The translations under genes were made by a program, and so were the position numbers. A DNA stretch of 64,000 nt from positions 19,857,207 to 19,921,206 of the forward strand of contig NC_064769.1 in NCBI RefSeq assembly GCF_011397635.1. The letters are read 5' to 3'. The notes under the pieces are model-generated. The model searched no databases, was not told the origin of the DNA, and saw only the letters and a program-made list of their open reading frames with translations. This document shows positions 1-64,000 of this stretch, piece by piece; within the stretch, counting starts at the first letter, position 1; every line of letters starts with the position of its first letter. The stretch comes from Epinephelus fuscoguttatus (lineage: Eukaryota > Chordata > Actinopteri > Perciformes > Serranidae).

Positions 1-2690
1 AACATTTCAATGTGAAAATGTGTACATTCAAAGCATGCAGGCTCCAGTAACCTCACATCTCTGCACATTAAACTATCCAGGTTGCACCAGACACCTTGAT
101 CAAGGACGGAACATGAGCAGTTTTATGTCCCTGTAGAAATTCTGTTTCTATTTTAGGAGATTCCAACAATCCACATCCCTCAGCTTTTGTGACCTTCAGT
201 GACCTTGCTCACAAAAACCCTCAGTGGGAATCTGGGAACGTGCTACAGACCTCTTATTTTAGGACTTCTGTTATCTACTGTAGAGAGATTTATAATTGAG
301 CGGATGATTTTCTTTTCAAATTAAATTTAGATGAAAGAATCTGCGTATTAACCAGCAGAGGGAGCACACACCGCTCGCACTAATGGGTCTGAACTCAAAA
401 GAGTGTGTGAGTGAGGGAGATTAACAGTCCACTGTGTGTCACATCAGTGAGACAAGAGAAGTGAAAGGGCAGCAAAAGAAAGTGAAGGAAGCGAGGCAAT
501 CGGACAAATCAGGAGGAGGAGGACAAAGGATAAAATAGAAAGTGCTGGCAGACCTGATGATTGTTACATAAGACAAGCGCTCATCAACTCTCACTTCCCT
601 GCTCCCACCTGACAGCGGCGGAGACAATGAGAGGAAAGGTCTTAAAACACAGATTAGCCCTTCACTTCCTCGTCTGGTTCTCCTGCTCCCATCCTGACAT
701 TTCCTGTCTGCCTTTCCCTTTCCTCTTCTTCTTTGCTTTTACAAAATATCTCTTCTTCTCCTTGTTTCCTCTGCCGGGGTCACGCTGACCTTGATGATGT
801 CTGAGGAGTGAAGGAGAGGAGGCATGCTTTACAACAAAAGACAAAATTAGCAGAATAAAGAGAAAGAGCTTTGTGGAAATGAAAGGAAAGATCATCGCAT
901 TCACCACAGCATATGCCTCCAGTATGTCTAGAGTATAACAGGCTATTTTTAGACACAGAGGGATATTTTTATATCTGCGCTGGCAGAGAAGGAGGTAGAA
1001 AATTCACTCTTTGGTTAAATCCCTTTTTTGAGATGAGGATTAGGCAGTGAAATGCAAAAGGCTGCGCGCACAACTGCACGTGCTGCAATTCTAAGCACAT
1101 GCGTGTGTGTGATGATGCTAAATATTCATGCAGACCTGAGGCTGAGAGCGAAAGTCAGTGAGAGACAGGGAAATGAGACAGAGGACACAGGATAAATGAG
1201 TCAGAGGAGAAACAACAGAGGTTTAATTGACTGAAATGAGACATGTCAATATTTTTTTTCTCCCGCTGACGCACTAGACGTTTAACCACACTTATTGAAC
1301 GTGTATCTGAAATAACACCAAAACAGCAGAGTAATCTGCATGAAAGCTGGTGATTTGAGCTATTTGGATTTAAATGACTTAATCAACTGTAGGATAAAAC
1401 TGTGACGTCTTAGCCCAAATACAAGACGATGACGCAAGTGTGCACTGTATTCACCACCCTAAACGTCCTCTGTTGACGACAAAAATACGCACAGAAAAAT
1501 CTCACAGTCACTGTTTTTATCCTTTTATCTTCACTTCAGAATACGTTGTGAGCTAAACCCACACTTTAGAGGAATTTTTGACATGACTACATCTTATTCC
1601 ACTTTGCAAATAAAAAGATGGGCACAAAATTTTGCCTTGAAATAGCAAAAGAACAATGTCAGGTTGCTGAACGCATGAGAGCTTGCTATTACATCAATCC
1701 CTTCCTTCCCCCTTGACATCTTTCAGCTCATTTAACACACTCGATGGCTGTGGATGAAGCAGGATGAGCTTCCAGTCTAGTGCATATAGATTTCTGTGCA
1801 TAGTGTGTACAATGCAAAAATCATTTTAAATCCTGGAAAGCTGTAGGAACACAAACACTCCTCAGATATTCAGATACATGTTCTCCTGAGATGTTGGTGA
1901 AATGTTGTCGGTATGTGGTGTGTAAGCAGTTATGTAAAGTAAATGGTGTGTGAGAGTGAGAAGGGGTGAGGAAGAAGGACACAGCCAGAGAGAGAGGGGA
2001 GAAATGGATCTCATGCCCGTGCACACTATGTATGGTCTGACATTATGAGAGCTGACGGCTCCTGTGTCTGACGTCTGATGTGTTCTGAAGTTCACAATGA
2101 GCCTCCGGTGAGAGGCTGGGTGATTCATCTGCAGAACAACACAGAGGAGCCGCAGAGATGTTGAATGGGAGCGAGATCTGAAGCGACTCCGGCGTGAATG
2201 TGTTTATTAAAATAGAAGAGAATAGACAAGGTCGAGCAGCAGAGGGAAATAAGGATACTTATTAGTGCTGCAATGGCCAATGCTGAAGTTATCTCAGGAG
2301 TGAATGCAGCTGTTAAAAACCTGAAATGAGGATTTTATACTGTGTATTATGGTTTGTAGTGGTAGAAGAATTGCTCACATCCTTAAAGCCCCCCTAAGTT
2401 AGAAAATGTGTTTTGCTCATCGTTACTCCACTTGGATGTTTGACCTTCACTCTGCAGAATGATGTGTGTGCAGAGTTTGACACTAGAAGGCTGTTTTGTA
2501 ATTCATCTCCTGAAGGGAGAAAGTTTCTCTGTGCTGAACTTAAGACAAGCACAAGCATGACTTTATGACATCACAGCTTGTTTGGAAGCTAATCATGGTT
2601 CGATCTGAAACTTATACAAGTGTGATGTGGAAACTTGTAGCCTCTAGCACACACTGAGAATGGAAAGTATTATGAGGGGCCGGGCAGCCT
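1..2690. other. Non-coding stretch, no gene recognised
   Basis: I see no exon, RNA gene or convincing transposon terminus here. Open frames on both strands are short and of odd composition, without splice-bounded coding signal. The stretch lies upstream of the CaBP gene and could contain distal regulatory DNA, but nothing in the sequence alone identifies it. Confidence 0.5.
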
Positions 2691-2722
2691 AAGCTGCCAG
2701 CACGGTATTGTTTTGTTGCATG

Positions 2723-2752
2723 TTCTTCTTCTTCTTCTTCTTCTTCTTCTTC
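2723..2752. repeat. (TTC)n microsatellite
   Basis: About ten uninterrupted TTC triplets. On the opposite strand it reads as a poly-Glu run inside a short spurious frame. Confidence 0.95.
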
Positions 2753-2769
2753 CGAGGAAATCATACTTC

Positions 2770-3900
2770 CCATGCGTGAAAAATCACCAATCTTTGCACA
2801 AAGTTCCAGTCCCATGCCAGATTGCCTCAGCTGCAAAAACAGGCCAATAGTCCTGATGGTGGCGCTACAGCAAGCCTCTAAAGTTCAAAAATTTGAAAAT
2901 TCACAACAAATCAACCATATATGCCACAGATTTGCAACTTTCACCAAAATGTAGCCCCAATACTTTTGTACATTTAAACCTATTGCAAATTTATGTCCTA
3001 CACAAACGATGTACACAGATTTTTGATTTATCGAAAATTGAGCCTACAGTGCATCAAAATGTTTGACTGTAAACGGTATTGTAAACATATACTTGCAAAT
3101 TCTTGCTAAATACATTTTCAATGTTCATTAAAAAAATGACAACATTTTGGAGTCACGGTAGATGATGTTTGAAAAATATCAGAATTTTATCTCAAAAACT
3201 GAAATTTTTTTTAACAGCATTTTGAATTTTGCTCTAATGTGAACAATTGGAGTCAATGCAAAAATGGCATTTTTAAACATCAGTTTTTCACTTATGGAGC
3301 AAATTAGTCATTGTTACAAACAAATTACCAACATCTCCAGGCTGTCTAGATGCAATTTGAGCATTTTCGGATTTTTGTCTTAATAACTGAATTTATGACA
3401 GCCATTTGAATTCTGCCTTTACACACTAACAGCTGCTGTCTTGCACACAGATGACTGGCTTAGTCAATTTGTGAAGCTACAGGTAATATTTCTGTTTGCC
3501 AGTTAGCTCAGTGAGATAGAGGATGGTTCTTGGTGCTGAAGATTGTGAGTTCAAGCCTCAGCTCATACAATATTTCCGTATGAGAAATCTCCCCAAGCTT
3601 TTCATAAAGGTCCAGTCCCATGCCAGATGTCCTCAACTGGAAACACAAGACAATAGTCCTGATGGTGGCGCTACAGCAAGCCTATAAATTTCAAAACTTT
3701 GAAAATTCATAACAAATCAACCATATGTGCTACAGCACATGGCTATTGTAAGCACCCTGATGCTTGGCTTAGTCAATTTATGAAGCCACACATGAACTGT
3801 CACTTGCCAATTAGCTCAGTGAGATAGAAGACAGACCTCAGTCTCAGAGATTGTGAGTTCAAGCCTCAGCTAAGGCAGAATGGGCATTCTAATGTGAAAA
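2770..3900. repeat. Composite dispersed repeat with two tRNA-like modules
   Basis: A block containing TCCTGATGGTGGCGCTACAG occurs near 2853 and again near 3656, each followed by matching sequence ending in AACAAATCAACCATAT. A tRNA-like block (A-box-like TTAGCTCAGTGAGATAGA, B-box-like GAGTTCAAGCCTC) occurs at about 3500-3565 and again at about 3808-3872, each preceded by a shared CTTAGTCAATTT segment. The tRNA-like parts do not fold into a complete cloverleaf with a clear anticodon arm, so I read them as SINE-like or transposon-borne modules and not working tRNA genes. The family name is not known to me. Confidence 0.6.
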
Positions 3901-4408
3901 TCTTATGTTCAGGAATCATGCTATGTAGAGACTACTAAGGTTAAAATAATTATGATCCAGGCAGTTTTGCGGAGAGACAAATACTCCCTGTTATCCCTTG
4001 TCTCTTTTCCCTGTTTATTTGGCTTAGCTATCAGTCAATATGCAGAGTCTATCCAATAGCTACTTTTACATTTTAAAAAATGTTTTTGTCTTTGTCACCA
4101 TGGATAATGTTTAGCTTTAAGCTAGATCAGGCCAGTTTGTTCATGATTGCTAGCAGTTAATGCTATTCTTACTTTCTTGTTCTTGAGTTTTTTCTTTCCT
4201 TTGTATATTATGAGTCTGATCACTTCAGCCACTCATCCACAATTTGAAGGGCATGCCATAATTATATGATGCAACATCTATGTTGTGATATGCTTTGTTT
4301 TAGTGTGTGTGTTGCTCAGAATTGCCTAATTTTGCCTAAAATTGCCCGGCCCCGACCATTGTTGCGCAGCAGCTATAATTTAAAGTAAACTGTTTAGTCT
4401 GAAGGGGC

Positions 4409-4490
4409 TTAAAGGGACAGCTCACCCCTAAATCAAAAATGCATATTTTCCTTTACCTGTAGGGCTATTTATCAGTCTAGACTAGTATTG
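4409..4490 (+). mobile_element. Left terminus of a TTAAAGGGACAG transposon (solo end)
   Basis: Begins TTAAAGGGACAGCTCACCCC and stays alignable for about 80 bases with the element that starts at 38286 (TTAAAGGGACAGTTCAAACC; both continue through TTACCTGTAG and TTATCA). No matching right end was found nearby, so this is a truncated copy. The TTAAAGGRR start is the signature described for T2/Kolobok-like elements. Confidence 0.6.
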
Positions 4491-4499
4491 ACTTTACTC

Positions 4500-6315
4500 T
4501 TGTTTGCTGTGGCCATGTCTGTTACCTAGTACCTAGCAAGAAATATCTGGTGTTAGGTGACTGTTCATTTTCTTGTTTCCATCTGTCTATAGCCCCTTTT
4601 ACACTGCCTCTTCAAGATGGCAATTTCAGGTTATGTTATGCTGCCTCGCCGTGCTGTTTAAAGCAGTGGTTCCCAAGTAGTCCAGCCACAGGGCACAGAT
4701 ACCTTTTTACTCAATAGTTAAAGGCTCAAACAGTGTAATATATTCAGTGTCATACTTGTGTTTGGCCATGTTGTCGAGCTAGTTTGCTGTCTCTGTTAAG
4801 TTGTTGTCCATCAGTCACTCACTCTACAGCAGGAAACAGCACTTCAAAATAAAAGCTCTGTGCTGGAAATTCACTGTACTTAAAAATAAAGTGTGTTTTT
4901 TTTTACAAACTTAACATGTTTGTGAGTCACTTGTGGTCCATTCAAAATGGATGTGCAACCCACTTTTGGACTGTAACCCACCAGTTTGGACCACTGGTTT
5001 AAAACGTGCAGTCAAGGTGCTGAAACGATGGACAGCCAGTAGAACAGGTCATGAGTGGCACAGTTTTATGTTTCGACAACATGTTATGGGTGTCACCCAC
5101 TGCGTGGGATTCTAAAGTTGCAAGTAGCAGTTAGCAGCTAACTTAAAGGAAAAATATAGCACTGAAAATGTCCACAAATTAGGGAAACAATGAGGTTCAC
5201 AAGCTCCTTAACCTCCGAGCAGAGGGTGAAATCAGCCACCATATGACAGGGATGATAAATAATTGCTGTTGCCATGTTATGCTGGTGTTGTTGTTGATAA
5301 AGCTCTGCTGACACGTATGCTATATGTCACACTACAGGCCGATGTTGTTGTGTTGCCTGTCATGCCTGTAACGCCTCTTTTGATTATATGACAATTGCTG
5401 AGACTTCAAACCATTTCTATACACACCTTGGCAAATGAAGATATAACAATTTATCACATTTTATAAGCGATCATATTTTTTTTCATATGTTTAATCATCA
5501 ACCACTGTGTATTCAGGGAAAATTAACTGAGCATTAAGCTCTTTTACAGCCCTGAGTTCACATTCAGTGGGCTCGAAGGATACAAATATATAATTGCAAT
5601 AAAGTGATGGGAAAAGTCCATATAAACAATAAATAGGCAATATCTACCAGGAATTATAAACAGCATTGGAAATAAAAAACAGTAAGAGTTAAAGAATTGA
5701 AAATGGAGTCTGCCATAAAGGATGGATATATCACAACAATAAAAACAGTAATATGTATAAAATATCATGTCTGTCAATTAACCAAAGCAGCAACTCTGTA
5801 AAACAACCATATCATCTAGCATACACTTGAAATGATACGTAACAACACTTACCTGTCTAATTTAATTACCTTTTGTAACTTGTTCCATTTATGTGGGGTG
5901 AAAAAACTAAAAGCTAATTTAGCGAGCTCTGTACTGTATCTGAGGGGTTTCAAGGGATAAAAATTCCTGTGAGCGTGAGTGATGAGAGATGGACTTGATT
6001 TTTAAAAGGGAAGTAAGGTAGAGGGGCAGCTTTAGACAATGTTTTTCCCTTCTGTCAGTGAGAGAACACCATCCTACATTCTGATACAGCTCACAGTGAT
6101 CTAAATTTAAATTTGCAAAGTCAATATAGCTGTAAAATTAATGAAGTGAAGTGAAAAGTGCAATATTACTCTCTGAAATGTAATGAAATAAAAGTGGAAA
6201 TGGAAATGGAAATGCAAGTACAAGTAACTCTTAATAACACATAAGTACCTGCACATTATTTTCCACTGCTGGTTTTAGAGGTGTTTGATCTCCAGTGTCA
6301 TTGTATTTTACAATA
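4500..6315. other. Non-coding stretch, no gene recognised
   Basis: AT-rich spacer without a supportable exon. A short GGAAAT tandem run is present near 6195-6215. Nothing else stands out. Confidence 0.45.
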
Positions 6316-6317
6316 AA

Positions 6318-6320
<3 letters not shown>

Positions 6321-6356
<36 letters not shown>
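6321..6356. repeat. (GT)n microsatellite
   Basis: About 18 uninterrupted GT units. It generates Cys-Val and Thr-His shadow frames on the two strands, which are not genes. Confidence 0.97.
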
Positions 6357-6359
<3 letters not shown>

Positions 6360-6525
6360 AGTGAGGCAGAGAGAGAGCATTTGTTTGCCTCACTGTGTGT
6401 GTTTGCATTTGCACGTGTTGGTTCGCATCCTTGGTGGTTCACAATCCGTGTGTCATTTCTTTGCATATTTTGGCTTTGATCTGAATCCGTGCCCTTCAAG
6501 CTTAACATGACATTGTGATGCTTCT

Positions 6526-6527
<2 letters not shown>

Positions 6528-6606
<79 letters not shown>

Positions 6607-6607
6607 G
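6528..6607. repeat. Compound (GT)n(GA)n microsatellite
   Basis: About 26 GT units run directly into about 13 GA units. Further GTGT and GAGA-rich patches follow to about 6960, so the 0.8 kb upstream of the first CaBP exon is simple-sequence rich. Confidence 0.97.
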
Positions 6608-7397
6608 GTTGGATGCTGGGGGAAGAGTGGGGAGAAATATGAGAGAGTAGGGGTTGAAGAGCAAGCGTGTGTTATATTTTTAGCTCCACAGCCCCACATC
6701 CATGTGTGTTTAATCGAGTGTGTGTATGTGTGTTTGTGTGTGTGTGCATGTTTGGATTAGTGTCTCCAGTGTCTCGCTCAGGGGAAGGTAATATGCTTGT
6801 CCGAACGAGCTTCTTCTGTCACATTCGCATAGATGGTTTAAAACTGTGGAGTGAGCGGGAGTAGAGGGAGGGAGCGAGGGAAAAAGAGCGTGAGACAGAC
6901 AGACGGACGGAGAGAGGGAGTGAGAGAGAGGGTAGAGGGGAGGGAGGAAAGACACTGTAGGAGAGAGGATGGAATGAATAAGCAATCTTGCTTTTCCTAC
7001 TCCTGGCGTTTGCATCTCGCTCTGATCACATGCATGCTTCCTCTCCCTCGCTTATCTTTGTGTTGTTCTGATCTGTCCTTCGTCCTTGTTTACATATTTC
7101 CTCCTTTGTCTCAGTGTCCCTCCCCTTGTACCTTGCCTCTAGGTCCTCCCCGTACACTCCTTCGTCCTCTCCCTCCTTCTACCTCCTATGATATCTCTGC
7201 TCCTCTCCCTGCCTTTTCCCAAATGTCCTCTTATATTAGTCAATGACCCACTGAACCCTCTTTCCCTTTCTAATCACTCCTTTTCCCATGCATGCCCGGG
7301 AACATATGCAAACACACATGCATACACTCACATACAGGCACACTGACACACACACGGTTAGAGAGAAAACATAAAGCAAGGAGGATTTTTCTTTGCA

Positions 7398-10300
7398 ATG
7401 GGCAACTCTGTAAAGTCGCTTAAAATTTTCACCAAGAAGGTAAGGTCCGCTCTGCTGTGGTCTCCTTGAATCCCCTGATTGTTGGTGCATGTTTGTCTCA
7501 TGGTGTGACCCCAACCTGACCAAAGGCTATGTGACTGGACCCTGTGTACTGTCTGACTGGGTGTTCACAACAGGCTGTCTCGAACTGTTTCCCTGTGTTT
7601 TGTGTCGTCCCAGCACATGGGAGAGTAAAGCTTGCGCAGTATGTCAACACTGGGGCTTAAAGTATTGATCAGGACTTTGCTGACTTCCTTTAAAACTAAT
7701 TCTGCATGTGCTTTATGAATTGCACTGAGCTCAGTGAAGCGCTAATGTGGCATTTGCATCTTATCATATGCCTTCTGTTCCCTCTGTGCTCAATAGTGCA
7801 TGTTGCATTCCCTAGAAACCAATTTTAGCCTTTTAGACAAGAGGTCAAAGGAGGCGGTCGGTGCTGCTTGTGCTCGACCTGTTTGCTGAGGTGAAGCCGT
7901 TGAATTTGGATCATGTCACCGAACATTAGAGTCAGTCAAATCGCACAGTGATGCCACCTTACCAGCCAGCGGAAGATTTCTACCCTGTTGAACCTGCACC
8001 TGCGGGATGTGACCAGTCAGTGGAAATGTTGCAAACAGGTGTGCTCTTTCAGCTATATCAGATTCTATTAGCCCTGGCTTTGAAGCTTTTAGACAGCAAC
8101 ATAAGTGCACAGTTGAGGAGCAACGGAGGAAGAACACTCAGGTGCGTTTTTGTAAAGGCTCAAGAAGATAACCTTCATTCGTACAATGCATCTCTCACAT
8201 CTGCTGCCATGTCAGCGTATGCTTGAATAGACTCTCAGTGTAGCAGGCAAACAGCCCCACAAATAGACTTTTTTCTTCATATCAGCAGCTGCACATCCTT
8301 GAGGAAGCACAATATGACGTGCAACTGTTGATGCCATCTGTGCAAAATGGTTTGGAGTGGTGGAGAAGTTCTTACTTGACTTTTTTTTTTTTTTTTTTCT
8401 TGGTTATATAACTGCGAGCGCGTGGCTTCATAGTACTTTTCTGGCACGATATACCCACAGACAGCCCTGCTCCATGCATCACTTGGTCAGATTACCCAGT
8501 GGGCATCCGTTCCTGTGGTGGAGACTGTAGGAATGCATGAACTGGCATTAGGACCGGCATGGTAACAGATGGAGTGTGAAGGTCATTTGTAGAGAACATA
8601 ATACCGTGTATTTTTACATGTAGTTTATGTATGCATATATATTTTTCATTACATATGCATGTAGTTGTTTTATTGTAAAAGCATCTGGAGACGGGTAGCA
8701 TGTCTGAGAGATTTAAAGCGGCAGCAAAAATGGTCCCACAGTAATTTGCTGTGACAGTGAATCCAATCCACTCGCTTTTAGCTGGATTTTCCTTAACTGA
8801 GTTGGATGTTACACGGCAGTAATTGAAGACTTGACTGGCATTATCATGTTTTATAAGAGAGATGAGATGATACTGCTTTTGCATGACAAAAATGTGCAGC
8901 AGATAGTGACAGAGCATGAGAACAGAGTCCTTTGTCTGATAGTCTCTTGTTTTCTGCATATCAGATTATGCAGCTAGTTTCTCTGATTTAAATATTAGTC
9001 AGAACAAGGCTTGGACCTCATTTGAATTTATTTAGACAAAGCTATTTTTGTCCAGTGGCAGGCAGCGATTGCTCATTTTTAATTAACCTGTAGCTCTGTC
9101 TGTAATTGGGATGACTTCTCTCGGAACAACGTTTGCCCCTTGGTCGGTTGGCTAATGGGTGATTATAATGAAATGGCTGGCTGAACTTTAGTCTTCTCTT
9201 GTCTTCTGGACAACACAGTTATTTTGTAATTTGCACAAAAAGCTTGTCGCTCTTGTTATCCCAGCATGACTCTGTAAAAAGACTGTGTCGTCGACCCTTT
9301 ATATTCCCTCCCATCAGCAGACATCGTACTACCACTATGACTACCAACACATTTAGACTGTATCATTAGTTAGAGTCATAACACTGTCAGTTAAATCTTT
9401 ACTCATGTGAACTCTGTTGTTTCTTAACAACCAACAAATTGGGTATTAAAGGATTATTTCAGTGTATTACGACTTGGGTCCTATTTTTGTAGTTGTGGCC
9501 ATCGTTGCTATCGGTTATTATAATATTGTACTAACCAAAGTTAGTGTTGTTAATTTTGGAGCACAGCAACGTAGCTACAACAAAGTAGGATGGAGCAAGA
9601 AACATAAGTGGTCAGATCATATAAACTACTTAATTCGGAGATAATTAATTTATGATAATTAATAATTAATTTGGTGCACTTGAAATGTTGGCAAACTGTG
9701 GAACTTGTTCTGCTCCTGTTGGGGGGTTGTGGGGTGCTGGAGCCTATCCCAGCTGACACTGGGCGAGAGGACACCCTGGACAGGTCACAGGGCTGACACA
9801 CAGATCCATTCACACTCACATTCACACCTACGGACAGTTGAGAGTCACCAATTAACCTGCATGTCTTTGGACTGTGGGAGGAAGCCGAAGTACTTAGAGA
9901 AAACCAACACTGACATGGGGAGAACATGCAAACTCAACGCAAAGGAGCTCCCACAGCCTGGGTTTGAACCAGGAAACCTCTTGCTCTGCCACCACACTGG
10001 CAGCACAAATATAGTCAGTATGTTAAATTTAAATCACGAAGTTGGTCTGTAAAACTGTTTTCTATGTTTATAGCATACAGTTTGGTCTTCTATTTTAACT
10101 TTTGCCTTAATTCCAAAAGTTAAATTCCTCTTCCAACTGAATTCTCAAAGTTAGTTTAAAGCTTATAAAATCATATATGATCTGACTGCTTGTGTTTCTC
10201 ACCCCGCCTGACTTTGTAGTGGTGATGTTGCCGTTTTCCCAGATCTCAGCAGTTACTTTGGTGCTTAGATGTTATCATAAGACCACATTTATTGTGTTAT

Positions 10301-13300
10301 TATCCCTCAAAGACAGAAAATGTGCAGCTGAGGACTAGAAAAAATAAAATAATTAAAGGCTGGGTATAGTAAGAATCAGAGCTTTCTATCGTTCATTATA
10401 TGTGTACATTAGAAAATACTTGTTAAAACGTGACAACACTAGGAGCTATTTTGTGGCTGGGAGCTGAATTGTAGTTGTTGTCCACTGCTGTGGATGTATG
10501 ATTTATGCTATCATTAGCTGTTGTTAGCTCCTGAATAAAAGGCTGAGACTGTACAGTAGCTCACTCATTCCTCGGCCTGGTGTGTGGGTGCTGTCCTGTA
10601 GCTGCTAACAAGAGTCTGTCGCTTTGCAGTGGCTCGTTCTTTGTTTCAGGTCCCTTGGCGGACACGCCCCCAGCATTGCACAGCAGAGAATACTGCCTAT
10701 TTTTTAACCAATTTGAAACCTAATTTTACTTAAATACTTAATATTGTAAAAACGTACACCTTTCTGTGATGTGACAAACTCAGAGCACATGTTTATTTTT
10801 GCTTGACCTGGACTTTAGAGAGCAGTTACATGAAGCTATCAGTGTGACAAAGATGTATTTTTGCTATGCAGTAAACTACGCCATTAGCATTATGTGTAAC
10901 ACATGATACAGAGGCTAAGTATTGTTCTGTTGTGCAGGATTGTGACCTGCAGTACAGACTCATGGATGGCATCAGTTGCTCTTGTCATGACAAATTACAA
11001 CATCTTCCCTCTGACTGAGGTGCTCTCCTCCATCATGACTGACCTGACTCCACACCTCTCTATGACTGACAGGCATATGTCTGTCACCCCCTCCATCCCA
11101 CCTCCTTGTCGACTCCATGCTGCCACAGTCTGAGTCACGGTCTCTACCCCTGTCTTTGCCTCTGCTCCCATGTCTGGCCCCCCGCCCCGGATGCTGCTGC
11201 AGGACCAAAAGAAGAACTACAAAGCAGTGCAGTCCTGTGAGGAGGGGGGCTCTGGGGGGGCCTATCTTGAGCCGCTAGTGGCCCTGGCCCAGAACGGAGC
11301 CAACATGCACAATGTACTGGGGCCTGCGTGCATCTTTCTACGAAAGGGCTTCGCTGAGAGCCGGCAGGCTGTACGTAAGTCCAGACAATATCATGTGCAT
11401 GCATGCCGTGAGATTAGCACCCAACACAGTATACGCCCAATAACAGAACCATGTGATGAATGTGTGTGATAATCACCTCTCACTGGAACGTCAGCACTCA
11501 CAGCATGTAAATAATCACAGTGGAAATAAGATGGTACCTTTAAGGTATGAAATCCTTTTTAGTCTTTTGATAGCTAAAATGCTAAATGCAAGAGTGTGTG
11601 TGTCTGTGTGTATGTTTATGCATGTGGCTGCATTACTCATAAACATTGGTGGATATTTGTGGCAGGAAGGACGGAGGATTATTAAAGCCGGGTTATGGTG
11701 ATGGCAGAAATGCTCCCTACATGACGATTATCTGTCTTTGTCTGCAGTGACAACACGAGTCAGGGTTTGTTATTAAAGAAAACAGTGATGTTGAAATCTT
11801 CAGTGTGGACGACCGCTGTTTTACTGACTGTTCTGATAACAAGCTCTCACATGGCTGTCCATAATGGATAAAGGGGTGCAGATTGAGTCATTTTAAGTCA
11901 ATGGACCATCAAATAAAGGAACTGTTGAGTACTTTGCATTTTTTATTGCCTCTGCATCACCATCTTTACCTTGTCTTTGCTATTTAACTTTTATCCCATC
12001 ACTTAATGTTTTATTTTTCAACAGGATGTCACAGAGTGCCAAGAGTCCGCATGTTTTCTTCAGCATGTGATAAGCTCTTCCTCTTCGACTGGAAGGAAAC
12101 CTGCAGACTCTTGGCATTCTGCTGCAAAGACGTGCAGTTTCTTATTTTTTTAGCAGCATCATATTGTGTGAGGAGTGCTGCGTATTGGCATGATTTTAAA
12201 AATATCAGGAGTGTTTGGATCCTAACCTTGCACTGTGATCCTTCACAGGACCGAGAACTGAGGCCCGAAGAAATGGATGGTATGTATGTCACATTTTAGA
12301 AGTGAAAATAAAGGACGTGAAAATAAAACTCTAACTTTCACAATTATTCTCAAATAACTTTTCACATTTGCACCCTGTCTCCCTCACTGTCAGAGTTGCG
12401 TGAGGCATTCAAGGAGTTCGATAAAGACAAAGATGGGTTCATTGGCTGTAAAGACTTGGGGAACTGCATGAGAACTATGGGCTACATGCCAACAGAGATG
12501 GAGCTGATAGAACTGAGCCAGCAGATCAACATGAATTGTGAGTAAATCTGTCTGTGTGTGTATGTGTGCATGTCTATGAATTTTGTCTTCCATTTTACAT
12601 ACTCATATCATTACTGAAAATGTTTGACTTCAGTACATTTACAGCCACATTAAAGGAGCAGTGTGTAGGATTTAGCGGTGAAGATTCCAGCCAGCTATAA
12701 CTTCTCCCATGTGCCATGTGTGAATTCCCAGTTAGGATTATTTCAGTGCTCATTGTTCCATTGTTCGGGAAGTTTCATTTCTAAATAAACGGACTAGGTG
12801 GTAAAACCAGCAGAAACACTGAATAAAGCAGTTTGTCATTAAAAATGGGTGCTTTTTCCCAATGCTGTTTGGCTCATCATGGAGGGGTCGCTATACGGTG
12901 ACTGATGCGAAATTAAGAGAGGCCCTATCTAGAACCAGTGTTTGGTTTGTCTGTTCTGAGCTACTGTAGAAACATGGCAGTGCAACATGGTGATCTCTGT
13001 GGACAAGGACCCACTCAGTATGTAGATGTAAATGGCACATTCTCATGTGGGGTTTATTCTTCTGTATCGAATCAACACTATAGCCTGGCATGCACCTCCT
13101 TGGAAAATTAACTCCACGTCGCAGCGACACAGACCTCCTGTCTATTTTTGGAAACTGAAACCATTTCCCTAGTTGGCAACAAATCTTTTAGTTACTTTTA
13201 TTTGACAATAAAGAAACAATAAATTGTGAGGACAATAAAGCCTCCACAAAAATAGCATTTGAAATCTTGTGTTTGATTTATCCTTCAGGGGATTATACTT

Positions 13301-16300
13301 TGGGATTTATTTTGGCTTCATATGAACAGAGGAAAATCGCCACTCATTGCTAAGCTAATTTATACAATGTAAAATGCAATAGGCTTGTGCTAATAAGGTT
13401 AGCATGTTGTATTTGTTTGGAAAACCTGTTAAGTATAAGACAGTTGTTTTGTCTGTGAATCTTGAGAGTTATAATGGAGCTGAATTTTGTAACATTACCT
13501 TTGTTAAATGTTGCTGTTGTCCCTGGCTTCATATGAGTAGAGGAAAAATCCACTAGCCAGTAGGCTAATTTATACAATATAAAATGCCATAGTCTTGTGC
13601 TAAAATCATTAGCATGTTGTATTTGTGGGGAAAATGTGTCCAGCAAAAGACAAGTGCTTTGTCAGTGAATGCTGCGAGTTATAATGAAGTCGATTTGTGT
13701 ACTTTTGTTTGAAATTTCACTATTAAGCCATGTTTAATGTGTGTTTAATGTGGCTTTTGGATGTGTTTTGAACCAACTAAACTTTACAGCACTTTACAGA
13801 AACCCTGCACAAGTCTAAATGCTCACGTGCATAGAACTGACACACAAAAACTATAAATCCAGTTTAAGATAATGAAAACAAGATAATTCAGGTGATTATA
13901 CACCAAAAAAAACTTATTATATTGTATTCCATTCCTTCCAATACCCAAATCTGACACACTGGACCTTTAAAAAGCACAAATAAAGCAAAATGCTCTGTCA
14001 TTTTTTGTCCTTTAAGTGTAACCCAGCTTCCTCTTTTCAATCTGTCCAACAGTGGGAGGACATGTTGACTTTGAGGACTTTGTTGAACTTATGGGGCCCA
14101 AACTTCTGGCTGAAACGGCAGACATGATTGGAGTGAAAGAGCTGAGGGATGCATTCAAGGAGGTGAGGAAAGACATGGGGAGAAGCTCACAGAATAGCAA
14201 TCAAGCATGTTAACAGCATTATGTGAAGATTATCTTAGAGTGTTACCTTGTGGAAAGAATATCTTTAGAGGGGATTTCAGGTATGGCAACTATGGCATTG
14301 CAAAAACAAAACATAAGATTTTATGTCAGATAAAAGTGACAATAATCAGGATGTTCTACTTGGGTAATTTAGGGATGTTAACAGTGGTAGGGATGTATGT
14401 AAGAAAAAGGAAAATGGAGGTTTGATAATCTCATTCAATGATTTTATCCTTTTTGTATTCTGTTTCTCTGTCTCTCTCTCTCTTAGTTTGACACAAATGG
14501 TGACGGACAGATCAGCACAGCAGAACTTAGAGAAGCAATGAAAAAACTTTTAGGACAACAGGTACAGAGTCTGTCCTCCTCTCTCTGTAGCTCTCCATCA
14601 GTCATGATGTCTGTTTGAATCTTTCCTGTTTACTTGTGCATCTTGTCTGAGATCGTGTCGTGGACATTCACACCTTCCTCACAACCTGACTTTTTCAGGT
14701 CGGACACAGAGACCTGGAGGACATCCTACGAGACATCGACCTCAACGGAGACGGACATGTAGACTTTGAAGGTAAAGAATCTTATGCAGTGTGTTTGCAC
14801 AGCATTTCACTGTGTGCAAAGCAAACAAACATGCTTACACCATACCTTTGTCTGTTGGTGTCTTTCTATTTCTGTCTCTCACTAAACACACATAAACCTG
14901 CAAACACATTTTCAATGTAAAATCCCAACATGTGTGCTGGTATTCCAATACCATGCTGATAGTGAGGTGAGGAGATGAAGGCAGTAGGTCTGTCTGTCAG
15001 ATTATCTCCATACCAAAGGATTATGGCACCTCTGAGATTACCCACAGAGAAAAAGATGCATACAGGCTGTCTGCGATGAAAATATCAGAGAGGGCTGCTG
15101 TTCTCAGTAGTGCAATACTTCAACATATTTTCACATTTTCCATCAGCAATAATGTCCAAGTTACATTTGATTGAACAAGACCGAAAAAGAAAGTATACCT
15201 CTGGAGTGCTAGAACACATGTAGATCATGGTGAACAGGATTAATGTGACTTTTGACATAGGATGTGTGGCAGAAAAGAACCAAGTCATGTCCACAGTCCA
15301 TCAATAAACGTGCCTATAGGTCCATGCATAAGTGAAAAATTCTGCTTTGATCTATGATTGAATTGAATGTTGCTAGCAATACTTTAAGGAAAAATCACAG
15401 CAACTAAATACATTAAAACATACTTGGTAGTGTTCTGTTGTGCAGGTCTGTGCCCTTGATCTTGTTGTATATTTTTCCATCTGACAAATGTACTGTAACT
15501 CTAGTATTCATTCTACGATCTTAAACCGCTAAATGTTTACCAGCTAGCTGGTTGCTAACTGTGGTTGTCTGTCGATTGGTGCTAAGCAGCATATAGTGGG
15601 TAATTAGAGCTTATTCACTTAAGAAGAAGTGCTACAGTATGAGCTATGAGAGTGGTGAGAGTGAACCAAAACAGTTTAAGGTTGTAAGATGTAAAACCAA
15701 AACAATGAGCCAAAAGATGCTAAAATGCTCAATAGATTTGAGGGAAACTGCAGAGTTGAGTGATAATTTCCTGGAGCTTAGTCACTTTGAGCGACCCCCT
15801 TTTACTTTACATGTAAATATTGTCTAGCGCAGCTTTAAATAGTTGTTATCAAGCTAAAATATTTTTGCATACAAAGGGGTGTAAAGTACAGACCATCTTG
15901 CAATTTTATAACTGTTTTTAATCTTGCTTGAGTTTCTTGAAGACGTCTCTCATCCAAGAGGCTTTTTCAGTTCTGACATGCATACAAACAGAAGAAGGCT
16001 CTTAGCCTCAAGAAACTCAAGCAAGTCCAGTTGCCTACGGTATAGCACTTACAGTATGAATGTGGACCAGGGGCATAATTCTGGGGGGGCAGTGGCCCCT
16101 TCCCTAATTCCTAGCCCCGTACTTCTGGCGTCCTTGCACAAACTACTTCTATCCCAATAGAAAAAAATGATTTTCAGTGATTTCGTTTCCTGCATTCTGG
16201 TGACATTTAAACAGTATTTTTCTGTTAAACGATTTTAACTTTACTTTTGACTCTAATCTTCTTCGTCTAATATTTGCTTGAGTATTTCTTTCTCCCACTG

Positions 16301-16929
16301 TTTGGGGTAGCTGTAACTTTGCCCGGGTGGAAAAGGTCATTGGGCTTGGTTTATAAATGCTCTACAGTGCCAGAAACAGGTTGTGGCAATGAAAAGGGGA
16401 AAAAAAGGTGTGAAATCTTTCCATAAATTGGGGGAAATGTGAAAGAATTGTGCAATTGTATGAAAACTGTGAGAAGGCAATAAAAAACACGAGTCTCCTG
16501 GGAAAATGGGGAGGGTTGGCAAGTACGCTGAGAACCCATTGCGTTAGGGAGTGATTTATTTCAGCTCATTAACCCAAAAGATTTCTTTTTTTGCACAAAT
16601 TATTCACAAACAACAATAAAGTGAACAGAAAGGCATGACACGCATTCAGTAGCAGAAAATCTCTGGTGATTATGAATTTCCTTTTGGGAAAAATGGAAAT
16701 TTGTATTTAGCGCTTGGCAAATAAATAGGCCACTACATTTTTGAGATGTTGCTGCTGCTCATCTTCAAAAGCAGACAAACCCTTCAACAGCATGACGTAT
16801 ATATTAGGGAGCAGTTGTGCTCACTTGTACAGCATCATATATTTAACTGAAGATTTTTAACTGAAGCTTTGTAAATCAATCTGTCTTCTTCTTTATTTCT
16901 CAGAGTTTGTGCGGATGATGTCTCGATGA
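7398..16929 (+). CDS. cabp1: CaBP1-like neuronal EF-hand calcium-binding protein (long form)
   Basis: Calmodulin-related sensor that in the CaBP1 family binds and tunes voltage-gated Ca2+ channels and IP3 receptors at neuronal membranes. Coding exons: 7398-7439, 11203-11370, 12249-12279, 12394-12537, 14053-14162, 14487-14561, 14699-14771, 16904-16929; all introns GT/AG, phases agree, total 222 aa (human long CaBP1 is about 227). The first exon encodes [14 protein letters not shown], an N-myristoylation-type start. Exon 2 carries the [14 protein letters not shown] signature of CaBP1/5. EF-hand loops 1, 3 and 4 are intact at residues 90-101, 167-178 and 204-215; the second hand (about 125-140) lacks loop ligands, as is normal for CaBPs. 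It ends EEFVRMMSR. In exon 2 the frame is also open upstream to an ATG at 11170, giving a possible alternative start. CaBP1 fits better than CaBP2 or CaBP5 because of the KNYKAVQ and [11 protein letters not shown] segments; the a/b paralogue is undecided. Confidence 0.9.
7440..9717 (+). other. CaBP gene intron 1, first part
   Basis: No exon seen. A pure T run lies at 8381-8398. The longest frame is a 155-codon minus-strand frame at 8492-8959 with no family resemblance, which I take as chance. A caldendrin-type long proline-rich alternative first exon was looked for and not found. Confidence 0.5.
9718..10008 (-). repeat. Ubiquitous teleost dispersed repeat, copy 1
   Basis: Contains GGAGCCTATCCCAGCTGAC, CTGGACAGGTCACAGGGCTG, TGTCTTTGGACTGTGGGAGG and AACATGCAAACTC in order. 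This is the reverse orientation of the copies at 19303-19575 and 48301-48660. Multi-copy within this window and very common in fish genomes; I do not assign a class with certainty, though the head of the other copies is tRNA-like. Confidence 0.85.
11170..11202 (+). other. Possible alternative start upstream of CaBP exon 2
   Basis: An ATG at 11170 is in frame with exon 2 and would give [11 protein letters not shown] before the shared [10 protein letters not shown]. The same bases act as a pyrimidine-rich acceptor (CTGCTGCAG before 11203) in the spliced long form. If a promoter exists upstream, a form without the myristoylated first exon could be made. Inference only. Confidence 0.35.
12650..13970. 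mobile_element. Non-autonomous TTAA transposon (T2/Kolobok-like) in CaBP intron 4
   Basis: Left end TTAAAGGAGCAGTGTGTAGG and right end CACACTGGACCTTTAA are inverted copies of each other with a few mismatches, and both are flush with TTAA, the expected target site. Length about 1.3 kb, no transposase frame. The interior contains ACTGTAGAAACATGGCAG and other sequence I recognise from a very abundant teleost repeat. Two internal stretches near 13350-13440 and 13550-13640 also resemble each other (TTTATACAATRTAAAATGC), a local duplication. Confidence 0.75.
15923..16025. repeat. Imperfect palindrome with perfect 18-bp arms in CaBP intron 7
   Basis: CTTGCTTGAGTTTCTTGA at 15923-15940 is exactly repeated in inverse at 16008-16025. 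Inside these, AAGAGGCTTTTTC and GAAGAAGGCTCTT continue the complementarity with interruptions. This looks like a short palindromic transposon relic; the core motif resembles a common fish repeat. Confidence 0.75.
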
Positions 16930-18500
16930 GTTCCTGACAGAGAGTCGACATGTTCAAACACAACATGGATGCTCTGTTGGTGTGGAAGGAAGAGGAGAGA
17001 GACCCACACAGAGTACCGACGGATCTTGAACTTCTGAACTGTCAATGAACGAGAAAACAAAAACATATCAACCCTGTCCTGAAACTGCCACGCTGAAGCA
17101 CAAAGGCTGACGACGACAGCCGGGAGCAACACTGTTGATTACATGCTGCTGCTGTTTCTTAGAACATAAACACAACCAACAGCTGCGTTTCTGACTTTTA
17201 CAAAGTATATTTTTTAAAGAAGCCTATTTTCCTTAACAACAGAATACAAAATAACTAATCAATAATAATATTTCTAAGGCTGATGTGGCTGTTGATTTAA
17301 TGGTTAATGGGACGTTTGAGTCAGTTTGCTCAACACCATGTTAATAACTGTAGCAATTAAGAAGACATATTTTCGACTGCAGCAGTATGCCAGCAAACAC
17401 CCAAACCAATACAGCACCTTCTGCTCTAAAGCTGAGGACAGCTTAAGCACAAATATAATATGGCAATATGGATATACTTCATGTGATCCTGTCAAAGCTG
17501 TGCGTTTGTGTTTTGTGCATACTGTTGTTTCTCCCCTCTCTGTACTGTAGGTTTATTACATCCACTGAGACTTTTGTCAAACCCTGGTTAAGACAAGCCA
17601 GTATTTGTTTCGTAATTATGTGTAATGTAGCACTGACACAGTTCTTCGGACTTAAACGACATTACGCCTATCTTACTGTGATATATATGTGATCTTCAGT
17701 GTGCATAAGACTCCTTCATCTGCAAAAATATGGAAGGAAATTCTCTGTAGTTGCAGTGCTAATCTTGACTACTGCGATAAGCCTTTTTTAATTACATGTA
17801 TGTTTTATTAATTCTGTATATTACTCTGCATGAATACACACAGAGTTTGACAGATCACCACGATGACAGGTGATCAACAGAGCGTATTTATGAAAAGAGA
17901 GCCTTTTTTTTTTTTGCTTTAATTTATCAGAGAGCTTTCATAAATGTACGTGTTTATTGGGGTTTTGTGAGTCTACCGAGTCTGCAGAACAGTCCTGAAG
18001 TGATTTTCACTTTGGTGCAACATTTACTCTTTTAACTTTAATACCTCAAGATGGACTGAACAATCAACCTCATCCATAAACTGCCCCTTGCATAAGCTCA
18101 AACACAAATTTCTTTACCCTCTTACCTTCATATCTATATTTATAAAGAAGCAGCGTTAGCTCCTTTATGGAAAAAAAAAGCCAAAGAAAGTTTACAGAAA
18201 TATTATTTGAGTCGTGTATAGTTGGTGTACACGGTGTGTTTTAGAAATATGATCAACATGGCTGCTTGAAACGCCCTTCCTGGTTCGCGGGGCAGCTAAA
18301 TTGCTGGTTGACTGTTCATAAATGGACACAGGGGTACAGTATATGCATGCTATAAAGTTGAGATATTCTTCCAAAGGGAAATCTTACTTTGTGATTTTAC
18401 TTGTCTTAACTGTGTGAAACTATGCATGCAACAAACAACTGACATTTGTAGCAGAAGATATATGAAAATAAAGGTTTTTATTGGAACTTGAGCACAGAAG
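16930..18500 (+). other. 3' UTR of the CaBP gene
   Basis: Follows the TGA at 16927-16929. A canonical AATAAA at 18477-18482 is the best polyadenylation signal, giving a UTR of about 1.57 kb. No repeat termini occur inside. The exact cleavage site is not visible from sequence. Confidence 0.55.
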
Positions 18501-19302
18501 CGATGTCTGTAAATAACTGTGTGTCTGTGGGGAGTCTTTTCTTTGTGGGGACATTTGCGTTCAAAAGCTGGTCCCCATAATATCAACCAAATCTTTAAAA
18601 TTTCAGTATAAAGACTGGGTTGCAGGTGTCCATTAATTTCCAGTATTGGGCATAAAAAAGTCTAAAAAAGGTTAATGAAAAACTCAACTGTGTGGTTTTA
18701 ACTCTACCACAGCAGGCTCATGGGAGAATTGAGCAATATTAGACACCACTTCTTAAGAAGATCAAAATAAACTTGACCCTCGCCTGACAATATTTGGATT
18801 GATGGAAAAAATTAAGCTCCTCAAATCCAGTGAAGTCTGAGGCAAGACAGAATCTAGTCTGATGTTGTGTTTCAAAAGCCAAAATGGGCTTGAACAAACA
18901 TTTGAGTGTGGTTTATCAAACTGAATAATTTCCTAAAATGTGGACTGAGGCTCATAACAACAAATAAAGATGGGGACAAATACAATACTGACATTTACAG
19001 AAATCTGTTTAAGTAGCACACTGGCGAGTCTTCTGTAAACACAGGCTTTTCTCGACTCACTAATTATGCAGAGTAAAAGCCTGGCTTGGCTTTTAACGGA
19101 AACAGCAGTGCATCTTCTTCAGTGTCTTGTAAAATTCAAATGCATTTTTCAGTGTGAATAAAATATTTATCAGAGAGGATAAAACTTATAATAGCAAACA
19201 GGCAGCGTACACAGCGACAGCAAAGGTTTCAAGATTAAGAATCAGAATCAAGGTAGTCCAATTGTCTCATACCAGGTTTCAATGAATTGATTACAGGAAC
19301 AG
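18501..19302. other. Intergenic spacer between the CaBP gene and gpat4
   Basis: No exon or transposon terminus recognised. Confidence 0.45.
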
Positions 19303-19575
19303 GGAGGCACGGTGGTGCAGTGGTTAGCATTGTTGCCTCACAGCAAGTGGGTTCCCAGTTTGAATCCAGGGTGATCGTTTGAGCCCTGCTGTGCTGAGTC
19401 TGCATGGTCTCCCTGTGTCAGCATGGGTTTTCTCTGGGTACTCCAGCTTCCTCCCATAGTCCAAAGACATGCGGGTTAACTGGTGACTCTAAATTGTCCG
19501 TAGGTGTGAATGGTTGTCTGTCTCTATGTGTCAGCCCTGTGTTTGTCTGGCGACCTGTCCAGTTCTGGACACACT
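19303..19575 (+). repeat. Ubiquitous teleost dispersed repeat, copy 2 (with tRNA-like head)
   Basis: Starts GGAGGCACGGTGGTGCAGTG, followed by TGGTTAGCATTGTTGCCTCA and a B-box-like CAGTTTGAATCC, then the same order of motifs as copies 1 and 3 on this strand (GTCAGCATGGGTTTTCTCTG, TCCAAAGACATGC, TGAATGGTTGTCTGTCTCTA). Truncated after CTGTCCAGTTCTGGAC. The head looks tRNA-derived. Confidence 0.85.
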
Positions 19576-21344
19576 ATATTAATTTGTTAGAAGTGTAACT
19601 ATTCAGTGTGTTAATTATTTTAGCTAAGACTGTGTTTTTTATACAATTGGTATAACAATAGCCCGTAACAGATATTATGCAACACCAATAGATACATTAT
19701 TGAAAAAAAAATGTATTCCAAAATGCTTTTAAATCATATATATAATATTTTATATACATCCTGCTAACTCACAGTAAATCTTAATAATAAAAAACAACGC
19801 TGTATGAATTCAGACAATTTACTGCAGTTATAATGATCCCAGACAGGGAGTCTTGCACACTTGGTTAGAAATTTAAAAATTCCTAATCTACTCCAACAAA
19901 ATGTCCTTGTTACTGTTTACTCTGCAGCCCACATGAAGAAAACATTGTAGCCCACATTTTAGTTGTTTTAATTTGGGTGCAGTAGACAAACTTCTTTGTA
20001 AGTTTACCACATAAGTAACAGCCTGGCAGTGGGCACATTGTACTGTAACACATTGTACATTGCACTGTAATTGTGGGAGGGAGTGCCTCCCACAATATAA
20101 ACTACTATTATTATTTGCTTTCCTTTGGTGCCCATTTTCAGCATTTTTAACCATTAGTGGGGTGAAGTCAGGTAATTTAAGATATCAGGTTAGAAAGGGA
20201 CAAAGAAGCTTTTACATCTTGGGCTCGTATATTAGCAGCCAGTCACCAAAGATGTTATTGAGTTGGTGCCACAAATGTGCTTCACATGAACACTTTTACT
20301 GGTCTTAGATATGGGAACAAAGAACAGAACAAAGTATAAAAACATCACTGCTCCTAGAACTTGCAAGGAAAGCCATGTGGCATGTTGATTTTCTCATTTT
20401 GGTAACAAGACTTCTGCAGCTACAACAATAAGGGGATAACAATGAAATGGTTGTAGGATGATGCATTTTATTAAATGTTTGCTTTATAATCAAAATACTT
20501 TCACGATACACTAATCATTTTATGGGAAAAGGCTTTGAGTGAGTACTTTATGCATTCAGGTAAAATGAGACATAAAATGAAGCTAAAAAGTGAAACATTT
20601 TTCTGAAGTGAAACCAACATGTTTTGGGGATATCAGGTGCCATAAAGTTATAACTTATGCTATTTTTCCAATTCAGTTCAGTCAATTTATTATCAATTAT
20701 TGTGTGCAACCCTGTAATATTACAGACATTTTTAGTATTTTTGTCACTTTAAAAAATTACTGATGTTGTAGTGAGTCCATATCAGCTACAATACCACAGA
20801 ATTACACACATGTAAGCCCACACACACACACGTCCACTGTAGACAGTATGGCAACAAGTAGACCTGCAGAAAATGGCCAGGGAAAGCATAAAGAAAAGTT
20901 GTGTTTTCTAATTAATAGTTAGGTTACATTAATGATTTTAATGAATTAATGACTGAACAAACAAACATAAGTGTCCAATTTTATCTGAGTTTGAAGGTCC
21001 AAAGTTGATCATTTTACCTATAACGTAACATATTTTCCTTATATAAATAGAACCGAGATCTATAACAAGTTCTAAAAGTAACACTTGAGGTAGTCCTCAG
21101 AATTTTAGATGGTTTTCTTGATGATCTAAAATAAAGTGATTCAAATGACCTGACTTCACCTCAGGCCTATTGATGGATGGAGCTACGACAGTATATGATA
21201 ACAACAAAAATGGTAGTTCCTCATGTTGTCATTCTCCAGTATGAACACATTAAACACAGTTAATGTCAGTACTTCTAATTCAGACAAAGTTTTGACTAAT
21301 TTTGGACCACTGCACTGTAATCAGATTTACTATTCAAGTTTCAA
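19576..21344. other. Intergenic spacer upstream of gpat4
   Basis: AT-rich, no supportable gene. Around 20060-20095 a short inverted pair GTGGGAGGGAGTGCCTCCCAC forms a small hairpin; no function is assigned. Confidence 0.45.
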
Positions 21345-21703
21345 GTCCCGCCCACAGTGCAGTGACAGCGGCCCTCATTGGCCATCTGTTGCCATGGCGA
21401 CTCGCTACAACGCTGCCTGTCGTTGTAGTTAGCATGTTGCTAACAGCCTCTAAAGCCAGCACCAATGGCCAGCACAGTGTCAGAGAATCCTTGTATTGTC
21501 CAGATGGAGGACTACCTAACCATCTGTCACCTCGGTCCTCCTCCGGCACACGACCAGCGTTAAATCCGGAGGACGCCACGATGAGAGCCGTTAGCCGTGG
21601 GTCAAAAGTTAGCTTTATTAGCCTAGCAGCGCCCTTGTAAGCTAATTAGCGTGGTACAAACCAAACTTATTGAGACGTCCTAATATCAATAACCACCAGA
21701 GGG
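21345..21703 (+). promoter_or_regulatory. Likely gpat4 promoter and untranslated first exon
   Basis: This interval is clearly richer in CG dinucleotides than its surroundings and holds a CCCGCCC box near 21346 and an inverted CCAAT box (ATTGG) at 21377. A strong donor GTAAGT follows at 21704, fitting an untranslated exon ending at 21703 that would splice to the acceptor CGCAG before 22783, where the exon carrying the start codon begins. Short upstream frames with ATG (for example near 21393) exist, so translation may be influenced by uORFs. Inference from composition and splice sites. Confidence 0.5.
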
Positions 21704-22921
21704 GTAAGTTTATGTGTCCAATTAATGTTACAGGGTGCTAGTACTGTATACAGGTGATAAACGTTAAGCATGGGAGACAATTGAATAGTTGATGTTATCT
21801 ATAATTTAACGTTACGCAGTGTGTAATGTTAAAGCATTGTTGCTAGATATCAGTGAAGCTACATAATGACCACTTACTGTAGGCTATTTAATTAACTTTA
21901 AATAATGTTGTTGTCCCTTAACGTTAAACTACTGTAACTTCATTATTGTAAATTACTGTATTTTCCTGGTCTTATAAATTAGTTAGCTAAGTTGTAAGTT
22001 TGAATTGCTGACTATTACAGAGCTAGCTGCCATTACTGAACATTTTTGTGTCCCTTCAATTACATCACCTGCTGTAAGGTTTTAGTGATATTGCACCTGT
22101 CATTCATGCTTGACACAAACCAGGGACAGCTGTATTCTTACATTTAATTTCATCACTCAATTTATAGATGTTGACAATATTTCATACCTTAACTACACAG
22201 CTAGACAAGATGTTAGCCAGCCAATAGGTAAACTGAAGCTCTTGGTGGATAACTCAGAAATGATGTACTCATTGTCATTTCATCAGATTCTTTTTCGTCA
22301 GCTTACATCAGAGTTAAACCAGTTTTTCCTGCAAAAAGGCAACGGCTGTCAATTAAGCAGCTACTGCCTCATTGTTGAAAAGCTGGAATAACTCTTCTGC
22401 ATGCTGTCACAGGAAAGTCAGTGAAGTCAAGTTATTTTGAACCCTGAGAAAACTCATCCTTGTGGGGAAGTATTGCACTTTAACTGTATTTTTCATTACT
22501 AACCTTCAGTAAGAGAAGTTCCCCAACAACAGTAGACCACTCCGTTCTAACAGCACACCGTCCAGTGGAGGGATACCCAGGAAATAACTCTATATTAGTG
22601 TTAAACTGTAGCCCAGGATGCTTGATTATAGATAATATGTCAGTTTGATAATGATTTATGTGTGAAAATATGTGGGTTGATGTCTAGACCACTTACCTTA
22701 AAGGAAATGCAGTGAATTATAAAGTTTGTACTTTTTCTAATGACATGATTGTGATATTTTCTATTGTCTTTGTCAAACGCAGACAGTGAGTCAGTTCTGA
22801 TTTCAGTGTTGACTTTAGACACAGACTCTTCAAACGGACCAGAAGACTTGCCTTAAAGCTGTGGGTTTCGCCGTGGCGTGCTGCCTCTTTGATCCCTGAG
22901 ACTCTTCGGCTGTTGAGCAGC

Positions 22922-25900
22922 ATGACTTGGTTTACATTTTCTGCTGACAGTCTGCTGTGCAGGTGTCTTGGCATCGCCATCACTGTGTGGTTTACTCTTC
23001 TGTTTGTCTTCACAATCGTGCCAGCTGTACTTGGAGTCTCTTTTGGTATCCGAAGAGTCTACATGACGACACTTCTCAAGGTCTTTGAGGTGAGTCTTTG
23101 CACAATGTGCAGTATTATTAGAGGGGTACAAAATCAAATTCTTTGTGTTTTAATGTTGTTGAACAAGGGGTTTGATGAACAGAAAATGTTTGTTTATTCA
23201 TTGTGCAACATTTTGGAACAAGTATCTTACTTCTGAACTGCTGCAGTCATATACTCTTACCATTTAAAACACTAATACAGTTTGCAAAAAAAATATTTGG
23301 CAAGTTTAATCTCACTGATTTTAAATGTAAAAAAAAAATGCATTCCCCATTGGATGCAGCCCCTGGGTTTTCCAAGCTCAGGGGGACTGATAGAGGCACA
23401 AGCCATGTTCCTGCCTCCCTTTCCTCTGGGACTTGGATTTTGGGACAGACTCCAGGGAGGAACAAGCTTTTAGCCATGGGACTACCATCTGAGGTGGTAA
23501 AGATACAGAAGGGAGCTCAGACTCCTGGGATGGAGTTTATCTGCTGACATAGTTGGAGGATTTTTGAGATGTGGTAGAGTTATCACAAAGCAAATCTCAC
23601 AAGCTCAGCTTCTGTGGCCCTACAGTTTCTGTTGGAGTTGCTAGAGCTCCCCTCCTACACTCAGGATAATGGAGATTGGACAAATAGGGACATACTCTGT
23701 TGACCGAGCAGGCTTGCAAACTGCTTTTCCAACCTGATGGTTGTAGTACATTTGAAGGCAGCTGTTGTAAGGCAATTTTACCACTCTTTGAGCCCCTGGA
23801 GCTGGTCAATCTGAAGTAGCTGTCAGTCAAGACTGTCTTTCTGCTGGATTTTGCCAGGAGGTAAGGATGAGCTGCAGGCTCTCTTGAGGCTTATGATGGA
23901 TCAAGGTATAGGGGTGGTTGTGCAGCCAAATCTGACATTTCCTCCAAAGATCCTCTCTGGCTTTACTTTCTGCTTTGTCCACTCAGATTTCTGACATTGA
24001 ACCTGGCAGAAAGCAGACCTACAATACAGTGGTTTCAACCCAGAGACCTTAAAGTCCAGGCTTTCCCACTGGACTCAAGAGGATTTACAGAAGATAGATA
24101 TGAAGCTGGTATTCCACTGCCTTCATTAATGACCAAATTCTACCTGTGATAGGACAGCATCATTGCATTCTGCTGACATATGTGGTATTGCTACATAGTC
24201 TGTACCACCCACATGATTCTGCTATCTTAATGTAGCTCTGAGTACCTCCTACAGGGAATAGGTGCTTCCTGGATGGACAACAGGAAGTTTTGTGCCTGGC
24301 AGGCTGGCTTTAGTGGCTTATCTACACTGTCAAATCAGCCTTGGTATTTTGCAAGGCTGGTAAGCCTTTGGTAGTGACAATCATGGCCTCATTCAGCAGG
24401 TCTGGGAGTACTTGTTGGTGTAGGAGTGTGTATGTAGTATACAATTGTGAGTGGTTTGTTTTTTTCATGAGCTACAGCCCTGCTGGAGTGCACATTTGTG
24501 CTTTATTTAGAGAACACACCAGGCGATGGTTTTTTAAATTTCCCCTCTGCAGGTCTAGGTGGCACAGATGCCTGATCCATCAAAAGTGTGACCTATTTAT
24601 GCTTGAGTAAGTCAGACAAAGGCTTTCAAACTGAAACTGGACCAGAATAGTGTTGTATGTTTCTGCAGTTTCCCTGCATTGTTTTCTCAACTGCAAGTTT
24701 CTAAGGAAAAGATGTTCTGTTTTGCAGAGCTGTCTCTCTGCCTCCAGGGAACATGTTGCCTAATTTCATAACTCTGATAATATCACAGTCTATGCTGCCC
24801 ATATCCTTTTTGAGTCTGTAACCTTGAATGCAATTTGGAGGCCTGCAGTGCTTACTAATGTCTGTACAATTTTATAGCTGCTAGTCAGCTGTAGCATAAC
24901 GGAATTAAGGTCTTACTCTTATCTGTATGTCGAACATTACAGCAAACAACGAAAGCATAATTGTTAATCTTGTTTCTTTCTTAATATTTTTCCTTTTTTA
25001 ATTAGTGGGCAACCATACGAATGGAGATGGGAGCAAAGGAAAAGAACCAGGAACTCTATAAACCCTATAGCAATGGTAAATGAGTCACATTTTAATATTC
25101 CTCAGTCATGAATGCTTGCTGCACCTGCATTATTTTGACTATTAACTCAAATGCATGTTTTTCTTTTTTTCATTTTCATTGAAGGAATCATTGCCAAGGA
25201 ACCATCATCTTTGCAGCAGGAGATCCAGGAGCTCCGGGGTTCTGCCAGCTGCCTGCGCTCAGAGCCGGAGTTTGAAATGGCTGACATTTTCTACTTCTGC
25301 CGGAGAGGTGTGGAGAGCATTGTGGATGACGAGGTGACCAAGCGTTTTTCGGCCCAGGAACTGCAGAGCTGGAACTTGCTGACTCGAAGCAACTACAACT
25401 TCCGACATATCAGTCTGAGAGTTACTGTCCTGTGGGGACTAGGGGTCCTCATCCGTTACGGCATCCTGCTGCCCCTCAGGTCAGAGCAGCACACAGGCAG
25501 GTTATGTGGTTGAGGCACATTTTGTAGAACAAAAGCTGCAAATGAGTGAACAACTTGTTCAGTCTTGAGTAAACTATATATTCTTGTTTCTGCAGGGTTA
25601 CTCTGGCAGTCACTGGCATTAGTCTGCTTCTAGTCCTGACTACGTTCGTGGCCTTTTTACCAAATAAAGAGTAAGTTTCCCCAAAATCTCGGAACAGTTC
25701 AAGCATACAGGTGAAGATAGATCCTTATAAAAAAAAGTAGATATATGATCAAAAGCTACAAGACTGGCTCAGTATACACCTTGTTTTTTAGCCTCAATTT
25801 AACCTTGAGTTGTGCATTTTTAAGGGTACTGGAGTAATTATTGTTGCATTATGCTGTATGTCTTCAGTTTAAGGTTCTACCTGAGTGAGAAGGTTCATCT

Positions 25901-28900
25901 GATGTGTTACCGCATCTGTGTGAGAGCTCTCACAGCAATCATCACGTATCATAACAGGTACAGTATATTTAATAGTCAGAAACAAAATCAGCTTCCAAAG
26001 AGAGAGAGTGTATAGTTACCTCTTTCAGGAATGGATATTTGCCAGTCAGTCTTTCCTGTCACCAAGTTGTGTGACTTAAACAACCTTGTTTAATTTCAGA
26101 GAGAACAAACCAAAGAATGGCGGTATCTGTGTGGCCAATCACACAACACCCATTGATGTCATCATCTTAGCCAACGATGGCTGCTACTCCATGGTGAGTT
26201 TATTTGTCTCTGAATGTGTTTCTGTGAATGAGTGTGTGTTTGTTCATCAGAAGAGTGAATGATTGTGAAAAATCAGGATTGATGTTTTTGAGTTGAAGTT
26301 GAGTTAGCCTTGTCTCTCAGGTTGGCCAGGTGCATGGAGGGTTGATGGGAATGATCCAGCGAGCCATGGTCAAATCCTCTCCGCACATCTGGTTTGAAAG
26401 ATCAGAAGTCAAAGACAGACATCTAGTGGCCAAAAGGTAACAATGCATCTTCACAGTGTTGGCATTGCTCATGTCTCCAGTTGAAGTATCCTCCTGAGAC
26501 TCTTTTGTTTGGGATGCATTTTTAATTTCTCCAAGCTATTTGGGATCAGTAGGACCTGATAAGTATAAAAACTAAACATTGTCAACAGTAATTTAGTCCC
26601 AGTGTCCTCAAACAAGATAATAATAAAATCCTAATGTGTCCTAACCAGTACTTCCTAATTGACAGTGCCTCAGCTTGTTGCTATTGCTAAAATTGGTCAA
26701 ATTTGTTTCCGTATCAAACTACAAACATTCTTAATCATAAATAAACACGTTTCAACCACTAAATGTCATAAGGTTTTGTCCCTTGTCCGCTTTTGTGTCG
26801 ATATCAGCTGTAGCTGACTTGGCAGAGATGGCTGCCATCTTGTTTTTACACGGATTAGTGTACTGTGCTCTTACTACCACTGAATGGCACAGAAAATGTC
26901 CACGAATAAGGACAACAAGCCTAAGTTAAGCAGAATGAAGTGTAAGGTCAAGTTAACTCAAAATGTGATGTCATATGAGGACATGGGATCTCAGCAGGAT
27001 ATGGTCAGTCCTGCTGCTGTGCAACCACTTATCAATTAGGAATGTCAGCTCAGTGTGCACTGAATCATGGTACACTTTGTTCACCCCTGAATATACTTGT
27101 ATATATCTTACTGTGACTGGGTGTCACAACACTTGGTGCATTTGGTTTACAGTCAAGTTTAAATGATGGCTGAAATACGAAGTTGTGGTTAAAACATGTA
27201 ACTGTGGCCCAGACACATTTGTTACATTTTGACTAAAAGGTTAGCTTGCAGTTAAAGTTTAACTCAAGATATTTTGTTACTAGTTGGCCGCCACAGTTTT
27301 TTCTTGTGAGAAAAGGGCCTATTTCACATTATGTCTCCCACCAGAGGGAATGTTTATTGGTCCGCAGTGCATTCTGGTCGATGTAGGTTTTCTGCATCTT
27401 GAGCCAAAGCAAATACCACAGTCCTTTTCCTGTGTGTGTTGCATCTGTCAAGTGTTTGCATCTGTCTGCTGTGTAGACAGCCTAGTTTAATGCAAAGACC
27501 ATTTTCCAGCTGTGAAATACTTCTTTAAAACATAAAGTTCAACCACTTCGCACACACATTATAGAAATATGTTTTTGTTATGGTTAAGGCCTCGTGACAC
27601 ATAATACACTGGTCACTTGAATGGCAGCGCTGTGAGTAGATTACTCTGACAACAGTCATATTCTTGTGTCCTTGCTCTAAACATGTGTTACAAGAAACCC
27701 CAGTGTTTTCTCAGTTAAGGACACATCAGTATGTGTGTATGGTTGGCAACAAACAATGAACTTGACAGTGAGCACTGCCTGAAATAAAACTGGTATAGCC
27801 TGTAGGAGCTTGTTGATAGAACTTGCATTTATAAGTGTTGGAAGGAAGTATATAACAACAGTTCATGTGACTTGTGATCACTTATTTATATTTTAACTTG
27901 ACAAAGACTATGGATATTAAATATATAATGGTTTGGTTTTGCTGTACAAGTAGTAGTTTAGATTGAACATTATTTGATTTCTAGAAGTGAGGCTAATGGC
28001 TAGATTTAAAAATACATGCATATATTTTGATCACTTCTGCTTTGTCATTGCAGGCTAAGTGATCATGTTGCTGACAAAACTAAACAGCCCATCCTGATCT
28101 TCCCTGAGGGTGTGTATGGTGATATAATTGTTTTAAACCCAGGTGCAGAGCACATAAGGCTTGTTGTTTAGTGTTGATAAGAGCTTCACACTGTGTCTTC
28201 CACAGGTACTTGCATCAACAACACATCTGTGATGATGTTCAAAAAGGGCAGCTTTGAAATTGCCTGCACAGTGTATCCAGTTGCCATCAAGGTATAGAAA
28301 CTTTTTTGTCTTTTTCCTCCTCTCTGCTCCTTTTACTCCAACCTACACTTGATATGACCCTGTGTCTTTCTTGCAGTATGATCCTCGGTTTGGGGATGCT
28401 TTCTGGAACAGCAGTAAGTTTGGCATGGTGAATTATCTGCTGAGGATGATGAGCAGCTGGGCCATTGTCTGCAGCGTTTGGTACCTGCCACCGATGAACA
28501 AAAAGGTGAAAGTCTTTATCACAACCTTGTTGAATCACCAAAATCAGTGATACAACTTTCAGCTCATCTGTTTATTCTATCCACTGGAGGACTTTTTCCA
28601 CCTTTTCTCAGCCTGTTCTTTTTTATTGTCTTCATGTAGGAGGGGGAGGATGCGGTGCAGTTTGCCAACAGGGTGAAAGCAGCCATAGCTGCACAAGGAG
28701 GATTAGTGGATCTCATTTGGTGAGCCATTAGCCAAGTTTTCATTCAAATGTAGCACAAATGTTAATAGAATTTTCAGATAATCTGCAAAAGAAATTACAA
28801 ATGTATGCACGTTTCTATTCTCTGCTGTTAGGAGAATATTAGGAGTTAGTTCATGGAGATATTCTCTTGTCAGGTGCCGTTAAACTGTTGAGGAAGAACA

Positions 28901-29361
28901 GGGTGTAACAACATGACGTAATCAAGAGAACGCCAGCCAAATCTCAAATGGTGAAAAAAAAAAGTCATGAAATGAGTCAATAAAACTGTATGTTTATTGC
29001 TGCTAAAAGAGAGGTTGCCAGGAACATAAAACGCAGACACTATCTCACAAAATGCATCATTACCGGCTTTTAGCTTTGACAGAAATTGTGCAGTGTCATA
29101 CCCGGAAGATAATTCATGTTTCATTATGTCCTTCAGTGGTTTGTAGAAGACACTGATGACACTGTGTTTGACTCTCTTTTCCTTCCTTACCTCTGTTCTC
29201 TCAGGGACGGAGGACTGAAACGAGCAAAAGTGAAAGATGCTTTTAAAGAAGAGCAGCAGAAGCTTTACAGTAAAGTTCTTGTAGGTGAGCAGGACGAGGG
29301 GGACCAAAGTGACAACACACATTTAGAGGATGGGAATCCAGAGGAGGATAAAAACAAATAA
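22922..29361 (+). CDS. gpat4: Glycerol-3-phosphate acyltransferase 4 (GPAT4/AGPAT6)
   Basis: ER-membrane enzyme that acylates glycerol-3-phosphate to lysophosphatidic acid, the first step of triacylglycerol and phospholipid synthesis, also active at lipid droplets. Coding exons: 22922-23089, 25006-25075, 25185-25479, 25596-25670, 25868-25957, 26100-26193, 26321-26436, 28054-28109, 28206-28291, 28377-28505, 28640-28719, 29205-29361; all GT/AG with matching phases; 471 aa (human GPAT4 456). Acyltransferase motifs: NHTTPID with catalytic His247 and Asp252, GLMGMIQRAMVK then WFERSE (288-293), FPEGT (319-323), YPVAIKY near 346-352. Hydrophobic segments lie at about residues 15-40 and 155-200. WATIRMEMGAKEKNQELYKPYSNG and GVLIRYGILLPLR fit GPAT4 rather than GPAT3. 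The C terminus, after the conserved EEQQKLYSKVLVG, has an acidic tail longer than the human one. Confidence 0.95.
23090..25005 (+). other. gpat4 intron after the first coding exon
   Basis: About 1.9 kb. The stretch 23340-24600 has a locally different, less AT-rich composition and looks like an eroded insertion, but I find neither paired termini nor a continuous frame, so no element is called. Confidence 0.35.
26437..28053 (+). other. gpat4 intron 7
   Basis: About 1.6 kb between the WFERSE exon and the FPEG exon. No further exon, repeat terminus or RNA gene recognised. Confidence 0.45.
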
Positions 29362-29725
29362 GACTCAAGAAAAGGACAATGAGGATGCAGTGAATGTATG
29401 ATGTCGTAAATACAGAATCTTACATAATAGTGAATTATCAGAAGTAGAAATGTATATTTATGGTCAGTGTAACTGTGTCATTTCTACCAGACTATGAGTG
29501 AAAGTATTTATGTTTTGATATTTATGTTTTTGTCTGTGTAAAATCTTTATTTATTTACATTTGTATGATGTGAAATTAGGAGAATGGGTACACTTACAGT
29601 GCAGGAAGGTCAAACAAATGCTCATAGGTCACTTTTTTTAATTGTTCAAGTGACCTTTGTTCTGCCTCCTTTTCACTGCCCAGGAGCTTGATATGTGTCT
29701 GATTAAAACACATTCTCTTCTAAAA
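29362..29725 (+). other. 3' UTR of gpat4
   Basis: Follows the TAA at 29359-29361. An ATTAAA variant polyadenylation signal at 29702-29707 is the best candidate end. It lies just before the transposon that starts at 29772. Confidence 0.45.
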
Positions 29726-29771
29726 ACACTGAACTTTTTGTAAAGAATTTAGAATTATTTCAGAAAATCTG

Positions 29772-30899
29772 TTAAAGCTGGGGTAGGCAGAATTTAAGGG
29801 TACTTTCACACCTACCCTGTTTGGTTCGGTATAATTGAACTCAAGTTCGTTTGCCCCCTAAATGCGGCTCATTTGGGCAGGTGTGAACACAGCAAACACT
29901 GGACCGAGACCTTCTTGAAGAGGTGGTCTCGGTCCGGTTTCAAACGAACTCTGGTGCGGTTTGTTTGTGGTGAGAACGTGTTCCGACCTCGATCCGAACC
30001 AGCTGCAGTCACATTACGCATTGTTTGGGTTAAACATGAGCATGTTACAGTCCTGAAGGATTATTAATGTGCACCTCCTCCTGTACTGCCTTAATATGCA
30101 CATTCAGCACATCCAATGCATCAACAAGTGTCAAGTGTCGCCTTTATCTTGCAAGTGTACTCTTCTTCCTGGATTTTTCCCGTATGGATATTCGGACCAA
30201 TCAAGAGCAGCTTTCTGGAGCAAGGCATTTGATCTGGTCTGCTTGTAAATGCTGCCATGAAAACACAAACCAACTCTAGGCAATTATGCAAATTTGTAAC
30301 AAAATTAGTCCCTGATTCAGACCAAAGCAGGACAACTCTAGGTCTGAAAGCACCCTAAAAATACACCCTCCTCCTGCAGCTCTCCCCTCCCTGTCCTAAG
30401 CCCCTCCCACCAGATGACCATGGGCATATGAACACGCTTCAAAGAGTAACCCAGTGTTTCCTGTGCAATGATTTATTACATCTTATTTCACTGTAGAGCT
30501 GCACACAGCGCTCTTTTTCTCTCTCTCAGATGACACACTGTGATTCAAGGCTCTCTAACATCAGCTACATAAATGTGAACTTGAAATTTGAGGCTTTGGC
30601 TGCAATTAGCTGAAGGCCAAACTAAACATTCCTCTCCATCTCTGTGATGCTTTGTCGATATAGACGTGTTTTATTGTGTCAGACTAGAAAAGCCAAGGGG
30701 AACACTTCTCTGAAATGACCTGTGATACGCTCAAGTCTACTGTCACATGCTTGTTCTTCAAAAGTCTGACAACAGTCAGGAGGAGGTGTTGAAGTCTAGT
30801 TTTTTCTCAGACCACTTCAACTACAATATGCTCTAAAGTTATTTGGGGATTTTTTTTTGCCCAGTAACACCAATAGTAAACCACCTATCCCTGCTTTAA
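29772..30899. mobile_element. TTAA-flanked non-autonomous transposon, interrupted by a Harbinger MITE
   Basis: Left end TTAAAGCTGGGGTAGGCAG, right end ACCTATCCCTGCTTTAA; the two are inverted copies and both include TTAA. Only about 25 bases of left end precede the inserted element at 29798-30355. Without the insert the older element is about 570 bp. No transposase frame. Confidence 0.75.
29798..30355. mobile_element. Non-autonomous PIF/Harbinger-like MITE
   Basis: Terminal inverted repeats GGGTACTTTCACACCTA at the left and its inverse, TAGGTCTGAAAGCACCC, at the right (two differences), flanked on both sides by TAA (29795-29797 and 30356-30358). A three-base TWA target duplication is the hallmark of PIF/Harbinger. 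558 bp with no transposase. Internal GGTCTCGGTCCGGTTTC and neighbours give local inverted symmetry. Confidence 0.8.
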
Positions 30900-32100
30900 C
30901 AGCAACACTGTCATTAAGGGTGTTGGTCCTTTTCAGCCCTCTAAACAGACTCAGAATGCTTTGCTCTTTGCCATTGTATTCAGCCCTCTAGATCACATGC
31001 TGTTGACCTGGGACACCTGGAAAAAAAAAGACAAAACCACGTCGGTCTGTATGGCTTGCAGGGACGTAGGACAAGGAGTAGTTTGGTCCAAGGAAAGAAA
31101 GCTACTGCTATTTGAAGGGCCTAGTACTACGGTCGTTACATCATAGTCAGACGGTGGCAGTGCCAACACTTGTGCGTCACCTTGCTAATTGGCTGAAGGC
31201 TCTAAATGTGTCTTCAGTCCTGGTTCATGATGTAAGCCATGATAATGTAGGTTTTCATTTGGTTTGTCTTCAGTTGTTAGGAAAGTCCTGAAGTCCTTTA
31301 AGGATTGAGATTTAGTGATGCAAGGGAACTTAACCAGAAATTTTGTTCCTTTCTTCAACAGCAGGAGTCAGTGTTCAGACATGAATCACTCTGAGTATTG
31401 TCAACATACAGACTGATTTAAAGATCTGTATAACTGTCTGAGGTACATACCTTTCCCATACCCTCCTAATCCTACTCAGGCTCATTGGAATTGAGGGTTT
31501 ATCCCAGCATGCACTGAGGTAAATGCAGGGAATCAACTTTGGAAAGGTAGCTGGTCCAGAATGGACTTAACAACAGACAAAACAAACACGTTCAGGTATT
31601 TTCAACTCTTCAATCCATCTGAAATCCATGCAGACACTGGAGCTGCATGTGAAACTGAATCCAACCATATAAATGAACCCTATCAGCTGTCTCGGGCCTG
31701 GTCTTCACTCTGCCAGACAATTAGAGCAGAAGTCTCATGTTTTCAGATCTAGATCAGGAAGTCAGAACTGTGACTATAAATTATTACAGAACACACTAAA
31801 ATATTCATTAACACGTCTTTAATGATAAGACTAAATCAACTAAGGGACTAGAAGATTAAAACTGTGAATTTAAGCGAGTCTCCAAATCAATCCATCAGTC
31901 TTGTCTTTATTTGAATGCAGCTGATGTGATGCTGATGCAGTCTGACAGGTGTCAACAAGCATCAGGTGTGGCCTTTTGGCTCCACTAAATGATTGTTGTG
32001 GTGTGAATGGGCCAAGCAGCAGTGTGTGTCGGATTCGTTTCATGTAATCTGTTAATCTGGGGGAGTGTCTCGTCTTAACCAAGGCCCCCTCTCGGTGCTA
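30900..32100. other. Spacer between the nested transposons and rab11fip1
   Basis: No gene or clear repeat terminus recognised. Confidence 0.4.
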
Positions 32101-32262
32101 ACCACGCCCAATCAGCTGTTTCCTCAAGTTCCCTCGAAGCTCACGGGAAAACTTTCCCCAGCTTCTGTCCACTCTCACGGTGAGCGGATGGTGGACCTCA
32201 GCGCGTTTTGTTTTTGGATCTAATCTCTGCGCTGTATGAATCCAGCAACAAGTGGTGTCAGC
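32101..32262 (+). promoter_or_regulatory. Proximal promoter / 5' leader of rab11fip1
   Basis: Contains CCACGCCC directly followed by CCAAT (32108-32112), a typical GC-box/CCAAT arrangement, and rises in GC compared with the upstream spacer. An in-frame ATG at 32236 precedes the chosen start but has a poor context; the ATG at 32263 has A at -3 and gives the MSL start seen in mammalian RCP. Confidence 0.4.
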
Positions 32263-35200
32263 ATGTCTCTGGCGGATCAGCAGCAGTGGTGTCCCACAAG
32301 CGTCCAGGTAACGGTGCAGCAAGCCAGAGGCCTCAGGACGAAGGGGAAAAGCGGCACCAACGATGCGTACGCGCTCATGCAAGTGGGCAAGGAGAAGTTT
32401 CAGACGTCGGTGGTGGAGAAGTGCGTGGCGCCCGTGTGGAAGGAGGAGGCCGCTTTCGACCTGCCAGGAGGAGGAGGAGGTGGAGGAGGCACGGAGCGAT
32501 GCGTGCTGCATGTCCACGTCCTGCACCGGGCCCTGGTGGGTCCAGACAAACTGCTGGGACAGGCTGTCATCAACCTGCTGCAGCTTAGTGAGGACAAAAC
32601 CCGCAACAAGACCGAGTGAGTGCACACAGCAGGAACCTAAAGGCTCTTTAATGGGTAGAAATAATGTAAAAAGTTAGATGAACAGATGGATGGATTATAT
32701 AAGGGCTGCAACCAGCCATTATTCTACTATCAATTAATTTAGTCCAGTATAGTTTATTGTTTTGCATAAAGAAAACACAAAAGCAGGCAATAAATAAATG
32801 GATAATTAAATACAGTGCAGGGAGAAGCTAAAAACCCAGAGGGCTTATGTGAAACCTCCACCTAATGAATTTTCACAAAGCTGTTAAGAACTCAGAAGTG
32901 TAGAAAGATAAAGAACAATACAGAAAACCACTAACAGCAAAGTATGTTTGATTGCATCAGCCAAAAAACAGCAATAGCAGTATCCATTTAAGAGCAGAAA
33001 ATGTGAGTGTGTGATGTGTAAATCAGTGTTAGTGTAATTTAGAGATTATTTTCTCAATTAATTGTGTATGTCAGCAAGTACACAAAATCTCTATTACAAG
33101 ATCATTGGAAGTCCTTTAATGCCTTGTTTTGTTTGACCAACAGTGGCGCCCCCAGACATTTTTCATAGGGGTGGCCACATGGAGCCATTGAAAATATTGG
33201 CACACGAGAACCAGAAGCCATAACTGAATGTTTGGATTTTGCTTATGCCATTGAAGTGTATAGACTAGATGAAAAAAACTATGTCAATGTAGAGAGTTAA
33301 GAAATTGCATACTGATATACTTTGGTTTCTTATTTTACAGGTGATAGACTAAACCTGATACCGTTAACATGTTGAGATCCACAACAGTCCTGTTTTAATG
33401 TGTTCGTATCTACCCATGTAAGGCAACTCGTCGATCGTCAAATAGGCTGGTTGTCCTTGTCCCTAAAAGGACAAACATACAGCTTAAGTTTGAAGGAGTA
33501 CAGTGATTGTAAGGAACAAAAAATTTACTGGGAAAAACCTCCTCAAATTTAAGGGATACTCATGGGTACCCATAGAACTAATTATTGGGTTCTTGGGATG
33601 AACCCGGATGTTGTTCCCTCACCGAACTGTAGCCTACCTTTTGGAGCGTTTAGCCCCCTTTCTGGCAAGCTATGCTGATATGGTTGGTACCAATGGATGC
33701 CTTAAGTTGTCTAGTTTCTACCACTACCTTTGTGCTTGCTTAAAAATGTGTACACCATAGCCTCTCAAAGACAGTAATAAAGCCTTCAGTTATTTTTGCT
33801 GGGGTAGCAATTGTATCAAGGGGGCCCCTCCTTGTAATATAACATTGATTATCAGGTGCAGTCTGCTTTTTCCACCATTTTAGTTAATTATAAGTAACTC
33901 TTGTACTTCTTACTCCTGTTGCTACCCTGTTAGGCACTGGTTTTGCTTTTGCTCCTTGAAAACATTTCTTATCTTCCATATCTGTATATTTTTACCGATA
34001 TTTAATACTGTTTTGTTTCTAAAACTGGACCCAGTGAGTGAGCCTGACCTGGGAAGCCACTTGTTATTCTGCTTGTTACTGGTTGTGAATGTTAAATTGT
34101 GGTTACTGCACTTACTGTAGTGTTACTGGTATCTGAAGCATTTTCTGGCACAAGAATTTCCTCAGGGATAAATAAAGCTCTATTGAATTGAATTGGGGGC
34201 GGGACTGTCGAGCAACTGTCCACAAACCAAAGATTTTTTTCGTTTATCATCATAGAAGACCCCAGAAAACCGGAAATAATCACATTTAAGCATCTGGAAC
34301 CACTTGTGAGGAAGTCATCTAATCAATAAATCAACTAAGCCTTGAATTTAAAGAAATCATTATTTAGCTTTTCTCTTGGTGGGGTAGCTCGGTGGTTCAA
34401 AAGAAATCATCCTGTTGAAGTTTCTTTGAGCATCGAATTCGTCCGCAGCTGACCCTGAAGACGGATGAGTCAAAGGAAAAAGTGTTGCTTATACAAAAAG
34501 CATTTTTCTTCTTTAAAGATAACCCACATGAGTGTGTAAAACACTGCTGTTTCTTTTAGGCTTTCAGTCCTCTGAGTACAGGATTGTGTGTTCTTTGCAT
34601 ACTGAATTATTTTTGGGCAGATGTTTCTCTTAGCTCTTAACTGCATGTAAATGAGGAAATCATAGGGGGTGAAATGAAGACTGAGGAACTTTGATTTTCA
34701 TCTGCACCGCAGGGGAACAGCGTAGTCATACTGCAGCTTTATGGTCTGGCAGGACGAAACGCCTTAATCTCCATTTAATCCATAATGACAAACCAAGTTT
34801 TTAATAATAAAAATATGCAGCTTCTGTGGAAACTGTAGCTTAGTGTTGCTTTATGTATTTCCCTAAATTTGTGCCTTTTGAAAAGACTCTCTGAAAGTGA
34901 GTTCCCTCTGTGATATTTGCACCTATTTTTCCCACTGAGGTGAGGTATTTGAGCACACACAGCCATGCATCACTACACAGACCCACTTTGGTGGGTTTGA
35001 CTTATGAATGTTGCCCACTCGCTCCGGTGCAGCTTAAGGGATTTGTTCCCTGGGCAGCAGCCTTCAAGGATGCCAATCAGCATTACTTACTCAGGCGAAA
35101 GACGCGAGTCAAGAGGATTCACTCTTTCATTCACTGAACCCGTCAACAACAGACACATTCCTCAGAGAAGACCGACTTCACCTCACTGTGCCAGAGGAAG

Positions 35201-38200
35201 CACATTTTTGTGAGGATGCTTAGGTGAAACGTAAAACCTTTAGATTCTCATTACACTGCATTCACAGTGAGCACAGTAGTGACGTGATTAACCGCGGTGA
35301 TCAGGTTTTACAGGCCTTGCTGGTACTGTATGGTCTCTGTAATAGCAATTATACTTGCTCCTTAAAGCAGAAAACATCCTCTTCAGTTGGTCGAACAAAA
35401 GCTAAAACATTTTGATCCATGATGTCCTAGTTGAAGTCTGAAACACAAGGCTCGTCAGCCGAGTCTGTAGTTCAGTAAGAATGGAAAATGTTTTGTTTGC
35501 TAAGCTGTTGCTGAGTGTTTCAAGCTCCCACCGTGTGACTGGTATTATACAAAAGCAGACTGCATACCAGCCTAATGCACAACCACACACGTACGCACAC
35601 TTCCTTCTCCCACCTTCCCCATAATTGTTTGTTGTTGTTAAGGTTTGTCTGCTCTGTTTGATGTCTTCTGTCGTTGCATGAATTTTTATGTAGTCCGTAG
35701 CAAGATTTGAGGTTCATTACTGCTTATGTTTTGCTCCTAAAACAGTAGAGATTTGCCGTCTGCTCATTTTATGCTAAATCTTTCATAAAACAGAGCAGCA
35801 GCTAACCCACTTTAATGTTTTTTGTGACAGTCACTGTGAGAAATCTTTCAGATATGAGGGCATGAAGTGACCTATGATTAAAATGCATTGGTCTCACACT
35901 TTTTCATACTGTTCTGCGTGCTTTGCTTCGGGTTTGGTTGGTGTCCAACTCCCTCAGCATGCTAAGCTGAACCTCACCTGGCTGTACGCTGCATGTTTAA
36001 TCATGCATGGTTTTGGGTTTTGCACTGTGTGTACCTCTGCTGACATCTGCTCTTTTTGGCAACGTGTCCTTTAAAAATAAGATTCTGGTTTCCCTTGACC
36101 ACTGCTGCAAAAATTAGCATTTTTATACACGCATTTAGTTTTATGAGGATGTCTTTTTTTTTTTTTTTGTAAAATCAGCAGGGACTTTTGCCAGTGTTGA
36201 GTAAATGCTCCACTTGTTTTCTGTTGATCTTTCTGTAGTCCTCTGTGAGCTGGGTGAGTGCACCTTGACTCTGAGGTTTAAATCCAGCTTGAGCCTCACA
36301 TTCCTGACTGTTTTTATCTGTGCAAAGTAAACAGTGATGGCAACAGCGGCAGTCTAGCAAGGTCAGTTTTCTTTTAGCAAGACCACTGTGTCTGGACTGA
36401 CCCCCGACATACAGGCACAGTCTACAACCTGCCAATACAACAGCTCTGTTTGAGGTGCACTGTGTTAGCTGAATTCCACCAAGTTTTACTCATTTTGAAC
36501 ACACATCGCTCGTTAAAAAAGGAACTACTGTTATTAAAGTTTACACTCAACTGTCTGTAGAAACATTTAGACAGCACAGGTGGAAATGAACAGAGCATTC
36601 CTTTACAAACACATTTTATTGTTGGCACCTGTGCTTTTCTTATTCTGACATGTCTTCTGTGATATTGTAACACCTACACCAGCTGACTGACATTCATTGT
36701 AGTGCCTCTGCTATAGAGTGCTGCAGGGATGACCTTTACCTTTTGTGTAGGCCGACCCGGAAGTTAGTCACCCTTGTGAAAGTCAGGGGTATACGGATTA
36801 TGACAAACAGAAGTTTAATACGTAAACCTTTTGTTGAGCGAGATAATCTTCACAAATGAACACAGCTTGTATGCTTTTTGAAGCGTAAATGCAATTGCCA
36901 GAAGTAAAAAGCTAAAGTTAAGCTATGGATGAACTACGCTAGGGTTGCATGACTTCAACATTGTCACCACAACGGGGCTGGAAAACCGTGCTCGGCATAA
37001 TGACATTCTGTACTTCAGCCACTTGTCAGCTAACCGCCTCTTTAAAGACATATAAAAGTATCAATATTCACGAGACATATTTTATGTCGTAGAATGAAAT
37101 GTGAAAACCTCTTAAGCTTGTGTTAACCACGGGTTTTATTTCAGCCATCAAACAAAAAACACATTGACTTTGAGACAAGGGTACTGGCAGTGCAAAGATG
37201 ATAACTCATTTCCACATTTTAGGACTCATTCCTGCAGCACTCTATCACCAAAATCTGCAGTCAGGCCTGAGAGCACCTGCGCTGTGAACCCTGGATACCA
37301 AAAAATAGGCCCCCTGTTGTCAAAACAAACATTCATACCTCCTATAGAGGCATTAAGGATATTAAGAAACCTGCAGTAAGGTCAGTCTCAAGTACAGCTT
37401 TCATCCAGCATTTTGTCATTTCAAACAGCTTTACTGTAAGTTTATCTTCCCTTAGCAGTGCACGATGTATGGTGATTGATTTTGGCTGGAAAGGGATTTT
37501 TGTTTTCACAGGCCTTCATTTTGGCTCTTCTGAATCCTGGATGTGGGCTGGAACAAAGAGTCCTGGGCAGTCTTGGTCTTTGGTCATTATCACTGTCGAG
37601 TCCACTCACACAGCTGTGCTCCGTGATAAGAAAGGCTCAAGCCACGCATTGTCTTATCAGTTGTTCAGGCTCCGCAAGGAAGGATGTGTGTGTGCAGAAA
37701 GTCGAATACATTTACAGAATGTTGAGTCATGCATTGTGCTCTTGTGGCTCTGTCTGTGCAGCAGAGCAGAACACTTTCCATCCTTCACAGAGGGGTGTGA
37801 GATTACTGAGTTTAAGCAAGGGCATCTTTATTATCACCCAGGCGCTGATAAGTGAAAGCTGCTTTTAATTCCTCCTCCTGCACACCGCTTACTACCCCAA
37901 CCAGCTAACGCCCAAACACTTTCGCAACTTCCCTTCTGTTTAAACTGAACTAGCTTACAACTTCTCTTTTTTATTCCATGTAGGATGCATCACTGTCAGT
38001 GGCACGTGTCAAGCATGATAGTTGTTCAAAACTCAGGGCTGTGAATATACTGTACATTTCAGTATAATAAAAAATACTGTACAGCATACAGTGTTATTAT
38101 TGTTTAGTATCTTATTGGGGACACAAACATGATTCCTATTAAATGCTAATGTGGCTCTATGTGTGCTGGATGTGTAAAGAGGCATCTGTTCTCTAATAGG

Positions 38201-41200
38201 TTTGCGAAATCAAATTATATTCCGATAATATGTCCGTGTTGTGTTCACAACTTGTTTCCTCTGCCCTGAATTAGCTAATGCAGATTTAAAGGGACAGTTC
38301 AAACCCAAAATCAAAAGTAAAATTCTTCCTCTTACCTGTAGTGCTACTTATCAATCTAAATTGTTTTGGTGTGAGTTGCAGAGTGTTGGAGATATCGGCT
38401 GGAGAGATGTCTGCTTTTTGTCAGATATAATGAAACTAGATGGCCTAATGGTGCTTAAAGTCCCCAAAAAATACATTTGAAAAACTCAACAGCAATGTCT
38501 CTTTGCAGAAACCATGACCTGGTTACTCAAGATAATCCACAGACCTTGTTGTGAGCAGTTTTGGAACGATATTCTTTCTTCTCTTCTTTCGTCTAGCACC
38601 ACTGAGTTAGCTAACGTTACAGCTCAGCTGAGGAGGATGCCATTGACATTTACATCTTGCTCGGTCACAAGCGGGAGCCTCTTGTCCATGAGTAGATGCA
38701 CGTTTCCTTTTGCGCAGTGATGTGGTTGGTGGGTGCAGTTTGGTAGAAAGAAGATAATTCCTCCATGAAACTGCTCACAACAAGGTCTGTGGATTATCTT
38801 GAGTAACCGTGTCGTGATTTCTAAAAAGAGACATTAATATTGAGTTTTTCAAATGTGTTTATTTATTTTTTGGCAATTTGAGCACTACAAAGGAGTGCCA
38901 TCTAGTTCCATTATATTGGAGAGAAGGCAGACATCTCTATGGTTGATATCTCCAAAACGCTTCAACGCACGCTAAAACCATCTACAGTGATATACACCGA
39001 TCAGCCAAAACATTTAAACCACTGACAGGTGAAGTTAATAACTCTGATTATTTTGCTGGGAAACCTTTGGTTCTGACGTTCATGTGGATACCACCTGACA
39101 TGTTCCACCCACTCAAACACTGTTGCAGACCAGGTACCCAATGCTGTTTCAGCTGTTGTAACAGGGAGAATAATTGTATGACTGCTCTGACAATGAGTGT
39201 ATTCCAAAGGATGATGCGATGCCACAGAGGGATGGGATGAAATATTATTTTCATAACTTTGTCCCACACATCCCTGTGTCACTATGCACGGGAGCAAGAA
39301 TATATGTAACAGCTACACAACACTGTCTCATTTGCATGAAAAATAACTGCAATATCGATCTAGCACTGTTTTGTTGAAGGACGTTCATCAGGCGAAACAT
39401 GAAGGCTCACAGAGGAATTCTTATGAACTCAAGGCCTTACATTTGCAGATCACATCCCATTACTCATATGCAGTAGGGGGCAGGGGAGTTGTAACAGCAG
39501 TCTCGCCCTTTTAACTTCCAGGAAAAGACGTTTTCCTCCTTAATTTGTTTGTGCAACACATCTGAAGCATTGCTGAGGGAGGAGGAGGAGGAGGAGGAGG
39601 GTGAACGTTAACATCTTGTCTGACTCCGTACCACCGAGAGGAAGACACTGTTGGGTCTGTATGATATGCAGCTCAGGGAGAGGTGTTAGGTTAACATGAA
39701 GGGGGGAAATACTGTTTATGGCACCAAAACACAAAACATGATTTAGACGATCACAAAATTGCATGTTGCTTTTTCAGTTTTTAAAAACGTTTTTGACCAC
39801 ATATATTCATTGAAAGGTAACTTTCATGTTTCACATTGCAAGAACAGGCAGTTTATGATGTTGCCATAACACAGAATTGTGCGCTTGGCCCCCCCACACA
39901 CACACACACACACACAACCACACACACACACACACACACAAAAATGTGCCCACGGCCCCTTCCTCATTTCCTCATTTCCCCAGGAATCCAGATTTCAGTT
40001 GGAGTTGTTTGTTCAGTGGTGAGCAGACCTCAGATTTCTGCCTGATAGGCATTTTTTATGCTGACTGCTCCTTTTTGCTGTTCTGTTGAAGCATTCTGCT
40101 TATTCTGAGACCCTTCTGTCAGAGTTGGACCATGACGCAGGTGCAGACATTGCAACAGCTGGTCTCAGTGGACATCTTACTGAGTTGGTTTAGACTTTTC
40201 TACATGTTATCCCAGGACTTAACGTTTAGGTTGCAACTTTAAAGTTGTAACCAGTGTTTATGTAGGGTATCTTGGCTTTCATCTTGGTATTTCAAGCTTC
40301 ATGTGGTGGTTACAGGGTGATGATGAGTCAGTTTCCTGTGAACCCGACCAGTTTAGGTTTTGTGAGGACTAATCTAGTTTGATAACAACTCTCTCCTTCA
40401 GGGTCAGATGTCTGGGAACATGCAGTACTGTATATGATAAAATCAATTGTGATACCTCTCCAAGGCATAATGGGTCACAAGCTATCAGAGAGCCTGCTCA
40501 GTATAATCTATGCTACGTGTCTGATCTGAACAAGTACTTTTTATTAGGATTTTAATCATGCGATGCATCGCAGGAAAAGGGAACAACTATCATTTTTTGG
40601 TGCAAAACATTACACACAGTACAAGCATTCATAACTTCCCCACATTGGAGGCTGCCACAGGCAGAACAGGACTTTTTTTTTAAACTTTCCTTCATGGTTG
40701 GTTTGCTGGTTGTGGTTAGATCCTCACAGACTTTCCAAAAACATTCAAGTCACTGCTGAGTCATTCTCCATTTGCTACGGGATGGGTCATAGTTTCCAAG
40801 AAAAGGCAGACGAGGACTTAACATCAACATAATGTACATGAATCTCAGTCTGTTTACTGTAAGCCATTCAGTAGACAGCCAATAATAGTCTGTAGGGACA
40901 GTATGCCCCATTAATACAGCTCTCCTCTCTGTGACACCTTGTTATAGCAGTTATTGAGTGGAACATTAGATTTAAAAGTTAGCAAAGTGATTTAAGTACA
41001 GGCTTTTTGGAGAACTCTCTGACCTTCAGCTTTTCCTCTATTCATTCAATCTTACAAGCTCTCGTGTCATTATTTAGCAGCATAGGCAGCTGTTTTGGGC
41101 TATAAAGCTCCTAAAAAAACACATTACACTACCTGTTAGCAGCTGTAAGTCAATGTTTTTCTCTCAGGAGTTGGTAGAGACCAAAACCAGAGCTACAAGA

Positions 41201-44200
41201 GAGTGAATACTGGACTAGGATTCACCAGGTGCACACAAGCTCAACCCGAAATGAATAACATTGTTGCTTTGTTATTGCAGTTATTGTATGGAGCATTAGA
41301 TTTAAAAGTTAGCACATGCTTTTTGGAGAGTTTCATCATTGAATTCTCTGACCTTCAACTTTTCCTTTATTTGTTCAATCTCACAAGCTCTCATAGTGTC
41401 ATTTTCATCAGCAGCAGGCAGCTGTTTTCAGCCAAAAAAGCTCCAGAAACCCACATTACACCACCTGCTAGCAGCTTAAAAGCTAGATTTTTCTCTCAGG
41501 AGTTGGTAGAGACCAAAACCAGAGCTACAAGAGAGTGAATACTGGACTAGGATTCAACAGGTGCACACAAACTCAACTTAATGATAATGTTGCTTTGTAA
41601 CTGCTCGATGTGTAAAAATTTGCCATATCAACATAAAGTGTGATTATGTCTCATTTCCACTGCCCCCAAGTGGCCAAAAATCAGTTATTCCAGGTCAAAG
41701 GATGTTTTTAACCTTGGATGACATCCCAGATAATACATAGAATGTGTTTTATAGTTTTGAAATAATGTTTGCACAATTAATCAGACATTTGGGGATTATG
41801 TATCTGTGAACATGCATTCAGAAATGTTTTTCTAATAAGACTCCTCTCTTCAACAGATGGTTCAAGTTGCTGGACAAGACTGGCAAGGCAGACAAAGACA
41901 GAGGAGAGGTGCTTGTGAACATCCAGTTCATGAGAAACAACATGACGGCCAGCATGTTCGACCTCTCCGCTGCCGGCAAATCCAGATCTCGCCTGGGCAA
42001 GTTCAAGGACAAAGTTCGTGGCAAGAAAAAGGAATCGGACACCGCATCCAACGTGGTGCCGTCCTTAACTCAGGTTCTGACAGACAGCGAGGGGGAGGAG
42101 AACGGGGACGGTGAGGTCGCTGAGGGCAAGGATGAAAAAAAGAAGAAACATAAAATGAAGTCTTTGTTTTCTCCCAAGTCTAACCTGCAGAAGAACATGT
42201 CCCAGTCCATGTCGGTTCTGCCTGCGAAGAACTCCTCACTGAGCGGCAGCCAGTCGTCTGGTCTCAATGTGGATTCCTCTGAAGGTTTATTTTATGACCA
42301 TTATTTCATTTATTTTCTCTTGTCCTCTGTGTTTTAAATGCATGTTAACTATCTCATGTCCTTCCAGGTAAAAAGAAGTTCAAGTTCAAGATACATAAAC
42401 GCTCAGGCAGCTCAGGCAACAAGGATTCCCCCTCTGGTCACCAAAAACAGGGCACTGTGGAGCAGAGTAACCTGTGCATCAATGGCAGTCATGTATACTG
42501 CGAAGAGCCGCCGCCTCGGACGTCTCGCATCGGCTCAAACTTCAGTATCGCCAGTTCAGGCCACGGATCCATGGAGGAGGTCCCTGAAAGCTCTCCTCCA
42601 TCTGTTGATTCACTAAGGGGGGTGAGGCAATATTCACCATGGACAGAGGAGGAGGAGGAGGAAAATATAAAAGAGGATGTGGGTGAACTAAGAGGGGAGG
42701 AAGAGGAAATGATTATGATGGAGGAGGAGAGGAGGAGAAAAGAAGAGGAGAGGGCTAGGAGACAAGAGGAAGAGCTTGCAGAGGAGAAAAGGAGACAAGA
42801 GGAACAAGAGGAGAAAGTTAGAAAGGAGGAAGAGGAAAGGATTAGAAGGGAAGAGGAAGAGAGAGCTCTGGAGGAGAAGAGGAGACAAGAGGAAAAGGAG
42901 AGGGTTAGGATAGAAGAATTAGAGCGTCAAAGATTAGCCGAGGAAAAGAGGAGACAAGAGGAACAAGAAAGAAGGAGAATTGAGGCAGAAGAGAGGGCAC
43001 AGGAAGAGAGGAGGAGACAGGAGGAACAAGAGAGGAGGAGAACTGAGGAAGAAGAGAGGGCACAGGAAGAGAGGAGGAGACAAGAGGAAGAGGAAAGGCT
43101 AAGGAGGGAAGAGGAAGAGCGTGAAAGATTAAGAGAGGAAAAGAGAAAACAAGAGGAACAAGAAAAAAGGAGAATTGAAGAAGTAAAAAGGCAGAGAGAG
43201 GAAGAAGAGAGGGCACAGGAGGAGAGGAGGAGACAAGAGGAAGATGAGAGGCTAAGGAGGGAAGAGGAAGAACGTGAAAGATTAAGAGAGGAAAAGAAAA
43301 GACTCGAGGAACAAGAAAGAAGGAGAATTGAGGAAGAAAAAATGCAAAGAGAGGAAGAAGAGAGGGCACAGGAGGAGAGGAGGAGACAAGAGGAAGAGGA
43401 GAGGCTAAGGAGGGAAGAGGAAGAGCGTGAGAGATTGGAAAAGGAAAAGAGGAGACTAGAGGAACAAGAAAGAAGGATTGAAGAAGAGAGAATTAGAAAG
43501 GAGGAAGAGGAGAGGGCTGAGGAAGAGAAGAGGAGGAGACATGAGGAAGAGGAGATGGTGAGGAGTCTTGAGTTAAAGAGGAGGCTTGAGGAACAAGAAC
43601 AGAGGCAAAGGGAGGAAGAGGAAAGGATTAGGATGGAGGAGGAAAGGGCACAGGAAGAGAGGAGGAGACAAGAGGAAGAAGAGCTTAAATTAGCAGAAGA
43701 AAAGAGGAGACAAGAGGAAGAAAAAAGAAGGAAGGAGGAGGAGGAAAGGGCTGAGGAAGAGAAGAGGAGGCGAGAAGAAGAGATGATGAGAAGACAAGAA
43801 GAGGAGCGTGAGGAAAAGAGGAAGCTTGAGGAACAAGAAAGGAGGAGAAGGGAGGAAGATGAAAGGATTAAAAAAGAGGAGGAGGAGAGGGCGAGGAGGG
43901 AAAAGGAAGAGTTTGAGAGATTGGTAGAGGAAAAGAGGAAGCAAGAAGAGGAAGAAAGAAAAAGGATTGAGGCAGAAGAAAAGATTAGAAGGGAGGAAGA
44001 GGAAAGGATAAGGCTGGAGGAAGAGAGGAGGAGAAAAGAAGAGGAAGAGCGTGAGAGGTTAGCAGAAGAAAAGAGAAAACTAGAAGAACAAGAAAGAAAG
44101 AGAATTGAGAAAGAAGAAAAAAGACAAAGGGAGGAGGAGGAAAGAATTAGGAAAGAGGAGGAGAGGAGACAAGAGGAGGAGGAGAGGGCTAGGAAGGAAA

Positions 44201-47200
44201 AGGAAGAACATGAGAGACTGATAGAAGAAAAAAAGAGACAAGACGAACAGGAACAGAAGAGAATGGAGGAAGAGGAGAGGATCAGGAGGGAGAAGGAAGC
44301 TGAAAAGGAGAAGAGAGAAGAGGAGGCCAGGAAGCTGGAGAAGGAGAAGTTGGCAAAAGATGCAGGAGAACAGAAGAAAAAGGAAAATAAAACCAAACCC
44401 AAAGCTCCAGGGAGGAAACCTAACGTGGCTGAGAGGAGCCCTGCACGAGTCACCTCTACTAACCCGTTTGATGAAGACTTCTCAGATCCTTCTGAGGAGA
44501 TTCTTGAGTCACCTGGTGGACCTGATAGCAGCACAGCCAAAGTGTCAACTGCTCAACAAAGGTTAGTCCAAGCAGTCTTATACTACAGACATGTCCTCTG
44601 TCTGGTCCAGGGGCCAATCACAGCTCATAGACTGATTTTAAATGCTCTATATTGGTTAATCCTCTTTTTATTTGTCTGTTTGGTGAATCACTTTACATTG
44701 TTTCCATTCACCTCACAATGGCAGGGCTATCATACAGTTTGTGGACATGCATCAAGTAGGTACTACGTATGTGTCCTCATGAAAAGACAGCAAATAAGCA
44801 GTTAACCTAACAGCAGATATTTCCTGTTAGATAGCAGACATGGCAACAGCAAAGAAGCGTAAAGTCGACAGCAAGGGCCATTGTATTTCAGAGTGGAGGA
44901 AAGTTGAATAGTTTTAGACTGAAAGATGAAGCCGTGGAGTTTTCAATTTGTATGTTTTTTTGTTTTTTTTTAATAACCCATATGATATGAGAAGCAGCTG
45001 GCCCCCAGGTATGTTCACATTTTCTAATCTGGCCCCCATTCCTAAATGTTTGGACACATGTAGATCAAAGACACTGTGATAGATACAGTATGTTTAACTC
45101 CAAAAATAATTTAACAGTGTGTTTACAGTAGGGCTGCAACTAACGATTATTTTCATTGTCGACTAATCTGTCGATTATTTCTTCGATTAGTTGACTAATC
45201 ATTTTATCGAAAAATGTGTTAAAATGTTGAAAAATGTCAGTCTGTCTCTCCCAAACCCCAAAATTATGTCATCTAATGTCTTGTTTCGTACTCACGCCAA
45301 AGGGTTTTAGTTCACCATCGTGGCAGAGTGTGTAAAGCTGCCAATATTTGAACGTACAGAAGCTGCTATAAGAGTATTTTGGGGTACTTTTATAGTACTT
45401 TTCTATGAAAAATGACTCAAACCGATTAGTCAACTACTAAAATAGTCACCAATTATTTTAATTGTCGATTAGTCATCGATTAGTTGACTAATCGTTGCAG
45501 TACTAGTTTACAGGTCCTTAAAAAGTCTTAAATTGTCTTAAATTCAGATTTGATGGATCTTGAAAGTCTTCGGTCACACTGCAAACAGGAAAAGAATCCA
45601 GGCACTCCAAACAAAAATGAGAATGAGGAAGGAAAGATCAGATTAAAAAGCCTTTAATATAATGGCCAACTCATTAAAAAGCCAACATGTTTCGACCACT
45701 GTTGGTCTTCATCAGGGCTGGAGAAATCTTCGGTCACACTACCGCAAAAATTTCTCCAGCCTGAGAGACCCAGTGACTGTTAACAATCATAGGACAGACC
45801 GAAGAATTGCAATAATAAATAGCATTTATGACAGTGATGAGATTTTGTTTTCTCTTTACATTAAACACATTAAACTTACTTTAATGTAACTAAACTTTAA
45901 ACTAAAACTAAACCTTACTGTTCATTTTGAACTGACATTATTGTCTGCACTTACCCATGTGTGTCACACATACGTAAATGTATAATGTGTATTTTCATTG
46001 CAGGCCTGGTCTTAAATTTCATATAAGGTTGTATAAAAAAGGTATACAATATCTGAAATTTGATTTGTATCTGTAGACACCCTGTATAAGAAACAAGTAA
46101 ACAAAAAACAACAACCCTTATTGTTTTGTTGCATATAAATAGTATAAATAAAACAAAATTAACAGAACAGAGCGGCAAAGGAGGTGGTGAAACAACCTGA
46201 TGAATGCATGATGAAACATGATATGAAGTCAGAGTCATTTACATCTAAAAAAAGCGTAATCTGAATGTGTCTTCTGTTTTTCAGTCTGTCACAACACAGC
46301 AACAGTTCTCTTTGAACGCAACCTTAAGCTGACACCTTCATGAAAGTTGCATAGCTTTGCTCTTGTACGTTCGTGAGGAGCGTGCAGACACATGTGTGTC
46401 TGTAAGCACGGATGTTTCATGTGTCAGCTGAGATTGGGAACCCATTGTACAGTCTTACCTCATTAGAGTGGGTGTCATATGATCAGGGAGTGAAAATGAG
46501 ATTTTCTTTTCTAGCTATATTCTAGCTATATTCAAAGCATTTGTTCTTTTTCTTTAATTAATGAAAGCTACAACAATAAGTGGATCCAAAGAAAATTAAT
46601 CACCAGCTGTTTTGATATTTAATTGTTTATTAAGTTTCCAAGCAAAAATGTCAAACATTTGCAGGTTCTAGCTTTTTAGATGTGAGATTTTGCTGCTTTT
46701 TTTGTCATTCATGATAGCAAACAAATACTCAAAGGGTTTTGGGAAATTGTGATGAGTTTTTTCACAATGTTTTGACAGTTTATAGACTAAGCAATCAGTC
46801 AGTTAATAATGAAAATAATCTGCAAATTAATTGCTAATGAAAATAATCATTAATGCAGCCCTAAAATCAGTCTTACTACATTATAATCCCTTTACTATGC
46901 ACTGCTTTTTCAAATAAAGATTCTGTTGTCCTTTGTTTTCTAATTATGCAACAGAAGGTTTTAAGATTTTAATATCTTTAATCTCCTTCACATCACCCTA
47001 GAAAAGTATTATTTTGTTTTCCTCATGAGATTATTTTCAATTAAACACTTAACTATGCTCAAATGTCAAGTTGTCGGTGTCTCATTTCCAGGATTCAATC
47101 TGCTGCATCATCCATGAGGAGCAATCCTATTTCCACTGATGAAAAAGATCCCATCAGCACTCAACGAGAGAAGCGACCGGCTCCTCGGCCTCCAGGAAGT

Positions 47201-50200
47201 AATCAAGCAGAGAGACAGAGTCAGAGGGAACAGGACGCATCTACACGCCATCTGGCACAAATTAACAAGCAGAGTAAAGACAAAGACGTCAAGACCGTCA
47301 GCGTTCTCCCTCAGCGCCTGGTGCAAATGATCGCCCCTCTGAGTAGGTCTCCCACAGATGCAAAGAACACCCAGAGCTTGACGCAAAGTAGCACCACCAG
47401 GGGAACATCAAATGCAGCCAAACACAATAAACGCCCTGCGCCGTCTAGACCGCGCTCTGCGGAAGAAGAGCCACCATCTGAACATAAAACAGCCCCGTCC
47501 TCTGATGGCAACATTTCCAATAAATGTGCCTCAGAGGCAAAACAAGCCCCGATTGTTTATGGCTTGAATCCATTTGAAGATGACGAGGATGAAAATGCAG
47601 CCCAAGATGATACCACAAGCTCTGGTAATACTGCTTCAGTACAATGGCCCCCAGCTGTGTCACAAGCTGCTGATAAAGATGCAGCCTCTCATGCTAAAAT
47701 CAAATCCTCAAAGACCCGTGCTCCCCCAGTTCCTGCACTGAAAGCTGCAACGCTGAGCACTTCAGTTGAACAAAACACTGACGGAGGCCATGTTACAGAT
47801 GAAACAGGTGTGACTGAAACTGATAACAGTTCACGTGACCCTGAGACTGTAAATCCTGTGCCTGACCAGGAGGTATCACCACAAGAGTCCCAGCCTGCGA
47901 CGGTGCAGAGTGCTGGAGAGGAGGCAGGTGGGAAGAAGGAAGGACCTCCTGTAGCGTCACGCAGGTGAGACAGTTAGCTCCTCAGCAGGATATTTATGCA
48001 ACTCAGATCACACACTGCTGGCTCCCAACATGATGCCTTTCATAAAAAGGAAAAATATTCACTACATTGCCAGGGCACCTATAAACACTATTAGTACAGG
48101 CACAATTAAATATAAAATGGAAAGATGTGGTTCTTGTCGCTGATTAGACAATAACCATGGTTTAATGGCGTTACAATACGGTCTCTTGTATGTTATTGCT
48201 CCTTTTTATTCACTCACCTCTCCACTTTCAACATGCTTCCTGCCTATCATCTGTTCCTGCCAAGTTACACATATAATCAGTGATTCCCAAAAAATACTTC
48301 CATGGGGCTTGCCTCACAGCTAGAGGGCTCTGGGTTTGAACCCGCTGTCCAACTGGGGCCCTTCTGTATGGAGTTTGCATGTACTTTCCGTGTCAGCATG
48401 GGTTTTCCCAGGGTTCTCCGACTTCTTTCCACAGTCCAATGACATGCAAGTTAGAGTAACTGGTGATTGCTCGTAGGTGTGACTGTGAGTGTGAATGGTT
48501 GTCTGTCTCTATATGTCAGCCTTATGATAGTCTAGTGACCTGTCCAGGGTGTACCCCACCTCTCACCCAGTGTCAGCTGGGATAGGCTGCAGCCCCCCGT
48601 GACCCTGAAAACGATAAGCGGTTGCAGATAATGACTGAATGAATGAATGAATGAACTTTCATGAATGTGTTGAGTGAAGAAGCACAGTGGTGGACTGACC
48701 GTGCTTATTTGACATGCTGTAATATGTTGAAAAATAACTGCAATTGAACAATATCACTTTGGCCAGCTAATCTGAAGACATTTGCAAAATGATACCAATA
48801 TTCCAACATGATTTCACTATGAAGCTTTGTAATATTAGTTAAGTTAATATAGCTTTGTCTGAAGACAACACTTACACTGTCATGAAATAAAAAAAATTCA
48901 TGCCCTCCGTCTTCTGTAATTTGGGGATTTGGACTTTTTTCTAATGTTTAGCTTGCTAGCTGTTAGAATTGGTTTGAATGAACACAAGAGGAGAAGGGAA
49001 GTTTTCTGTCTAGTCCTAGTGTGTGAAAGTACTCCAAGCTTGGGTCCTCTACCAGAGGCCTGGGAGTCGCAGTATCTTAGCTGTTCCTAGGACTGCACTC
49101 TTTAGGACAGTGACCTCAGATGTTGGAAGGCAAGGCAATTTTATTTATATAGCACCATTCATACACAAGGCAATTCAATGTGCTTTACAAGAGAAATACA
49201 TTAAAATAAAACATTAAAGGAACAATAGATCATTAAAACAAAAGCTAAAAGCAAGACAATAAATAGTTAAAAACAGTGCAGAAAATGCATTTAAAAAGCA
49301 AACATAAAGCAAAAGCAACAGCAGACAAATATAAAAACAATAGCTACAGATTATCCTAACAATAAATTACATATCTAGTTCACTGGTAAGCTACAGTAAA
49401 TAGTAATGTTTTAAGCCCTGATTTAAATGAGTTGACACTTTCAGCCGACCTCAGATATTCTGGAAGTTTGTTCCACAGGCGGGGAGCATAGAAACTAAAG
49501 GCTGCTTCACCTTGTTTGGTTTTGATCCTGGGAACACTGAGTAAACCTGTTCCAGATGATCTGAGGGGTCTGGATGCTTCATAACGTACAAGTATATCAG
49601 AGATGTATTTAGGCCCGAGACCATTTAGTGCTTTATAGACAAGTAACAAGATTTTAAAGTCTATCCTTTGACACACAGGAAGCCAGTGCAGTGATTTAAG
49701 CACTGGTGTAATGTGCTCCACTCTCTTGGTGTTGGTGAGGACTCTGGCAGCAGCGTTCTGGACAAGCTGCAGTTGTCTGATTGATTTTTTACTCAGGCCT
49801 GTGAAGACACCGTTACAATAGTCCAGCCTGCTGAAAATGAAAGCATGAACAAGTTTTTCTGTATCTTGTTTAGACAGAAATTCTTTTATTCTTGCTATGT
49901 TTTTAAGGTGGGAGTAGGCTGATTAAGACTGTACCTGGACTCTGCTGGAGCCACTCTCCCAGTTTGGGGGTCACAGCCCCCAGTGCTCCGATTACCACTG
50001 GCACCACTGTTGCCTTTACTCCCCACATCTTTTCGAGCTTGTCTTTCAGCCCTTGGTATTTTTCGAGCTTGTCGTGTTCCTACTTCCTGTCGTGTGGGAT
50101 TGCTACATCTATCCCCACTGCCTTCTTCTGTTGTTTGTCGATCAACATGATGTGCGGTTGGTTAGATGTCACCAGTTTGTCAGTCTGGATCTGGAAGTCC

Positions 50201-51380
50201 CACAGGATTTTAATCTGGTCAGCAGCTGGATAGCTCAGTGGTTAAGACTACTGACTTTGACATGGAAGAGTGGTGTTCGTTTCTGGTCAGGACAGGACCT
50301 GGACCCTTAGGCAAGGTTCTTAATGCTGCTAGCCTGCCTTGGCATGAGTAAAACCATGGACACAAGAGTCATACCGGCTCAGATGTCACCCAGGGCAACA
50401 AGTTCTGTGTTGAGGACCAGGGCAACCTGATCAGAAAGGGGCTACTGAAAAAAAAAGATGGACTAGAGCAGAGACAATGTTAGTTTTCAGACTGCAAAAC
50501 ATGGAGGGGTCGAATACAGTCATCTGAAAAAGTAAAGGGGACGTGTCACCCCTGTATGTGGCACACTTCTAATGTCAAGTCCTCTCTGATTCATCCTTTC
50601 ATTTATAATTTATACCCACTCATCTTTCACCTTTGCTTGTATTATTAATTGTGTTGTATCTGATAGGGTTGGTGTGGATGAATGAGCTTGCAGTGATAAT
50701 AAAACTACCATAGTCTGTTTGACTAGTGATTGCAAAATACTAAAGGTTACTCTTTCATTGTTTAGACAAATGATGCAGCATCATAACTGAGTCATACTCA
50801 GCATTTCACTTCACGTCTAGCAGGTGCCTTTATCTTTTTATCTCTCTCTTTTTTTTTGTCTTTGCAGGCTTCAACCTGTAAAACCGCTTAATCCTTTGGA
50901 GCAGCGATCTGTTTCAGCCGTTCAAGGGGAAAAAGAGAGCAAATCCACAGAAATCCTTTGTGAAGTTCAGGAGAAAACAAAGGTAACTTTTTTAGCCAAA
51001 GCATTTATACTGATTTTCTATCTCTAAATTATTCAGGGAAGGTTTCTGTGTTGATATGTAAATGCTTGTCTGTCTGGTTCATCAAACAGCATCAACATTC
51101 AAATCATCCATTAATGGTGTTGTGTCAATTTGTGTTCTTAGTCTACATAAACATTGTCTCCATGTTTTCTGCACTCTCACAGGTAAATGGCACTGAGCTG
51201 AAAGGGCCCTTCTCCCAGCTGACTCAGGAGGAACTCATCTCCCTGGTGATCAAACAGGAAACGCAGCTCGCAGACAGAGACAAGAAGATATCAGATCTGG
51301 AGCAGTACATTGACAACCTGCTTGTGCGTGTCATGGAAGAGAACCCGACTATTCTCATGTCCCTGAACGCTATGAAGTAA
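32263..51380 (+). CDS. rab11fip1: Rab11 family-interacting protein 1 (Rab coupling protein)
   Basis: Class I Rab11 effector that links GTP-Rab11 to recycling endosome membranes and controls receptor and integrin recycling. Coding exons: 32263-32615, 41857-42284, 42368-44561, 47092-47964, 50868-50982, 51183-51380; phases 2,1,2,2,0 all agree and the sum is 1386 aa (human 1283). A phospholipid-binding C2 domain starts at about residue 10 (VQVTVQQARGL, DAYALMQVGKEKF) and ends in exon 2 (VNIQFMRNNMTASMFDL); a poly-Gly run from GGA repeats sits in one of its loops. Lys-rich and Ser-rich linkers keep RCP landmarks (SNLQKNMSQSMSVLP, SNLCINGSHVY). Residues about 355-930 are Glu/Arg/Lys/Gln-rich helix absent from human RCP. 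NPF motifs occur at residue 959 (NPFDEDF) and 1151 (NPFEDDED). The C-terminal Rab11-binding domain (about 1335-1380) has the diagnostic YIDNLLVRVMEE. The paralogue (a/b) is undecided. Confidence 0.93.
32703..34320. repeat. Repeat fragments in rab11fip1 intron 1 (first part)
   Basis: AGGGCTGCAACCAGCCATTATT at 32703-32724 resembles the terminus of the hAT MITE family at 45129 and 46564. At about 34160-34195 the sequence TCCTCAGGGATAAATAAAG followed by TATTGAATTGAATTG looks like the 3' tail of a non-LTR retrotransposon. Bases 34246-34320 (CAGAAAACCGGAAATAATCA and onward) look like another piece of the hAT-like family. Limits are approximate. Confidence 0.4.
34321..38285 (+). other. rab11fip1 intron 1, middle part
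   Basis: No exon recognised. A T tract lies near 36153-36168. Sequence around 36740-37000 has the look of an old dispersed repeat but no termini were found. Confidence 0.35.
38286..38989. mobile_element. Long-hairpin TTAAAGGGACAG element, right terminus lost
   Basis: Starts TTAAAGGGACAGTTCAAACC. Its two halves are inverted copies: 38508-38564 pairs with about 38767-38821 (AAACTGCTCACAACAAGGTC on the right arm is the inverse of GACCTTGTTGTGAGCAGTTT on the left), and the outer parts pair too (GGAGATATCGGC against GTTGATATCTCC). The right arm stops at about 38989 where a Tc1-like end begins, so the expected final 75 bases are missing. No transposase frame. Confidence 0.75.
38990..39130 (-). mobile_element. 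Terminal fragment of a Tc1/mariner-like transposon
   Basis: TATACACCGATCAGCCAAAA followed by TTTAAACCACTGACAGGTGA is a terminus I recognise from a widespread fish Tc1/mariner family; it continues into TGGATACCACCTGACATGTT. Only one end is present; the transposase is missing apart from possible 3' coding remnants on the minus strand. Confidence 0.65.
39131..40945 (+). other. rab11fip1 intron 1, later part
   Basis: A (GAG)n run lies near 39578-39600 and an interrupted (CA)n tract at about 39896-39941. No exon recognised. Confidence 0.45.
40951..41612 (+). repeat. Two direct tandem copies of an approximately 331-bp unit
   Basis: TTATTGAGTGGAACATTAGA at 40951 recurs as TTATTGTATGGAGCATTAGA at 41281 (period 330), and GGAGTTGGTAGAGACCAAAA at 41167 recurs at 41499 (period 332). 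The copies share most of their length with small indels. It ends about 245 bases before the exon 2 acceptor of rab11fip1. Confidence 0.85.
42640..44395 (+). repeat. Coding tandem-repeat region of rab11fip1: charged single helix
   Basis: Codes for about 580 residues that are almost only E, R, K, Q with spaced L/I, in the manner of single alpha helices or trichohyalin-like coiled coils. A 153-bp (51-codon) period is visible: the string GGGCACAGG in the ERAQEERRRQEE segment recurs with its CACAGG at 43061, 43214 and 43367, and an extra partial step of 63 bp starts at 42998. Later copies (for example 43649) are more diverged. All periods are multiples of three, so the frame is kept. The 537-codon antisense frame across it is a by-product of the purine-rich strand. 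Confidence 0.9.
44562..45128 (+). other. rab11fip1 intron 3, first part
   Basis: The exon 3 frame stays open to a TAA at 44803-44805, but this tail is intron-like in composition and the donor GTTAGT at 44562 is well supported by phase with exon 4. Nothing else recognised. Confidence 0.5.
45129..45505. mobile_element. hAT-type MITE with intact target duplication
   Basis: Termini TAGGGCTGCAACTAACGATT and, inverted, TAGTACTGCAACGATTAGTC. Both sides are flanked by the identical 8-mer GTTTACAG (45121-45128 and 45506-45513), the target duplication size of hAT elements. 377 bp, with many sub-terminal copies of GATTAGT/ACTAATC. No transposase. It lies in rab11fip1 intron 3. Confidence 0.9.
45580..46560 (+). 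other. rab11fip1 intron 3, middle part
   Basis: Bases 45590-45735 include AACATGTTTCGACCACTGTT and GGTCTTCATCAGGGCTGGAG, which looks like a dispersed repeat of unknown family. The rest is AT-rich with no exon. Confidence 0.35.
46564..46863. mobile_element. Older hAT-type MITE related to the 45129 element
   Basis: The right end GAAAATAATCATTAATGCAGCCCTA is, inverted, close to the TAGGGCTGCAACTAACGATTATTTTC start of the 45129 element; the left end AGCTACAACAATAA is eroded. About 300 bp. No clear target duplication remains. Confidence 0.6.
48301..48660 (+). repeat. Ubiquitous teleost dispersed repeat, copy 3, with (TGAA)n tail
   Basis: Has a tRNA-like B box (CTGGGTTTGAACCC), then the same ordered motifs as copies 1 and 2, then GTCAGCTGGGATAGGCTGCA and a terminal run of TGAA units ending near 48656. 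A simple-repeat tail is typical of retroposed elements. Confidence 0.85.
49126..49925 (-). mobile_element. 3' part of an L2/Rex-like LINE
   Basis: On the minus strand, 49721-49380 encodes 113 codons ending the reverse-transcriptase ORF of a non-LTR retrotransposon, with the common fish LINE motifs HITPVLKSLHWLPV, FKILLLVYKALNGL, PSRPLRSSGTGLL-like and APRLWNKLPE. Downstream on the same strand is a 3' UTR ending in the GCTATATAAATAAAATTGCC type of tail (49126-49160 on the given strand). The 5' part is missing; the frame is open but only a fragment. Clade is not certain. Confidence 0.85.
49928..50215 (-). mobile_element. Remnant of a second LINE (endonuclease-domain C terminus)
   Basis: Reading the minus strand gives QTDKLVTSNQPHIMLIDKQ, then AVGIDVAIP, later KLEKYQGLKDKLEKMWGVKA and VVPVVIGALGAVTPKLGEWL. 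This pattern is a well-known fish LINE C terminus; the PxI...D...IDVAIP...K arrangement resembles a restriction-like endonuclease (PD-D/E-K) domain. A stop interrupts it near the middle, so it is dead. Confidence 0.7.
50216..50460 (+). repeat. tRNA-like SINE/retroposon fragment
   Basis: GGATAGCTCAGTGGTTAAGA is an A-box-like start, and GTGTTCGTTTCTGGTCAG about 35 bases on is B-box-like. The following sequence to about 50460 is likely part of the same retroposed unit. Not a functional tRNA: no consistent acceptor stem or anticodon arm. Confidence 0.5.
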
Positions 51381-52095
51381 GCTGCCCAGGTGGATTCACA
51401 GCTGACACTTTATTCCCTCTGCACCTAATCAGTTCAGACCCAATAATCTGACAAGGCCACAACAGAAACTTTAAAACACAGTGGATTATATCATGAAAGA
51501 TAACTGGAGTAAAAGTTTACAAGTTTGAAACGGTTTATATTTCCCAAGATTGAATAAATAATGATGAAGATTTAAATATATTGTGTAAAGTTAGTCTTGC
51601 AGAAGCTGCTGCAGTTTCAGCTGAGAGCTGTACATTACTTGCAATCAAAGATGTTAATGATTACAAAGAAATTCTACATTTTTCTAAAAGATGATCAGCA
51701 ATATTTTTGACACTTGTGTGATGTTGAAACAACCTGTTCTGTGTATTTGTTATTTTCATATTGAGCATAAAATAATTTCCAGAAATTGCTTTGATACAAA
51801 TGCTGCCAACGTGACAGACTTAATTACTGTATTTGATGGCTAACAGGCTGCTTACTGTACCCTGGAGATATCTCTGTTATGAAGAATGAAGTATGAAGTA
51901 TGAGGAAGAACCATGTTTTTCTGTCAAACTATGCACTAGTTATGGAGATAATGTTTCTTGCTCTTGTACTGAATGACAAGGTTTACATGATTGTACTAAC
52001 CCCCAAAAGGCACTTTACGCAGCTTATACTAACGTGATGTACACTGAATTACTGTCCTGTACAATATGCAAAATAAATACATTTCTTTCTTGTTC
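51381..52095 (+). other. 3' UTR of rab11fip1
   Basis: Follows the TAA at 51378-51380. AATAAA occurs at about 51554 and, better placed with a T-rich downstream stretch, at 52072-52077. Cleavage about 20 bases after the latter is likely. Confidence 0.55.
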
Positions 52096-52367
52096 TGATA
52101 AACTGAAGTTTTGCCTTTCTTTGTCCATAAAGTCTCACTGTGGTTTTGTAAAGAAAATATTTAGAGTTAATATCGCGTGTGATTTGGGATTCCCTGTTTT
52201 CTACATTTTTCACTCCGGTAGGTGTCCTGTTTTAAACTTTTATAGTTCCTAATATCTACATAATTAATTATTAATGAACAGCTTTCTGTATTTACTAACT
52301 TAGGGACTGTTCTTAACTTACCCAAGGACGGGGTGTGACTTTGTGGTTTCTTTTTAGCCTATCACAG

Positions 52368-52869
52368 CAGTGTCAAACTCATTTTAGTTCATGGGCTGTA
52401 TACAGCCGAATTTGATCTCAGATGGGCCAGACCAGTAAAACCATCGCACAATTTATTTTTGTGTAAAGAATTACATTCTGTAGACGTTCATCCTTTTACA
52501 AAATAAACAAACAGCCTGAGATATCTTAAGAAACAAGTGCAATTTCAACAGTATGCCTCAGCTTTTCCTCATTCAGTCAGTCTACTTCTCACTGTCATTA
52601 CATGTGCATTTATCCAGACATTTCCTGATACAGATTCTCTTGAACTGAAGCTGCTGTTTAACAATATTTTGCACAATGCTCAATATCTTTAAACATGGTC
52701 ACAGTAAGAATTCATTGTTACATCAGAGAGTTGTATTCTGGTCAGGGTGGAAAAGCCTCTAAAGCTGAATTTGTCATGAAGTAGGCAATGCATTTTTTAA
52801 CCTGCTCCTGAAACCTGCCACTTCTTAGTCTAGTCATCTAGCCCAGGGGCTGTATGTTTGACACCCCTG
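52368..52869. mobile_element. hAT (Charlie-like) non-autonomous element
   Basis: Left terminus CAGTGTCAAACTCATTTTAG and right terminus GTTTGACACCCCTG, which inverted is CAGGGGTGTCAAAC. This CAGGGGTGTCAAACTCA end is a familiar hAT signature. About 500 bp, no transposase frame. Target duplications are no longer visible. Confidence 0.75.
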
Positions 52870-53990
52870 CTCGACCCGGAGTTGCAGATATTTTTCCCTG
52901 AGCATCTCTGAGTGACAGGAGGAAAATGCATGACCATCTCTCCACCATAAATTAGTTACGACATTTTATAAACTTACCCTTTGATGTTTCAAAGTTAAAA
53001 GTTGAATATGAAATCCTGTTGTTGAAAAGGCCTTGTTTTTCACTCTTGTCGTGCATGCTCTTTAGTCCATTAATTAAAAGAATTTATTTTTTGGCTGAAT
53101 TTAAAACAAGACATGGAATAAAGTTATTTTGATGAAATATCACTAGTTTGAGCTGACATATCGTTTTTATATTCCAAAATATAACGGGTTTTTTTTTCTG
53201 ATGGAAGCCTTTGTTGCACATAATATGTTGTATAGTGTGAAAATCCAATGATAATTTATGGTTTTACAGTTTCTGGCTATGATACATTGTGTGATTTTGT
53301 CGATGTTTAAATAAAACATGCCTTCCAAACCCACTGGTGGGCTCTGGGGCTCAGAGGGTATTAAAGATGAATACAGAATACTGCCATTTAAAGTTGTATG
53401 TCGTTCCCCTAAGCCAAAATAAAAAAAAAACAAACTCCTCTGTGCTTAAATTATCTGACATGCCTCTCCCTTTTTTGCACCAACCCGTCCTCCCTCATAA
53501 ATCATGAACAGTCCAAAAGCAGTAAGGTTGTCTACAAGATACATATTTACAATACGATATGATGAGATATGATACAATATACTTTATTGCTGATGAAAGG
53601 GGAATTTGTCTTGGACTCAGGAGCTGCACAAGTATTGCTGCCTTACAATAAGGGTCCAGAGGACATGAAGCATACACCTTTAAAACATACAAAACATAAC
53701 AGTATTGCACATCAGCCATTCATGTATTTCACACAACAGAGCACCATAAGCAAAGAACAGCATAACCCCTAATGTATCAAGCGCCATTATTTAAAATGGC
53801 GTCAAAATGGCTTAGAAGTTTCTTTATTGAGGTTGACACAAATCATTTTTAGTGTATTGTGAGTTAAATGTGAAAGTTATAGTTTTATTTACAGCGAGGA
53901 TAGCGAGAGAAATTGTGTGTACGCTCCTTTATGTTGATGTCTTGACCAAGCGGAACCATCGACTTCCCCAGTATTTGTACCTACCCGGAC
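52870..53990. other. Spacer between rab11fip1 and brf2
   Basis: Bases about 53560-53660 (TATACTTTATTGCTGATGAA and onward, then GGACTCAGGAGCTGC) resemble a retroposon 3' tail. Nothing else recognised until the brf2 leader. Confidence 0.4.
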
Positions 53991-54179
53991 ATGTTTTACT
54001 CGCCCTCGTTAGACCGGCTACAAAAACGTTCATTGGTCGTTCAGCAGCTGTTTACATCCTCGCCATGCTTATGTTGGGACCACCAGTGTGCTGCAGGTGT
54101 TCAGACTAACACTTGTGTGATATTATTAACCTGTAGTTGTGTCGTCGCTGTCCGCACGCGCCCGCAGTTTATTTGGAAG
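53991..54179 (+). promoter_or_regulatory. brf2 5' leader / proximal promoter
   Basis: The 190 bases before the chosen start are in frame and stop-free back to an ATG at 53991, so an N-terminal extension is formally possible. I chose 54180 because the TFIIB-type zinc ribbon begins seven residues later, as in known Brf2. The leader holds a CG-rich patch (GCACGCGCCCGCAG near 54155). Confidence 0.35.
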
Positions 54180-57100
54180 ATGTCTCGTGCGGGTTTGAGC
54201 TGCCCGGGCTGCGGCTCCTCCAACTTAGTGGACGATGATCTGTACTGCCAGGCCCAGCTGGTGTGTATGGACTGCGGCTCTGTGGTGTCTGAGGGAGTCC
54301 TGGCCACCGATGAGTACGTCGGGTGTTCAGGTACGAACAGGGAGGAGACGGATACCTCAAAAATAGGCTACTAAAGATACTCTCTCAGTTTTATAATGTT
54401 ATCACAGGTCAACAACTGTACTTCCTAAAATAGGGTGACCGGAAGTCCCCATTTTCCGTGGACAGTCCCCAGTTTTGGTGACCAATATTTGCCACTTTTC
54501 ACATTGCATGCCACACGTCCATTTTCTCACGCAGAGAAAAACAAATTTGTAGCTGATCATTAGGCTTCACTGCACACGCGCACATGCCAATACATGTATA
54601 AATTCTGTGGTCATTTAACAACAGTCTGGTGCTGGTTGCACAAAATGTAACCAGAAGATCTGCCGTGCATCATTAGTGCGCAACAACATGGGATAGATAC
54701 CTGCAGCTTTCAGATGGCTGTAAAGGAGAAGTCTTCACTACAGTATTACTAACTCATGGCATGCACAGCTCGCAGGGTGTCTGCAGGTCCTTTACAAGTC
54801 TTAAATCGTCTTAAATTTATAAATATTGGGCCTTAAATGTCACTAAATAGTCTATTATAATATTTGAATTGTCAGGTCTTAACTTCCACAAAGTCCACAT
54901 TTTAACAACATATAAACTGCCATGCAGCATTACAAAAGAAAAACAGTCAAATAAAAAGCACATACTCATGTACACTTATGCACAGGTGCACACATATACA
55001 GAGATACCTACATACACACAGAACCTTTCAGGCAGGGGTGTCCAAACCTTTTTTGAATGCAGGCCAGCTGCTTCATGCATCATGTGGGTTATTAAAGTTT
55101 CATTTTTCTATGAAAATATGTTCAACTTTCCACCACTCCTAAAAACAGAGGCCTCACTGTTGACTTCTCACTGTGGTCATTTCTGCTATCTAACAGGAAA
55201 TGTCTGCTGTCAGTTAACCGTTCTGTTTTCTTGTTTACTCTCTAATTACGAAAACACATTAGTTCTGCCTGTGTAGTTCACACTACGGCTTATGATAGGC
55301 CTGTCGTCGTGAGGTGAACTGAAAAAATGCAAAGCAATCTTGCATGATTAACCTTTATTGTGTGGCGGGTCACATTTAGTATATTTTGAAAGTCAAGCCA
55401 AGAGCCGTTTAAAATTGGTCTGAGGGCCACAATTAGCCCCCAGGCCAGACTTTGGACATGCTTGCTTTAAGGGAACTTGGAGTTACACAAGATAAAGACA
55501 CAATCAGGACCTATTCTATTATGATCAGCTACAGCAAGATGTAAAAAAAATAAGTAAATGTGACGTATTTCACGTGGAGTTATCATTAAAGTTAGGGTTC
55601 AGAGTCTAACTTTTATATATTCCATAATTGGATTCTAGATTCTTCTAAATTTATCAGACGAGCCAGATAATGGGAATTGTAGTTTCTAAAGTTTGAGATG
55701 TTGCATAATGTCACCAACCAGTCCAGCTCGGTGGATGAGAGTTCTAAAGTCCACATTTCTGATGTTACACATCTTTAAACCAAGCACGGTACCTTATACT
55801 GTCTTTTTACTTCATACTTTCACTAAGCTGATGGTAAAATATACATTAATCCAACTCATTCCAATAACTATATTTTAACATAAAACCTACCTCTGCACAG
55901 GACCATAGTTTTACTTACCTTTATGCTCACCTGCAATGTTTGAATACAATTAAATAATAAAATAAGAATTCTCTTGCAAAGTTCTTAAAAAGCATTAAGT
56001 GTTAGTGTGATACCTGTAGACACCCTGTTACTGTATACCTAGCTGGTATTATTGCCATAACCGCTGTTTGGAAAATGCATGTTGCAAAATAAAGCTATTG
56101 TTGCCGTCACAACAATGAACTAAATTAAGGATGTTTTCACATTTTTAAGTGAACTCATGGTGATTAATCAGCATCATTTAGGCTGTGATGTCTGGAGGTT
56201 GGCAAGTATGCTGATGAAGGATTCAAGGACTTATTATTGTCATTATACGATACAAGACTGCATAATGAAACGAAGCTGTAGTTTCCTCCACGCCACACAC
56301 ACAGAAAAAGAATAAGAATATATTCATAATATGTAAATTAGAATAGAATATAAACAATAAAATAGGCATGTTAGTAGAATAAACTATGTAAAAGTAGCTC
56401 TATAGGAAGAACTAAAAATTGTATTTCATTTTATCGTTTGGCCTTCACCATAGTTTCTGTTTAGGGATGCACGATATTGGTTTCCTTGGTCAAATGAAAC
56501 CCTGATTGTCTTTTTTATTCATAAGCAATAACATGGGATGTTATAATGATATATTAACTGCCAAACTGGAAATGTCCTTGGTTTTTATTTCCAAACTCTA
56601 ATTACCTTACCCTAAAAACAAAGCAGTAGGCCCCCCGATACTGTTTACATACAACCAGTTTTCCCTTGAAGACACCAGTCTTTGAGTTTTCATGTTTTGT
56701 TTGTGGTGCTGATATTAGGCTACTTAATAGGATATTTTAAATCCAGGAGTATCCAGTCTTGTCACTGCAGAACTTGATGAATTGCACATCTCTTCGCTTA
56801 TAACAACAAAGTTCAAAATTTACACTTGACCTCCACTGATGCCATTAATAATAAAATAATACATTTTTCTACGTAGCGCCTTTTAAAACACAGTTACAAA
56901 ATACTTCACAATAAAACCAGAACACATATAAAAACATGTACAGAGAATGAAATTCACTAAGAGCCAAGGACTAGGTACATAATAAAAACAGGGTAAGATG
57001 AATCAAAAAGTCATAAAACACAAGTAAAATCAGTGAAAAGCATTCTTTAAAAAATAGGTATTTCATAGTTATTCAAAAGACGATACAGAGTATGCAGCCC

Positions 57101-60100
57101 CGATCTCCTCAGGCAGGTCATTCCAAAGTCTAGAAGCTCTCACTGCAAAGGCTTTATCACCTTTTTGAATTTATCTGTACCTGGGAGCGACAAGGAGCGA
57201 CACATCTGAGGATCTCAGGGTGCAAGAAGGGATGTAGGGCAATAACAGGTCAGATAAGAAACTTGGAGCGAGGTCCCTCGGGGCTTTGTGAGTAATTGAT
57301 AGTATCTTAAAATCTATTCTAAAAGCAAGCATGGAGAAAAACTGGGGAAAAGAATATCTGAGGATACCTTGGATGATACTTTATATACAGATATATATCT
57401 AAAATACTAAGCAGTATAGCCACTAAATGCCAGATGACACAGAACACCAGCCCCTCTCCTAATAGGACACGTTTTGTTTCATAATGTCTGACTATATGAT
57501 TATTAATGAGGAACTCTTGGCCATTGTACTTGAGTCACTGTATGTGCTGTTTTTAGCAGGACTACTATCAGCCTAGAAGGAGTAGTTAGCAGTAGTAGTG
57601 TTACCCTTATAGTAGCTAATGGGGATCCAAATCAGTAACTTAATAAAATAGCCGGTCCAACGGTGAATTTTTGACATTGGTACCAATATCTGGGAGTTTT
57701 AAAAATCCAATAATAGCCTCTCAAACCGCTCTTTCTCTCCCCCATTTCCTGTCTTCCTTTACACTGTGGCAAGAATTCTAAAATACTGAAGTAGGGGAAA
57801 AATCTGTACCCAAATCGGCAATATTTTATTTATTTATTTATTTATTTTAACATACATAGATAATAATGACTCCTGACATATACCTCCTTAGATGTTTTTT
57901 ATTGTGACCAATAGTCTATACATACTGAACAGGGCACTTTACAGGTGGAAAAAGCAACTTCTTAGTGCCCTCTGGTGGACATACTGTGTAATGGCAGCAC
58001 TGTTTCTGAATGATCTCAGGCGTAGTTTGGCATCTCTGTAGACCGATATATCTGCAATATGATAAAATTGGCTGATTAAGCTAGCTCTACCATTACTTAA
58101 TCCAGTCTTAATGGTTTTTATGCTATTGCCAAAATACTGATCATTTTATCCTCATTTTATCCCCTTGGAAGGTATCAAGGTCTGTTGCTTATTGCCTCAT
58201 AACAGCCAAAGAAGATTTTACAGCAACACTAGACAACACCAGAGCTACCTACAGTGGAGCGTTGGCTTCATGACATATTGGGTACACTCGTCTTTGCAAG
58301 AATCAGGTTCGCTCTGAAGGACAACAATGAGAATTTTAAGAAAATATGACCCCACCCCTGCATTACTTTTCTATAAGAAGTCTATGTCAGTTAAAACTTT
58401 TCATCTTCATCAGACAACTCTTAGAGGATCGTTTGGGGTTTTGTTTATGTCAGACTAAACTCTCTTCACTGCATTCACTGTGTTTTTGAGGGTTCATCAC
58501 ATTCTGTAGTCTGTTGCCTGGTTTTATTTTGTGGGATGATGACACGCAGCTGTACCAACTGTGTGCGAACGATAGCAGAGCATCAATTAGAATACACTCT
58601 CCAAAAATTATCGGTGTGTCCTTCAAAAAACAACGCCCTTGTTACTCCACTGCATAATCCACAGACCTCACCATGAACATTCTTTTTAATAAATTAATTT
58701 TTTAAATGTTATTTTTCCAATACAGTGAGCTCCATAAACAAACCCCATTCACTTTCATTATACTGGAGTGAATGCAGACATTATAGAGACAGATATCTGT
58801 AAACCTTGCCAAATAAATCTAAAACTGTCTGCATGGTCAGACACCATTAGAGGTGAGGGAGAATTTTTGTGAGGTCCACTTAATTTGAGTTGATGTATCG
58901 TGCAATAATGTTGCATAATCCAGACAAATGTGCAGTTTATCAAATAACCACAGGGCAGCTGACACAGTTAATATGAGACCTTAGAGACCCCCGAGGGTTT
59001 GGGGCCCTGGAGCAACTGCCCACTTTGCCTGGTTGGCAATAAAAAAAAAGCTTTAAAAGTCGAAACTCTTCTTCGTCTTGGGGTTTGCTAATCCCAACAC
59101 TCTGTGACTTTCTTTATGTTTACCATGATATTTTGCCTTGACTCTGTGTGCTTTCTTACAGATGTCAGCTACAGCCGAACCACAGCTGTGACCAAAAAGC
59201 CGTGTACGAACCTGAAAAAAGGTGAGGTCTTCTCCATGTGGAGCTTTGGCTTGTTAGAGACACTGTGACACAGGAGCTCTCCTCGCTGGTCTCACATACT
59301 CATCTAACTTTGTTCCACCTCCGCAGGTCTGCAGCGCGTGAAAGCCTTATGTCAGATTCTCCGGGTCAAGGGTGAGATCGAGGAGCTCTCGCAGATGTAT
59401 TACAAGCAGGCTTATGAGCATGAAAGTTTCATCAAAGTGAGCCTCCAGAAGAAAGAAGTTCTCGCTGGTTGCTGTGTGCTTGTGAGCTGCAGGCTGTCGA
59501 ACTGGCCAATAACCATAGGAACCATCAGCTACCTGGTGGATGACAACCAGCACATGGTGGGAGGGGTTTTCCACGAGATGGTCAAGATTCTCAACATCGA
59601 AGTTCCAAACGTCAGCATCACAGATGTGATCGAGGCCCACAGTCAGGAGTAAGTGATAGACGATGATCTTAATGGTCCTGCTTGAGGGGGGCGCTTGAAT
59701 AAACAGGCCATTTAAAAAGACTTAGTTTTTTACATTGTAGAATAGCAACAGATATGAGCAGGAGAGGCATGTGTTTTTGTATCTGCAGGGCTCCAGACTG
59801 CAACCATTTAGCTGCATTTTACAACCATGGAGTACCTGTGTGACTCGCAAATATAATTGATACATGAACTGAGGGGTATTCCAGAAAGCGGGTTTAGTGA
59901 AAACTGAGTATGTTAACCCTGAAATGAGGGAAACTCTGGGTTTTCAGTTCCAGAAAGAGAGGTAAATCAAACTCTGAGTCAATCACCATGGCAACTGAGT
60001 CTGTGAACATAACCTGCTCACTGACAGGTTTTCTTCAATAAACCCTGAGTTTTTCTCTGTCTCCTCCCTCTTACACGCTGATCCATTTCCTCATTCATTC

Positions 60101-63100
60101 AGTCCGTGTCAAAGCTTGTATCAAAGCGCGTTAATTAGCGGAGATTTACCGTCTGTCACAGTCTAAATCCTGCTGGATATTAGTTTGTTACTCAGGACTG
60201 TCTTAAGTTACTGAATTTATGCACATCAATCATTTCTTTGGCCATTGGTTTTTGTCTTTACATTCAAATATTACACAGCGAGAATTCACCCTCAGCTCAG
60301 AATCAAACCTCTGTCCTTTTTATATTTATTATTTTTTATAACACTATGCACAAGGATCAGACTGTCAGTCTGTTAGAGCAGCTCCCAAATGTTTATTGCA
60401 CATAATGTGTCGGTCTAAATATTTAAATTTTAAAAATCGGTATGAAGCTTTAGACACGTAGTATCAATGACTAATGATCTCTATCACTGATGTCATTGGT
60501 CGCACTGATGGAACATAATTCCTATAGCCTAATATTGGGGATTATATGTTAATATTTCTGAGTGAGCAATGGTGCAGCATTTCAATGTCTTTAAATTTAC
60601 TACATTTGTAGCTGAAATAAAGTCACTGAATGCTCTTGAGTCAAGATACAAATAGATGTCCAACATTTTAAAATCTATGTATTTTAACCTTAACATCTTT
60701 TCAAGTGCAAATCACCAAACATATTATTACTGGGTCAGACTGTGAGTTTACAGTCATGTCTTTATGTCTTTGATCTATAGCCTAGCCTATATGTTTTAAA
60801 TCTTCCTATTTTTCAGTTGCTGCCTCCTGTGTTTTTCCCCATCAGATTAAATCTGAACAAATATATTAATATAATGTAATGTATCTACAGCCTGATACAC
60901 AGCCACTTTATCTTCATTAAGGAAATGTAAGTCTGATAAATGATGAATAAATGGACAACACTTTTTTATTGACTTTATGGTTAACTTATTTACACTTTCC
61001 TCGCTCTTACTCAGGCTCTTCTTTTAAAGATAAACGTGCACCATCTGCTACACATGCATTAATATCTCTACATCCACTGGATTAAAATGGAGGCCTGTCT
61101 TTTATTTACCTGTTGCCATGGTGAATCGTGGAGTCGGAGCTCCATTGATGATGGCTTTTTATTGTCGACTTAACTGAGAGTGAACATACTCAGAGTTGAC
61201 TGAACTAACTGCTGTTCTGGAACCGGTAACTCAGAGTTTCCCATCTCAAGGTAAATCAACTCAGAGTTCAGGATTAGACTCAGAGTTTGTTGAACCTCCT
61301 ACCTGGAATACCGCTCTGGAAAGCTGTTGGGTTGTGTTGTTTCCCGCTTACAGTGAATAAGTCGTCACGTTTGAAGGCGCCACTAATGGTTTAACTTTCT
61401 GCTAACAGCTAACTGTTGATTGGAAGCTTCAGTACTTTATTTAACTTTATTGTAACAGTTCTTTGTAGAATTGTGTTATGGCAATACTTTATTTAACTTT
61501 AGTATAACAATATTTTATATAATGTTTTTATAATGGCACATTATTTAACTTTATTATAACTGTTCTTTTATTTAATTGTATTATATTAGTACTTTATTCA
61601 ATTTTGTTAAAATAGTACTCTATTTAACAGTATTGTATTTAACTTTATTATAACAGTTCTTTATTTAATTTTTTTTAACAGTACTTAAATCTTTTTGGCA
61701 ATTATACCTCTGTGTTATTTAACTTTATTATAACAGTTCTTCATATAATTTTGTTATAACAATACTTAATTTTATTATAAGAGTTCTATTTAATTTAGAT
61801 ACAATTGTACTTTATTTAACTCTACTATAACAGAACTTTATTTAATTTTGATATAACATTATTTTTTGTTGTAACAGTACTTTATTTAACTTTATTACAA
61901 CAGTTCTTTATTTAATTTTATAACAGTACTTAATTTTATAACAGTCCTTATAACAGTACAGTAATAGTGCTTTATTTAACTTTATGATAACAGTAGTTAA
62001 TTCAGTAGTTTAATATCAGTACTTAAGAGGAGATTTCAAAACAGGAGATAAATATCATGTATCCAAATACAGCCAAAAAATATTGCAGTACTATTTATAG
62101 GCTGTATCGCCCAGCCCTACAGTAAATTGCCCTTTATTACTTTAGACAAGGTTTTTTTTTGTTTTGTTTTGTTTTTTTAGAAATGTTCACAAGTGAACAA
62201 CAATGATTATTATTTGGTTTTGTTAAAGAAAACAACAACAAATCAACTGTAGGTCAAACAAAAGGAATGCTTTATATGATATATTTCAAAAAAGATTACA
62301 AGATTAAGACCCCAGGAAGAATAAATGCTGCTCTGGCTACAGCTAACGGGGATTCTAATACACAATATTAAAGGGAAATTTCGGTTTATTTCAACCTGTC
62401 TCCTATCGTCCTAAATTTGTTTCAAGTGACTAGTGACATAGAAATAATAGTTAGCATGTTAGCCGTTAGCCTAGATACAGCCGGGGCGCATAGTAGCGTC
62501 AGACCTGTTAAAACGTAAGTGAACGGGCAATCTTCAAGTGCAAAGTTAGTCCACTAAACAAGCTTTTTTCCACAAAGACCGCCTCATATCGTTAGGATAA
62601 ATGTCAGAGAACATATAGAAAACGACGTGAACGTGTTGTCTTATCTTACCGGTGTGCTGCCATGTTTGTTTACCATCTAGCTCTGCTTTCCAAAGCGTGG
62701 CCGAAATATATCTCACGAGCTCTAGATAAAGCCCAGCTGGATACTACTCCAGGTGGATGTGTCTCGTCCTCGGTCACATCCAGACCTTGAAAATAAGGCT
62801 GCAGCCGGTCCCATTCCTTGCAACAGAGGTATTCCTCTTCTGTGGGCATTGGGGCACAGCATTCTCAGGTACACCACCAATCTCCAGAGCCACGCAGCCT
62901 TGCAGCAGCCATTCCTCCTCTCTCGTCCTCTAACGTTACCTGTTGCGCCTCTCTCTCTCCTCCTCCATTCTTCAATTTCACAAAGCTCTTCGTCAGTGTA
63001 TTCTGGCTCAAATAAATAAGGGCGGCCATCAAACTCTGCAAAATCAAATTCCTCCTCCACAAAGTCGAAGTCTGGCAAAAAGTCAGCCATTATTCTATAA

Positions 63101-64000
63101 ATCTTTCATAAAATAAATTAATGAACTTTTCAGGCTACTGTCCGGTTCTGCCTTCCAGCTGTTGCTGCTTGTTCTCGCGAGATTTCAGGCATTGTATGAG
63201 ATCGCTGCTTGTTCTCGCGATATTTCGGCCGCGCTTTGGAAAGCAGAGCTAGATGGTAAACAAACATGGCAGCACACCGGTAAGGTAAGACAACACGTTC
63301 ACATGTCGTTTTCTATATGTTCTCTGACATTTATCCTAATGATATGAGGCGGTCTTTGTGGAAAAAAAAGCTTGTTTAGTGGACTAACTTTGCACTTGAA
63401 GTATGCCCGTTCACTTACGTTTTAACAGGTCTGACGCTACTATGCGCCCCCGGCTGTATCTAGGCTAACGGCTAACATGCTAACTATTATTTTTATGTCA
63501 CTAGTCACTTGAAACAAATTCAGGACGATAGGAGACAGGTTGAAATAAACCGAAATTTCCCTTTAAATTAAATATAATTAGATTAAATTAAATGAGTTCT
63601 GTAATAACTAAAAATGTTGTTTCTTTCTGTCAGGTACAAAATTAGCTCATCCGACGTTCCTGAAGTATTGGCTGAGAACTTCAAGGACTTGACCAAACGT
63701 GCTGTGGCGCTGGTGGAGCTGGCAGCAGACTCCTGGATTGTGACTGGCCGTACACCGACCCCCATCATGATGGCAGCAATTTATCTGTCCTGGCAGTCCT
63801 TGAAACCCAACAAGCACCGGCTCAGTGTCTCTCTGGACAAATTCTGTCAGATTGCCAAAGTGAAAAGGCTCCCTCCTGCTTCAAAGAGAATAACTGAGAT
63901 GAAGGAGATGCTGTGTAAGCTGGGAAAGGAGATTCCTTGGGTCAGGGAAGAGGTGACGCCACACAATGTTGTTCAGCAGCTGGAGGATATTCTAAAGTAC
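54180..64000 (+). CDS. brf2: BRF2, TFIIB-related RNA polymerase III initiation factor (3' end outside window)
   Basis: Subunit of the TFIIIB form used at type 3 Pol III promoters (U6, 7SK, selenocysteine tRNA), where it joins TBP on the TATA box and recruits Pol III with SNAPc and BDP1. Exons: 54180-54330, 59162-59221, 59327-59648, 63634-64000 (open to the window end); GT/AG throughout, phases 1,1,2 agree; 300 residues seen, human protein 419. The N-terminal zinc ribbon has C8-x2-C11 and C29-x2-C32 (LSCPGCG, VCMDCG). The linker VSYSRTTAV matches family members. Cyclin fold 1 covers about residues 72-165 ([22 protein letters not shown]) and fold 2 about 190-290 ([31 protein letters not shown]). 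The C-terminal region with the redox-sensing cysteine known from human BRF2 lies past the edge. Adjacent to rab11fip1 in the same direction, as in human. Confidence 0.95.
54773..56027. mobile_element. CAGGGTGTCTGCAGGT-ended DNA transposon with a nested insert
   Basis: Left end CAGGGTGTCTGCAGGTCC and right end ACCTGTAGACACCCTG are near-perfect inverted copies; sub-terminal AAGTCTTAAATCGTCTTAAA and AGTTCTTAAAAAGCATTAAG are typical of this fish family. A single-sided relative (ACAGGTCCTTAAAAAGTCTT) lies at about 45510. It contains the hAT insert at 55033-55464 and lies in brf2 intron 1. Confidence 0.7.
55033..55464. mobile_element. Nested hAT-like element (CAGGGGTGTCCAAAC end)
   Basis: Left terminus CAGGGGTGTCCAAACCTTTT; the right terminus GACTTTGGACATGCTTG is an eroded inverse. 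Flanked by CTTTCAGG on the left (55025-55032) and CTTTAAGG on the right (55465-55472), an 8-base target duplication with one mismatch. No transposase. Confidence 0.7.
56028..56858 (+). other. brf2 intron 1, middle part
   Basis: Bases 56215-56400 (CTTATTATTGTCATTATACG, then ATGAAACGAAG) resemble the 3' region of a fish retroposon. No exon. Confidence 0.4.
56860..57345 (-). mobile_element. Eroded 3' end of another L2/Rex-like LINE
   Basis: The minus strand from about 57345 to 57080 reads, with interruptions, [39 protein letters not shown] and [13 protein letters not shown], aligning in order with the LINE fragment at 49380-49721 but clearly another family. It has one stop and gaps. The 3' UTR follows to about 56860. 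Confidence 0.75.
57824..57848. repeat. (TTTA)n microsatellite
   Basis: Five to six TTTA units inside brf2 intron 1. Confidence 0.9.
57849..59161 (+). other. brf2 intron 1, last part
   Basis: No exon before the acceptor at 59160-59161. Bases about 58660-58800 (CATAATCCACAGACCTCACC, then TTTCATTATACTGGAGTGAA) vaguely recall the hairpin element at 38286 (ATAATCCACAGACCTTG, TTCCATTATATTGGAG), suggesting an older relative. Confidence 0.4.
59873..61314. mobile_element. GGTATTCCAG-ended DNA transposon relic in brf2 intron 3
   Basis: Left end GGGGTATTCCAGAAAGCGGG and right end CTGGAATACC are inverted. Sub-terminal regions also pair loosely: repeated AACTCTGAGT/ACTCAGAGTT words and CACCATGGCAAC (left, about 59985) against GTTGCCATGGTG (right, about 61110). 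About 1.44 kb with no transposase frame. Target duplication not evident; the termini suggest a Harbinger-like class, unproven. Confidence 0.7.
61432..61998. repeat. AT-rich degenerate minisatellite
   Basis: About a dozen diverged copies of the core TTTATTTAACTTTATTATAA followed by CAGTTCTT or CAGTACTT, at irregular spacing of about 40-60 bases. The order of cores with alternating AACAGTTCTT and AACAGTACTT points to a two-part higher unit. Confidence 0.8.
62368..63566. mobile_element. TTAA transposon with ~350-bp inverted repeats (T2/Kolobok-like)
   Basis: Begins TTAAAGGGAAATTTCGGTTT and ends AAACCGAAATTTCCCTTTAA. The left arm 62368-62718 and right arm about 63212-63566 are inverted copies with only scattered differences (TTTGGAAAGCAGAGCTAGAT near the inner edge of the right arm matches the inverse at about 62675-62694). 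The spacer of about 490 bp holds a broken minus-strand P2X7-domain-like gene. TTAA flanks plus TTAAAGGRR ends fit the T2/Kolobok group. It lies in brf2 intron 3, about 70 bases before exon 4. Confidence 0.85.
62700..63090 (-). pseudogene. Broken P2X7-cytoplasmic-domain-like gene inside the TTAA element
   Basis: On the minus strand, exon 1 (63090 down to 62940) starts [17 protein letters not shown], includes [13 protein letters not shown] and an Arg/Glu-rich stretch, and ends in phase 1 at a GTAACG donor. After about 55 bases an AG precedes a segment reading DWWCT, a stop, [15 protein letters not shown], then, after a one-base frameshift, [14 protein letters not shown] and an extension into the inverted repeat. 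The WWC...C...PM.TEEE.LCC pattern is that of the zinc-binding cysteine region of the P2X7 receptor C terminus and of many related small fish proteins. The internal stop and frameshift show this copy is not functional. Assignment by pattern recognition only. Confidence 0.65.

Follow-up and report, generated by a model that had tools for sequence, protein, structure and literature searches.

The window, a 64,000-nucleotide stretch of Epinephelus fuscoguttatus DNA, contains a TTAA-flanked element of about 1.2 kb (62368-63566), one copy of a family that is common in the host genome. The left copy of the TTAA target site lies at 62368-62371, where similarity to other copies stops, and the right one at 63563-63566. 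The left inverted arm, starting with AGGGAAATTTCGG, occupies 62372-62709 on the plus strand, and the right arm 63220-63562 on the minus strand. With the TTAA included (62368-62709 against 63220-63566), the arms are identical at 335 of 347 positions and TTAA terminates both, so the TTAA-flanked element with long inverted arms described in an earlier note is real. The termini inside the TTAA read AGGG...CCCT, which fits the 5'-RR / YY-3' rule for Kolobok transposons, and the motif beside the TTAA, AGGGA, satisfies the AGGRR of T2-MITE. Between the arms the minus strand carries a relic of the 5' half of a KolX gene (62670-63090). The element lies upstream of an exon of the host gene BRF2 (63634-64000, plus strand; PF21886, E 1.6e-41) with a splice acceptor, 67 bp from the element end.

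A 31-bp element end has 1007 exact matches in the genome (517 + 490) against 0 for the reversed pattern, far more than chance would give. We compared 40 copies, selected because their DNA matched the window copy best. End-to-end alignment was obtained in 31 of them, the window copy included, with differing flanking DNA, and 29 of these 31 have TTAA at both ends. The arms of the majority sequence of the 40 copies align over 355 columns with 1 mismatch and 4 gaps. The layout is therefore shared by many copies, the condition on which the reading in the note depended. The note had also named arms without the coding segment as the case that would speak against its reading. Among 18 end pairs, six with unusual spacing were examined, and five of these retain more than half of the KolX segment; only the remaining pair (L079), with short remnants of the segment, comes near to that case.

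The relic begins at an ATG (63090-63088) and bears the WWC / PTEEE-LCC cysteine pattern, of the P2X7 type, as originally reported. Its 3' coding part does enter the inverted repeat, the frame ending inside the left arm. The KolX 3' half is absent from the element, which retains the first two cysteine clusters only. In the window copy the frame is disrupted twice. A stop on the minus strand (62865-62867) replaces the second Cys of the CxCxxC cluster and is private to this copy, 39 of the 40 copies having the alternative base at 62865. The other disruption comes from the altered length of a (CT)n tract; this variable tract lies on the minus strand within 62931-62970 together with a private 6-bp insertion (62931-62936) that amounts to two extra codons. 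The majority of the 40 copies gives a single open frame of 138 codons, and 13 of the 40 have an intact frame of 137-140 aa ending within the left arm. Since the majority frame is continuous and the would-be intron measures merely about 10-44 bases, the two-exon structure initially proposed was dropped. The frame length of 19 of the 27 broken copies is off by 2 or 4 bases, as expected of slippage in a dinucleotide tract.

Regarding similarity to the P2X7 domain, pieces of the window copy cut at its own stops had no match in Pfam. When stops were read through, four of five pieces matched P2RX7_C (PF20478) alone, with E values of 0.084, 0.11, 0.22 and 1.8, all below the Pfam cut-off of 23.5 bits; the 47-residue N-terminal read-through piece had no Pfam match. 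Ten of the 13 intact copies were tested, and all ten matched P2RX7_C only (E 6.5e-4 to 0.12), again below the cut-off. The highest score for this half domain was 20.1 bits against 23.5, and the best match stops at profile position 101 of 192. The profile search thus found P2RX7_C as the sole Pfam match, but at scores below the cut-off. Aligned by hhalign to a profile built from 12 of 30 P2RX7_C loci of the host genome, the cysteine cluster gave E 3.5e-5 over 27 columns with a probability of 72%. Single-sequence searches of solved structures recovered no P2X7. The window relic aligned directly with P2X7 only weakly, and this was set aside as an argument: of the element's six frames that of the relic scores best, but 33 of 5000 shuffles equal it, and its score is equalled or exceeded at two further places in the window.

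The frame is decaying neutrally, as a passenger. Substitutions in the 40 copies comprise 239 nonsynonymous and 69 synonymous changes, a ratio of 3.46 against 2.93 expected. Private non-CpG variants number 75 nonsynonymous (7 of them stops) and 28 synonymous, a ratio of 2.7 against the 3.0 expected for all distinct non-CpG variants. Selection on the truncated frame was tested by these ratios and not seen. That selection nevertheless maintains a truncated KolX which acts in trans, for instance by competing with full KolX, would suit the open frames in 13 of 40 copies and the 119 rows listing no stop among 150 scored protein-level matches. These rows lean to intact frames because they were chosen as the best 150 of 5471 first-look ORF candidates. 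Against it stand the neutral ratios, the non-CpG variants common to at least four copies (4 nonsynonymous, 0 synonymous) and the slippage-type length differences of most broken copies, and we regard it as very unlikely.

We searched the host genome with the P2RX7_C profile and obtained 82 match rows. The best match (C6:43142617, E 2.1e-61) is probably the true P2X7, which accounts for two rows; 80 are others. A Kolobok-like transposase lies within 5 kb of 21 of the 82 matches against 0.04 expected by chance, and all 21 pairs are on opposite strands and convergent. The count retained all 82 rows, the two of the probable P2X7 included, and dropped four overlapping transposase rows (3 of 34 in one listing and 1 of 40 in the other). 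For the remaining 61 matches no transposase was detected at a distance of up to 5 kb, and at E 1e-3 a transposase was found in only 1 of 30 P2RX7_C loci examined. At three loci on three contigs (L071-L073), KolX and transposase pieces lie in one shared element with 96-99% identity, and in L071 and L072 one end of this element is at TTAA-AGGTGAC. Of four transposase pieces compared with Pfam, one matched PF20700 at E 0.049, below the cut-off, and three had no match. From their motifs these pieces are probably Kolobok, which their pairing with KolX supports.

The earlier note had also looked to an autonomous relative with the same ends and a Kolobok transposase, and here the result was negative. 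Comparison of the element at the DNA level with 30 P2RX7_C loci, each with about 1.5 kb of flank, gave no match, and the three transposase pieces of L072 had none in 44 family loci and six further ones. No transposase locus lay within 8 kb of the 100 ends listed out of the 1007 exact ones, and relatives sought in viral_contigs and genome_contigs gave none. One end pair of 2257 bp (L078) was considered as an autonomous element and rejected, because its excess DNA stems from an insertion nested within the left arm and none of the three transposase pieces had a match there. Descent from the Kol0 lineage is therefore argued from the ends and KolX alone. A DDD/E transposase with the C/DxxH signature is absent from the element, for which we claim only the status of a non-autonomous derivative.

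Taken together, the feature is very probably a decayed member of a non-autonomous DNA-transposon family that has many copies and belongs to the Kol0 lineage of Kolobok. As the family lacks the transposase and the 3' half of KolX, it is read as a deletion derivative. The ancestral Kol0 element would have transcribed KolX from near one end and a DDE transposase from near the other, in the convergent layout seen in related elements of the host genome and presumed for the window family. An internal deletion may then have taken the transposase and the KolX 3' half, so that what was left of KolX, its 5' half, would have run on into the long inverted arm at the other end. The derivative was presumably mobilised by transposase supplied in trans, into what are observed to be TTAA sites. 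Judging from the majority sequence, its truncated frame was probably open in the founder, with passenger decay afterwards. Kol0 Koloboks carry KolX as their second gene, which encodes an accessory protein, and its link to P2X7 is published (Kojima and Bao 2022, PMC9587614); the resemblance to P2X7 arises because KolX and the ballast domain of P2X7 are one and the same domain. Together with the elements of this genome that pair KolX with a transposase, this supports the note's proposal of a P2X7-like gene as cargo or original gene of a T2/Kolobok-type family, the "original gene" half being right.

A piggyBac-type family with an acquired KolX-like gene would likewise target TTAA. The AGGG..CCCT termini, unlike those of piggyBac, follow the 5'-RR / YY-3' pattern given for Kolobok, and the retained part is the N-terminal half with its cysteines, whereas most of the seven are said to be missing from the piggyBac proteins; this origin is very unlikely. 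Capture of a host P2X7-like gene as cargo by a MITE would have a source in the probable P2X7 at C6:43142617, but it is scarcely credible, as the family frame aligns with the P2X7 locus L041 at E 0.51 but better with other, KolX-like loci (L052 E 1.7e-4, L050 7.9e-4, L054 0.001, L048 0.002), and elements that combine KolX with a transposase are an established design in this genome.

The palindrome TCTCGCGAGA (63173-63182), a putative promoter element, lies on the way from the start of KolX to the right arm, 83 bp upstream of that start, and is exact in 19 of the 40 copies. A second copy with one mismatch is at 63213-63222; at no more than one mismatch, two matches in the window compare with 0.44 expected, and at least two occurred in 9 of 100 shuffles. 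The right arm has an outward-facing ATG (63266-63279, plus strand) followed at 63280 by a donor-like GTAAGG, a speculative assignment, and the left arm has the same arrangement on the opposite strand. Of the 40 copies, 27 have the exact 19-base ATG/donor string in the right arm and 26 have it in the left. At this locus the donor shares its phase with the BRF2 exon that follows about 350 bp downstream. With an outward ATG and a GTAAG donor-like site beside TCTCGCGAGA, copies of the family might act as portable promoters that work in both directions and supply a short first exon, and hundreds of these could have been scattered by the family; this is a doubtful idea to which we give little credence.

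Because the KolX/P2X7 link was already published, the window element is a good example and not a discovery. The counts from this one animal genome are evidence that Kolobok transposons generate P2X7-like open frames in large numbers: one probable true P2X7 (two rows) stands against 80 other rows and many truncated KolX frames of the family found in the window. For the orphan P2X7-like proteins of fish that the earlier note wished to explain, the evidence comes from this one genome (82 P2RX7_C matches). For gene annotation, KolX-derived frames should be masked before P2X7-like genes are counted. The convergence of KolX and transposase in 21 of 21 pairs speaks for KolX as the source of the P2X7 ballast domain, the view already published.

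Among known systems, the family resembles Kol0 Koloboks of the Kolobok-1_XT type, which encode transposase and KolX (Kojima and Bao 2022, PMC9587614), in its TTAA target, its 5'-RR/YY-3' ends and a KolX with the P2X7 ballast cysteine pattern, but it lacks a transposase and has kept KolX only as a 5' half; its arms measure about 350 bp. With T2-MITE of Xenopus (PMC6004289) it shares the TTAA target, the terminal AGGRR, non-autonomy and many copies; it differs in its length of about 1.2 kb, its long arms and a coding segment open in many copies. The CxCxxC and LCC clusters are in register with those of Nanor / P2X7 ballast (ZCD) proteins (Rump et al. 2020, PMC7016195), whereas the family lacks their third cysteine cluster and their C-terminal half. 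KolobokP (PMC9587614) is alike in belonging to the Kolobok superfamily and in having long terminal repeats, but these are direct and accompany a His-Me nuclease, whereas the repeats of the window family are inverted and accompany KolX.

The element at 62368-63566, confirmed by sequence reading and repeat search, is bounded by a left arm (62368-62709) and an inverted right arm (63220-63566) that are identical at 335 of 347 positions, with TTAA at the outer end of each; the earlier note had described a TTAA-flanked element with arms of about 350 bp. It is housed in a BRF2 intron, where the flanking exons end at 59648 and start at 63634, the latter 67 bp away. These exon calls are based on splice sites read from the sequence and on Pfam matches to the TFIIB repeat upstream (E 1.6e-4) and to the BRF2 C-terminal cyclin repeat downstream (E 1.6e-41). 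Each arm carries an outward-facing ATG and a donor-like GTAAG site next to TCTCGCGAGA palindromes (63173-63280 and the left arm); the right-arm donor-like site has the same phase as the BRF2 exon at 63634. An exon with a FIP (RAB11-binding) domain (50964-51377, E 1.5e-11) lies upstream of BRF2. A minus-strand open frame at 49383-49922 had no Pfam match at 0.01, and presumably resembles the end of a LINE reverse transcriptase. At 12650-13970 we noticed a second TTAA-flanked element with an internal 179-bp repeat (78 % identity) and AGG-type ends (AGGAGCAGTGTGTAGG...) matching at 16 of 20 positions; in the shuffle control, 2 of 20 shuffles yielded one match of 15 or 16.

Searching the 26 host contigs (1.047 Gb in all) with the full element resulted in 1918 first-look candidates, of which the best 40, window copy included, were scored and all their sequences analysed. 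These copies diverge from their column-wise consensus (the majority) by a median of 1.9 %. End-to-end alignment was obtained for 31 copies with dissimilar host flanks, and 29 of these have TTAA at both ends. In this non-random sample, 26 of the 40 best-matching copies are within 15 % of a contig end, against 12 expected. The 31-bp end has 517 + 490 exact matches, its reversed-pattern control 0 + 0. Among the first 100 of the 1007 exact ends we found at least 18 inverted pairs; 17 of them are 784-1243 bp long and the remaining one is 2257 bp. Six were fetched for their odd spacing, and the possibility that arms occur without the coding segment was borne out only in part: five retain more than half of it, but the 784-bp pair (L079) has only short remnants. 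The extra length of the 2257-bp pair (L078) is a nested insertion; by reading, it is unrelated, about 1.08 kb long, located in the left arm and equipped with its own inverted ends. Two loci (L074 and L075) represent a related form with 391-bp arms, relative to which the window form has apparently lost 36 bp lying between two copies of the TCTCGCGA motif.

The majority contains a single open minus-strand frame of 138 codons, and not the two-exon relic suggested earlier. It starts between the arms, close to the right arm, and ends within the left arm, so its 3′ part does enter the inverted repeat. Thirteen of the 40 copies retain the open frame. In the window copy, a stop codon replaces the second cysteine of the CxCxxC cluster and 6 bp are inserted, two changes seen in no other of the 40; its (CT)n tract is altered in length as well. 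Protein-level searches of the host genome gave 5471 candidates, and 119 of the best 150 scored lack a listed stop, a count biased towards the best-scoring matches. The frame substitutions are neutral, with 239 nonsynonymous and 69 synonymous changes (ratio 3.46, 2.93 expected). Private non-CpG variants number 75 nonsynonymous (including 7 stops) and 28 synonymous, those common to at least four copies 4 and 0; the expected ratio of 3.0 was computed over all distinct non-CpG variants.

Regarding the identity of the frame, fragments of the window relic lying between its own stops gave no match in Pfam. Four of five read-through pieces match P2RX7_C (PF20478) alone among 24,736 models (E 0.084, 0.11, 0.22 and 1.8); the fifth, the N-terminal 47 residues, matches none, and neither does a reversed control. 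Ten of the 13 intact copies were tested and all match only P2RX7_C (E 6.5e-4 to 0.12); in every case the match stops at profile position 101 of 192 and the score is under the 23.5-bit cut-off. P2X7 was not among the matches when single sequences were searched against solved structures, and the direct alignment of the relic with P2X7 was weak, being equalled by 33 of 5000 shuffles and by two other window places scoring as high or higher. Stronger evidence comes from P2RX7_C loci of the same genome. There, scoring the best 150 of 228 candidates gave at least 82 PF20478 matches, two of which are fragments of a probable true P2X7, and none of 14 control genomes had a match. A profile built from 12 of 30 cut-out loci, the probable P2X7 included, matched the family frame across two cysteine clusters (E 3.5e-5, probability 72 %). 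Its match to P2X7 chains (E 4e-29 to 3e-28) involves some circularity, since the probable P2X7 contributes one of the rows.

Genome-wide, 21 of the 82 P2RX7_C matches have one of 50 transposase loci no more than 5 kb away, all 21 on opposite strands and convergent (0.04 expected by chance); for the other 61 no transposase was detected within 5 kb. Three loci (L071-L073) have in common an element, 96-99 % identical, in which pieces of KolX, the accessory protein of Kol0-type Koloboks, and of a transposase occupy opposite strands; an end at TTAA-AGGTGAC is visible in L071 and L072. One of four transposase pieces weakly matches PF20700 (E 0.049), and the other three had no Pfam match. The autonomous relative with the same ends envisaged in the earlier note did not emerge: element DNA matched none of the 30 P2RX7_C loci, and no transposase locus lay within 8 kb of the 100 ends examined of 1007. 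Since KolX in the window family starts beside one arm, as in the paired elements, an internal deletion is the simplest reading of its origin; it would have eliminated the transposase together with the 3′ half of KolX.

We found no earlier description of the window family in the open-licence literature on KolX, Kolobok and P2X7; PMC9319628 mentions Kolobok and P2X7 once each. The link between P2X7, KolX and Kolobok is published. The cysteine pattern was described by Rump et al. 2020 (PMC7016195), and according to Kojima and Bao 2022 (PMC9587614), Kol0 Koloboks carry genes for both a transposase and KolX, the latter protein matches the P2X7 ballast, and P2X7 originated by fusion with KolX.
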